From positions 833 through 45,998 of the forward strand of contig JADDQD010000108.1 in the NCBI GenBank assembly GCA_016781555.1: a DNA stretch of 45,166 bases, given 5' to 3'. This DNA comes from Pseudomonadota bacterium. Its GTDB lineage: Bacteria; Pseudomonadota; Alphaproteobacteria; Sphingomonadales; Sphingomonadaceae. Of this stretch, positions 1 through 45,166 are shown piece after piece. Position numbers and translations under genes: made by a program. Position 1 is the stretch's first letter. The number at the start of each line of letters is the position of its first letter. Below the pieces are notes generated by a model. The model was not told the DNA's origin. It was given only the letters and a program-made list of their open reading frames with translations, and made no database searches.

Positions 1-301
1 CGCCGCCCGGCTTGTCGTGCCCCGACGCGATGGCGGATGTGAGAATGCTCGCGTGCCGGTCCTCGCCCACCAGCTCGACGTTTGGCCGGGTGATGGTGAG
101 TTTCTCAGACCAGCGGCCGCGGCCGAGAAGCACGCGGTAGGGCCGTTCGCCGGGAGGCGCCTCGGCGAGCGCCTCGGCGAGGCTCCGATGCGTGCCACCG
201 TGCCTCATCACGCGCGCGTCGTACGCCGGCGCAGCGGCTCTTGCCGGCACCGCAACGGAGGCGGCCAAGGCAGCGCAGAACGTGCGCCGATTGAGGCGCA
301 C
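1..301 (-). CDS. Pectinesterase (CE8-like), N-terminal part, truncated by window edge
   Basis: Reverse strand reads VRLNRRTFCAALAASVAVPARAAAPAYDARVMRHGGTHRSLAEALAEAPPGERPYRVLLGRGRWSEKLTITRPNVELVGEDRHASILTSAIASGHDKPGG; resembles the start of pectin methylesterases (EKxxITxPNxxLVGEDRxxSxLT), with an RR Tat-like signal. GTG start at 301..299 overlaps the upstream stop. Not in ORF track because it is open at the edge. Confidence 0.75.
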   Translation of the reverse strand, partial: MRLNRRTFCAALAASVAVPARAAAPAYDARVMRHGGTHRSLAEALAEAPPGERPYRVLLGRGRWSEKLTITRPNVELVGEDRHASILTSAIASGHDKPGG

Positions 302-1665
302 TACCGCCGGCGCTTCCGTGGAGCCGCCGCCGAGCTTGGCCGAACCAAGGCATCGAGCCAGTTCTCCAGCTGCGTATAACCGTCGCCGTCCGTGTCTCGC
401 GCGCCGTCGGCGGAATTGTTCGGGTCGAGCCGCTGGCGTCGCTCCCAATCGTCCGGTATTCCATCGCCGTCGCTGTCTCTCCACTGCGTGCCGGCGGCAA
501 GCTCGGGCCACCCGCCGACCTCCTTCTGGCTGTCGATCAGCCGGCCCGTGCCGGCGCGGACGGTTTCCACCACGCGCCGGTCGACGCTGTCGCGGGCCAG
601 CGAAGCTCCGGCGTCAGCCAGCACCCGCTCGAAGGCGCGTGGTGCCGGATCCTGGGTAACCGGCGGCATCGCCGCGGGTCCGGCGAGACGATAGTCGGCG
701 CTCGTGCGCCCGCTCACCAGGCTCCATGGATCTGCGGGGACCACGCCGTTCATACTGTTCCCGGCAAACCACGCCTTAGCCAGCGGATTGCGTTCGTCAT
801 AGGCGATCGATTTTTTCGACTCCGGCCCCGCCTTATAGGCGTTGTCGACGAAGTTGTAGGAAGCGAGGGAGGCCTTGTCGCCGCTGTCGGCGTTGTAGCC
901 GGAATAACCGCCGCCCCAGTTGTAGAAGACGTTCGACCTGAATTCGTAGGAGGGGCCGACCGGGTCCAATTGGGGGGGCAGGTAATTGCCTGGACGCGGC
1001 ATCCGCGCCACGTGATGCGCCCACAGATTGTGGTGGAAGCTCATCCGGGCGCCGCGCGCACCGCGCAGCAGCGAGCCGTAGCCATGATCGCCTTTGGCGT
1101 GAAGCGAGCGCCGAAGCGATTCTGAGATGATCGACCACTGGACGGTGACGTCCCGCAGGTCGTCCGCCGCCGTTTTGTACGAGGAACCGGATGAAAGGGT
1201 CTCGTCGACCGACCAGCTGGCCGACACGTGATCGACAATGATGCGCTTGCCGCGAGTGATATTGAACGCGTCGCTTTCGATGCCTCCTTCGTCACCAAGG
1301 CGGGAGCGGATATAGCGCACGATCACGTCATCGGCAGCGATCTCGAAGACTCGGTCGCGCAGCGTGATGCCGCCGCCGGGGGCGGTCTGGCCCGCGACGG
1401 TGATCTGCCCATTCTTGATCACGAGCGGCTTTGCGAGCCGGATCGTGCCGCCGATATCGAACACGACCGTGCGCGGGCCCTTTTCCTCGATGGCGGCACG
1501 CAAGGAGCCGGGGCCGCTGTCGTTGAGATTGGTGACGCGAAGCACACGGCCGCCGCGACCGCCTGTGGCGAGCCGGCCTGCCCCCTCGGCCCCGGGAAAT
1601 GCGAGCACTTCGCGTGGAGGCTGGTGAGCGGCCGCAGCGGCGCCGATGAGAAGGCTAAGCATCAT
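301..1665 (-). CDS. Pectate lyase, PL1-type, with C-terminal DxDGDGxxD calcium-binding-like tail
   Basis: AFPGAEGAGRLATGGRGGRVLRVTNLNDSGPGSLRAAI...FDIGGTI...DHVSASWSVDE is characteristic of secreted pectate lyases; tail DSDGDGIPDDWERRQRLDPNN. Confidence 0.85.
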   Translation of the reverse strand: MMLSLLIGAAAAAHQPPREVLAFPGAEGAGRLATGGRGGRVLRVTNLNDSGPGSLRAAIEEKGPRTVVFDIGGTIRLAKPLVIKNGQITVAGQTAPGGGITLRDRVFEIAADDVIVRYIRSRLGDEGGIESDAFNITRGKRIIVDHVSASWSVDETLSSGSSYKTAADDLRDVTVQWSIISESLRRSLHAKGDHGYGSLLRGARGARMSFHHNLWAHHVARMPRPGNYLPPQLDPVGPSYEFRSNVFYNWGGGYSGYNADSGDKASLASYNFVDNAYKAGPESKKSIAYDERNPLAKAWFAGNSMNGVVPADPWSLVSGRTSADYRLAGPAAMPPVTQDPAPRAFERVLADAGASLARDSVDRRVVETVRAGTGRLIDSQKEVGGWPELAAGTQWRDSDGDGIPDDWERRQRLDPNNSADGARDTDGDGYTQLENWLDALVRPSSAAAPRKRRR

Positions 1666-1666
1666 T

Positions 1667-3214
1667 TTACAGGCCTTTGTAGGTGAAGTTCCGGAAGCGG
1701 GTTTCGCCCTGGCCGGCCGAGTAGAGGCCGGGCCGGAGCATCAGGAACCCGCCGCGAACGTTGTGGTGATAGCCCGAAACCTCCATGCCGCGATCAAACC
1801 GCTTCCAGCTGCGGCCGCCGTCGCCGCTCGTGTGGTAGCTGACGATGTGGCGGTCATTGGTGACCCGCATGCGCATTCTGCGCCCATGTGGGTTTGCGGG
1901 CCGGCCGCGCTCAATGCCGTATTGGTGGGTGACGAAGCGCTGCTCGTCGAAGCCCAGTCCAGCATAGAGCTTGTCGTCGTAGAAAAGAATGAGACCGGCC
2001 ACCCCACCGACTGCGATCTCGACGTCGCATTCGAACTGATAGGCGGGATCGCCGGCGGTCAGCAGGAGGGGAGAGGAATCGCTCGGTGCATTGCCGCTGC
2101 CTTGCAAGATCAGTGTGTTGTTTTCGACCCGTGCGCGGTTTGCCTCGCCCGGCGCCGGCTTGAAGAAGTTCCACTTGCTGCCGAGCCGAAGCGTTGAAAA
2201 AACGTCCGACAGCGGCTGCCCGTGCAGTACGGCCTGTCCGCCGCGCGGTTTTCTGATCGGCCTCGACAGATCCCCACCTGTCATCCGGAACCAGCCGTCC
2301 CGGGTCCATTCGACCCGATCGAGCAGCGTCTGGCGTCCCAGCGTCCAATAGCCGTTTTCGTAGCCGTGGTAGACGCTCCACCAGTTTCCGTCCGGGCCTT
2401 CGACGAGGCTCGCGTGGCCGCATGACCACCATTTCTCGTCGTTGTTGGCCGTGCGGACCAAAGGATTGCCGGGATGGTTCTCCCACGGGCCGTGGATGGA
2501 GCGCGAGCGGGCTGCGATCACCATATGTCCGGTAGGCGGACCGGCCGTGCCCCCGACCGCAGTGATCAGGTAGAAGTAGTCGCCGCGGCGCGTAATTTTC
2601 GGTCCCTCGGGCGAAAAGCTTTCGACGACCCAATCGTCCGGATAGCGCCACGGATCGTAGACGTGCTCGATCTCGCCGGCTGTTGCGAGACCATCGGCGG
2701 TCAGCCGTACGCGGTCGCCACCGGACAGGAACAGCCAGCGCGAGCCGTCCTCGCCGACGGCATGGCCGGGATCGATGTGCTTGGGGAGCTTGAGGTCAAT
2801 AGGCTCGCTCCAGGGGCCCGCGATGCGATCCGCCCAAATGACGTAGCTCGTGTTCGGCGACGCTTTCACGGGCACATAAAGAAAGTAACGCCCATCGTGC
2901 TTGGTGAGCTCGGGCGCCCAGACGGAGCCGACATTGTTGGTGAGTGCGGCCGTCACGGGACGCCAGTTCACGAGGTCGCGCGAATGCCAGATGACCAGCC
3001 CCGGATAGGAATCGAAGGTCGAGAAGGTCATGTAATAATCGGCGCCGTCCTTGAGGATCGTCGGATCCGGATGGTCGCCCGAGATGAGCGGGTTGAGGAA
3101 GGTGCCGTTGCCGAGATCGGGGACGCGCTGATTGTCCAAGCCGCGGCGCCACTCGAGCGGCTTTGCCGGCGCGCAGCCACTCAGCTGGGGCGCTGCGGAG
3201 GCGGGAGCACTCAA
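1667..3214 (-). CDS. Glycoside hydrolase family 43 protein (beta-xylosidase/arabinosidase type)
   Basis: NPLISGDHPDPTILKDGADYYMTFSTFDSYPGLVIWHSRDLVNW...SVWAPELTKHDGRYFLYVP typical GH43 blades; frame stays open upstream to about 3277. Confidence 0.88.
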   Translation of the reverse strand: MSAPASAAPQLSGCAPAKPLEWRRGLDNQRVPDLGNGTFLNPLISGDHPDPTILKDGADYYMTFSTFDSYPGLVIWHSRDLVNWRPVTAALTNNVGSVWAPELTKHDGRYFLYVPVKASPNTSYVIWADRIAGPWSEPIDLKLPKHIDPGHAVGEDGSRWLFLSGGDRVRLTADGLATAGEIEHVYDPWRYPDDWVVESFSPEGPKITRRGDYFYLITAVGGTAGPPTGHMVIAARSRSIHGPWENHPGNPLVRTANNDEKWWSCGHASLVEGPDGNWWSVYHGYENGYWTLGRQTLLDRVEWTRDGWFRMTGGDLSRPIRKPRGGQAVLHGQPLSDVFSTLRLGSKWNFFKPAPGEANRARVENNTLILQGSGNAPSDSSPLLLTAGDPAYQFECDVEIAVGGVAGLILFYDDKLYAGLGFDEQRFVTHQYGIERGRPANPHGRRMRMRVTNDRHIVSYHTSGDGGRSWKRFDRGMEVSGYHHNVRGGFLMLRPGLYSAGQGETRFRNFTYKGL

Positions 3215-3290
3215 TGCTGCTGCGGCGGTGCCGGCTAGCGCGGCTCCGAAGGCATCGCGCCTGGTGATGTCGATGGTCAGGCCCTCCCGC

Positions 3291-4040
3291 TCAGCCGATA
3301 CCGTCGAGAAGCAGCTTGCCGCCGGCGAGGATCATCAGGCTGTAGATGATCGTGTAGAACCGCTCCATCGGTACCTTGCGCACCAGCTTCACGCCCGCGA
3401 AGCTGGCGAGGACGGCGACCGGCAGAAGGAGCGCCGTCGTCAGCGCGTTGGCGGTCGTAAACTGTCCGAGCGCCACGTAGGCCGGGACCTTGACCCAGTT
3501 CAGCACTGCAAAGAAAATGGCGCCGGTCCCGACGAAGACGTCGCGCGGCAGGCGGCGCGGCATCACCCACATCTGAAAGGGAGGCCCGCCCGCATGCGCG
3601 ATCTGGCTGGTAAAGCCCGTCGCAACTCCGAACAGGCTCCCCACCCAGGCAGGCGAGCTGGACGATGCGACGATGCGGCCGCCGCGCTCCAACCACAGGC
3701 GGTGGATGCCGAACAGGATCGAGACTGCGCCCAATACCGCCAGGATCCCGTCCGAGGAGACTTCCGACGCTAAGATGTAGCCGAGCGCCACGCCGACGAT
3801 CGACCCCGGCAGCATGATCGCCAGCACGCGCACGTCCCAGCTCTTCCGGAAGGCGCCGACGGCGACGATATCCTGTGCGATCAGGATCGGAAGCAGGATC
3901 GCCGCCCCGGCCACTGGATCGATCCCCAGCGCCATGATCGGCATTCCGAGCGCCCCAAGGCCTGAAAAGCCCCCCTTGGCTAACCCGATCAGGATCACCG
4001 CCGGGATGGCAAATAGGAAGAAGTCCAGGCCTTGAGGCAT
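3291..4040 (-). CDS. TauE/SafE-family membrane permease
   Basis: MPQGLDFFLFAIPAVILIGLAKGGFSGLGALGMPIMALGIDPVAGAAILLPILIAQD; multi-TM TauE/SafE pattern. Confidence 0.85.
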   Translation of the reverse strand: MPQGLDFFLFAIPAVILIGLAKGGFSGLGALGMPIMALGIDPVAGAAILLPILIAQDIVAVGAFRKSWDVRVLAIMLPGSIVGVALGYILASEVSSDGILAVLGAVSILFGIHRLWLERGGRIVASSSSPAWVGSLFGVATGFTSQIAHAGGPPFQMWVMPRRLPRDVFVGTGAIFFAVLNWVKVPAYVALGQFTTANALTTALLLPVAVLASFAGVKLVRKVPMERFYTIIYSLMILAGGKLLLDGIG

Positions 4041-4049
4041 AGCTCAGCG

Positions 4050-5375
4050 TCAAGTCGTCGCGTCCGCTCCGGCGAGCCGCGCCTCCTCGAAGCGCGGCAC
4101 CAGCAGGTGGATGACGACAAGCGCGATGAGGTACATCGAGCCGGCAATCACGAACATGGGCATGTAGCTTCCGGTCGCGTCTAGGACCCAGCCGGTGAAC
4201 TTCGCCATGAACATGCCGCCAACCGCGCCCAGCGTGCCGCCGATGCCGATGATCGCACCCACAGCCTTTCTTGGGAATAGATCGGAGGGGAGCGTGTAAA
4301 GGTTCGCCGAGAACCCCTGGTGCGCCGCCGTGGCGAGGCCGATCAGGAGAACGGCCGCCCAGACGTTGTCCACGCCGGGCGCGAGCATTACCGGCGGCAC
4401 GCAGAGGGCGCAGACCAACATCGCAGTTTTGCGGCCTGCATTGACGCTCCAGCCCCGCTTGATGAGGGCCGAGGACAGCCAGCCGCCGCCGACGCTGCCG
4501 ATGTCGGAAATGATGTAGATGGCCGCGAGCGGAGGGCCGAAGGTCTTGAGGTCGAGCCCGTGCTGCTTTGAAAAGAAGTCGGGCAGCCAGAAGAGGAAGA
4601 ACCACCAGACGGGATCGATCAGGAACTTGCCGAGCGCATAGGCCCAGGTCTGGCGATGCCGGAGGAGGGGCAGCCACTTGACCTCCCCGGGAGCGTCCGC
4701 GGGATCCGCCTCGATGTAGGCAAGTTCCGTCTCGGAAAGGTTCTTCTTCTCACGCGGCCGCCGGTAGATGGTCCACCAGAAAGCGAGCCAGACGAAGACG
4801 ATCGCGCCGGTGAAGAGGAAGGCGGCGCGCCATCCGAACCAGATAACAAGGAACGGCGCGATGAGCGGCGTCAGGATGGCGCCAATGTTGGCGCCAGCGT
4901 TGAAGATGCCGACCGCGAAGGCGCGCTCCTTTTTCGGGAACCACTCGGCGACCGCTTTGACCCCGGCGGGAAAGTTGCCGGATTCGCCGATCCCCAGGGC
5001 GAAGCGCGCGATCATGAAGTGCCAGGCACTGTTGGCGCCGGCATGGGCCATGGCGGCGACGCCCCAGATGAACGCGGCAAGCGAATAACCGAACCGGGCG
5101 CCGAGCTTGTCGACCAGCCGTCCAAAAACGACGTAGCCGATCGCGTAAGCGAGCTGGAAGGAGAAAACGATGTTGGCGTAGGTCGTTTCGTCCCAGCCAT
5201 ATTGGGCTTGCAGCGTCGGCTTCAGGACGCTGATCATCTGCCGGTCGATGTAGTTGATCGTCGTTGCGAAGAAGAGGAGGGCGCAAATGCCCCAGCGTAC
5301 GCGCCCGACGCTGAGCTTGGGCGCGCGCGAGTCTGCTCCCTCCACGAAAGTCTTGGCCATTCCAACTTCCTCCAT
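4050..5375 (-). CDS. exuT: MFS transporter, hexuronate (ExuT)-type
   Basis: RWGICALLFFATTINYIDRQMISVLKPTLQAQYGWDETTYANIVFSFQLAYAIGYVVFGRLVDKLGAR; ACS/hexuronate MFS signature and pectin gene context. Confidence 0.8.
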   Translation of the reverse strand: MEEVGMAKTFVEGADSRAPKLSVGRVRWGICALLFFATTINYIDRQMISVLKPTLQAQYGWDETTYANIVFSFQLAYAIGYVVFGRLVDKLGARFGYSLAAFIWGVAAMAHAGANSAWHFMIARFALGIGESGNFPAGVKAVAEWFPKKERAFAVGIFNAGANIGAILTPLIAPFLVIWFGWRAAFLFTGAIVFVWLAFWWTIYRRPREKKNLSETELAYIEADPADAPGEVKWLPLLRHRQTWAYALGKFLIDPVWWFFLFWLPDFFSKQHGLDLKTFGPPLAAIYIISDIGSVGGGWLSSALIKRGWSVNAGRKTAMLVCALCVPPVMLAPGVDNVWAAVLLIGLATAAHQGFSANLYTLPSDLFPRKAVGAIIGIGGTLGAVGGMFMAKFTGWVLDATGSYMPMFVIAGSMYLIALVVIHLLVPRFEEARLAGADATT

Positions 5376-5410
5376 GACTCGTTCAGCAGAGTCTTGGGTC
5401 AGCTTGTATG

Positions 5411-5424
5411 GGAAACCGGTGTCA
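5411..5424. promoter_or_regulatory. Operator-like motif site 1 (GGAAACCGGTGTCA)
   Basis: 14-mer between divergent exuT operon and lipoprotein gene; exact copy at two other promoters in this window. Confidence 0.75.
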
Positions 5425-5484
5425 TATACAATCCATCACGCGACGCCGGTCGAGTGCCGGCCCGCCGTCTGGAGGGACGAAACG

Positions 5485-6018
5485 ATGCTCAATCAGAAGA
5501 TCGGACTTGCGCTTATGGTGGCGCTTGCGGCGTGCGGGCAGGCTCCCGAACCGGCGCCTCAAAACGCAAAGGTGAAGACCAGTGGCAAGGAGCAAACGGC
5601 GCTCGCGGCAGTGCCGAGCGAGGTGCTCCAAGCGGCGCGGGCGGCGCAGCCGACCATGACCTTCTCGGAGGCTGAAGCGGAAGTCCGCGATGGCCGCAAT
5701 TACTATGACGTAGGGGGTCGCCTTCCGGACGGATCAGAAATCGAACTCGACCTCATGCAAGGACCCGAAGGTTGGGCCGTGGTCGAGACCCAGCGTGATA
5801 TCGTCTTCGGATCCGCTCCCGAACCGGTGCGTGCGGCCAGCGCCAATGCAGATCCCAAGTTCACGCCCGCGCGGGTTATCGAAAGTCGGCAGTCCGATGG
5901 CCTGATTATATACGAGCTATTCGGCGCGACCCCGAAAGAGGGCGGACAGCCGCGCAACGTCGAAATCAAGTTCGACGGAACCAAGGCCGAGCTGCTGACA
6001 AAGGAGTGGGCGCACTGA
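5485..6018 (+). CDS. Putative lipoprotein, hypothetical
   Basis: MLNQKIGLALMVALAACGQAPEP lipobox (LAAC); ORF to TGA at 6018. Confidence 0.7.
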   Translation: MLNQKIGLALMVALAACGQAPEPAPQNAKVKTSGKEQTALAAVPSEVLQAARAAQPTMTFSEAEAEVRDGRNYYDVGGRLPDGSEIELDLMQGPEGWAVVETQRDIVFGSAPEPVRAASANADPKFTPARVIESRQSDGLIIYELFGATPKEGGQPRNVEIKFDGTKAELLTKEWAH

Positions 6019-6067
6019 CTTTCAGTCGTTGAATCGCCTCTCGAGAAAGTTCCGACGGCCTAACTGC

Positions 6068-6874
6068 TTACTCCGGTGACGCGGCTGTGAGCGTGCAGCT
6101 TACCTTGTAATCTTCGCCAAAGATCGCTTCCACTCTTTGCCCGGGCTTTGCATCGTGCACGCCCGTGACTGCACCCGAGGAGATCCATTGCCCCGGTTGG
6201 AGCGTGATGCCACGCTTGGCCATCAGCTCGAACAGGAAACGAGCGGAGCCGATCGCCCCACCCGGGAAGGAAGAAGCGCGGCCCGTGCCGATCTCGACGC
6301 CATCGATCCGCGTTGAAACCAGGCAGTCCTCAAACCCGCTGAGGCGCCAGTCAGTGATTTCGCGGCCGATTACGAGGCCGTTGTTGTTGCCGAAGTCCGA
6401 GACAACTGCGATTGGGCCGAGAGCGTTGATCGCCCCGAGCGGGGAGCTTGCGATTTCAATCCCGACATGCACCGCGTCGATAAGCTCGGCGGCCTCCTCC
6501 AACGTGAAGCTGGTCTGCCCCTTCGGCGGCGTTGTTCCGATGCGGAGCAGGAATTCGGATTCTCCAGCGGCAAAGCCTAGGGCAAAGACCGGCATTTCCG
6601 GCTCCATGTCGGCTGACGAGGCCTCAGCGCTCATGAAAATCGGGCCTGCAAGCCGATCCACCCCGAAACGGTCGAGAAGCGGCGGCGGCACCCGGCCCAC
6701 CTTCCAGCCGATCACTGGCTTCCCCCAAGCGGCGATCGCTACGTCTTGGATCGCATAAGCATCTTCCAGCGACTCCGGGAAGTGGCCCGGATAGTCCGGA
6801 AGCCCAATGGCGGCGCGGCGCGCGGAAAGGAAGCGGTCGGCGATCACCGCCGCATCGTGCTTGTGCAGGTTCAA
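6068..6874 (-). CDS. 2-keto-4-pentenoate hydratase / fumarylacetoacetate hydrolase-family protein
   Basis: Hydratase-like: IGWKVGRVPPPLLDRFGVDRLAGPIFMS...EFLLRIG...VHVGIEIASSPLG...SDFGNNNGLVIG. Likely TTG start at 6874 behind GAGGGG; the track's start at 6934 would put the operator inside the CDS. Confidence 0.75.
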   Translation of the reverse strand: MNLHKHDAAVIADRFLSARRAAIGLPDYPGHFPESLEDAYAIQDVAIAAWGKPVIGWKVGRVPPPLLDRFGVDRLAGPIFMSAEASSADMEPEMPVFALGFAAGESEFLLRIGTTPPKGQTSFTLEEAAELIDAVHVGIEIASSPLGAINALGPIAVVSDFGNNNGLVIGREITDWRLSGFEDCLVSTRIDGVEIGTGRASSFPGGAIGSARFLFELMAKRGITLQPGQWISSGAVTGVHDAKPGQRVEAIFGEDYKVSCTLTAASPE

Positions 6875-6913
6875 TTCGGCCCCCTCAGACTTATCTTTTG
6901 AAAGGTAGGTACC

Positions 6914-6927
6914 GGAAACCGGTGTCA
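6914..6927. promoter_or_regulatory. Operator-like motif site 2 (GGAAACCGGTGTCA)
   Basis: Identical to site 1; directly upstream of hydratase gene. Confidence 0.75.
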
Positions 6928-6970
6928 TGGGCAATCGTCCTGAAGGTGAAAGGGGGCGCGCTCCATGTTT

Positions 6971-7591
6971 CTAGCGGCTTGGGCCAAGAGCGGCGGCCTG
7001 CCGCGCGCGATCCGTGATAGCCGCCGGGTCGGCGCCGCCGTTCGGCACCAGCCAGGTTCCGCCGACGCACGCAACGGCGGGCAATGCAAGCCAATCCGGC
7101 GCAGTTTCCAACGTGATGCCGCCGGTCGGGCAGAAACGGACCTGCCCAAACACGGAGCTGAAGGACTTCAGCGCCGCGATTCCGCCCGAAGTTACGGCCG
7201 GGAAAAATTTTAGGCGCGTGAAACCGAGGTCGAGGGCGCGCATGATGTCACCTGCCGAAGACACGCCCGGGAGGAGGGGAACGTTGGATCCGGCTGCCGT
7301 TTTTCCAAGCGCATCCGTAAGACCAGGGCTGACCACGAACTCCGATCCTGCTTCCACTGCCGCTTCGAACTGCGCGGGGTTGAGCGCGGTCCCGGCGCCG
7401 ACGATCGCACCGGCCACTGTTTTCATCGCTCGGATCACGTCAAGCGCAGCCGGAGTGCGGAGCGTGACCTCCAGCACCGGGAGGCCGCCTGCAACCAGTG
7501 CTTCGGCGATGGGCACAGCATCCTCAACACGCTCGATAACGAGCACGGGGATCACGGGCGCCGCCGTCATGATCGTGTCGAGGTCACGCAT
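6971..7591 (-). CDS. eda: 2-dehydro-3-deoxy-phosphogluconate (KDPG) aldolase
   Basis: MRDLDTIMTAAPVIPVLVIERVEDAVPIAEALVAGGLPVLEVTLRTPAALDVI...GAGTALN...FPA...FCPTGGIT; start ATG 7591..7589. Confidence 0.92.
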   Translation of the reverse strand: MRDLDTIMTAAPVIPVLVIERVEDAVPIAEALVAGGLPVLEVTLRTPAALDVIRAMKTVAGAIVGAGTALNPAQFEAAVEAGSEFVVSPGLTDALGKTAAGSNVPLLPGVSSAGDIMRALDLGFTRLKFFPAVTSGGIAALKSFSSVFGQVRFCPTGGITLETAPDWLALPAVACVGGTWLVPNGGADPAAITDRARQAAALGPSR

Positions 7592-7592
7592 T

Positions 7593-8975
7593 TCAGTCTC
7601 CGATGAGGGCGCGCGGACCTGCTTCGCGCATCGCCGAGGCGGCGGCGTCCACAGTCGAGCGGAATTGCTGGTTCTGGGCCAGCGCCTGCGGGAAGATCTG
7701 CTCCAGCGCAAGAAGATCGTCGACGAGGTGCGGCCCAAGGGCGATCTGCGCCAACTCACCAGCAAGCGGATCCACAATCTGAAGGCCAGCGCTCACCTGC
7801 CGGTCGACGAACAGCATCCAGGCGGCGATCGGGATTGCAAGCCGCTCCACCGGCCGGCCCGCGGCAAGCGCATCTGCAATCGTGTCGAGCAGGCGGTAGG
7901 GGAGCTTCTGTGACCCGTCCCAGGCAATCTGTGACAGCTTGTGTCGGATGGCCGGGTTGCGGAATCGGGCGACGATTTCGTTTCCATAAGCTTGAAGATC
8001 GAAGGACGGGGTCAGGCCCGGGATGATGTCCTCCCGGATCAGCCGCTCGATGAAACGCGCAAGAGCGGCGTCGTTCATCGCGTCAGCGACAGTTTCGTGT
8101 CCGATCAACAGGCCGAGATAGGCGAGGCTCGAATGCGCGCCGTTGAGGATACGAAGCTTCGCCAATTCATAAGCCGCCACGTCATCGGTCAGCACCGCGC
8201 CCACGGACGCGAGATCGGGGCTTCCTGGCGGCAGCACATCTTCGATAATCCAGGCGGCATATGCTTCGCGGCTGACCGGAATCGCATCGGCGAACCCGGT
8301 CGCCTCGCGCACCTTCGCACGCGTCTGATCGTCCGTCGCTGGCGTGATCGAATCGACCATGGAGTTCGGGAAGCGGACTTCGCCCGCGATCCAGTCGGCG
8401 AGCGCCGGGTCGAGCCGGCGTGCAAAAGCTTCCACTGCCAGGCCGAGCTTCCGTCCGTTGGAGACCATGTTGTCGCAGCAGAGCGGGGTGAACGGCGCCA
8501 GGCCTTCCGCGCGGCGGTCCCGAAGGGCGAGGGCGAGCCAGCCTACGAGGCTCTCCGGCTGATCCGGCTTGGCCAAATCGTGGACAATGTCGGGGTGAGA
8601 AAAATCGAGCGTCCCGTCGCCCGCGAGGCAATAGCCTTTCTCCGTCACGGTGCTCGAGACGATCCGGATGCCCGGGTCGCGGAGGAGGTCGCGTACTGCC
8701 TGACCCTCGCCGGGGCCGAAGAAGCGATTGTGCGCACCGATCGTGCGGAAGCTCGCCTGCGCGTCGAGAATGGCGAGCGTGTACAGCCCCTCCTGTGCTT
8801 TCAAGGCCTGCACGGTGCCGGGCGAGCGTAGCGACACTGCCGCTATACCCCAGTTGGAGTCGTGGCAGAGGAGGCGGTCGATATAATCTGCTTGGTGCGC
8901 TCGGTGGAAAGCGCCGGGCCCAAAGTGCACGACACCGGTCTTTATGGCTTTTCGGTCGTATTGCGGCGCGATCAC
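7593..8975 (-). CDS. Mannitol dehydrogenase-family oxidoreductase (fructuronate/tagaturonate reductase type)
   Basis: GVVHFGPGAFHRAHQADYIDRLL...CDNMVSNGRKL...FPNSMVDSITPATDD...LRILNGAHSSLAYLG. Confidence 0.9.
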   Translation of the reverse strand: MIAPQYDRKAIKTGVVHFGPGAFHRAHQADYIDRLLCHDSNWGIAAVSLRSPGTVQALKAQEGLYTLAILDAQASFRTIGAHNRFFGPGEGQAVRDLLRDPGIRIVSSTVTEKGYCLAGDGTLDFSHPDIVHDLAKPDQPESLVGWLALALRDRRAEGLAPFTPLCCDNMVSNGRKLGLAVEAFARRLDPALADWIAGEVRFPNSMVDSITPATDDQTRAKVREATGFADAIPVSREAYAAWIIEDVLPPGSPDLASVGAVLTDDVAAYELAKLRILNGAHSSLAYLGLLIGHETVADAMNDAALARFIERLIREDIIPGLTPSFDLQAYGNEIVARFRNPAIRHKLSQIAWDGSQKLPYRLLDTIADALAAGRPVERLAIPIAAWMLFVDRQVSAGLQIVDPLAGELAQIALGPHLVDDLLALEQIFPQALAQNQQFRSTVDAAASAMREAGPRALIGD

Positions 8976-10486
8976 AATGTAACGCCGCGTTTCCAGATTG
9001 CGATTTCGCGTTCTCCATTCCGTTCGGCCGCCGTGGGCGCGCCGGACGCGATTGCCACCAACCGTTCGAGCAGAGCGTCCGCTACCCGTTCAAGGCCGTC
9101 TTCCAGCACTCGGCCGGCATCGAAGTCAATCCACCCCTTCTTGCGGTCCGCAAGCGCGCTGTTGGACGCGATCTTCACGGTGGGCACCGGAAAGCCCAGC
9201 GGCGTGCCGCGGCCGGTTGTGAAAAGGATGAGCGTGGCTCCCGCAGCCGCGAGGGCAGTGGAGGAGACGGCGTCGTTGCCCGGCGCCTCCAATAAGGTGA
9301 GGCCCTTCCGGCGCACTCGGGCCCCATAGCGGAGCACATCGTCAACGGGTGCCTGGCCCGCCTTCTGCACCGCGCCGAGGGACTTCTCCTCAAGCGTGGT
9401 TATCCCGCCCGCAATGTTGCCGGGGGAGGGATTTTCCGAAACCGGCTGGCCGTTGTCCAGAAAGTAGCGCTTGAAGTCGTTCACCACGCCGACAATGCCG
9501 TCAAAAACGGCCTCGTCCCGGGCTCTCGCCATCAGCAAATGTTCCGCGCCGAATATTTCGGGGATTTCAGTCAGCACGGCCGAGCCGCCGGCCCCGACCA
9601 CGCGATCGGCCATTCGCCCAACGAGGGGGTTGGCAGTGAGGCCCGAAAAGCCGTCGGATCCACCGCATTTCAGGCCGATCACGAGATCGCTCAGGGGAGT
9701 GGGCGCACGCTCGGCAAGGGCTGCGGTTGCGACCAAGGCATCGACCATCTGCAGGCCTTCCTCAATCTCGTCCTCGACTCCTTGCGCGCGAAGCACCCGA
9801 ATGCGGCCGCGGAGCCCCTCGGGGATCTCGTCCATCAGCCGGTCAGCCTGGTTCGATTCGCAACCCAGGCCCAAGAGCAATACCCCGCCTGCATTGGGAT
9901 GGCAGGCGAGGGCAGCGAGCAAGGCGCGCGTGCCGTCGAGATCCCCGCCGAGTTGCGAGCATCCGTGCGGGTGCGTGAAAGCATGGACGCCGTCCACCCG
10001 GCTCCCGTGCCGTGCGTTGGCGATCTGAGCGATGCGGTCGGCGGTGCGCGCAACGCAGCCTACGGTCGGCAGTATCCAGATTTCGTTGCGCGTGCCCACA
10101 CGGCCATCAGGGCGTCGATAGCCCAAGAAGGTGCCGCTTGGCTGGGGCAGGGGCGTGCCTTTCACCGGCGCGTAGCGATAGCCCTCCACGCCCGACAGCA
10201 AGGTTTCGACATTGTGGGTGTGGACGTGCGCGCCCGCTTCGGCCGCCGCCTTCATTCGGCCGATCGCCCAGCCGAACTTGCGGATTTCGGCGCCCTCTTC
10301 GAGTGGATGAAGCGCCACCTTGTGCCCGTGAGGAATCGGCTCGGCTGCGGTAAGCACGCGCCCGGCAACTTCCACTTGCTCCCCCGCCGCGATCGGCCGC
10401 AGCGCCACCGCGACGTCGTCGGCCGGGTGGAGCTGAAGAACGGTTGGCGCTTGAGCATCGCCGACAAGGGAGGAGGCCTGCGTCAT
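8972..10486 (-). CDS. uxaA: Altronate dehydratase (UxaA)
   Basis: LQLHPADDVAVALRPIAAG...FLGYRRPDGRVGTRNEIWILPTVGCV...LGCESNQ...GLKCGGSDGFSGLTANP...EIPEIFGAEHLL; overlaps next gene by 4 nt. Confidence 0.93.
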   Translation of the reverse strand: MTQASSLVGDAQAPTVLQLHPADDVAVALRPIAAGEQVEVAGRVLTAAEPIPHGHKVALHPLEEGAEIRKFGWAIGRMKAAAEAGAHVHTHNVETLLSGVEGYRYAPVKGTPLPQPSGTFLGYRRPDGRVGTRNEIWILPTVGCVARTADRIAQIANARHGSRVDGVHAFTHPHGCSQLGGDLDGTRALLAALACHPNAGGVLLLGLGCESNQADRLMDEIPEGLRGRIRVLRAQGVEDEIEEGLQMVDALVATAALAERAPTPLSDLVIGLKCGGSDGFSGLTANPLVGRMADRVVGAGGSAVLTEIPEIFGAEHLLMARARDEAVFDGIVGVVNDFKRYFLDNGQPVSENPSPGNIAGGITTLEEKSLGAVQKAGQAPVDDVLRYGARVRRKGLTLLEAPGNDAVSSTALAAAGATLILFTTGRGTPLGFPVPTVKIASNSALADRKKGWIDFDAGRVLEDGLERVADALLERLVAIASGAPTAAERNGEREIAIWKRGVTL

Positions 10487-10524
10487 TCTTGCTTCCGCTG
10501 TTCTTGCTTCCGCTGTTCTTGCAT
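10483..10524 (-). CDS. Possible 13-aa leader uORF MQEQRKQEQRKQE, ATGA-overlapping uxaA
   Basis: ATGCAAGAACAGCGGAAGCAAGAACAGCGGAAGCAAGAATGA on minus strand between operator site 3 and the uxaA start. Confidence 0.35.
   Translation of the reverse strand: MQEQRKQEQRKQE
10486..10522. repeat. 15-bp tandem repeat (TTCTTGCTTCCGCTG, about 2.5 copies)
   Basis: Exact copies at 10486-10500 and 10501-10515, partial at 10516-10522. Confidence 0.95.
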
Positions 10525-10529
10525 CGGGC

Positions 10530-10543
10530 GGAAACCGGTGTCA
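10530..10543. promoter_or_regulatory. Operator-like motif site 3 (GGAAACCGGTGTCA)
   Basis: Identical to sites 1 and 2; between divergent uxaA operon and LacI-family regulator. Confidence 0.75.
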
Positions 10544-10644
10544 TTGTAGGCCGCCGACGCCGCTTCGGCAAGGCCCAGCGAGCGCCATCTATTGTGGCCA
10601 CCGCAGGCTGGCGGAGCTATCGTGCGTGCATTGGAGAGGATCAG

Positions 10645-11700
10645 TTGGCGGACACGGACGACAAGCTTTCCGCAGCTTTGCGCGCGAAGCCGACCATCAA
10701 CGATGTTGCGAGGCTTGCCGGAGTTTCGAAAAAGACGGTGAGCCGGGTTATCAACCGCTCTCCCCTCCTCAACGACGAAACGCGCGATCGAGTCCAGCAG
10801 GTTATCAAGGAGCTGGGCTACGTGCCCAATCCCCAGGCGCGTGCGCTCGCGCTCCGGCGCAATTTCCTTGTCGGCCTTATCCACGACAATCCCAACGCGC
10901 AGATGGTGCTGAACGTTCAGCAGGGCATCCTCGAAGCTCTCCAGGGAACGGAGTTCGAGCTGGTCGTCCGTCCGGTGGACCGCCGCTCCTCCGCAATGCT
11001 CGACGATATTCGCGATCTCCTGCAGCGGCAGCGGCTGTTCGGCGTGGTGCTGCTCCCGCCGATATCCGAAAATGACGCGCTTGCGCATCTGTGCGAGGAG
11101 CTAGGGGTTCGCTACACTCGAATGGGCTCGGCCGAGCTCGACGGTCCCGATCACATGGTCGCGTCCAACGACCGCGAGGCCGTGCGCGAGGCAACGGCTT
11201 ACCTAGTGGAGCAGGGTCATAGGCTGATCGGCTTCGTGCAGGGACCGGATGGGTTCCGCTCGGCAGCCGAACGTCGGCTGGGCTTCGAAGACGCCCTGGC
11301 GGCGGCCGGGATCAAGCTGCAGCGGAGTTTGATGGAAGAAGGAAACTACACGTTCGAATCGGGTATAGCCGCGGCCAATCACCTGCTGGACTTGTCGCCA
11401 CGACCGACGGCGATCTTCGCTTCGAACGATGAAATGGCGGCCGGGGTGGTGCATGCCGCCCGGCACCGTGGTATTTCCGTGCCCGAGGACCTCTCCGTGA
11501 TCGGCTTCGACGATACGGCAATCGCCGCGCATATCTGGCCGCCGCTCACCACGGTTCGTTGGCCGATCATCTCCATGGCACGGTCGGCGGCAACCAAGCT
11601 TGTTGGCGACGTCGTTGAACCCGTTCGGCCGGTGGAGGATGGCCCGATCTTTCTGTCGACGCTTGTGCGGCGGGCGTCGGTTGCCCCGCCCAGGAGCTAG
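10645..11700 (+). CDS. LacI-family transcriptional regulator
   Basis: KPTINDVARLAGVSKKTVSRVINRSPLLNDETRDRVQQVIKELGYVPNPQARALALRRNFLVGLI; TTG start at 10645 preceded by GAGAGGA. Confidence 0.93.
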   Translation: MADTDDKLSAALRAKPTINDVARLAGVSKKTVSRVINRSPLLNDETRDRVQQVIKELGYVPNPQARALALRRNFLVGLIHDNPNAQMVLNVQQGILEALQGTEFELVVRPVDRRSSAMLDDIRDLLQRQRLFGVVLLPPISENDALAHLCEELGVRYTRMGSAELDGPDHMVASNDREAVREATAYLVEQGHRLIGFVQGPDGFRSAAERRLGFEDALAAAGIKLQRSLMEEGNYTFESGIAAANHLLDLSPRPTAIFASNDEMAAGVVHAARHRGISVPEDLSVIGFDDTAIAAHIWPPLTTVRWPIISMARSAATKLVGDVVEPVRPVEDGPIFLSTLVRRASVAPPRS

Positions 11701-11738
11701 GCTCACGCGCTTGTGCCGAAGCCACTTGCAAGCGCTTG

Positions 11739-11752
11739 TGACACCGGTTACC
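11739..11752. promoter_or_regulatory. Operator-like motif site 4 (TGACACCGGTTACC)
   Basis: Reverse complement GGTAACCGGTGTCA, one mismatch to sites 1-3; upstream of uxaC. Confidence 0.65.
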
Positions 11753-11804
11753 CAGAAATAACATAAGGTCGCGACGATCACCGACGATATGCGTTAGGAC
11801 GAAG

Positions 11805-13241
11805 ATGCCAAGGCCTCTGCAACTCCACCCAGACCGGCTGCTTCCTGCCGATCCCACCACCCGCTCGATTGCGCGCGCGCTCTACCAACAAGTGAGGGCG
11901 CTGCCGATCGTCAGCCCGCACGGGCATACCGATCCGGCCTGGTTCGCGACCAATGCGCCGTGGACGAACCCGGCCGAGCTGCTGCTCGCGCCCGACCATT
12001 ATCTTTATCGGATGCTGTACAGCCAAGGCGTGCCGCTCGAAGCGCTTGGCGTTTCCAGCAAAGCGGGGCCGTCTTCGGCCGATCCGCGCAGTTCGTGGCG
12101 CTTGTTTGCGAGCCACTATTATCTCTTCCGCGGAACGCCCTCGCGAATGTGGCTCGACCATGTTTTCGCCGAAGTGTTCGGCATGGACGTGGCCCTCGAA
12201 CCCGCCACCGCCGATCTTTTCTATGACCGCTTGACCGAACAGCTGGCGACGCCGAGCTTTCGTCCGCGTGCCTTGTTCGAACGATTTGGCATCGAGCTTC
12301 TGGCAACCACCGAAGGTCCGCATGAAGACCTCGTCCATCATGCTGCCATCCGGAGCTCCGGTTGGAGTGGACGCGTGGTCACCACCTATCGCCCGGACGC
12401 GGTGATCGACCCGGAGCACGAAGATTTTGCTTCCGCGCTCGCTCGCTTCGCCGAGCTTTCGGGCGAGGACGTCCACAGCTGGTCCGGCTATCTCGCCGCG
12501 CACCGGAAGCGGCGCGCCGATTTTCGTGCTGCAGGTGCGACGGCCACCGACCATGGGCACCCGACGGCACGCACGGCCAATCTTTCCTCCCTCGAGGCTG
12601 AGGCCTTGTTCGGACGCATCATCGGCGGCAGCTGGACAGCCGAAGACGCCGATCTCTTCCGCGCGCAGATGCTGACGGAAATGGCGGCGATGAGCATCGA
12701 GGACGGCATGGTGATGCAAATCCACCCGGGCGCCTTCCGCAACCACAATCGGACGCTTCACGCCACCCACGGGCGGGACAAGGGCGCCGACATCCCGACC
12801 CGCACCGATTATGTCCACGCGCTAAAGCCGCTGCTTGATCGGTTCGGTAACGAGACGCGGCTCTCGATCATTCTCTTCACCTTGGACGAGACCAGCTATG
12901 CGCGGGAGCTGGCGCCGCTTGCCGGTCATTATCCCTGCCTGAAGCTCGGCCCGGCCTGGTGGTTTCACGATAGCCCCGAAGGCATGCGCAGGTTCCGCGA
13001 AATGACCACGGAAACGGCCGGCTTCTACAACACGGTCGGGTTCAACGATGATACCCGTGCCTTCTTGTCCATCCCCGCCCGTCACGACGTCGCTCGCCGG
13101 GTGGACTGTTCGTTCCTTGCTCGGCTCGTCGCCGAGCACCGGATCGAAGACTGGGAAGCTGCGGAGCTTGCCCACGAACTGACCTACGGCCTCGTCAGGC
13201 GTGCCTATCGCCTGGACGCGCCGCGAGCCGAAGCTGCCTGA
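11805..13241 (+). CDS. uxaC: Uronate isomerase
   Basis: IVSPHGHTDPAWFATNAPWTNPAELLLAPDHYLYRMLYSQGVPLEALGV; full-length UxaC pattern. Confidence 0.94.
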   Translation: MPRPLQLHPDRLLPADPTTRSIARALYQQVRALPIVSPHGHTDPAWFATNAPWTNPAELLLAPDHYLYRMLYSQGVPLEALGVSSKAGPSSADPRSSWRLFASHYYLFRGTPSRMWLDHVFAEVFGMDVALEPATADLFYDRLTEQLATPSFRPRALFERFGIELLATTEGPHEDLVHHAAIRSSGWSGRVVTTYRPDAVIDPEHEDFASALARFAELSGEDVHSWSGYLAAHRKRRADFRAAGATATDHGHPTARTANLSSLEAEALFGRIIGGSWTAEDADLFRAQMLTEMAAMSIEDGMVMQIHPGAFRNHNRTLHATHGRDKGADIPTRTDYVHALKPLLDRFGNETRLSIILFTLDETSYARELAPLAGHYPCLKLGPAWWFHDSPEGMRRFREMTTETAGFYNTVGFNDDTRAFLSIPARHDVARRVDCSFLARLVAEHRIEDWEAAELAHELTYGLVRRAYRLDAPRAEAA

Positions 13242-13253
13242 ACGGAGACAAGA

Positions 13254-14092
13254 ATGTTCGAGAGAACCTATTACGCCACCCACCCCGACATGATGGAGTG
13301 CGTTTCCAACGAGGAACTGCGTGACGCTACCTCATTCAGAACCTCTTCCGCGAAGGCGAAGTTGTCTTGAATTACACCCATGCCGACCGCTTCGTGATCG
13401 GCGGGGTCGCCGTTGGCGCCAGCGAGGTTCGGCTTCCGGACCAGGCCGAGCCCGCTTCCGCGGCCGGGCACGCATTTCTGGAGCGTCGCGAGCTCGCCGT
13501 CGTGAACGTCGGCAGGACGGCCGGGACGGTCACCGTCGACGGTGAGACGTTCGAGCTTGGCAACAAAGACTGCCTTTACGTCACGATGGGGGCCCGTGAC
13601 GTGCGCTTTTCAGGCGCGGGCGCGCGCTTCTATCTCGCCTCCTGCCCGGCCCACAAAGGCTTCGAAACGCGCAAACTCTCGATTGCGCAGGCGAATGCGC
13701 TGGAGCGCGGCAGCCTGGAGGAGTCCAATGAACGGACAATCTATCAGCTTGTCATCCCCGGGGTGTGCGACAGCGCTCAGCTGGTCATGGGCTTGACGGT
13801 GCTGAAGCCCGGCAGCGTATGGAACACGATGCCGCCGCACATCCACGAGCGGCGCTCGGAAATCTATTTTTACTTCGAGCTGGACGGCGAGAACGACCGG
13901 GTGTTCCATTATATGGGCGAAGGCGAAGCGATGCGGCACATCGTCATCGCCAACGAGGAAGCGGTGATCAGTCCGCCCTGGTCGATCCACATGGGTTCGG
14001 GAACCCGCGCTTATGCCTTCATCTGGGCGATGGCCGGCGAGAACCAGGATTATACCGACATGAACGTTCTGGACATCTGCCAGCTGCAGTAG
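13254..14092 (+). pseudogene. kduI: 5-keto-4-deoxyuronate isomerase (KduI), apparent -1 frameshift near 13325/13326
   Basis: Frame 1 [24 protein letters not shown] continues in frame 2 as (R)[29 protein letters not shown]...; restoring one base before 13326 gives an uninterrupted KduI. Confidence 0.85.
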
Positions 14093-14117
14093 CAGCCGAG
14101 TGCTTGGGGGAACTTCA

Positions 14118-14873
14118 GTGAACAATCCTTTCGACCTCACGGGCCGCGTTGCCATCGTGACGGGCGCAAACACCGGCATCGGGCAAGGGCTAGCTGTTGC
14201 GCTTGCCGCAGCGGGAGCCGATGTCGCTCTGGTTGGCCGCTCGCCCGCCGACGAGACGGCGGAGCAGGTACGCGCGCTTGGCCGGCGGGCGGCACTCGTT
14301 CGCGCCGACCTTTCCACCATTGCTCCTGTTCAGGATGTCGTTGACCAAACGCTCGGCGAACTCGGCGGCCTGGACATTCTCGTCAACAACGCCGGCATCA
14401 TCCGCCGCGCGGACGCGGTCGACTTTTCGGAGGAAGATTGGGACGCGGTTGTCGACACCAACCTCAAGTCGGTCTTCTTTCTTTGTCAGGCGGCGGGCCG
14501 TCACCTGATCGCACAAGGGCGCGGCAAGATCATCAACATCGCTTCGATGCTGAGCTTCCAGGGCGGCATTCGCGTACCGAGCTATACGGCCTCCAAGTCG
14601 GGCGTGGCTGGCCTCACCAAACTGCTCGCCAACGAATGGGCGGCCAGAGGCATCAACGTCAACGCCATCGCGCCCGGATATATCGCCACCAACAATACCG
14701 CGGCGCTGCAGGCCGACGAGAACCGCAACCGGCAGATCATGGAGCGGATCCCAGCCGGGCGCTGGGGCGACCCGTCCGACCTTGGCGGAGCGGCCGTGTT
14801 CCTTGCCTCAAGCGCTTCCGATTACGTGCAGGGGCATGTTCTTGCCGTTGATGGCGGCTGGCTCGCGCGCTGA
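14118..14873 (+). CDS. kduD: SDR oxidoreductase, 2-dehydro-3-deoxy-D-gluconate 5-dehydrogenase (KduD)
   Basis: FDLTGRVAIVTGANTGIGQGLAVALAAAGADV...NNAGIIRRADAVDFSEEDWDAVVDTNLKSVFFLCQAAGRH...YTASKSGVAGLTK; GTG start at 14118. Confidence 0.9.
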   Translation: MNNPFDLTGRVAIVTGANTGIGQGLAVALAAAGADVALVGRSPADETAEQVRALGRRAALVRADLSTIAPVQDVVDQTLGELGGLDILVNNAGIIRRADAVDFSEEDWDAVVDTNLKSVFFLCQAAGRHLIAQGRGKIINIASMLSFQGGIRVPSYTASKSGVAGLTKLLANEWAARGINVNAIAPGYIATNNTAALQADENRNRQIMERIPAGRWGDPSDLGGAAVFLASSASDYVQGHVLAVDGGWLAR

Positions 14874-15880
14874 TGGCGACCGTCGCCTGCTTCGGTGAGC
14901 TGCTCCTGCGCCTGACCGCGCCGGGGCGCGAACTGCTGCTGCAGCGGCCGCACCTGGACGTCCACATTGGCGGCGCTGAAGCCAATGTCGCAATCGGGCT
15001 GGCCTCGCTCGGCCATTCCACCAGGGTCGTCAGCATCGTTCCCGACACCGCGCTTGGGCAGGCCGCAATCGGCTATCTGCGGCGGTACGGCGTGGACGCT
15101 TCTGACGTCGCCACGGCGGCGGGGCGGATGGGGCTTTACTTCCTTGCGCAAGGGGCAGGGCTGCGCGCGTCCGAGATCGTGTACGATCGCGAAGGAAGCA
15201 GCTTCGCGCTTGCATCGCGCGAGAGCTTTGATTGGGACCGCCTGCTGCAGGGCGTCGACCTTCTTCACATGTCCGGGATCACGCCGGCGCTTGGGCCCCA
15301 ATCGGCTGAAGCTGCCATTGCCGCGGGGGAAGCCGCCGAGCGCCTGGGCGTCGCGATCTCGTTCGACGGCAATTACCGCGCCCAGCTGTGGGAGCGCTGG
15401 CAGAGCAACCCGCGCGAAATCCTGACGCGGCTCGTGAGCAAGGCCGAAATCCTATTCGGGAATCACCGCGACGTCTCGCTTCTGCTCGGAACGCGCTTCA
15501 GCGGCGATGGTGCGGATCGCCGCCGCGAAGCTGCGGAAGCGGCCTTTGCGGCCTTTCCCAAGCTGAAGCTGATTGCTTCAACAGCCCGCCACATCGACGA
15601 TGCCGATCGGCACCGGATCTCCGCACGAGTTGATAGGCGGGAAAGCGCGGCACAGACCGAGGAGGTAGTGGTCGCCGGTATCATCGACCGGATCGGGGCG
15701 GGAGACGCTTTCGCGGCCGGCATTCTGCACGGCCTTCGGCTCGGCGCCGACCTCGACTGGACCGTTCGGTCGGGCCTCTCTTTGACATGCCTGAAGCACA
15801 GCCTGCCGGGGGATGCGAGCCTGTTCGGCCGCCGGGACATCGAAGCGTTCATGTCCGGTGAGCTAGACGTCAGGCGCTGA
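14873..15880 (+). CDS. kdgK: PfkB-family sugar kinase, 2-keto-3-deoxygluconate kinase
   Basis: MATVACFGELLLRLTAPGRELLLQ...GGAEANVAIGLASLGH...DRIGAGDAFAAGILHGL. Confidence 0.85.
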   Translation: MATVACFGELLLRLTAPGRELLLQRPHLDVHIGGAEANVAIGLASLGHSTRVVSIVPDTALGQAAIGYLRRYGVDASDVATAAGRMGLYFLAQGAGLRASEIVYDREGSSFALASRESFDWDRLLQGVDLLHMSGITPALGPQSAEAAIAAGEAAERLGVAISFDGNYRAQLWERWQSNPREILTRLVSKAEILFGNHRDVSLLLGTRFSGDGADRRREAAEAAFAAFPKLKLIASTARHIDDADRHRISARVDRRESAAQTEEVVVAGIIDRIGAGDAFAAGILHGLRLGADLDWTVRSGLSLTCLKHSLPGDASLFGRRDIEAFMSGELDVRR

Positions 15881-17424
15881 TGATCAGCCGGCGCGCGCTT
15901 CTCGCTGGAGCTGCCGGCGCTACCTTGCTGCCTTCCACGATCCGAGCGGCGCCGAACCGCCCAACCGTCACCACGAGCCTCGGCCGGTTTCGCGGCAGCA
16001 GCGAAGGCGGGCTCCACGTCTTCCGCGGCATACGGTACGGCGTGGCCCCGCGCTTCCAGGCACCGCATGTGCCCAGAGCCAGCCGCGAGACAATCGAGGC
16101 GGTCGCATTCGGACCGTCAGCCCCGCAAAGAAGTGAACGTTACCGCCCCCAGAGCGAAGACTGCCTGTTCCTCAACATCTGGACTCCGGACGCGCGCCAA
16201 GGGGCAAAGCGCCCGGTCATGGTGTACATTCATGGCGGCGCATATTCGAACGGCAGCGTGGTCGATCCGCTGAACGACGGCCGCCACTTGGCGGCGCGGG
16301 GGGAGGTGGTGGTGGTCACGCTCAATCACCGCCTGAATGCGTTCGGCTACCTTTACCTCGCGCGCCTCGATCCGCGCTTTCCGGACAGCGGCAATGCCGG
16401 GCAGCTCGATCAGATCCTCGCCTTGAAGTGGATCCGGGCGAACGTCGGCAGGTTCGGCGGCGACCCGGATCGCATCATGCTTTTCGGCCAATCGGGCGGC
16501 GGCGCCAAGATCGCGACCATGATGGGGATGCCCGCTGCTCGCGGACTCTTCCACGGTGCAGCCACCATGAGCGGGCAGCAGGTAACGGCCTCGGGGCCGC
16601 TCAACGCGACTGCCCGCGCCAAGGCTTTTCTCGACGCGCTGAAGGCCACGCCCGGCGACCTCCTCGACATGCCGTGGCAACGCCTGCTGGACGGCCTCGC
16701 CGCCGTCGATGCCGTGCTGGGCGGCGGCGTTTATTTCGGTCCGGTGCTCGACATGAAGTGGCTGACGCGGCACCCGTTCTGGCCCGACGCGAACCCGCAG
16801 TCGAACAGCATTCCGATGATCCTTGGCAATACAAAGGATGAGACGCGCGGCTTCTTCGGCCCCGATCACCCGAAAGTCGTCGGCCTCAACTGGAACAACA
16901 TCGCGGAGCGTCTTGCGCCCGAGCTTCGTATCGACATTCACCCTGAATGGGTTGTCTCGCAATATCGGGCGCGTTTTCCGGAGCTCAATCCCGAGCAGCT
17001 CTTCTTTCGCGCAACGACCGCGGGGAGGAGCTGGCGCGGTCAAGTCGAAGAAGCAGATGCGCGCGCGCGTTCGGGAGCCCCGACTTGGGTTTATCAGCTG
17101 GACTTTCAGTCTCCGGTCGAACCCTGGCGCGGTGCACCGCACACCCTCGACATCCCGCTCGTATTCGGGACGCTCGATGCTGAAGGCTCAATCGCCGGGA
17201 CCGGCCCGGCATCGCGGCGGGTGAGTGGAAGCATGATGGACGCGTTTGTGTCTTTTGCGCGCAGCGGCGATCCCAACCATCGCGGCATAGCCGCCTGGCC
17301 CGTCCACAGTCTGGCCAATCGCGAAACGATGATCTTTGACGAACCCCCGCACGTGATGAACGATCCCCGCCGATGGGAGCGGGAGCTGTTCGCCCGCGTC
17401 CCCTACGTGCAGCCGGGAACCTAA
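15880..17424 (+). CDS. Type-B carboxylesterase/lipase family protein, secreted
   Basis: ISRRALLAGAAGATLLPS signal; SEDCLFLNIWTPDA...VMVYIHGGAYSNGS...FGGDPDRIMLFGQSGGGAK. Confidence 0.9.
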   Translation: MISRRALLAGAAGATLLPSTIRAAPNRPTVTTSLGRFRGSSEGGLHVFRGIRYGVAPRFQAPHVPRASRETIEAVAFGPSAPQRSERYRPQSEDCLFLNIWTPDARQGAKRPVMVYIHGGAYSNGSVVDPLNDGRHLAARGEVVVVTLNHRLNAFGYLYLARLDPRFPDSGNAGQLDQILALKWIRANVGRFGGDPDRIMLFGQSGGGAKIATMMGMPAARGLFHGAATMSGQQVTASGPLNATARAKAFLDALKATPGDLLDMPWQRLLDGLAAVDAVLGGGVYFGPVLDMKWLTRHPFWPDANPQSNSIPMILGNTKDETRGFFGPDHPKVVGLNWNNIAERLAPELRIDIHPEWVVSQYRARFPELNPEQLFFRATTAGRSWRGQVEEADARARSGAPTWVYQLDFQSPVEPWRGAPHTLDIPLVFGTLDAEGSIAGTGPASRRVSGSMMDAFVSFARSGDPNHRGIAAWPVHSLANRETMIFDEPPHVMNDPRRWERELFARVPYVQPGT

Positions 17425-17499
17425 GAGGGTTCGAAACTCCCCGCGCGAGTCACAGCTCCGGTCTTCAAGAGGTCTTGACGGCGCTGCGAAAAGTGGGAA

Positions 17500-17513
17500 T
17501 GATACCGGTGTCA
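17500..17513. promoter_or_regulatory. Operator-like motif site 5 (TGATACCGGTGTCA)
   Basis: Near-perfect palindrome, one mismatch to TGACACCGGTGTCA; upstream of Gfo/Idh/MocA gene. Confidence 0.75.
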
Positions 17514-17557
17514 TCTGAAGCGGACGGTCACTGTCCCACAGGTCCAGGAGAAGGTGA

Positions 17558-19023
17558 ATGGAAGAGAGGCGCAGCATCGCCCTCAATCGGCGCAGCGTGA
17601 TCAAAGCGGCGGCGGCGAGCGGCGCCGCGGTCTTGGGGGCGCCTGCGTCCGCCGGCAGGCTTGGAAACGAAAAGAAGCGGCACGCCATCGTCGGTACCGG
17701 TCACCGCGCACGCGTTTACCAGGACGCGATCTGGGGCAAGCACAAGGACCGGAACGCGCTGGTCGCATTGTGCGACACTAATCCCGGCCGCTTGGCATTC
17801 AGCGCGAAACGCGCAGCTGCGGCGGGGGCGGCGACGCCCAAGGTCTATCTGGCCCGCGACTTCGATCGGATGATCCGCGAGATGCGAGTTGATACGATCA
17901 TCGTCACCACCCCCGACGCTAGTCATGACGATTATATCGTCCGTGCGCTCGATGCAGGATGCGACGTCATCACCGAAAAACCGATGCCACCACCGCAGCC
18001 AAGGCGCAGCGCATCCTCGAGGCCGTCAAGCGGAACAACCGCCACGTCCGGGTCGCCTTCAACTATCGCTTCACGCCGCCTCGGACGCAGGTGAAGGAGC
18101 TGCTGATGCAGGGCGCGATCGGCGATATTCTCTCGGTCGATTTCAACTGGCTGCTCGATACCACGCACGGCGCCGATTATTTCCGCCGCTGGCACAGCCG
18201 GAAGGAGATTTCCGGCGGTCTCATGGTCCACAAGTCGACACACCATTTCGATCTGGTGAATTGGTGGCTCGGCGCGGTTCCCGTAAGCGTCACCGGCGTT
18301 GGCAAACGGGAATTCTACACTCCGGTCATGGCGCGGCGGCTCGGGCTGCAAAGCCACCACGAGCGCTGCCGAACCTGCCCTGAGAAAAGCGAGTGCAGCT
18401 TCTTCCTCGACCTCGCGGCCGACGCGGGCCTCAAGGCCCTTTACCTCGATAACGAGCAATATGACGGCTATTACCGCGATCAGTGCGTGTGGCGCCCGGA
18501 GATCGACATCGAAGATACGATGAACGTGATCGTCGGCTACGACAGCGGTGCTACGCTTTCCTACAGCCTCAATGCCTGCAACGCCTGGGAAGGGTACCAG
18601 ATCGCCTTCAACGGCACCAAGGGCCGGCTCGAACACTCCATCGTCGAGAAAACCTATGTTGCGGGCGGTGACATGGTGCAGGGCGGTACCGACGCCGACC
18701 GCGTAAAAATCCGGCTGTATCCGCTTCGCGGGGCGCCGCAGGACTTGAAGCCCCGCACCGGCACGGGCGGACATGGCGGCGGCGACGATGTGATGATGGC
18801 GGACCTCTTCGGCCCGCCGAACCCGGATAGCGCCGGCCGCGTCGCCGACGAACGGGCCGGATGCTACTCGATCCTGATCGGCGCCGCCGCGAACCAATGT
18901 TTCGAAACCGGGCAGCCGGTCAAAATCGCGGACATGGTGACGGGACTGACGCGACCCGACATGCCGCCCATGCCCTCGCGCAAGGGCCCGGTGCCCATGC
19001 CGCCACGCGCGATCCGCGCCTGA
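17558..19023 (+). pseudogene. Gfo/Idh/MocA-family oxidoreductase with Tat-like signal; apparent -1 frameshift at about 17986/17987
   Basis: Frame A MEERRSIALNRRSVIKAAAASGAAVLGAPAS...HAIVGTGHRARVYQDAI...DAGCDVITEKPM continues in frame B TTAAKAQRILEAVKRNNRHVRVAFNYRFTPPRTQVKELL...; one missing base in ATG(N)CCACC. Confidence 0.85.
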
Positions 19024-19039
19024 GCCAGGAGCAAAGCAG

Positions 19040-20467
19040 ATGTTGATACAACCCTCGCGCCGAGACCTTCTTCGCTATGCCGGGGCCGGCGCTGCAGCAG
19101 GGCTGCTGCCAAGCGGCGCGCTTGCAGCAAGTGACCCTTGGGCGCGCGCCAGGGATATCGCCCGCACCGTCCGGGCCCCGACGATCCCGGGCCGAGTCTT
19201 CGACGTCACCAACTTCGGAGCCAAGGGCGACGGAAGAACGCTCAACACCGCCGCCATTGCGCAAGCGATCGACGCCTGCAATCGGATGGGCGGCGGGCGC
19301 GTGCTGGTGCCGGCGGGCCGCTTCCTCACGGGAGCGGTTCATTTGAAATCAAATGTCGAGCTGCATCTCGCCAAGGGTGCAACGCTCGCTTTCAGCACGA
19401 ACCCCGCCCATTACCCGATCGTCTTCACGCGCTGGGAGGGGATCGAACTCATGAACTACTCGCCCTTCATCTACGCTTACAAGCAGAAGAATATCGGGCT
19501 GACGGGGCAAGGGACGATCGACGGCCAGTCGGACGCGCAGCATTGGTGGTCCTGGAAAGGGCCGTGGCGCGGCACCATCGATCATGGTTGGCGCGAAGGC
19601 ATGCCCGATCAGCGCAAATCGCGCGCTGTGCTGTTTCAGATGGCGGAAGACGCGGTTCCGGTGGAAAAGCGCGTGTTTGGCCACGGCCATTATCTGCGCC
19701 CGAGCTTCGTCCAGCCCTATCTGTGCGACAACGTCCTTATCGAGGGAATCAGGGTTCGCCGCTCGCCTTTCTGGAACATTCACCCGGTGCTCTGTCGCAA
19801 TGTGACGATGCGCGGAGTGAATATCGAAGGTCACGGCCCGAACAATGATGGCGTCGACCCGGAGTCGGTCGATCATATGCTGATCGAGGATTGCGAGTTC
19901 GACACGGGCGACGACTGCATCGCAGTGAATTCCGGCCGCAATGCCGATGGGCGTCGGCTCGCCACGCCCGCGCAGAACATCCTCGTTCGCAATTGCCACA
20001 TGCGTGAAGGTCATGGCGGGGTGGTTGTGGGGAGCCAGATTTCGGGCGGCGCACGCTGGGTGTTCGCGGAGAATTGCCGGATGGACAGCCCCGACCTCTG
20101 GTACGCGATCCGGTTCAAGAACAACGCGCTTCGGGGCGGCCTCCTGGAAAATTTCTATTACCGCGACATCAATGTGGGGCGGGTCAGCCGCGCGGCGATC
20201 ACCTGCGACTTCAATTACGAAGAGGGCGAAAAGGGCAGCTTCAAACCCCAGCTTCGAAACGTCGTCATCGAGCGGCTGCGGGCGGAGAATGCGGTGCGCG
20301 TGCTCGATTCGCAGGGCCTGCCCGGTGCACCGGTGGAGGGCATCACGCTCCGGGACTGCGATTTCCGGGGCGTCACGCAGCCGAGCATCGTCCGCCACAC
20401 GCTCGGCTTGGAGTTCCAGAACGTGCGCGTGAATGGTCGGCCGGTGGATCGGCTCGAAACGGCGTGA
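19040..20467 (+). CDS. Glycoside hydrolase family 28 (polygalacturonase-type)
   Basis: FDVTNFGAKGDGRTLNTAAIAQAIDACNRMGGGRVLVPAGRFLTGAVHLKSNVELHLAKGATL...NNDGVDPESVDHMLIEDCEFDTGDDCIAVNSGR. Confidence 0.93.
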   Translation: MLIQPSRRDLLRYAGAGAAAGLLPSGALAASDPWARARDIARTVRAPTIPGRVFDVTNFGAKGDGRTLNTAAIAQAIDACNRMGGGRVLVPAGRFLTGAVHLKSNVELHLAKGATLAFSTNPAHYPIVFTRWEGIELMNYSPFIYAYKQKNIGLTGQGTIDGQSDAQHWWSWKGPWRGTIDHGWREGMPDQRKSRAVLFQMAEDAVPVEKRVFGHGHYLRPSFVQPYLCDNVLIEGIRVRRSPFWNIHPVLCRNVTMRGVNIEGHGPNNDGVDPESVDHMLIEDCEFDTGDDCIAVNSGRNADGRRLATPAQNILVRNCHMREGHGGVVVGSQISGGARWVFAENCRMDSPDLWYAIRFKNNALRGGLLENFYYRDINVGRVSRAAITCDFNYEEGEKGSFKPQLRNVVIERLRAENAVRVLDSQGLPGAPVEGITLRDCDFRGVTQPSIVRHTLGLEFQNVRVNGRPVDRLETA

Positions 20468-20510
20468 GACCTGGAACCTGTTGCCGATGTGCCACGCGAC
20501 CCAACAAAAT

Positions 20511-20524
20511 TGACACCGGTGTCC
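20511..20524. promoter_or_regulatory. Operator-like motif site 6 (TGACACCGGTGTCC)
   Basis: 13/14 match to palindromic consensus; upstream of TonB-dependent receptor. Confidence 0.75.
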
Positions 20525-20620
20525 CTCGGCACGGAAACTGCCGCTGAAGAAGGCACCTGCTTCTTGAGGCGAGCGGCGATTGGTGAAATCATGCAATGCA
20601 ACAGCCGGGCGCCTCGTTGC

Positions 20621-20634
20621 TGACACCGGTGACA
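20621..20634. promoter_or_regulatory. Operator-like motif site 7 (TGACACCGGTGACA)
   Basis: Near-consensus; 110 bp downstream of site 6, 21 bp before TonB receptor start. Confidence 0.72.
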
Positions 20635-20654
20635 ACAAACGGGAGGGAAGAGAC

Positions 20655-23594
20655 ATGTCGAACAAGTTTACGAAATCAGTGGGCGCCCGCTTCGCTGGAT
20701 CGTCCGCACTGGCTTTGGCATTGGCCACTCTGTTCCCGCATATTGCGCACGCGCAGCAAGCGCAGCCGGTCCAACAGCCCGAAGCAGGGGCGGAAGGGCG
20801 CCAAGAGCCCGCGATCGGCCAAAGTGCGCCGACGCCTACTCAAGGAGATCAGGTTTCAGGCGAGCCCGATGCCGGCGATACGGGGGCGGAAATCGTCGTC
20901 ACCGGCTTCCGCTCGAGCATCGCTGCGGCGCTTCAAGACAAGCGCCAGGCCACCGGCGTCGTCGACGTCATCAAGGCCGAAGATATCGCGGACTTCCCCG
21001 ACAACAACCTTGCCGAATCCATTCAGCGCGTCCCCGGCGTCGCGATCACCCGCGAAGCGGGCGAAGGGCGCTCCATCTCGGTTCGCGGGCTCGGACCTGC
21101 GTTCACGCGGGTTCGCATCAACGGCATGGAAGCAATCGCAACCACGGGCGGCTCCGACGCTGCCGGCGGCGTGAACCGCAGCCGCGGGTTCGACTTCAAC
21201 GTCTTTGCGTCCGAGCTTTTCAGCTCCATCGCCGTGCGCAAAACCGCATCGGCCGATGTGGAGGAGGGTTCGCTCGGCGCAACCGTTGATCTGACGACGG
21301 CGCGCCCGCTCGATTATAATGACCCCTTCGTGGTCGCCGGCTCCGCGCAGGTCGGGTACGGTGACAAATCCAAGGAGTTCGACCCACGGGTCGCCGGGCT
21401 CCTCAGCTGGCACAATGAGGATCGCACCTTCGGTGTGCTCGTCTCAGGCGCTTTTTCGGAGCGTTCCGTGCTCGAGCAAGGGCACAGCACCGTCCGCTGG
21501 GGCCCTGCCGGCGCGAACGGCGGCTTCAATCCTGCCTCGAGGCTTCCCGGCGTCAGCATAGCCCAGCTGAACCTTGCGCCGGCGCGGGACGGCAGCAATT
21601 GGGATCAGTTGATCTACCACCCGCGCATTCCGCGCTATGACAATTGGGCTTATTCGATCAAGCGGCTGGGCGTCACGGGTTCCGTGCAGTGGAAGCCGAC
21701 CGATCGCACCTCGCTCAACATCGATGCGCTTTACTCCGATTCCGACACCACGCGCGCGGAGAATTATATCGAGGCGATCTCCTTCAGCCGGGCCGCGGCA
21801 AGCGGGAAGCGCGAGACGATTATCCGGGACGGAGCCATCAACGAGCAGAACGAACTTGTCTTCGGGGTCTTCGACCGAGTCGATATGCGCGTCGAATCGC
21901 GCTTCGACGAGCTCCAAACCGAGTTCCAGCAATATACCGGCGTGCTCAGCCACGAGTTCAGCGACGCGTTCCGGGTGACCGGCTTTGGCGGTTACGCGAA
22001 GTCGGCCTTCAGCAATCCCGTCCAGACGACCATCACCCTCGACCGCATCAACACCAACGGTTACGGCTGGGATTATCGCAACAACGACCGCATGCCGGCG
22101 ATCAACCTCGGGTTCGATCCCGCCGATCCGGCCAGCTGGTCGATGAGAAATGGCGTTTCCGACATTCGCATTCGCCCGCAATTCGTCGACAACAGCTACC
22201 GAACCGGGAAGCTCCTGGGCGAGTGGGACGTCACGGAGGGCTTCACCGTCGAGCTCGGCGGCGAATATCGCCGCTTCAACTTCTCCAGCCGCGCTTTCCG
22301 GAGGCTGGTTGCGGAGACCCAAAGTCCGACGCTGACCCCGGCGCAAGTCGCGGCAGCCACCACCGTGCTGCGCGGCCCGACCGGCGATCCGAAACACAGC
22401 AGCTACATCATCCCGAACTTCAAGACGTTCGTGGATACGTACAATATATACTGCAACTGCATCCAGAACATCAACGGCCAGAACATCGACTTCCGCTTGG
22501 GCGGCGTCGAGCAGATCAACGCGCGGAGCAACTTTGCAACGGTGCAGGAGGAGAATTACGCAGGCTACCTGCAGTTCAACTTCGAATATCCGATCGGCGC
22601 CGTCACGCTGAGGGGCGATGCAGGCATTCGCTATGTCGAGACTCGGCAGGATACCACCGGATTTGCGGCGGTGAACGGCGACGTTCGCGAGCTCCGCGTG
22701 AAACGGGATTACGACAACTGGCTCCCCGCGATGAACCTGGTCGCAGAGATCACCCCCGAGCTTCTGCTTCGGTTTGCTGCGGCGAAGGTCATCACCCGGC
22801 CTGGACTCGGGAGCCTATCGCCGGGTGGGGGGCTCACGATCCAGGCCTCGAACCGAAGCTTCAATACGGGGAACCCATTCCTTAATCCCACCGAGGCGAC
22901 CAATCTCGATGTGGCCGCGGAATGGTATTTCGCCCAGGGATCGCTGCTCGGCGTTGGACTTTTCCAAAGGAACATCAGCACGCTTTCGGGCACGACGATC
23001 ACGGACCAAGTACCGTTCACCGCGCTGGGCTTGCCGCTCGAACTGCTCACCGGCACCGGCGTGCAGCCGACCGACATTTTCGATTTCCGCAGGGTCGTGA
23101 ACGGGGAGGGCGGCAAGCTCCGGGGCTTCGAAGTGAACTACCAGCATCAGCTGCGATTCCTGCCCGGCTTCCTCAGAAATCTTGGCGTTCTTGCCAACTA
23201 CACTTATGTCCAAGCCAATATCCGCTACCCTGGCCCCGGCGGCACGGCTCCGGTCACCGGGCCGCTGACGAACCTCTCCAAACAGTCGGCGAACGGCACC
23301 TTGTTCTACGAAGACAAGGTTTTCAGCATCCGGGGATCGGTCGCCTATCGCTCCGGCTATGTGACGGCCTTTGCCGGCGGTGCCCGCGAGAGCAGCACCG
23401 AAGAAGGCGTGAACTCCACCGTCAATTTCGACATGTCCAGTTCACTCGCTATCACGGAAAATATCAGCCTCACCGCCGAAGCCTTGAATCTGACCGACGA
23501 GGCGCAGGACCAGTATATCGACGAAGACAACCGGGTGGTGCTTTTCCACCGCACGGGACGCCAATTCTGGCTGGGAGTGAGGGCACGCTTCTGA
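20655..23594 (+). CDS. TonB-dependent receptor (pectin oligomer uptake candidate)
   Basis: EIVVTGFRSSIAAALQDKRQATGVVDVIKAEDIADFPDNNLAESIQRVPGVAITREAGEGRSISVRGLG plug domain; ends GRQFWLGVRARF. Confidence 0.95.
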   Translation: MSNKFTKSVGARFAGSSALALALATLFPHIAHAQQAQPVQQPEAGAEGRQEPAIGQSAPTPTQGDQVSGEPDAGDTGAEIVVTGFRSSIAAALQDKRQATGVVDVIKAEDIADFPDNNLAESIQRVPGVAITREAGEGRSISVRGLGPAFTRVRINGMEAIATTGGSDAAGGVNRSRGFDFNVFASELFSSIAVRKTASADVEEGSLGATVDLTTARPLDYNDPFVVAGSAQVGYGDKSKEFDPRVAGLLSWHNEDRTFGVLVSGAFSERSVLEQGHSTVRWGPAGANGGFNPASRLPGVSIAQLNLAPARDGSNWDQLIYHPRIPRYDNWAYSIKRLGVTGSVQWKPTDRTSLNIDALYSDSDTTRAENYIEAISFSRAAASGKRETIIRDGAINEQNELVFGVFDRVDMRVESRFDELQTEFQQYTGVLSHEFSDAFRVTGFGGYAKSAFSNPVQTTITLDRINTNGYGWDYRNNDRMPAINLGFDPADPASWSMRNGVSDIRIRPQFVDNSYRTGKLLGEWDVTEGFTVELGGEYRRFNFSSRAFRRLVAETQSPTLTPAQVAAATTVLRGPTGDPKHSSYIIPNFKTFVDTYNIYCNCIQNINGQNIDFRLGGVEQINARSNFATVQEENYAGYLQFNFEYPIGAVTLRGDAGIRYVETRQDTTGFAAVNGDVRELRVKRDYDNWLPAMNLVAEITPELLLRFAAAKVITRPGLGSLSPGGGLTIQASNRSFNTGNPFLNPTEATNLDVAAEWYFAQGSLLGVGLFQRNISTLSGTTITDQVPFTALGLPLELLTGTGVQPTDIFDFRRVVNGEGGKLRGFEVNYQHQLRFLPGFLRNLGVLANYTYVQANIRYPGPGGTAPVTGPLTNLSKQSANGTLFYEDKVFSIRGSVAYRSGYVTAFAGGARESSTEEGVNSTVNFDMSSSLAITENISLTAEALNLTDEAQDQYIDEDNRVVLFHRTGRQFWLGVRARF

Positions 23595-23613
23595 GGAAGC
23601 GTTCCGGCCAATC

Positions 23614-23648
23614 GCCGGCCGCTCCTTCGGGGGCGGCCGGCTATTTTT
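23614..23648 (+). terminator. Rho-independent terminator after TonB-dependent receptor
   Basis: GCCGGCCGCTCC-TTCG-GGGGCGGCCGGC stem-loop followed by TATTTTTC. Confidence 0.85.
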
Positions 23649-23664
23649 CGGGCGGTGCGAGGCA

Positions 23665-24663
23665 ATGAGAGTGGATCGCCGAACGGCCATTTTCGGAACT
23701 CTCGCCCTCGGGGTGGCGGCGCGCGCCGCTGGTCAGACGGCGGCTCCTTTCACCTCGCAATCAAAGCATGTCACCATGGCTGACCCGACGGAAACGATCG
23801 ACCTCTGGCCAAAGGGCGCACCCGGCGCGCCCGCGAAGCTCCCGGTGGAAACGGTGCGGGAGCGCAGCAGCGATCCTTCCTTCAACGATCGGTACGTGTT
23901 CGGGATCAGCCGCCCCCGAATGGCAGTGTTCCGGCCCGATCGGCCGAACGGAGCCGCCGTCCTCATCATGCCCGGTGGCGGGTACAATCGGGTGGTGATC
24001 GACAAGGAAGGTTATGAGATGGCGCGCTGGCTCACCGCCCGCGGCATCACCGCCTTTGTTCTTTTCTATCGCCTGCCGCATGAAGGTTGGACGGCGGGGC
24101 CAAACGTGCCGCTGTCCGACGCCCAGCGAGCCATGCGGCTCATTCGTGGCGGCGCGGCGCGCTACCGCATCGATCCCGAGCGGATATGCGCGATGGGATT
24201 TTCGGCGGGCGGACACCTTTGCGCCGACCTCCTGACCCGGTTCGATACGCCCGTTTACCGCCCTGTGGACGGTGCGGACGCTTTGTCGGCGAGGCCGGGT
24301 GGCGCCGCTCCCATTTATCCGGTCATTTCGATGATCCCGCCGATCGCGCATGCCGGGTCCCGTGAAAAGCTTATCGGTGAGGCAGCTTCGGCCGAACGCG
24401 AGCGCGCGCACTCACCGCACCTGAATGTGCCAGCCAGCGCTCCGCCGACCTTTCTCCTCCACGCCGAGGATGATGCCTCGGTGCGGGTCGAGAATACGCT
24501 CCTGCTTCGCGCGGCGCTTCGCGAGAAGCGCGTCCCGGTCGAGACGCATCTCTTCCCCGACGGCGGGCACGGCTTTGGCCTGCGTCTTGCCAAGGGCAAG
24601 ACGGTCGAGGGCTGGCAGGAGCTTTTCTTCGCCTGGGGCCGCAAGCGCGGCCTTTTCACTTGA
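23665..24663 (+). CDS. Alpha/beta hydrolase, secreted esterase (acetylesterase-like)
   Basis: NGAAVLIMPGGGYNRVVIDKEGYEMARWLTARGITAFVLFYRLPHEGW...RICAMGFSAGGHLCADL. Confidence 0.88.
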   Translation: MRVDRRTAIFGTLALGVAARAAGQTAAPFTSQSKHVTMADPTETIDLWPKGAPGAPAKLPVETVRERSSDPSFNDRYVFGISRPRMAVFRPDRPNGAAVLIMPGGGYNRVVIDKEGYEMARWLTARGITAFVLFYRLPHEGWTAGPNVPLSDAQRAMRLIRGGAARYRIDPERICAMGFSAGGHLCADLLTRFDTPVYRPVDGADALSARPGGAAPIYPVISMIPPIAHAGSREKLIGEAASAERERAHSPHLNVPASAPPTFLLHAEDDASVRVENTLLLRAALREKRVPVETHLFPDGGHGFGLRLAKGKTVEGWQELFFAWGRKRGLFT

Positions 24664-24673
24664 AGGTTTGACG

Positions 24674-26242
24674 ATGCTGAAATCTCTTGTCGCTTTCGCC
24701 CTTCTCCTGGCCGGCATCCATGCGCCGGCCGCCGCCCAGAGCCGCACCGAGATCGAGCGGACGATGAAGCGGGCGACCAGGTTCATGGTCGAGGATCTGG
24801 CGACCAACGGCGGCTATGTCTGGTCCTACCTTCCAGACCGCTCGCGCCGCTGGGGCGAGATCGAGGCGACGCCCAGCATGATCTGGGTCCAGCCTCCGGG
24901 CACGGCGACAATGGGCCACCTCTATCTCGACGCCTATCATGCGACGGGCGATGAATATTATTACGAGGCCGCGGAGAAGGTCGCCGGCGCTCTCATCGCC
25001 GGGCAGCACCGCAGCGGCGGCTGGAACTATTTCATCGACTTTGCCGGCCCGGCCGCGACGCAGCACTGGTACGAGACCACGGGCAAGAATGCCTGGCGCA
25101 TGGAGGAATTCCAGCATTATGCCGACAACGCCACGTTCGACGACATGGGAACGTCGGAGGCCTCGCAGTTCCTCCTCCGCATGTACCTGGAAAAGCGCGA
25201 CGCCAAATACCGCCCGGCGCTCGAACGGGCGATCAATTTCGTCCTCGACAGCCAGTACCCCATCGGCGGCTGGCCGCAGCGCTGGCCCTACGATCCCAAT
25301 TATCCGGCGTACCAGAGCTACATCACGTTCAATGACGACGTTGCCGCGGAGAATGTGAAGTTCCTCCTCATGGCCTACCAGCATGTCGGGGAGAGCCGCG
25401 TGCTCGACGCGATCACGCGCGGCATGAACATTTACCTCCTGACGCAGCAAGGGCCTCCCCAGGCCGGTTGGGCGCTCCAGTACACGCGTGACCTCAAACC
25501 CGCGGCGGCGCGGAGTTACGAGCCGAATGCGCTCCACACCGCATCCACGGCTTCAAACGTCGAGCAGCTGATGAACTTCTACCGCCTGACCGGCGACAGC
25601 CGCTTCCTCGCGCGCATTCCGGAAGCCCTTGCATGGCTCGAATCCGTTCGCCTGCCAGAGCCGCGTCAGGGCCGCGCCTTCCCGACCTTCGTTGAGATCG
25701 GCACCAACCGTCCGATTTACGTGCATCGCCGCGGCTCCAACGTGGTCAACGGGCAATATTATTGGGATTACAGCCCCGAAGCGACGCTCGGCCATTATTC
25801 GGCCTTTCGAAACGTTGACGTCGCCAAGCTCCGCCGTGAGTACGAAGCGCTACGCGCCATGCCAGTCACGCAAGCAACCAAAGGATCGCCGTTGCTCGCG
25901 CACGAGCCCAAGCCGCTTCCGCGCTTTTTCGTGACTGGCGGGATGACGGGCTCGGACCTCAATGCCGGATCGCCGAGCGCCAGCGTGCGCGAGCTCATTC
26001 GCTCCCTGAATGGGCAAGGCTGGTGGCCAACCCCGCTCAAGGCGACCAGCAATCCTTACCGCGGTGCCGGGCCGGCGGAGCCGACGGCGGGCGACTTTCG
26101 CACGACCCAGGTCGGCGATGCCTCGGACACGTCGCCCTACACCACCGACACTCCGGTCACTGGAATTTCGACCTCGGCTTATATCGCGAACATGGCCCGC
26201 CTGATCGAAGCTTTGGCGGGCGGTCAGGCGGCAAAAGACTGA
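24674..26242 (+). CDS. Pectate lyase, PL10-like, secreted
   Basis: Signal MLKSLVAFALLLAGIHAPAAAQ; LDSQYPIGGWPQRWPYDPNYPAYQSYITFNDDVAAENVKFLL and WLESVRLPEPRQGRAFPTFVEIGTNRPIYVHR. Confidence 0.82.
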   Translation: MLKSLVAFALLLAGIHAPAAAQSRTEIERTMKRATRFMVEDLATNGGYVWSYLPDRSRRWGEIEATPSMIWVQPPGTATMGHLYLDAYHATGDEYYYEAAEKVAGALIAGQHRSGGWNYFIDFAGPAATQHWYETTGKNAWRMEEFQHYADNATFDDMGTSEASQFLLRMYLEKRDAKYRPALERAINFVLDSQYPIGGWPQRWPYDPNYPAYQSYITFNDDVAAENVKFLLMAYQHVGESRVLDAITRGMNIYLLTQQGPPQAGWALQYTRDLKPAAARSYEPNALHTASTASNVEQLMNFYRLTGDSRFLARIPEALAWLESVRLPEPRQGRAFPTFVEIGTNRPIYVHRRGSNVVNGQYYWDYSPEATLGHYSAFRNVDVAKLRREYEALRAMPVTQATKGSPLLAHEPKPLPRFFVTGGMTGSDLNAGSPSASVRELIRSLNGQGWWPTPLKATSNPYRGAGPAEPTAGDFRTTQVGDASDTSPYTTDTPVTGISTSAYIANMARLIEALAGGQAAKD

Positions 26243-26286
26243 AGGGTAGTTGGGGCGGACCTCGCCTCTCGGAGGCTCAGGATCGG

Positions 26287-27009
26287 CTAACGTCGCTTTC
26301 GAAGGCGCCGCTTCAGCGCCCGCACATCCGGCTTCCACGCCGTTCGGAATAAGAGGTAGAAGCCAGTAATCGCCAACCACATCGTCCCGAAGGCGACGGT
26401 GATGATGAGCGGGTGGTTGAAGCTCGTCCGGCTCAGATAATCCATATTGTGGAGCATCCAGAAGAAGTCCCAGATGCGCCACGTATCGTTGCGGCGCTCG
26501 AGAAGCTGCGCCGTAGAAGCTGAGACATAGTAGCTGCTATTCTCGTCGTCGGCGAAGTCGACGCGCCAGATCGGAAGCTGGTGCTCACGGACGGCGAAGG
26601 TGATTTCCGGAATCTTCCTCACTGCGATGATGTGGCCGTTTCCGGCATAGGCTGCGGCTGCGATGGTTCGTGCAAGCGCCGCATCGACCCGAACCCGCCG
26701 GCCGGATGCGGCGTCAAACAGCATGGTGCCGACCGGGGTCGTGACTTCGAACACGTACCGGCCGAGCAGTGGGCGGACGGCGAAATTAGTGATCGGAATG
26801 TCGTCCAGCTCCCGGCGCAGGATCGGCCAAGCCGAGGCGGCGGACAGCGCGGGAGCCGCCGCTGCCGCTCGGGATGGGCCGCCCGCGACCTCCTTCATGT
26901 CGAGCCAGGCCATCATTGCGCCGCTGAGGCTCCAGATGACGAACTGGAGGCCGATGACGAGGCCGATCCACTTGTGGATGCGGCGGAGCAGGAGGCTCGG
27001 AATCCTCAT
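26287..27009 (-). CDS. PepSY-domain membrane protein
   Basis: MRIPSLLLRRIHKWIGLVIGLQFVIWSLSGAMMAWLD...WRIWDFFWMLHNMDY. Confidence 0.8.
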   Translation of the reverse strand: MRIPSLLLRRIHKWIGLVIGLQFVIWSLSGAMMAWLDMKEVAGGPSRAAAAAPALSAASAWPILRRELDDIPITNFAVRPLLGRYVFEVTTPVGTMLFDAASGRRVRVDAALARTIAAAAYAGNGHIIAVRKIPEITFAVREHQLPIWRVDFADDENSSYYVSASTAQLLERRNDTWRIWDFFWMLHNMDYLSRTSFNHPLIITVAFGTMWLAITGFYLLFRTAWKPDVRALKRRLRKRR

Positions 27010-27782
27010 TCGCCGCGGGGCTTGCGCCGCCTGTTCGAAAAGCTCCACAGGAGCAGCCAGGCGCCCGAAACCGCCATCAAGAAAGCGGACCAGGTGAACA
27101 GGCGCAGCAGCGTGTTGTTGACGTTCTCGCGCTCTTGGTAGTCCATGATGTGGAGCATCCAGACGAAGTCGAAGATGCGCCACAATTCGTGGCGGCGGGT
27201 GACGAGTTCGCCGGTCTCGGGCGAGAGATAAAGGGTCGGCTTGTTCCAGCCGCCGAACTCGGCGCGCCAGAGCGGGGGCTTGCGTCCCCTGACCTCGCTG
27301 GGAAGATCGCTGACGAGGCTTAGTTTGTCGAGCGGCTCCATCCCTGCGAACCAGAAGGTGGCGAGTTGCCGGATTTGCGCTTCGGACGGCGGCGACAGCC
27401 GCGCGCCGGTTCGTGGATCGACCAGCGTGGCGCCGCTTCTGGACGTGACGATGTAAACGGGCCGGTCCAGCAGCCGGTGAAGCTTCACGGATTGAGCGCC
27501 CGGCACGCTCGCTGCGGCGGCGATGGGATCGCCGAGCTCGCGCGCGGTGATCGGCGTCGCTTCGGGGTGCCGGATGAAATGATCGCCGTGAATGATGTCG
27601 ATGTGAACGGCCGTCATATAGAGGCCGCTCATCGTCCAGATCAGCGCCTGGAAGCCAATCACCAAAGCAAGCCATTTATGCGTTCGCCGGGCGAGCAGGG
27701 GATATGGGACGGACACGTTTCTGTCGAAGCTCCAGCGAAAGGCGGTAAAGTTTAGAGCACAGGCGTCTTGTGGTGAAGCCAT
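27006..27782 (-). CDS. PepSY-domain membrane protein (tandem paralogue)
   Basis: RRTHKWLALVIGFQALIWTMSGLYMTAVHIDIIHGDHFI...WRIFDFVWMLHIMDY; start ATG 27782..27780 more likely than the track start at 27899. Confidence 0.8.
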   Translation of the reverse strand: MASPQDACALNFTAFRWSFDRNVSVPYPLLARRTHKWLALVIGFQALIWTMSGLYMTAVHIDIIHGDHFIRHPEATPITARELGDPIAAAASVPGAQSVKLHRLLDRPVYIVTSRSGATLVDPRTGARLSPPSEAQIRQLATFWFAGMEPLDKLSLVSDLPSEVRGRKPPLWRAEFGGWNKPTLYLSPETGELVTRRHELWRIFDFVWMLHIMDYQERENVNNTLLRLFTWSAFLMAVSGAWLLLWSFSNRRRKPRGE

Positions 27783-28005
27783 GAAGGTGGTTGCGTAGCC
27801 GCAGTTTTCCCGCGAATTGCCAAGTTCGAAGTGCGACGAACTGCGCTCGGGAATGGCGGCAACGGCAATGTACTCGCGAACTCCTCGATCGTCGGCCAAT
27901 GTTCAAACTGTCGGCTGAGGCATGGGTTCGGCCGTCGATCCTGGATTTGCGGAGGCGGCTTGATTTTCCTGCTTGTTGTGGTCGCTCCGCCCAGAAGGAA
28001 GACCC

Positions 28006-29721
28006 TCATTCAGGCGGAAGAGCCCGAAGCTCCGGGTTGAGCTCGGACCGGATGGCCCGGACCCTCGCGAGCGCCTCGCGTGGAGGGACGCCCAAAACCA
28101 TCATCGTCTGCGCTGCAAGTGCGAGGCCCGCCGCCAGATTCTCCGGAAAAATGTGGGTCGCGCCAGCTTCCACCAGGCTCTTCAAGCCAGTGTCGTCGCG
28201 CGTGCTCACGATCACCGGAATTCCGGGCTCCAGGTGCCGGATACGATCCACAAGCTGCTCCAGGCGGCGGCGCTCGTTCAGAAGCGCGACGACAGCGCTT
28301 GCCCGGTGCACTCCGGCCGCTTTCAATTTTCCGGGCCGGGTCACGTCTCCGAACACCACGTGATGGCCCTGGGATTGCGCCTTGCGGAGACGTCCGACAT
28401 CACGCTCCACCGCTACATAGGGCACGCCGCTTGCTTCCAGAGCAGTTGCCACCAACCGCCCCACCGGACCGCAGCCGGCGAGGATGACGTGGTTGGTGAG
28501 CGATCTCGTCCTCGCCACGATCTCCGCCGGTTCGGCGTGATCGGGATCGCCTGAGTGCTCCCGGCCAGCGACCACGGCTGCAATCCGCCCGTTCCACTGG
28601 ACCAGTGCCGGAGCTAGAATTAAGCTAAGTGCTACCGCAGCGAGAACCGGTTGCCCAAATGCGGCGGGGATCAAGCCGCCGGCCAGGGATTGGCTCACGA
28701 TCAGCAAGCTGAATTCGCCGCCATGAGCAAGGATCAGCGCGGTACGCAGAGCAGTCACCCTGTCTGCCCGGTTGAACCGCACCACCGCGAAAACGATCGA
28801 AAACTTCACGAGGACCAGCAGCATCAATGCGGCGGCCGTGATCACCGGTTCGCGCGCCACCAGCGCCAGGTCGATGGTGGTGCCTATCGTCAGGAAGAAC
28901 AGGCCGAGAAGGAGATCGCGGAACGGCCTTATCTCCTCCTCGAGCTGGTGCCGGAAGTCGCTTTCGCCGACCATCATGCCGACGATGAAAGCACCTATCG
29001 GAAGGGAGAGGGCCAGTTGTTCGGCTGCAAAGGCAGTCGTCAGGATCAGGAGAACAGTGCTCAGCAGGAAAACTTCGTTCGAAGCCGACCGCGCGGTCCA
29101 CGCGAGAAGCCGCCCGACCGTCGGCCGGGCGAGCAAAGCTACGACGAGGAAGGCGCCGACCATCGCGGTAACTCTCGCAATCGTCCGGAGCGGATCGGCG
29201 TCGCCTTGGTGGCCAAGCGCTGCGACAATCGCCAGGAGCGGCAACGCGGCGAAATCCTGAAACACAAGGAAGCCGGTGGCGAGCACCCCGTGGTGGCTGG
29301 TCGACTCGTCCTGATCGAGCATCTGCTTGTGAACGATGGCGGTCGACGACATGGCTATGGCAAAACCGACGAGCAGGCTCGGCAACAGCGGAGCGCCGAG
29401 GCTCAGGCCGACCAAAGCCGCCACCAGTGCGGTGATGCCGACTTGCAGGCTGCCGAGCCCGAACACGACCTTCCGTGCAGCGACCATCCTCGGCCACGAA
29501 AATTCGAGGCCGACCACAAACATGAGGAGGGCGACGCCGAGCTCCCCTAGCAGGTGAATGCCTTCGGCGTGGGGAACCAAGTTCAACCCTCGCGGTCCAA
29601 CCAACAGGCCGGCGGCGAGGTAGCCGACGATCGGAGAAAATCGAAGCCTGACCACGACCGCCACCAGAGCGAACGCAGCCAAAGCGAGGATCAGCGCATC
29701 AAGTAGAAGATGGTGCGGCAT
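28006..29721 (-). CDS. CPA2-family monovalent cation:proton antiporter (Kef/YbaL-like) with TrkA-N domain
   Basis: VVVRLRFSPIVGYLAAGLLVGPRGLNLVPHAEGIHLLGELGVALLMFVVGLEFSW...VILAGCGPVGRLVATALEASGVPYVAVERD. Confidence 0.93.
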   Translation of the reverse strand: MPHHLLLDALILALAAFALVAVVVRLRFSPIVGYLAAGLLVGPRGLNLVPHAEGIHLLGELGVALLMFVVGLEFSWPRMVAARKVVFGLGSLQVGITALVAALVGLSLGAPLLPSLLVGFAIAMSSTAIVHKQMLDQDESTSHHGVLATGFLVFQDFAALPLLAIVAALGHQGDADPLRTIARVTAMVGAFLVVALLARPTVGRLLAWTARSASNEVFLLSTVLLILTTAFAAEQLALSLPIGAFIVGMMVGESDFRHQLEEEIRPFRDLLLGLFFLTIGTTIDLALVAREPVITAAALMLLVLVKFSIVFAVVRFNRADRVTALRTALILAHGGEFSLLIVSQSLAGGLIPAAFGQPVLAAVALSLILAPALVQWNGRIAAVVAGREHSGDPDHAEPAEIVARTRSLTNHVILAGCGPVGRLVATALEASGVPYVAVERDVGRLRKAQSQGHHVVFGDVTRPGKLKAAGVHRASAVVALLNERRRLEQLVDRIRHLEPGIPVIVSTRDDTGLKSLVEAGATHIFPENLAAGLALAAQTMMVLGVPPREALARVRAIRSELNPELRALPPE

Positions 29722-30034
29722 CGACTTTTAAAGCCATTGTCGGCGATCCAGGTTGCCTATGACGGCTAATTGGGGAGCGAAAGCACCGGTCGGCGGACCT
29801 CGCCCGACCATTCAGGGGCGTTACCCCTAGCTTGACGGGCCAGCAACGCGTCAGCGATTCCGGGCTACTACCGACGTGGAGCTTTTCAACAGCTGTCTCG
29901 GCCAATGATTGCTGCGCGATGTTCCCTCGCCTGAGGGCGCGAATCCGGACCTGCCTGGAGCGCCTCCGAAGGGTTGAACCGCACCGCGCCTGTTCATAAC
30001 TTGGGCGAGCGTCAGCACAGCCGGCACCAGAGAG

Positions 30035-32509
30035 ATGTCCGTTGAAACCGCAAAACCGCTTCTGCTGATCACCGGTGCGGCCGGCAATCTCGGCCGCTCC
30101 ATCGCTGCTGCGCTCACTGACCGCTACCAAATAGTGGGACTCGACCGGGCGGGCGAGGGCCTGAATTTCCCGCTGATCCCGATCGACCTTGCCTCGGACC
30201 AGTCGGTCGCGGCGGCAATGGCGCTCGTGCGCGAGCGCTACGGCCCGCATATCGCCTCCGTGCTCCATCTCGCGGCTTATTTCGACTTTTCCGGCGAGGA
30301 CAAGCCGCTTTACGAGACGGTCAACGTGGAGGGAACGCGGCGCCTGCTGCGCGCCCTTCAAGGCTTCGAGGTCGAGCAGTTCGTCTATTCGAGCACGATG
30401 CTCGTCCACGCTCCGTGCAGGCCGGGCGAGCGGATCGATGAGGATTGGCCCATCGAACCGCGCTGGGCCTACCCCAAATCCAAGGCCCGCGCCGAGCAGG
30501 TGATCCGGGAGGGGCATGGCGCCATCCCTTATGCCATTCTCCGCTTCGCCGGCGTCTACGACGAAGAGACCGCTGTCCCGACGCTCGCAAACCAGATCGC
30601 GCGCATCTACGAGCGCGATTTCGAAAGCTATTTCTATTCGGGTTCGACTTTGGTCGGTCAGTCGATGCTCCACCGCGAGGACCTCATCGAAGCGATCCGC
30701 CTGACGATCGAGCGGCGGTACGAGCTGCCTCCTGAGACCGAGCTGCTGATCGGTGAGCCCGACGCGCTTGGCTACGACGCACTCCAGGACGAGATTGGCT
30801 ACCTGATCCACGGCACCGAAGACTGGCCAACTCTCCGGGTGCCAAAACCCGTGGCGGCAGCGGGGGTGTGGGCGCAATACAAGCTCGAGCCCGTTATTCC
30901 GGACGCGTTCGACCAGGGTGAGCGGCCGTTCATCCGGCCCTTCATGATCAGCCTCTCCGACGATCATTATGCCTTGGATATCGGCCTGGCTGAGCGGCTG
31001 CTCGGCTGGGAGCCGCGGCACCGGCTGAAGGACGAACTGCCGAAGATGATCGCCGCGCTGAAGCGGGCCCCCCTCGGCTGGTACAAGCGCAACGCTATCA
31101 CCCCACCTACCTCGCTCGCCGAAGCGGCTGAAGTGGGCGAAGATCCCGAGCAGCTCCGCACGCGCAACGAAACGCGCTACCGGGCCGAACATGCCGGCGC
31201 GCGCTGGGCGCATTTCACCAATATGATGCTCGGCACCTGGCTCGTCACTCAGCCGCCGCTGATCGGGCTCACTGAGCCTCTGCTCCGCTGGACGGAGATC
31301 GGTGCGGGCGCCCTGCTTATTCTTTTCGCTGGCTTTTCGCTGAGCTGGCGCCTGGCCTGGTGGCGCTGGGCCTCCGCTGCGGTCGGCGCCGTGATCATGG
31401 CCGCGCCTTTCCTATTCTGGACCGGAAACGCCACGGCTTACCTTTCAGACACCCTCGTGGGCATGCTGATCTTCGGCTTCGCCGTCTGCACCAAACCCGA
31501 ACCCGGCCCTTCGGCACTCGCGCGGATGACGGGGCCCCAGATTCCGCCCGGCTGGGACTATAATCCCTCCAGCTGGACGCAGCGAATTCCGATCATCGCG
31601 CTCGCCCTCATCGGCCTCTACGTCTCGCGATATCTCGCCGCCTACCAGCTCGGCCACATCGACGACGTATGGGAACCCTTCTTCAAGGGTAGCGCGGCGG
31701 ACCCGCAGAACGGCACCGAAGAGATCATCACCAGCCATGTCTCCGAAGCCTGGCCGGTCTCGGACGCGGCGCTCGGCGGATATACCTATGCGCTCGAGAT
31801 CCTCACCGGCATCGTAGGGTCGAGGGCGCGGTGGCGGACTATGCCCTGGCTCGTCTTCCTGTTCGGGCTGATGATCGCACCGCTGGGCGTCGTCTCCATC
31901 TTCTTCATCATCATTCAGCCGATCGAGATCGGAACATGGAGCACGCTCGCGCTGATCGGCGCGGCGGCGATGCTGATCCAGATCCCCTACTCGCTCGATG
32001 AACTCATCGCGGTGGTGCAATTCCTCCGCCGCCGGGCACGCGCGGGCAAGAGCATCCTTCGTGTCTTCCTCTTCGGCGATACGGACGAGGGAGGACGGCC
32101 TGCCGGCGCGCCACGTGAGTTCGACCGCGGTCCAGGCGCCATCCTCGCCGACATGGTGTCCGGCGGCGTGAGCCTGCCTTGGAACCTGGCGCTCGCAGCG
32201 GCGATAGCGCTGTCGCTTCTGTTTACGCGCCTTACCTTCGGCGCCGAGCCCGCCATGGCGAATTGGGACCATCTGATCGGCTCGCTGGCGCTGACGACGA
32301 TCTCAATAGCGGCCGCCGAGGTCGCCAGAGCCGCGCGATTTCTACTCATTCCGCTGGGCATTGCGCTGTGCGTCACGCCCTTCTTGGCGGACGCAAGCAC
32401 GTTGCACCTCGTAGCCAATATTCTATGCGGCGCCGCTCTCATCCTGCTCAGCATCAGGCGCGGGCGTGTCAGGTGTCGCTATGGGACATGGAACCGGTTC
32501 CTCGTTTGA
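30035..32509 (+). CDS. NAD-dependent epimerase/dehydratase fused to a large polytopic membrane domain
   Basis: N-term LLITGAAGNLGRSIAAAL...YSSTMLVHAPC...YPKSKARAEQVIR (SDR epimerase); C-terminal half has many TM stretches including GWDYNPSSWTQRIPIIALALIGLYVSRYLAAYQLGHIDDVWEPFF. Confidence 0.88.
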   Translation: MSVETAKPLLLITGAAGNLGRSIAAALTDRYQIVGLDRAGEGLNFPLIPIDLASDQSVAAAMALVRERYGPHIASVLHLAAYFDFSGEDKPLYETVNVEGTRRLLRALQGFEVEQFVYSSTMLVHAPCRPGERIDEDWPIEPRWAYPKSKARAEQVIREGHGAIPYAILRFAGVYDEETAVPTLANQIARIYERDFESYFYSGSTLVGQSMLHREDLIEAIRLTIERRYELPPETELLIGEPDALGYDALQDEIGYLIHGTEDWPTLRVPKPVAAAGVWAQYKLEPVIPDAFDQGERPFIRPFMISLSDDHYALDIGLAERLLGWEPRHRLKDELPKMIAALKRAPLGWYKRNAITPPTSLAEAAEVGEDPEQLRTRNETRYRAEHAGARWAHFTNMMLGTWLVTQPPLIGLTEPLLRWTEIGAGALLILFAGFSLSWRLAWWRWASAAVGAVIMAAPFLFWTGNATAYLSDTLVGMLIFGFAVCTKPEPGPSALARMTGPQIPPGWDYNPSSWTQRIPIIALALIGLYVSRYLAAYQLGHIDDVWEPFFKGSAADPQNGTEEIITSHVSEAWPVSDAALGGYTYALEILTGIVGSRARWRTMPWLVFLFGLMIAPLGVVSIFFIIIQPIEIGTWSTLALIGAAAMLIQIPYSLDELIAVVQFLRRRARAGKSILRVFLFGDTDEGGRPAGAPREFDRGPGAILADMVSGGVSLPWNLALAAAIALSLLFTRLTFGAEPAMANWDHLIGSLALTTISIAAAEVARAARFLLIPLGIALCVTPFLADASTLHLVANILCGAALILLSIRRGRVRCRYGTWNRFLV

Positions 32510-32783
32510 ACCCCCGACGCGAAATCCGGTTGATGGGGCATTCTGCGACCATCAAGGATGTCGGCATTCTATTTCCGGTAGGAGCGCAACAATAACCCAG
32601 ACCCGGAAGCCTCGACAAGGCGGTAGATCATCTCTCCAAACGGCATGAGAGCCGACGAGGAGGTAACGTCCGCAAGGGTTCCAATGCCGACATAGCCGAC
32701 AGCGTAACGCAAGAGGTCAAAGAGAGGCTGGTGGAGCCGCAGCCCGCGCCGCTCGTTGAAGGCGGGGACTGAGGAGATAAGGT

Positions 32784-33044
32784 GTGCGACTGTTTATAGC
32801 GTGTTCCCTTCTGAGCCTAGCGGCGTGCAATGTCGATACCGATGCGACAAACGAGCAGGTCACCCTCGAATACAACAAGCAGCAAATCAGGGATGGGGCC
32901 GTGAAGGCCCGTCGGACTGCCAAGGAGGTAGCTTCAGGCTTGGGCAACGTCGCCGCAACTACCGGAAGGGCAATCAAAAACGAAGTTGGAGACGTGGACG
33001 TCGATGTGGATGTGAAGCGCACCCGTCCCACTAAAACCGAGTGA
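32784..33044 (+). CDS. Small putative lipoprotein
   Basis: MRLFIACSLLSLAACNVDTDATNEQ lipobox; acidic DVDVDVDV tail. Confidence 0.65.
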   Translation: MRLFIACSLLSLAACNVDTDATNEQVTLEYNKQQIRDGAVKARRTAKEVASGLGNVAATTGRAIKNEVGDVDVDVDVKRTRPTKTE

Positions 33045-33323
33045 CATCCTCCGCTTCAGAGCGCCCGCGTAACCATCTCGGCGGGCGCGCCGTGGCAACC
33101 GATTGCGCACCTATAGCGGCTACAGTTTCCCGCCGGCGGACTATGGCCGAGCGTACATTGGTTAGTAGAGTGGCATCTGATCGGCGCGCAAGCGGCCGGC
33201 GCGAAGCCTCAGATTGGGCTTTGCAGGTTCAGAGCGGCGGTCGAGCGATCGACGTGAGGGTAAGCGGCGCCGCGTTGATAGTGGCAGCTGACTCGAGCTG
33301 ATCCAAAAGACGCCCGAGTAGAT

Positions 33324-33917
33324 TCATGCAAGGGGAGCGGCGGCGGCATTATAGAAGTGCCACGCGAAGATCGCGAGTGCGCCTCGGTGCGGGCGCCAAG
33401 CTTCTGAGACTTCCCGCAGCAGTCGCTCGCTCGGCTTTTGGGGTAGCCCCAGTATTCGCCCCATCGCGATTTGAACGGCAAGGTCGCCCGCTGGCCAGAC
33501 ATCGGGGCGTCCTTCGGCGAACAGGAGGTAGATTTCGGCCGACCACCGGCCGATGCCTTTGATGCGCACGAGTTCGGTGATCGCGGCCTCGTCGCCTTCC
33601 GGAAGATTATGAAGGTCGAGCCGGCCCGAGACGACTTCCGAGGCAAGGCTTCGCGCGTAGCTCATCTTCTGGCGCGACAGCCCGGCGGCACGAAGCAGTT
33701 CGTCGCCCGCGGCCGCCATTGAAGCGGGATCCTCCACGCGCTCCAAAGCCGCTGCGAGCTTCGTCCACATCGCACGGGCCGATGCGAGGCTGACTTGCTG
33801 GCCTACAATGGTGCGCAGCAGCGTCACGTACCCCGCCGGATTCTCGCGCGGCTCCGGATAACCGGAAGTGGCAAGGGCTGCGGCGATGCGGGGGTCGCGG
33901 TCGGCTAGAGCGTTCAT
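33324..33917 (-). CDS. DNA-3-methyladenine glycosylase II (AlkA-like, HhH-GPD)
   Basis: LLRTIVGQQVSLASARAMWTKL...LVRIKGIGRWSAEIYLLFAEGRPDVWPAGDLAVQ HhH-GPD motif; start ATG 33917..33915 chosen over the longer track start. Confidence 0.88.
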   Translation of the reverse strand: MNALADRDPRIAAALATSGYPEPRENPAGYVTLLRTIVGQQVSLASARAMWTKLAAALERVEDPASMAAAGDELLRAAGLSRQKMSYARSLASEVVSGRLDLHNLPEGDEAAITELVRIKGIGRWSAEIYLLFAEGRPDVWPAGDLAVQIAMGRILGLPQKPSERLLREVSEAWRPHRGALAIFAWHFYNAAAAPLA

Positions 33918-34062
33918 CGCCGCCTCCAGACGTTCAGCGGCTATTCCAGGCAACGACGCTCCTCCGCTTGCTTGCTTTGCCGGACCAGCCCTAGCATAGG
34001 TCAGGGCCGAGCAAAGGACCCGCGTTCGAACCGGCCCTTTTGACTCGTTAAGAGGGAGCATC

Positions 34063-34380
34063 ATGCCGCAGCTGACAGTGGTTACCCGCGATGGCACCGA
34101 ACGGACGTTGCAGGGCGAGATCGGCCTTTCGGTCATGGAAGTAATCCGCGACAACGGCGTCGACGAGCTGCTGGCGCTTTGCGGCGGCTGCTGCAGCTGC
34201 GCGACCTGCCACGTCCATGTCGACGAGGAATGGATGAGCGCCTTGCCGCCCATGGACGGCGACGAGGACGATCTTCTCGACAGCTCCGACCACCGCGCCG
34301 CGAACAGCCGGCTGTCGTGCCAGATCCCGTTCAGCGCCGCGCTCGAAGGGCTGAGGGTGACCATCGCTCCTGAAGACTAG
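34063..34380 (+). CDS. 2Fe-2S ferredoxin (adrenodoxin type)
   Basis: [18 protein letters not shown]...[19 protein letters not shown]...[15 protein letters not shown]; four cluster cysteines. Confidence 0.92.
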
Positions 34381-34408
34381 ATCAATTTGCTCCAAATCGG
34401 GAGCAGTG

Positions 34409-34491
34409 CCCTTTCCGTTCGGGCTGAGCTTCTCGAAGCCTTGTTTGCCCCCCGAAAGGAAAAGGACAGCCCTTCGACAGGCTGAGGGCAA
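34409..34491. repeat. REP-like imperfect inverted repeat
   Basis: GTTCGGGCTGAGCTTCTCGAAGCC ... AGCCCTTCGACAGGCTGAGGGCAAAC, opposing arms; resembles the CTTCGACAAGCTCAGG intergenic repeat known from sphingomonads. Confidence 0.7.
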
Positions 34492-34719
34492 ACCAGTCAG
34501 ATTTAGCGCAGTCTGCTCTAACTTCTTGGGTGCACCAACTTGTTTCTAAGCGGCCGGAGCACGGGAAGCTCCCAGCATCTTGCCGATTGGGGCGCAATCT
34601 CCACCTAAGCGAGGTGGTGCAGGGACCCGCGCAGTGTGCGCTTGCGGCCGCGGCGGGATCGAGGCTAGCGACAGCGCCGGCTGCGGGCGCAAGCCACAAG
34701 CACGAGGCGACCGAGCACG

Positions 34720-34749
34720 AGACCGCCACCTGCTCTGGCGGTCTGTTTT
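34720..34749 (+). terminator. Attenuator-like terminator hairpin in DAHP synthase leader
   Basis: AGACCGCCA-CCTGCTC-TGGCGGTCT perfect 9-bp stem then GTTTT, 26 nt before the start codon at 34776. Confidence 0.6.
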
Positions 34750-34775
34750 CCAGGTGAGCAAGAGACGAGAGTGAG

Positions 34776-35849
34776 ATGATGCATCAGACCGACGACGTCC
34801 GCGTACGGGAGATCAAGGAAGTGTCGCCACCGTCGCACCTGCTGCGCGAATTCGCGCTGAGCAGGCGCGCGGCCGATACCGTTTATGCCGCGCGGGCAGC
34901 GATCCATCGCATTCTCCATGGCCTCGATGATCGTCTGCTGGTGGTGGTGGGGCCCTGCTCGATCCATGATGCCGAAGCTGCACGCGAATATGCCGGCCGG
35001 CTGGCAGAGGAGCGGCGCCGCCTGGAGGGGCAGCTCGAGATCGTGATGCGCGTCTACTTCGAAAAGCCGCGCACCACCGTCGGCTGGAAGGGCCTCATCA
35101 ACGACCCGGACCTCGACGGCAGCTTCAACATCAACAAGGGCCTGAGAGCGGCGCGCGAGCTGCTGCTGGACATCAACGAGAAGGGCGTCCCGGCGGGCAC
35201 CGAATATCTCGACATGATCACCCCGCAATATGTCACGGATCTGGTCTCTTGGGGCGCCATCGGCGCGCGCACCACCGAAAGCCAGGTGCACCGGGAGCTC
35301 GCGTCCGGATTGTCGTGCCCGGTGGGCTTCAAGAATGGCACCGACGGCAACCTCAAGATCGCGCTTGACGCGGTCATGGCAGCCTCGCAGCCGCACCACT
35401 TCCTCGGAGTGACCAAAGGCGGCCACTCGGCAATCGTCGCAACCGCCGGCAACGAGGATTGCCACGTCATCCTGCGCGGCGGCGCAGAGCCCAATTACGA
35501 CCGCCAAAGCGTCGAGGCAGCGTGCCGCCAAAGCAGTGCTGCAAAGCTTCCGTGCCGGTTGATGATCGATGCCAGCCACGGCAACAGCCAGAAACGCCCC
35601 GAGAACCAGCGCCTCGTCGTGGAGGACGTCGCCCAGCAGCTTGCGGGCGGTGAGCGGCGGATCTTCGGCATGATGATCGAGAGCCACCTGGTTGGCGGAC
35701 GCCAGGATCTGGTTCCTGGGGAAAGCCCGACCTACGGCCAGAGCATCACCGACGCCTGCATCGGCTGGGACGACAGCATCCCGCTGCTCGACATCTTGGC
35801 GGAGGCGGTGGACCGGCGCCGCTCACTCCCCCAAGCGGCCCACGGCTGA
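34776..35849 (+). CDS. aroG: Class I 3-deoxy-7-phosphoheptulonate (DAHP) synthase
   Basis: VVVGPCSIHDAEAAREYAGRL...MRVYFEKPRTTVGWKGLINDPDLDGSFNINKGLR...PAGTEYLDMITPQY...GARTTESQVHRELASGLSCPVGFKNGTDGN. Confidence 0.95.
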   Translation: MMHQTDDVRVREIKEVSPPSHLLREFALSRRAADTVYAARAAIHRILHGLDDRLLVVVGPCSIHDAEAAREYAGRLAEERRRLEGQLEIVMRVYFEKPRTTVGWKGLINDPDLDGSFNINKGLRAARELLLDINEKGVPAGTEYLDMITPQYVTDLVSWGAIGARTTESQVHRELASGLSCPVGFKNGTDGNLKIALDAVMAASQPHHFLGVTKGGHSAIVATAGNEDCHVILRGGAEPNYDRQSVEAACRQSSAAKLPCRLMIDASHGNSQKRPENQRLVVEDVAQQLAGGERRIFGMMIESHLVGGRQDLVPGESPTYGQSITDACIGWDDSIPLLDILAEAVDRRRSLPQAAHG

Positions 35850-35865
35850 AGCTGGAGCTGGTCTG

Positions 35866-36684
35866 CTAGGCCGCTGGTCGGGCAATCACCGCCGCATAAA
35901 GTGCAATGGCGGCAGCGTTGGAGACGTTGAGGCTTTCCATTCGATCGCTGATCGGCAGGCGCGCCAGCGCGTCGCAGTGGAGTTCGGTGTTCTGGCGCAT
36001 GCCTTCTCCCTCGGCGCCGAGAACCAGTGCGATGCGGGAAGGGCCAAGCGCTTCAGCCAGGCTCATTTCCGCTTCGCCGGTCAGCCCGACGCGCCAGAAG
36101 CCTGCCTCGGCGATCTCATCGAGCGCGCGAGATAGGTTCACGACCCGCACCCAAGGGACTGTTTCGAGCGCCCCACTTGCAGCCTTCGCGAGCGCGCCGG
36201 ACTCGGGCGGCGCATGGCGATCCTGCGTGACGAGCCCGAGCGCGTCAAAAGCCGCGGCTGAGCGGAGGATTGCGCCGACATTGTGGGGATCGGTCACTTG
36301 GTCGAGGACGAGGAGGGGGCGGCCCTCGGGCGCGCCGTCGAGGAGTTCGGCCAGCCAGATGTCTGGAAGCCGCTCCACTTCCGCCACGATACCCTGGTGC
36401 GGGGCGTCGCGCGGGATAAGCCGACCGAGGTCCGCAGCATCGGCGTAGCTGATTTGAACGCCGGCCGGGAATTCGAAATCGGCTGCGGCGTCGTGCGTTA
36501 CCCAGATCTTCGCAATTTTGCGCTCCGGATTGGCAAGCGCAGCGGCAACGGCATGACGGCCCCACAAGCGGGGGCGGTTCTCGGGCTTGCTCGCCTGGCG
36601 GGCTTTGCGGCGCATCGCGCGCTGACATGGCCGCAGCGGCGGCGGCTGGCAAGCATGCGCGTGCGCGTTGCTGCGCCTCAGCAA
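35866..36684 (-). CDS. rlmB: TrmH/SpoU-family 23S rRNA 2'-O-methyltransferase (RlmB)
   Basis: LWGRHAVAAALANPERKI...VLDQVTDPHNVGAILRSAAAFDALGLV...LVLGAEGEGMRQNTELHCDALARLPISDRMESLNVSNAAAIALY; probable start inside the ORF at MRRKARQ. Confidence 0.93.
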   Translation of the reverse strand: MLRRSNAHAHACQPPPLRPCQRAMRRKARQASKPENRPRLWGRHAVAAALANPERKIAKIWVTHDAAADFEFPAGVQISYADAADLGRLIPRDAPHQGIVAEVERLPDIWLAELLDGAPEGRPLLVLDQVTDPHNVGAILRSAAAFDALGLVTQDRHAPPESGALAKAASGALETVPWVRVVNLSRALDEIAEAGFWRVGLTGEAEMSLAEALGPSRIALVLGAEGEGMRQNTELHCDALARLPISDRMESLNVSNAAAIALYAAVIARPAA

Positions 36685-38072
36685 GCCGCGTTGACAGGGG
36701 GCGCCCCTTTCGCCATTGAGCCGCCTTCCCGAAATGGGCCCCGTGGACAGGTGGCCGAGTGGTTAAAGGCAGCAGACTGTAAATCTGCCCGGGTTTCCCG
36801 TACGCTGGTTCGAATCCAGCCCTGTCCACCATCGCTAACCGGCGGATTCACTAGAGAAAGCGCGACAGCGCCATCTCCCCGCGAAGGCTCCCGTTTGGAG
36901 CTCGTGTGTAATTCTGGTGTAACCGTGTCAGAAAACGGGTTCGCGATCCGCTCCGCGGCGAGGTCGATACTTTCGTCGTTGGCATGGATGTAGTGCATCA
37001 CCATGGCGATCGTTTTATGGCCGCTCAGCTCCTGAAGGGTGCGCGGGTCGACCTTATCCCTCGATAGGTTGGTGATAACCGTGTGGCGCATGAGGTGCGG
37101 CGTGACCTTCTCGGGGTCCAGCCCAGCTCGAATCACGGCGCGGCGGAACGAATCATCCATCGACCGGACGTGCGGCGTCTTGCAATGCTGGCGCTTGGCC
37201 GGGAATATCCAGCCTTCAGGATCATCCTCCATCTCGCGCTGCCGCAACAAGGCCTCGCGCACCCAAAGAGGGAAGGGCTGAAGGCGCGCACCGGCCTTTG
37301 CCTTGCCGATCTCGAAGCGATTGGCGTTCCAGTCGATCTCGTCATATCGGCGACGCACGATCTCACCGTGGCGCATGCTGGTGCCGAAGCCCAGAGCCAC
37401 GAATAGCCAAGCCCGCGAGTCCACGTCCTCTATCGCGCCTTTCATTACCGCGCTGATCTCTGCCGGCGTCAATGCTCGGCGTGCCTTCCGCTGCTCCCGA
37501 ACGCGCGGGATCTTTGGCTTGTCCTCTGCCTTCATCCAGCGCCAGTCCTTCGACGACGCCTTGTTGAGCATGTGAAGCAGGGTCGCGAACTCGCGGTTGA
37601 CGGTGGCGTCGGTCGCGCCTCTCGCCACGCGCGCCTTGCGATATTTGCGCAGCTCAAACTCGGTTATCTTGTCGAGCCGCATCTTGCCGAAGTGAGGGGC
37701 AAGGTAGGTGCGCAGATGGTGCTTCTTGTTCGCCATGTCCTTGCCGCCGCTGGCTTCCATGCGCGCGATATATTCCTCGGCGCTTTCCACGAACGTGCGG
37801 TGAAGCTTGCGACCCTGAGGCAAGTTGAGGCGATCACCTCGGGCGTCGGTGCGAAGCTTCTCGATGAGCTGTTCCGCTTGGAACCGGGTCACGCCCTCAG
37901 ACTCCCGGCCGACCACTCGGTGGATGCGCTGGCCGTCAACCATGACGTTGATGCTATAACGAATGTCGCCGTCCTTGGCTTTCTCGGCAGTGATGCCATG
38001 CTCGTGGATCTTCTGTCCCGGATCGAGTGCGCGGATCGCCGGCCTGGAAAGGCGGCTGAACTTAAGAGACAT
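36678..38072 (-). CDS. int: Tyrosine recombinase/phage integrase; ORF runs antisense through tRNA-Tyr
   Basis: SAEEYIARMEASGGKDM...ALGFGTSMRHGEIVRRRYDEID...TPHLMRHTVITNLSRDKVDPRTLQELSGHKTIAMVMHYIH; R..HxxR..Y catalytic pattern; start ATG 38072..38070. Confidence 0.93.
   Translation of the reverse strand: MSLKFSRLSRPAIRALDPGQKIHEHGITAEKAKDGDIRYSINVMVDGQRIHRVVGRESEGVTRFQAEQLIEKLRTDARGDRLNLPQGRKLHRTFVESAEEYIARMEASGGKDMANKKHHLRTYLAPHFGKMRLDKITEFELRKYRKARVARGATDATVNREFATLLHMLNKASSKDWRWMKAEDKPKIPRVREQRKARRALTPAEISAVMKGAIEDVDSRAWLFVALGFGTSMRHGEIVRRRYDEIDWNANRFEIGKAKAGARLQPFPLWVREALLRQREMEDDPEGWIFPAKRQHCKTPHVRSMDDSFRRAVIRAGLDPEKVTPHLMRHTVITNLSRDKVDPRTLQELSGHKTIAMVMHYIHANDESIDLAAERIANPFSDTVTPELHTSSKREPSRGDGAVALSLVNPPVSDGGQGWIRTSVRETRADLQSAAFNHSATCPRGPFREGGSMAKGAPPVNAAC
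36745..36831 (+). tRNA. tRNA-Tyr (GUA), CCA encoded
   Basis: GGACAGGTGGCCGAGTGGTTAAAGGCAGCAGACTGTAAATCTGCCCGGGTTTCCCGTACGCTGGTTCGAATCCAGCCCTGTCCACCA; anticodon GTA, long variable arm. Confidence 0.97.
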
Positions 38073-39003
38073 GTTTCCGGGTCTCCTCGATTGCGGCCAG
38101 TATAAATTCATTCGCGACAGCCGACGCCTGATCATCAGTGCCCGTCAGGAAGCGCTCGGCCTTTTCATGGCTCAAGTGTCCGGAGGCAGCGAAGGACATC
38201 CAGCGTCCGATCCGGTCGCTGTGACGACGCTCTTCCTCTGACGCTGACTGCCTTTCCAGTTCGCTGAGCTTGTCCTGCACCTCGTGCGTCCGACTGCGGG
38301 TCTCCTCTTCTGCCATGAGAACCTCACGGACTCGCTCCATCAACTCACGATCAAATCTCCCGATGATAGTCCGATATTCCTCTTCGGAAGTGTTTCCACG
38401 CATGATCTCGACCACGGCGTCAGTAATCTCCCGTGCCGCTGGGTTGTCTCTGAAGAAGTCTTCTCGCTGCTTGATCGCTTTCTGGTAATCTGCCGTACGA
38501 TCCAGCAGCTCTTTCTTCGCTTCTTGGATTTGGCTGCCCTGCTCGCCGCTTCTTTTCGGCTCGTAGCGACCGAATGTGTCTCGAATGGCTTTCGCCGCAG
38601 CTCGCCAAGTGAGCCAGTCCTCTGTGAACTTCTTTTTAGTGAACCCCTCGATAAGATCGATGGCCGCGCCGATGGTTCGCAGGAATAGCGCCCGGTCTGA
38701 GCTGCCGAAGTACATGTCAGCGAAGAAGGAATTAGAGAGACGCTCAATAATTTCGGTGTCCCACGAGCGACCCTTTTCCTCAGCGGCATCCTTCAACTTG
38801 CGATGAAGCTCTGGCGGGAACATCGTCTGTTCGTGCTCGAAGCTGGAGCGGAGGCGCGCCTCTATTTCCTGCGTCATGGACACTCCACGTTCGGCGGCTG
38901 CCTGCTCGATCGCGGCGCGAAGCTCCGGGTCGGTCCTGATGCCGATCGGCACCGTCTTAACGTGCTCACCCTCTCTGGGTCTGCCGCCTACTCCCTTTGC
39001 CAC
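38062..39003 (-). CDS. Arc/RHH-family DNA-binding protein with long coiled-coil-like C-terminus
   Basis: GIRTDPELRAAIEQAAAERGVSMTQEIEARLRSSFEHEQ ribbon-helix-helix motif; overlaps integrase start by 11 nt. Confidence 0.75.
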   Translation of the reverse strand: MAKGVGGRPREGEHVKTVPIGIRTDPELRAAIEQAAAERGVSMTQEIEARLRSSFEHEQTMFPPELHRKLKDAAEEKGRSWDTEIIERLSNSFFADMYFGSSDRALFLRTIGAAIDLIEGFTKKKFTEDWLTWRAAAKAIRDTFGRYEPKRSGEQGSQIQEAKKELLDRTADYQKAIKQREDFFRDNPAAREITDAVVEIMRGNTSEEEYRTIIGRFDRELMERVREVLMAEEETRSRTHEVQDKLSELERQSASEEERRHSDRIGRWMSFAASGHLSHEKAERFLTGTDDQASAVANEFILAAIEETRKHVS

Positions 39004-39097
39004 CCCTGATTCTCCTTCGCCACATCGCGCGGAGTTTCCTCAAACACATTTAGAGTTTATTGACAAGGTCCGAGGGTGCCTTTAGGTAGTATTCGCT

Positions 39098-39121
39098 AAC
39101 GATGTTCGCACGAATATCGTT
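39098..39121. promoter_or_regulatory. 24-bp inverted-repeat operator in the divergent phage control region
   Basis: AACGATGTTCG-CA-CGAATATCGTT, 11-nt arms with one mismatch, downstream of TTGACA(39060-39065)/TAGGTA(39083-39088). Confidence 0.65.
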
Positions 39122-39139
39122 GGTAGAAACTGGAGGCGA

Positions 39140-39391
39140 TTGCAAATGGCATCAGTGGCGGTGATCCCGGACCTAGCGGTTGAGCGGGTGAAGGTGAGAG
39201 TGCTCCCCAACAACAAGATTACCCGTGCCGACTTCAGCAAGGCGAGCGGTCGAACCACAAAGACGCTCTACGAGTGGGCGCGCCTCGGTGTCGGGCCGAT
39301 GCCGCACAACATCGGCGGCAGGGTCTTCTACGATTGGGACGAGGTCCAGGCGTTCCTGCGCGGGGAATATGTCCGTCCGGTAGTCCAGTGA
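39140..39391 (+). CDS. AlpA/excisionase-like HTH DNA-binding protein
   Basis: ITRADFSKASGRTTKTLYEWARLGVGPMPHNIGGRVFYDWDEVQAFLRGE; MerR/AlpA-type HTH. Confidence 0.75.
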   Translation: MQMASVAVIPDLAVERVKVRVLPNNKITRADFSKASGRTTKTLYEWARLGVGPMPHNIGGRVFYDWDEVQAFLRGEYVRPVVQ

Positions 39392-39397
39392 GCGCCC

Positions 39398-39736
39398 ATG
39401 GGGAGAGCAAGGGGGCCGGAAACGGCGGGGCGCGCAACGCCGATTAGGTCGGCGCGGCGGCCCCACAAAATCGTCAGCGACCGGGCGGGTGCTGCTGACG
39501 ACATCACTACCGAAACAAGGACAAATCCGCAAGCGGAAGGCGGGGAGAGTCCCGCCATTTTCCTCCGATTGGCGGGCTCTCAGTTCGCCGTCACAGTCGA
39601 GCCCTCGGCTCCTGATGGCGTGCCAGCGCTACAGATATTCGAGACCTATAAGGCTGCTCGCGGCACTGCCAGCGGCCTTCGGTTGATCCACAGACTTCCT
39701 ATCGTCGATCAGGTCGAGAGGGGGGCTCTTGTCTGA
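39398..39736 (+). CDS. Hypothetical phage-element protein
   Basis: ORF with AIFLRLAGSQFAVTVEP segment; tightly packed in operon. Confidence 0.55.
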   Translation: MGRARGPETAGRATPIRSARRPHKIVSDRAGAADDITTETRTNPQAEGGESPAIFLRLAGSQFAVTVEPSAPDGVPALQIFETYKAARGTASGLRLIHRLPIVDQVERGALV

Positions 39737-40181
39737 TGCTCCTCCCATTCCGGATCCATCGCCCCTCGCGCGTGCAATCTACCTCCGGCGGCACGGGGAT
39801 GGCTTCACAGTGTCGGTAGAGCCGCATCCGGTTGGCGACAGCCTTAACAGACGGTGCTCGTCCTATCAGGCTGCGCTTTCCTGGGCGCGCGGAACGCACC
39901 AGCAAAAAGGGTGGCCGCTCATCGACGATGCGGTCAAGGAACTCGATCTCGTCAATCACGATCCTGCGCCGAGCTACGGCTTCGGCAAGGTTCGCGTCAT
40001 CGAAACATCCGGGTCTTGGTCCGTGAGCATGTCACCGCGCCCGTGGGGCTGGGGTGAAGTGTCCCGCGTCTTCTTCTGCCCCATCCGCGCCGAAGGATAT
40101 GCGGACCAGCTCCGCGCTCGCCTCATCACTGATGATCGCAAGCGGCAACAGCGCCGAGCCCGGCAGCGGAGGGGCCCTTGA
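39729..40181 (+). CDS. Hypothetical phage-element protein
   Basis: AIYLRRHGDGFTVSVEP segment; overlaps neighbours by a few nt; TTG start. Confidence 0.6.
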   Translation: MSDAPPIPDPSPLARAIYLRRHGDGFTVSVEPHPVGDSLNRRCSSYQAALSWARGTHQQKGWPLIDDAVKELDLVNHDPAPSYGFGKVRVIETSGSWSVSMSPRPWGWGEVSRVFFCPIRAEGYADQLRARLITDDRKRQQRRARQRRGP

Positions 40182-40540
40182 TGGCCCTCCCGCTCACCGC
40201 TGATGACATTGACCGCCTCGGCAAGTTCCTGGGCATGTTGGGAAGCAGTGCCGACACCGAACGGGCGCTTGCCGGCGCGAAAGCCGATGCGCTGCTTCGC
40301 GACCGCGGCACGGGCTGGGCTGACATCATCGCGGTCCTGAAGCTCTCGGCCGCACGTCCGGACCCATGCCATCGCGCCGATGCTCGCGAGTGCCTTGCCG
40401 TGCTCGGGATCTGGTCCAGCCGGGAGTTGGCATTTTTAACGAACATGGCTCGTCGCCACAGGGCTCCTACGGACGATCAGGCGCAATGGCTGGCCCGACT
40501 TCTCGAGGAAGCGCGTCTCGTCGCGCAGGAGGCTGCCTGA
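40181..40540 (+). CDS. Hypothetical phage-element protein
   Basis: MALPLTADDIDRLGKFLGMLGSS...; ATG at 40181 overlaps upstream TGA. Confidence 0.65.
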   Translation: MALPLTADDIDRLGKFLGMLGSSADTERALAGAKADALLRDRGTGWADIIAVLKLSAARPDPCHRADARECLAVLGIWSSRELAFLTNMARRHRAPTDDQAQWLARLLEEARLVAQEAA

Positions 40541-41421
40541 TGGGCAAGAACAGCCGAGCAGAGAAACCAGACGCTCGCGGGGGCAGCTACTTCCTGCTGC
40601 CTCACTGCTTACTCAAAAGCGAAGCGTGGCGCACAGCGTCTCCCCGCGCGGTCAAGGCGCTGCTTGTCCTCTGTCAGCGCCATAACGGCTTCAACAACGG
40701 GCGCATTGGCATGAGCCTCGAGGAACTGGCGATCGGCATGGACAGCCAGAACCACAAGGGCAACGCCAAGGCACTCGCCGAGCTGCATGCACGCGGGATC
40801 GCCGTGTTGGCACGCAACTATCCGAAAAGCTCGCGCATGGCCCGCGAATATCGCCTCACGTTCGTCCCAACCGAGGGGAGTCCAGCAACTCACGAATACG
40901 TCGAATGGCGTTCCGGCGACCTCGGAACACGAAAAAAGCCCACTGTGGAAACCGCAAAGGAAACATCGTCTTTCATTGCGGAAACCGCAGCAGGCCGGAA
41001 ACTTTCTACTGCGGAAACCACAGCAGCAAAAAACCTGATCGACGCAAAACCGCCATTTTTTCCAAGTGGCTCAGTTGCGGATTCCACAGGACATATAGTT
41101 AGCCATTCTAGGGGTTCTGGTTCCCATCCTTCTCATCCAAGGAGAAAGCAGGGTGGCCCTCGAACATCCACCGCAGCCGATGCGGGGGTCACCTCTGCGG
41201 CACCTTCTGAGGAAGAGCTACGCGAGCGAACGCTTGCCCTGATCCAGCGCCTTGGGCGCGGATCACAGGGGCGACTTGCTGAGAGCGCCGGCATTCCTGG
41301 CGGCACATTGTCCAAGTTCCTTCACAATGGCGGGCCTCTGAACGCTCATGCCCGCATCCGGTTGGCTTGCGCCTTCCCGAAGACGGAGAACGCACACCTC
41401 AGAAACGAAAGGGCTGCATGA
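40540..41421 (+). CDS. Putative replication-initiator-like winged-helix protein with C-terminal HTH-like region
   Basis: MGKNSRAEKPDARGGSYFLLPHCLLKSEAWRTASPRAVKALLVLCQRHNGFNNGRIGMSLEELAIGM...; C-term GRLAESAGIPGGTLSKFLHNGGPL; start ATG 40540 overlapping upstream TGA. Confidence 0.65.
   Translation: MGKNSRAEKPDARGGSYFLLPHCLLKSEAWRTASPRAVKALLVLCQRHNGFNNGRIGMSLEELAIGMDSQNHKGNAKALAELHARGIAVLARNYPKSSRMAREYRLTFVPTEGSPATHEYVEWRSGDLGTRKKPTVETAKETSSFIAETAAGRKLSTAETTAAKNLIDAKPPFFPSGSVADSTGHIVSHSRGSGSHPSHPRRKQGGPRTSTAADAGVTSAAPSEEELRERTLALIQRLGRGSQGRLAESAGIPGGTLSKFLHNGGPLNAHARIRLACAFPKTENAHLRNERAA
40944..41088. repeat. Iteron-like array: palindromic 13-mers on a 33-bp grid
   Basis: TGTGGAAACCGCA 40944-40956; TGCGGAAACCGCA 40977-40989; TGCGGAAACCACA 41010-41022; TGCGGATTCCACA 41076-41088; degenerate AAACCGC at 41047-41053. 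Confidence 0.85.
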
Positions 41422-41789
41422 TGAAGAAGAGCGACGGGGCGAAGATGAGAAAGGCACTACCGAAGGCACCACGGGCGCGAGCTCGGACGAGCGATCCGGA
41501 CACGTCGCATCGAGCGGCCAAATGCGTGACGCCGGCACTCCGCCAGATCCAGCGCGCCGTCCTGGGCTTCGCGGCGGAGAGAGGCGAACAAGGCTTCAGC
41601 GACCTCGATCTTGCAAAACATTTTGACTGCGACGGAAGCACCTACCGGACGCGGCGGGCAGAGCTCAAAAAGCTCGGCCTCATCGAAGACAGCAAAAAGC
41701 GAATTTCGGTTCGGGTGCGTAGCAGTCATGCCGTGTGGAAGATCACGGCCGCGGGGATCAAGGTACACAGGGACGCAGCGAATGACTGA
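41418..41789 (+). CDS. Small winged-helix-like DNA-binding protein
   Basis: MMKKSDGAKMRKALPKAPRARARTSDPDTSHRAAKCVTPALRQIQRAVLGFAAERGEQGFSDLDLAKHFDCDGSTYRTRRAELKKLGLIEDS. Confidence 0.7.
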   Translation: MMKKSDGAKMRKALPKAPRARARTSDPDTSHRAAKCVTPALRQIQRAVLGFAAERGEQGFSDLDLAKHFDCDGSTYRTRRAELKKLGLIEDSKKRISVRVRSSHAVWKITAAGIKVHRDAAND

Positions 41790-42594
41790 TACGAAACGGA
41801 AGAAGCGGGCTCCGGCGAAGGAGAAGCAGGCCGCGCCGCCGCATGAACCCACAGAGCGGGAAATCGAGCAGAGGGAAATCCTGCGTGCTCGCAATCTCCA
41901 GCGTCCAGATCGCCCGTCGTCAAAGATCGAAATGGAGGGTTCCGTTCGCGTCGTCCGTCACGCGGATGATCAAGACCCGAAGCTCTACAGCGCCGCCATG
42001 CTCGAAGCGTTCGGCACAACCTCGATGCCATTTCTAAATCAGACGCTGGACAACATCCAACGGGGCACATGCCAGAGCGTTGCCAACTTCACCGAGAAGC
42101 AGAACGACGCCGCGATAGCGATCCTCGCCGCCGTGGAACCACAGAACGAGCTAGAGGCCACGCTGGCGGCCCAGATGGTGATCGCGAATGAGGCGGCGAT
42201 GCGCTGCATGCGCTCCATGATCGGGGCTGAGTGGGTTCCGCAGCATCAGATGTATGGGAACCTCGCGAACAAGTTCATGCGGACATTCACCGCACAGGTC
42301 GAAGCTCTGGCAAAGCTCCGGCGCAAAGGCGAACAGGTGGTCAAGCACGTGCACGTCCACGAAGGCGGGCAAGCGGTCGTGGATAGCACGATCAACCAAT
42401 ATAGGGGGGGTGGGGTAGATGGAAGAAGTGACGGACAACCGTATGGAGCCGGAACCGCTGCGGAATGCGCCGCGCTGTCTGGCCCAGACCCGGCGCGGGA
42501 CGGAGTGCCGCTCCCCTGCCATGCCGAACGGGAGATGTCGCCTTCATGGCGGGAAGTCACCGGGGCCTCCACTGGGGAACCAGAATGCTCGTAA
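41782..42594 (+). CDS. Conserved hypothetical phage-element protein; probable frame change at G7 tract
   Basis: MTDTKRKKRAPAKEKQ...QMVIANEAAMRCMRSMIGAEWVPQHQMYGNLANKFMRTFTAQVEALAKLRRKGEQVVKHVHVHEGGQAVVDS; downstream of 42410 it overlaps the next ORF. Confidence 0.65.
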   Translation: MTDTKRKKRAPAKEKQAAPPHEPTEREIEQREILRARNLQRPDRPSSKIEMEGSVRVVRHADDQDPKLYSAAMLEAFGTTSMPFLNQTLDNIQRGTCQSVANFTEKQNDAAIAILAAVEPQNELEATLAAQMVIANEAAMRCMRSMIGAEWVPQHQMYGNLANKFMRTFTAQVEALAKLRRKGEQVVKHVHVHEGGQAVVDSTINQYRGGGVDGRSDGQPYGAGTAAECAALSGPDPARDGVPLPCHAEREMSPSWREVTGASTGEPECS

Positions 42595-42679
42595 ACACGG
42601 GCTCAGATCGGCAGAGTTCGTCCAGCTGCGTGCAGAAGCGCGGCAGCTCCAACGTGCGCTGATCGAGGCTATGCGGTGA
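42419..42679 (+). CDS. HGG-motif small phage/prophage protein
   Basis: RCLAQTRRGTECRSPAMPNGRCRLHGGKSPGPPLGNQNARKHGLRS, a motif common next to prophage DNA-packaging genes. Confidence 0.75.
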   Translation: MEEVTDNRMEPEPLRNAPRCLAQTRRGTECRSPAMPNGRCRLHGGKSPGPPLGNQNARKHGLRSAEFVQLRAEARQLQRALIEAMR

Positions 42680-42891
42680 GTTTTGCGAACAATACGCACC
42701 CGCGCGCGAGGATGGCCGAGGGCATAGTTGAGTTCGGCCGCATGGTGGATCGGCTCGATGGAGTTGCCCGCGATGCCCTGGCTCAGCGCCATGTCTTCCT
42801 CGCGAGCAGATATGTTTTGATAACGCGCTCGCTGTCGGCGGCTCGTGCTGCAACGGAAGGAGGCGACGGTGGACTTAGGATCGCTTTCTAA
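42676..42891 (+). CDS. Hypothetical small phage-element protein
   Basis: GTG start overlapping upstream TGA; 71 aa. Confidence 0.5.
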   Translation: MSFANNTHPRARMAEGIVEFGRMVDRLDGVARDALAQRHVFLASRYVLITRSLSAARAATEGGDGGLRIAF

Positions 42892-42994
42892 GGCCGCCGC
42901 AAAGAAACATCTCCGCTGGCTGTTCGGCCGGCGCTTCGCCCGCCTATTTCGCTGGACGCTACGGGCTGACGCCTGGCGCTGTCCGGGATCTTGA
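42869..42994 (+). CDS. Possible 41-aa basic protein
   Basis: AAGGAGG(CGACG)GTG strong RBS; VDLGSLSKAAAKKHLRWLFGRRFARLFRWTLRADAWRCPGS; below track length cutoff. Confidence 0.4.
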   Translation: MDLGSLSKAAAKKHLRWLFGRRFARLFRWTLRADAWRCPGS

Positions 42995-43149
42995 GCAGGG
43001 ACGCGTAATGCCTGGTGATGAAGACAGTTCTGGATTGACATTTGTCTAAAATCCTGCTATAGTGCGGCTTCATCACTGATTGGGCGAAAGCTCGTTTCCG
43101 GTTCGGCGGCCATTGGCCTCCGGGCCTTTTTGCGTTGGGGGGGAATGCC

Positions 43150-43299
43150 ATGCGGCAGGCAATGCAGAACAGAATGGTCTGGTTTCGTGCTCCCGAAGTG
43201 CTGGTGAGCAAGATCGAAGCAAAATCGCAGTCCGAGGGAATGAGTATTTCCGAGTATCTTCGTGACTTGGCTCGGCGCGACGTGCGGGATGCCGCGTGA
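43150..43299 (+). CDS. 49-aa ribbon-helix-helix (CopG/Arc-like) protein
   Basis: MRQAMQNRMVWFRAPEVLVSKIEAKSQSEGMSISEYLRDLARRDVRDAA; ATG of next gene overlaps its TGA; below track length cutoff. Confidence 0.7.
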   Translation: MRQAMQNRMVWFRAPEVLVSKIEAKSQSEGMSISEYLRDLARRDVRDAA

Positions 43300-43943
43300 T
43301 GGCCGATCCTGTCTTTGACGCCACGGCAAGCACTGATGAGGTCGGGGCCCATTACCTCGGTGGCAGCCCCGAAGCTGAAACCGAACTTCTCGCGCGGGCC
43401 GGTGCCGGCGAGATCGAAGCGCAGCGGTTCTTTCTGACTGCGGCGACAGCCGCGTTCCTCGCGCAGGACGAAGGGCAGGAAGCTTATCTTGCCGCTGCCG
43501 AGGTTTTTGGCCGACTGGCTGCCGCTCGTGGCGGTGGAGAAGACCGACGCCGCCTAGCCAGTCTCCTCTCGCTCCAGGCCTCCCATAGCCGGACCATGAT
43601 GCGTCCGGAGTTCGCGCTTGGCTGTGAGACGGAATGCCTGCTGATCCTCAACAAGCTGGCCGATGAGGGAGACGAGGAAGCCGCCAAAGCCGTTGGTGCG
43701 TTCGCGGAGGAGTTTTCCGAAGAGGCCGTCAAAGCCGCGGCACTGAGCGCAAAGCAAGATCGTGCGACCGTCGTGTCGATTGCTCCACCGCCGAGCGAGC
43801 CTGACTTTGCCGCGCTGATCGCTTCTCTGCCGCCGCTGACACGATGGGATCTGGTGAGGTTCTGGTTTTCGGATCGGCTTTGGGACGTGCGGCTCGCGTG
43901 GTGGGACTTCAAGGACAAGATGAGCGCCCGGTTGGCGCGCTGA
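43299..43943 (+). CDS. Hypothetical phage-element protein with Sel1-like helical repeats
   Basis: LARAGAGEIEAQRFFLTAATAAFLAQDEGQEAYLAAAEVFGRLAAARGG...LADEGDEEAAKAVGAFAEE. Confidence 0.6.
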   Translation: MADPVFDATASTDEVGAHYLGGSPEAETELLARAGAGEIEAQRFFLTAATAAFLAQDEGQEAYLAAAEVFGRLAAARGGGEDRRRLASLLSLQASHSRTMMRPEFALGCETECLLILNKLADEGDEEAAKAVGAFAEEFSEEAVKAAALSAKQDRATVVSIAPPPSEPDFAALIASLPPLTRWDLVRFWFSDRLWDVRLAWWDFKDKMSARLAR

Positions 43944-43968
43944 ACAGAATATCTGGGGGGATATTGGA

Positions 43969-45166
43969 ATGGGTTTGTTTGGATCGGTCGGGCAGATGTT
44001 CGACGGCAAGCCGGGGTCACCAATCGAGGATTGGCTGCGGCAACAAGGGATCATGGCCGCAACGCCAGGGATCGGGAATGACATAATCGTGACTGGTCCA
44101 CAGCCGCGAGGTCTCTTCGGCAACACTTCCCTCGCTGCGCCTGCTGGCATCGGAAGCCCATCATACACAACGCCCGGCATCAACCCGGATGCTCCGCAGC
44201 CCGCGGGTTCGCTGGGTGGCCCAGGCGGATTGCTTCCCAGTCCGTCCGCGCCCTTGACCGGCGAGATTGGCGCGCCGCGTCACTCTGTCCCGAGCAGCAT
44301 TCCTCCGCAGGCTGGTCCTGCCTCTGGCGGGTTCCGTGGGATGGAAAGCATCCGGGATGAGCAGCCGCCGAAGAAGAAGGGCTCTCCTTTCCTCCGGGGT
44401 CTCGGCCGCGTCCTTCGGGAGATCGGGCACAGTGCGCCTGAGATGCAGGCGATGATGAACGGCGACTATTCCGCTGCCGCTCGGTTCCGCGAGATGCACG
44501 ATGAAAGGCACGGCAAGGAGACGGAATCAAAGCGCGTGGGAGAGCTCCAGCGCCAAGCCTTCGATTATCTCGTCCGAACCCGTGGCGTCGATCCGAGGCA
44601 GGCCATGATGATGGTCCAAGACGTGAAGAGCCTCGCTACCGAATGGAACACGCAAGAGCGCACCCGCGACCTCGCTCCAGGCCACACTGTCCGGAACCCG
44701 AATGGCGAGACCTACACGGCTCCCAAAACATTCGAAAACGGGCCGAACGTCTACGAGTACGATCCGCAGGCCGGCCCTCCGCAGCTTATCTTTCAAGGCC
44801 AGACGGATGCTCAGCGGGCAGTGGAGGAGTCGGGTTATGAGCCCGGCTCTCCACAAGCCTTCAACTTCCTGCGCGACTACCATCTCGACGGGCAGGGTCC
44901 GACCGCAGTCCAGATGCAGCAATCGCAGCTCGGGGTCCAAAGACGAGGACAGGACATGGGCGCGGAGACCGCTCGGCGCGGGCAAGACGTGAGCCGGACC
45001 AATAGCGAACGTGCCGCCGGAACTGCTCGCTACAACCGTGACAACACTCCAGTTTCGAGGGTCGTCAACGAGCGCGGCGAGGTTGTCGTGACCTATGCGA
45101 ATGGGCGTGTGCAGACGCTGCGGAACTCACGGCCGATGTCGCCGAGTCGCGGTGGGCGTGCTGGTC
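43969..45166 (+). CDS. Large phage-virion-like protein (Gly/Pro/Gln-rich), runs off right edge
   Basis: Open frame MGLFGSVGQMFDGKPGSPIEDWLRQQG...LQRQAFDYLVRTRGVDPRQAMMMVQDVKSLATEWN...VQMQQSQLGVQRRGQDMGAETARRGQDVSRTNSERAAGTARYNRDNTPVSRVVNERGEVVV; no stop before 45166, so absent from the track. Confidence 0.65.
   Translation, partial: MGLFGSVGQMFDGKPGSPIEDWLRQQGIMAATPGIGNDIIVTGPQPRGLFGNTSLAAPAGIGSPSYTTPGINPDAPQPAGSLGGPGGLLPSPSAPLTGEIGAPRHSVPSSIPPQAGPASGGFRGMESIRDEQPPKKKGSPFLRGLGRVLREIGHSAPEMQAMMNGDYSAAARFREMHDERHGKETESKRVGELQRQAFDYLVRTRGVDPRQAMMMVQDVKSLATEWNTQERTRDLAPGHTVRNPNGETYTAPKTFENGPNVYEYDPQAGPPQLIFQGQTDAQRAVEESGYEPGSPQAFNFLRDYHLDGQGPTAVQMQQSQLGVQRRGQDMGAETARRGQDVSRTNSERAAGTARYNRDNTPVSRVVNERGEVVVTYANGRVQTLRNSRPMSPSRGGRAG

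What the first reader, a model, noticed from the sequence alone, without database searches (positions are those of the whole stretch)
40944..41088. Lambda-O-like origin: palindromic iterons on an exact 33-bp grid inside a putative initiator gene
Seen: four 13-mers with TGYGG-(3)-CCRCA dyad symmetry start at 40944, 40977, 41010 and 41076 (steps 33, 33, 66), and a decayed AAACCGC lies near the missing grid position. 33 bp is about three helical turns, so the sites lie on one DNA face; in protein they form an 11-residue repeat (TVETAKETSSF/IAETAAGRKLS/TAETTAAKNLI). AT-rich patches (CAGCAAAAAACC, CATTTTTTCC, ACATATAGTTAG) lie among and just after them in GC-rich DNA. The host ORF has a winged-helix-like N-terminus and an HTH-like C-terminus with the array in the linker. 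Knowledge: lambda gene O carries its palindromic iterons in mid-gene and binds them via its N-terminal domain. Inference: this ORF is the element's initiator and the array its origin.
Basis: partly seen in the sequence, partly recalled or inferred. Interest (0 to 1): 0.78.

Follow-up and report, generated by a model that had tools for sequence, protein, structure and literature searches.

The report
Satellite replication origin inside its initiator gene
An integrated mobile element carries a gene whose protein very probably starts the element's own DNA replication by binding four small palindromes written inside that gene, and the same layout recurs in dozens of related elements whose palindromes have changed letters but kept their spacing.

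Summary
Four TGYGG-N3-CCRCA palindromes lie at 40944, 40977, 41010 and 41076 in the 293-aa gene 40540-41421. I found 146 distinct homologues in genomes and viral contigs. In 81 of 142 testable ones a palindrome array at the same place beats all 100 shuffles. The spacing recurs (33-33-66, 33-33-57, 22-53-44 and others, near whole helical turns) while the palindrome letters differ: 13 different half-sites in the 33-33-x class alone. Synonymous recoding destroys the arrays, and some lie wholly after the stop codon, so the constraint is on DNA. A conserved AT-rich element (window 41091-41106, ACATATAGTTAGCCAT) follows the last palindrome. The "decayed iteron" is rather a separate conserved box, GGCGGAAAWCCGCC (window 41041-41054). 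The protein has a lambda-O/RepA_N-like winged helix, a disordered linker encoded by the array, and a C-terminal HTH. Genes nearby point to phage-satellite-like islands. Best reading: initiator plus embedded origin, working like lambda O or pSK41 RepA but failing their Pfam membership tests. This is a new, widespread variant of a known kind. Binding and replication are untested.

The parts
40540..41421 (+). initiator gene, 293 aa, with the putative origin inside it
   Evidence: ORF; 33 of 401 genomes of the order, 39 of 401 of the family, 20 of 387 of the class and 21 of 299 of the phylum hold homologues; 146 distinct homologues
40597..40929 (+). N-terminal winged-helix domain (about residues 20-130), predicted iteron-binding domain
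   Evidence: AlphaFold2 pLDDT mostly above 90; hhalign to lambda O N-domain 95.5%; best PDB folds are RepA_N initiators, weak E
40944..40956 (+). iteron 1, TGTGGAAACCGCA
40977..40989 (+). iteron 2, TGCGGAAACCGCA (perfect dyad arms)
41010..41022 (+). iteron 3, TGCGGAAACCACA
   Evidence: same box at -50 to -54 (33-33-x class) or -40 to -42 (54-57 class) from the AT element in relatives with other iterons
41076..41088 (+). iteron 4, TGCGGATTCCACA
41091..41106 (+). conserved AT-rich element ACATATAGTTAGCCAT, putative DNA unwinding element
   Evidence: only match in window with up to 2 mismatches, 0.04 expected; ATA-N2-8-CCA[TGA] after an iteron in 65 of 92 arrays, shuffled rate 4.7% per site
41209..41415 (+). 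C-terminal helix-turn-helix domain (about residues 224-292)
   Evidence: AlphaFold2 pLDDT mostly above 90
36678..38135 (-). tyrosine integrase of the element, overlapping tRNA-Tyr
   Evidence: PF00589 2.3e-25; phrog_1 1.5e-51
36745..36831 (+). tRNA-Tyr(GTA), likely attachment site
   Evidence: ARAGORN; right att copy not found up to the contig end
39140..39391 (+). excisionase-like small HTH protein
   Evidence: phrog_66 excisionase 2.8e-5; related small HTH genes precede rep in other loci
41421..41789 (+). next gene, 122-aa winged-helix-like protein overlapping the rep stop codon
   Evidence: phrog_1123 (unknown function) 1.9e-13; weak Replic_Relax 0.0025 and DnaD-like loader 0.015

Best explanation
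The gene 40540-41421 encodes the replication initiator of an integrative, phage-satellite-like island, and bases 40944-41106 are its origin. A dimer of the N-terminal winged helix binds each palindrome; four bound sites, roughly in helical phase, build a nucleoprotein complex; the compact AT-rich element next to the last site melts; host (or helper-phage) helicase is then recruited. The invariant GGCGGAAAWCCGCC box between sites 3 and 4 probably docks a host or conserved factor. Shown by computation: sites, spacing rule, DNA-level constraint, AT element, box, fold class. Inferred: dimer binding, melting, helicase recruitment, the box's partner, satellite lifestyle.
For: Arrays at the homologous position in 81 of 142 relatives beating 100 of 100 shuffles; random windows of the same loci 4 of 80 against 53 of 80 at the target (40 shuffles), and the method recovers lambda's annotated iterons. 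13 different half-sites under one 33-33-x spacing, N-domain identity down to 27%. 56 of 62 coding arrays unmatched by 200 synonymous recodings; 30 of 92 arrays lie partly or wholly beyond the stop codon. Steps cluster near 22, 33, 44, 54, 66; periodicity R 0.62 in arrays reaching past the stop codon, 0 of 2000 uniform draws. AT element in 65 of 92 arrays, 58 of 65 at 2-8 bp from an iteron end. Box at fixed distances. Fold and homology to O/RepA_N/DnaD initiators. Integrase cluster in 64 of the analysed loci. Same layout in Pseudomonas record PP003913, annotated 'replication protein O'.
Against: No binding, melting or replication data. The window protein itself matches no Pfam or NCBIfam family, and its PDB fold hits are weak (best E 0.016). 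No helicase, helicase loader or primase was recognised in the window element. About 40 of 142 homologues show no significant array at this sensitivity. The test for co-variation between domain residues and half-sites did not single out the recognition helix. The right end of the element was not found.
Confidence: 0.84

Rival explanations
1. The protein is a transcription regulator: the palindromes are operators and CATATAnnTAnCCAT is the -10 region of a promoter for the downstream satellite genes.
For: Winged helices of MarR, IclR and Crp type are the generic hits for many members; TATAGT could be a -10 hexamer; the last palindrome would sit near the spacer/-35 region.
Against: No -35 is found there: the promoter scan gives nothing at the site. 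The bases just upstream are the variable palindrome, and conservation runs on into CCAT where a start site would lie. Homology and fold favour initiators. Three of the four sites lie roughly 70-150 bp upstream of the element.
Confidence: 0.1
2. The array is a partition or segregation site (parS-like) and the protein a centromere-binding protein.
For: Spaced palindromes bound by an HTH protein of a mobile element also fit a centromere; a ribbon-helix-helix protein with partition-type PHROG hits lies at 38062-39003.
Against: No ParA ATPase was recognised near the gene; integrated islands of this size rarely need partition (general knowledge); the AT element next to the sites fits melting better.
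Confidence: 0.03
3. Peptide-level repeat: the linker repeats are selected as protein and the DNA palindromes are a by-product.
For: About half of the coding copies sit in one reading phase and encode similar 11-mers.
Against: Synonymous recodings do not reproduce the arrays; other phases and post-stop arrays occur; the linker is predicted disordered; in pSK41 the equivalent linker is dispensable (PMC5703833).
Confidence: 0.03

Closest known systems
Lambda gene O / ori-lambda (PF04492, TIGR01610)
   Same: N-terminal winged helix with profile similarity 95.5%; about four palindromic iterons in mid-gene starting about 350-400 nt from the ATG; AT-rich DNA just downstream; half-sites differ between lambda, P22, phi80 and HK446 relatives
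   Different: Lambdoid iterons step 20-24 bp; here 33-33-66, 22-53-44 and so on. Here a short conserved AT element and, in Sphingomonadales, a GGCGGAAAWCCGCC box. Most lambdoid relatives fetched have P or a DnaB-type helicase next door; none was recognised here. The window protein does not match the family model.
RepA_N initiators of Gram-positive plasmids (pSK41, pTZ2162) and V. cholerae PLE RepA (PF06970)
   Same: Three-part protein, NTD binds four boxes found centrally within rep, central linker encoded by the origin and dispensable, genus-specific CTD (PMC5703833); best PDB folds 4pql, 5kbj, 4pt7
   Different: No PF06970 match; E-values weak; Pseudomonadota; PLE's origin lies in a separate non-coding region (PMC7145576)
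Gram-negative PICIs and cf-PICI-like satellites
   Same: Integrase, excisionase/AlpA-like gene, then rep and origin; origin can lie just 3' of rep; some relatives add HNH, TerL, HK97 capsid, protease or portal
   Different: PICI origins have two iteron sets flanking the AT region and pri-rep proteins (PMC6092414); here one set on the 5' side and an O/RepA_N-like protein
RepC of alphaproteobacterial repABC plasmids
   Same: oriV inside the initiator gene (PMC3155836)
   Different: RepC origin is a large A+T-rich region without iterons

Membership tests
Lambda O (PF04492 / TIGR01610) | match to the family model | tested here: not met
   Window protein: no PF04492 hit at E<=1; no NCBIfam hit at E<=0.01. 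1 of 40 relatives matches PF04492 at 7.6e-5 and 1 TIGR01610 at 1.3e-5
Lambda O (PF04492 / TIGR01610) | N-terminal DNA-binding domain related to O | tested here: met
   hhalign 95.5%, E 1.6e-8 over 90 columns; part of this may be generic winged-helix similarity
Lambda O (PF04492 / TIGR01610) | palindromic iterons mid-gene followed by AT-rich DNA | tested here: met
   spacing differs from lambda
Lambda O (PF04492 / TIGR01610) | partner helicase loader P or DnaB encoded next door | tested here: not met
   none recognised among the window genes scanned
Lambda O (PF04492 / TIGR01610) | protein binds iterons and opens the origin | not testable with these tools
   needs EMSA, footprint, replication assay
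RepA_N (PF06970) | match to the family model | tested here: not met
   no PF06970 hit in the window protein (E<=1) or in 40 relatives at E<=0.01
RepA_N (PF06970) | RepA_N-type fold of the N-domain | tested here: inconclusive
   top five PDB hits are RepA_N proteins, TM about 0.53-0.56 over the target, but E 0.016-0.046
RepA_N (PF06970) | origin inside rep, encoded by the linker | tested here: met
   iterons fall in codons of the disordered linker 137-217 and its edge
PICI / phage satellite | integrase, excision regulator and replication module in a small island | tested here: met
   island size unknown because the right end was not found
PICI / phage satellite | induced and packaged by a helper phage | not testable with these tools
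   needs induction experiments
PICI / phage satellite | two iteron sets flanking the AT region | tested here: not met
   one set, 5' of the AT element

The most novel reading that the evidence does not exclude
A widespread, undescribed class of satellite origins in Pseudomonadota: element-specific palindromes that change letters like a lock while their helically phased spacing, an invariant CATATAnnTAnCCAT element and (in Sphingomonadales) an invariant box GGCGGAAAWCCGCC stay fixed, giving each island its own replication specificity but one shared host docking platform. The array can sit inside or after the gene without changing the layout.
Probability: 0.55. Interest if true: 0.75.

Novelty: new variant of a known kind. 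Interest (0 to 1): 0.62.

Why it matters
Origins of many chromosomal islands and satellites are unknown, in part because their iterons share no sequence. This family gives a rule (palindrome array at fixed helical steps, then CATATAnnTAnCCAT, right after an O/RepA_N-like domain) that locates an origin from sequence alone in many Pseudomonadota, suggests which islands can coexist, and offers a natural series of initiator/iteron pairs for studying how a winged helix changes specificity. It also poses a direct question: which factor reads the invariant box and element, and how is helicase loaded without a recognised loader gene.

Tried and rejected
First array scan seemed to place palindromes upstream of the gene in several loci; this was an orientation error, corrected. 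Idea that the 66-bp step hides a decayed iteron: rejected, since 28 relatives share the long last step and the gaps contain no excess of exact half-sites (1 found, 2.9 expected). Co-variation of N-domain residues with half-sites (67 arrays): signal spread over the domain, not focused on the recognition helix, probably relatedness; inconclusive. Search for attR by similarity to the tRNA-Tyr region: nothing convincing. Viral-contig scan with the window's own 17-mer: 70 stretches, each with a single match, no array. Single-protein viral scan: no relatives. Plasmid tblastn with the window protein: none. Alignment A1 was too diverse for the search for related loci; subset A2 worked. The first, cruder array score gave 34 of 99; the refined score is the one used.

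Full report
OBSERVATION. The four dyad 13-mers exist at the stated positions with steps 33, 33 and 66. TGYGGNNNCCRCA is expected 0.38 times per window by chance; four of its five matches fall within 145 bp. The host gene is 40540-41421 (293 aa; the ORF could also start at 40366). In frame the repeats encode TVETAKETSSF/IAETAAGRKLS/TAETTAAKNLI. The array beats 100 of 100 dinucleotide shuffles (z 8.3) and 0 of 200 synonymous recodings reach it.

HOMOLOGUES. tblastn of 50,697 phage records with the window protein finds one hit, a 16-kb Pseudomonas record (vB_Pae_U1, 'replication protein O'); 72,556 plasmids give none. Bacterial genomes hold many: 33 of 401 genomes of the order, and with a profile of 30 N-domains (A1) 39 of 401 of the family, 20 of 387 of the class and 21 of 299 of the phylum. 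A scan of GTDB genomes named Sphingopyxis, Novosphingobium, Sphingomonas, Sphingobium, Erythrobacter, Azospirillum, Devosia and others; 13 viral contigs, most of them 7-17 kb, also carry it. After removing duplicates there are 146 homologues. The window's own genome holds two more matches.

ARRAYS. A de novo search for families of similar dyads, not told what letters to expect, was run on 450 bp after the N-domain of each homologue. In 81 of 142 no shuffle of 100 reached the score, in 92 at most four did. Control windows elsewhere in the same loci: 4 of 80 beat 40 shuffles against 53 of 80 at the target; lambda O and the O genes of P22, phi80, HK446, phiEt88 and others serve as positive controls, and lambda's annotated iterons were recovered. 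Spacing classes recur: 33-33-x (28 members, x = 45 to 78), 22-53-x (21), 22-43-x (8), 54-57, 42-57. The 33-33-x class alone has 13 different half-sites with N-domain identity down to 27%. So spacing and symmetry outlast both protein and letters; the letters do not persist.

DNA, NOT PROTEIN. 56 of 62 coding arrays are unmatched by 200 synonymous recodings, and 61 of 62 by all but at most two (these arrays were pre-selected as significant against shuffles, a different null). Sixty-seven of 360 palindromes lie after the stop codon, and 30 of 92 arrays lie partly or wholly beyond it. Steps cluster near 22, 33, 44, 54 and 66 bp; in pairs whose second member lies past the stop codon the periodicity at 10-11.5 bp has R 0.62 against a mean of 0.23 for uniform steps, 0 of 2000. 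Related members are not independent, so these p-values are indicative.

TWO CONSERVED ELEMENTS. Directly after the last palindrome stands an AT-rich element of about 15 bp, ATA-N2-8-CCA[TGA] (often CATATAnnTAnCCAT): 65 of 92 arrays carry it after the last or last-but-one palindrome, against 4.7% of shuffled 42-bp segments per site; 58 of 65 lie 2-8 bp from the iteron end; 18 of 30 arrays that reach past the stop codon keep it. AT content rises to 0.67 there from about 0.45 around it (the regex itself contributes to this rise). In the window it is ACATATAGTTAGCCAT, 41091-41106 (0.04 expected at up to 2 mismatches). The gap before the last palindrome holds a second box, consensus GGCGGAAAWCCGCC, at -50 to -54 from the AT element in most of the 33-33-x class (19 of 26 above the shuffled 95% level) and at -40 to -42 in the 54-57 class, independent of the iteron letters. 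The matrix was trained on these same sequences; the fixed distances are the independent part.

PROTEIN. AlphaFold2 with 40 sequences gives a confident winged helix (about 20-130), a disordered linker (137-217) and a C-terminal helical domain (224-292). Best PDB folds are RepA_N initiators (4pql, 5kbj, 4pt7; E 0.016 and up, so weak); viral hits include proteins named lambda O N-terminal. Profile-profile comparison with nine O N-domains gives 95.5%, E 1.6e-8. Of 30 N-domains, 17 match a PHROG of DnaD-like loaders, 15 a replication initiation PHROG and 10 an O-like PHROG. Many also match generic winged-helix families, so homology alone does not prove initiation.

SURROUNDINGS. Integrase over tRNA-Tyr, a ribbon-helix-helix protein, an excisionase-like gene, small unknown genes, rep, then a winged-helix gene. 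Across the loci with enough flank an integrase cluster appears in 64, usually about 3 kb upstream of rep; some relatives continue with HNH, TerL, HK97 capsid, prohead protease or portal, others with restriction-type genes. This resembles cf-PICI-like and other phage satellites. Satellite status is inferred; no helper was sought.

MECHANISM. By analogy with lambda O (iterons plus AT tract mid-gene, PMC7466680) and pSK41 RepA (NTD binds four boxes inside rep, linker dispensable, PMC5703833), a winged-helix dimer fills each palindrome, the phased complex melts the AT element, and helicase is loaded by the host or helper. Shown: sites, layout, constraint, fold. Inferred: everything dynamic. The strongest rival, an operator-promoter cluster, is disfavoured by the absence of a recognisable promoter at the site, by conservation running through CCAT, and by the fold.

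MEMBERSHIP AND NOVELTY. The window protein fails the Pfam/NCBIfam models of both lambda O and RepA_N, has no recognised P/DnaB partner, and its origin lacks the two-set layout of PICIs. It works like an O/RepA_N initiator but is not filed as a member. Within the open-access papers searched no description of this origin family was found; subscription papers and preprints were not searchable.

Noticed in passing
G000:C254:5372-5761 (L148) and G000:C162:1911-2300: Two further initiator homologues in the window's own genome; L148 carries a different array (GGCGCGCTACCGCGCC, steps 23, 35, 26), so co-resident islands have different iterons.
   Followed up: partly
window end, about 45100-45166 and just beyond on the contig: ORF 43969-45279 ends in a long poly-lysine stretch, i.e. 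a long A-run near the window end; possibly an assembly artefact.
   Followed up: no
43035-43063 (+): Near-perfect sigma-70 promoter match TTGACA-17-TATAGT with an extended -10 TG, about 230 bp before gene 43296-43943.
   Followed up: no
42419-42679 (+): Small HGGKS-motif protein with weak similarity to small terminase subunits (phrog_1889, 1.7e-5).
   Followed up: no
41782-42594 (+): Protein with HVHEGGQAVV motif; related genes follow rep in 13 loci, no Pfam or PHROG match above chance; a possible conserved partner.
   Followed up: partly
L178 4160-4310 (PP003913): Pseudomonas aeruginosa 16-kb record with four perfect GTACAGAAACTGTAC palindromes (steps 22, 54, 35) after 'replication protein O', ending in TTAGATATACCAGG.
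   Followed up: yes
family-wide half-sites: Half-sites share a loose family consensus (T at the sixth base from the dyad centre in 45 of 67, G at the fifth in 36 of 67) despite their diversity.
   Followed up: partly
38062-39003 (-): 313-aa protein with two ribbon-helix-helix motifs (Arc-like), possible island repressor or partition-type protein.
   Followed up: no
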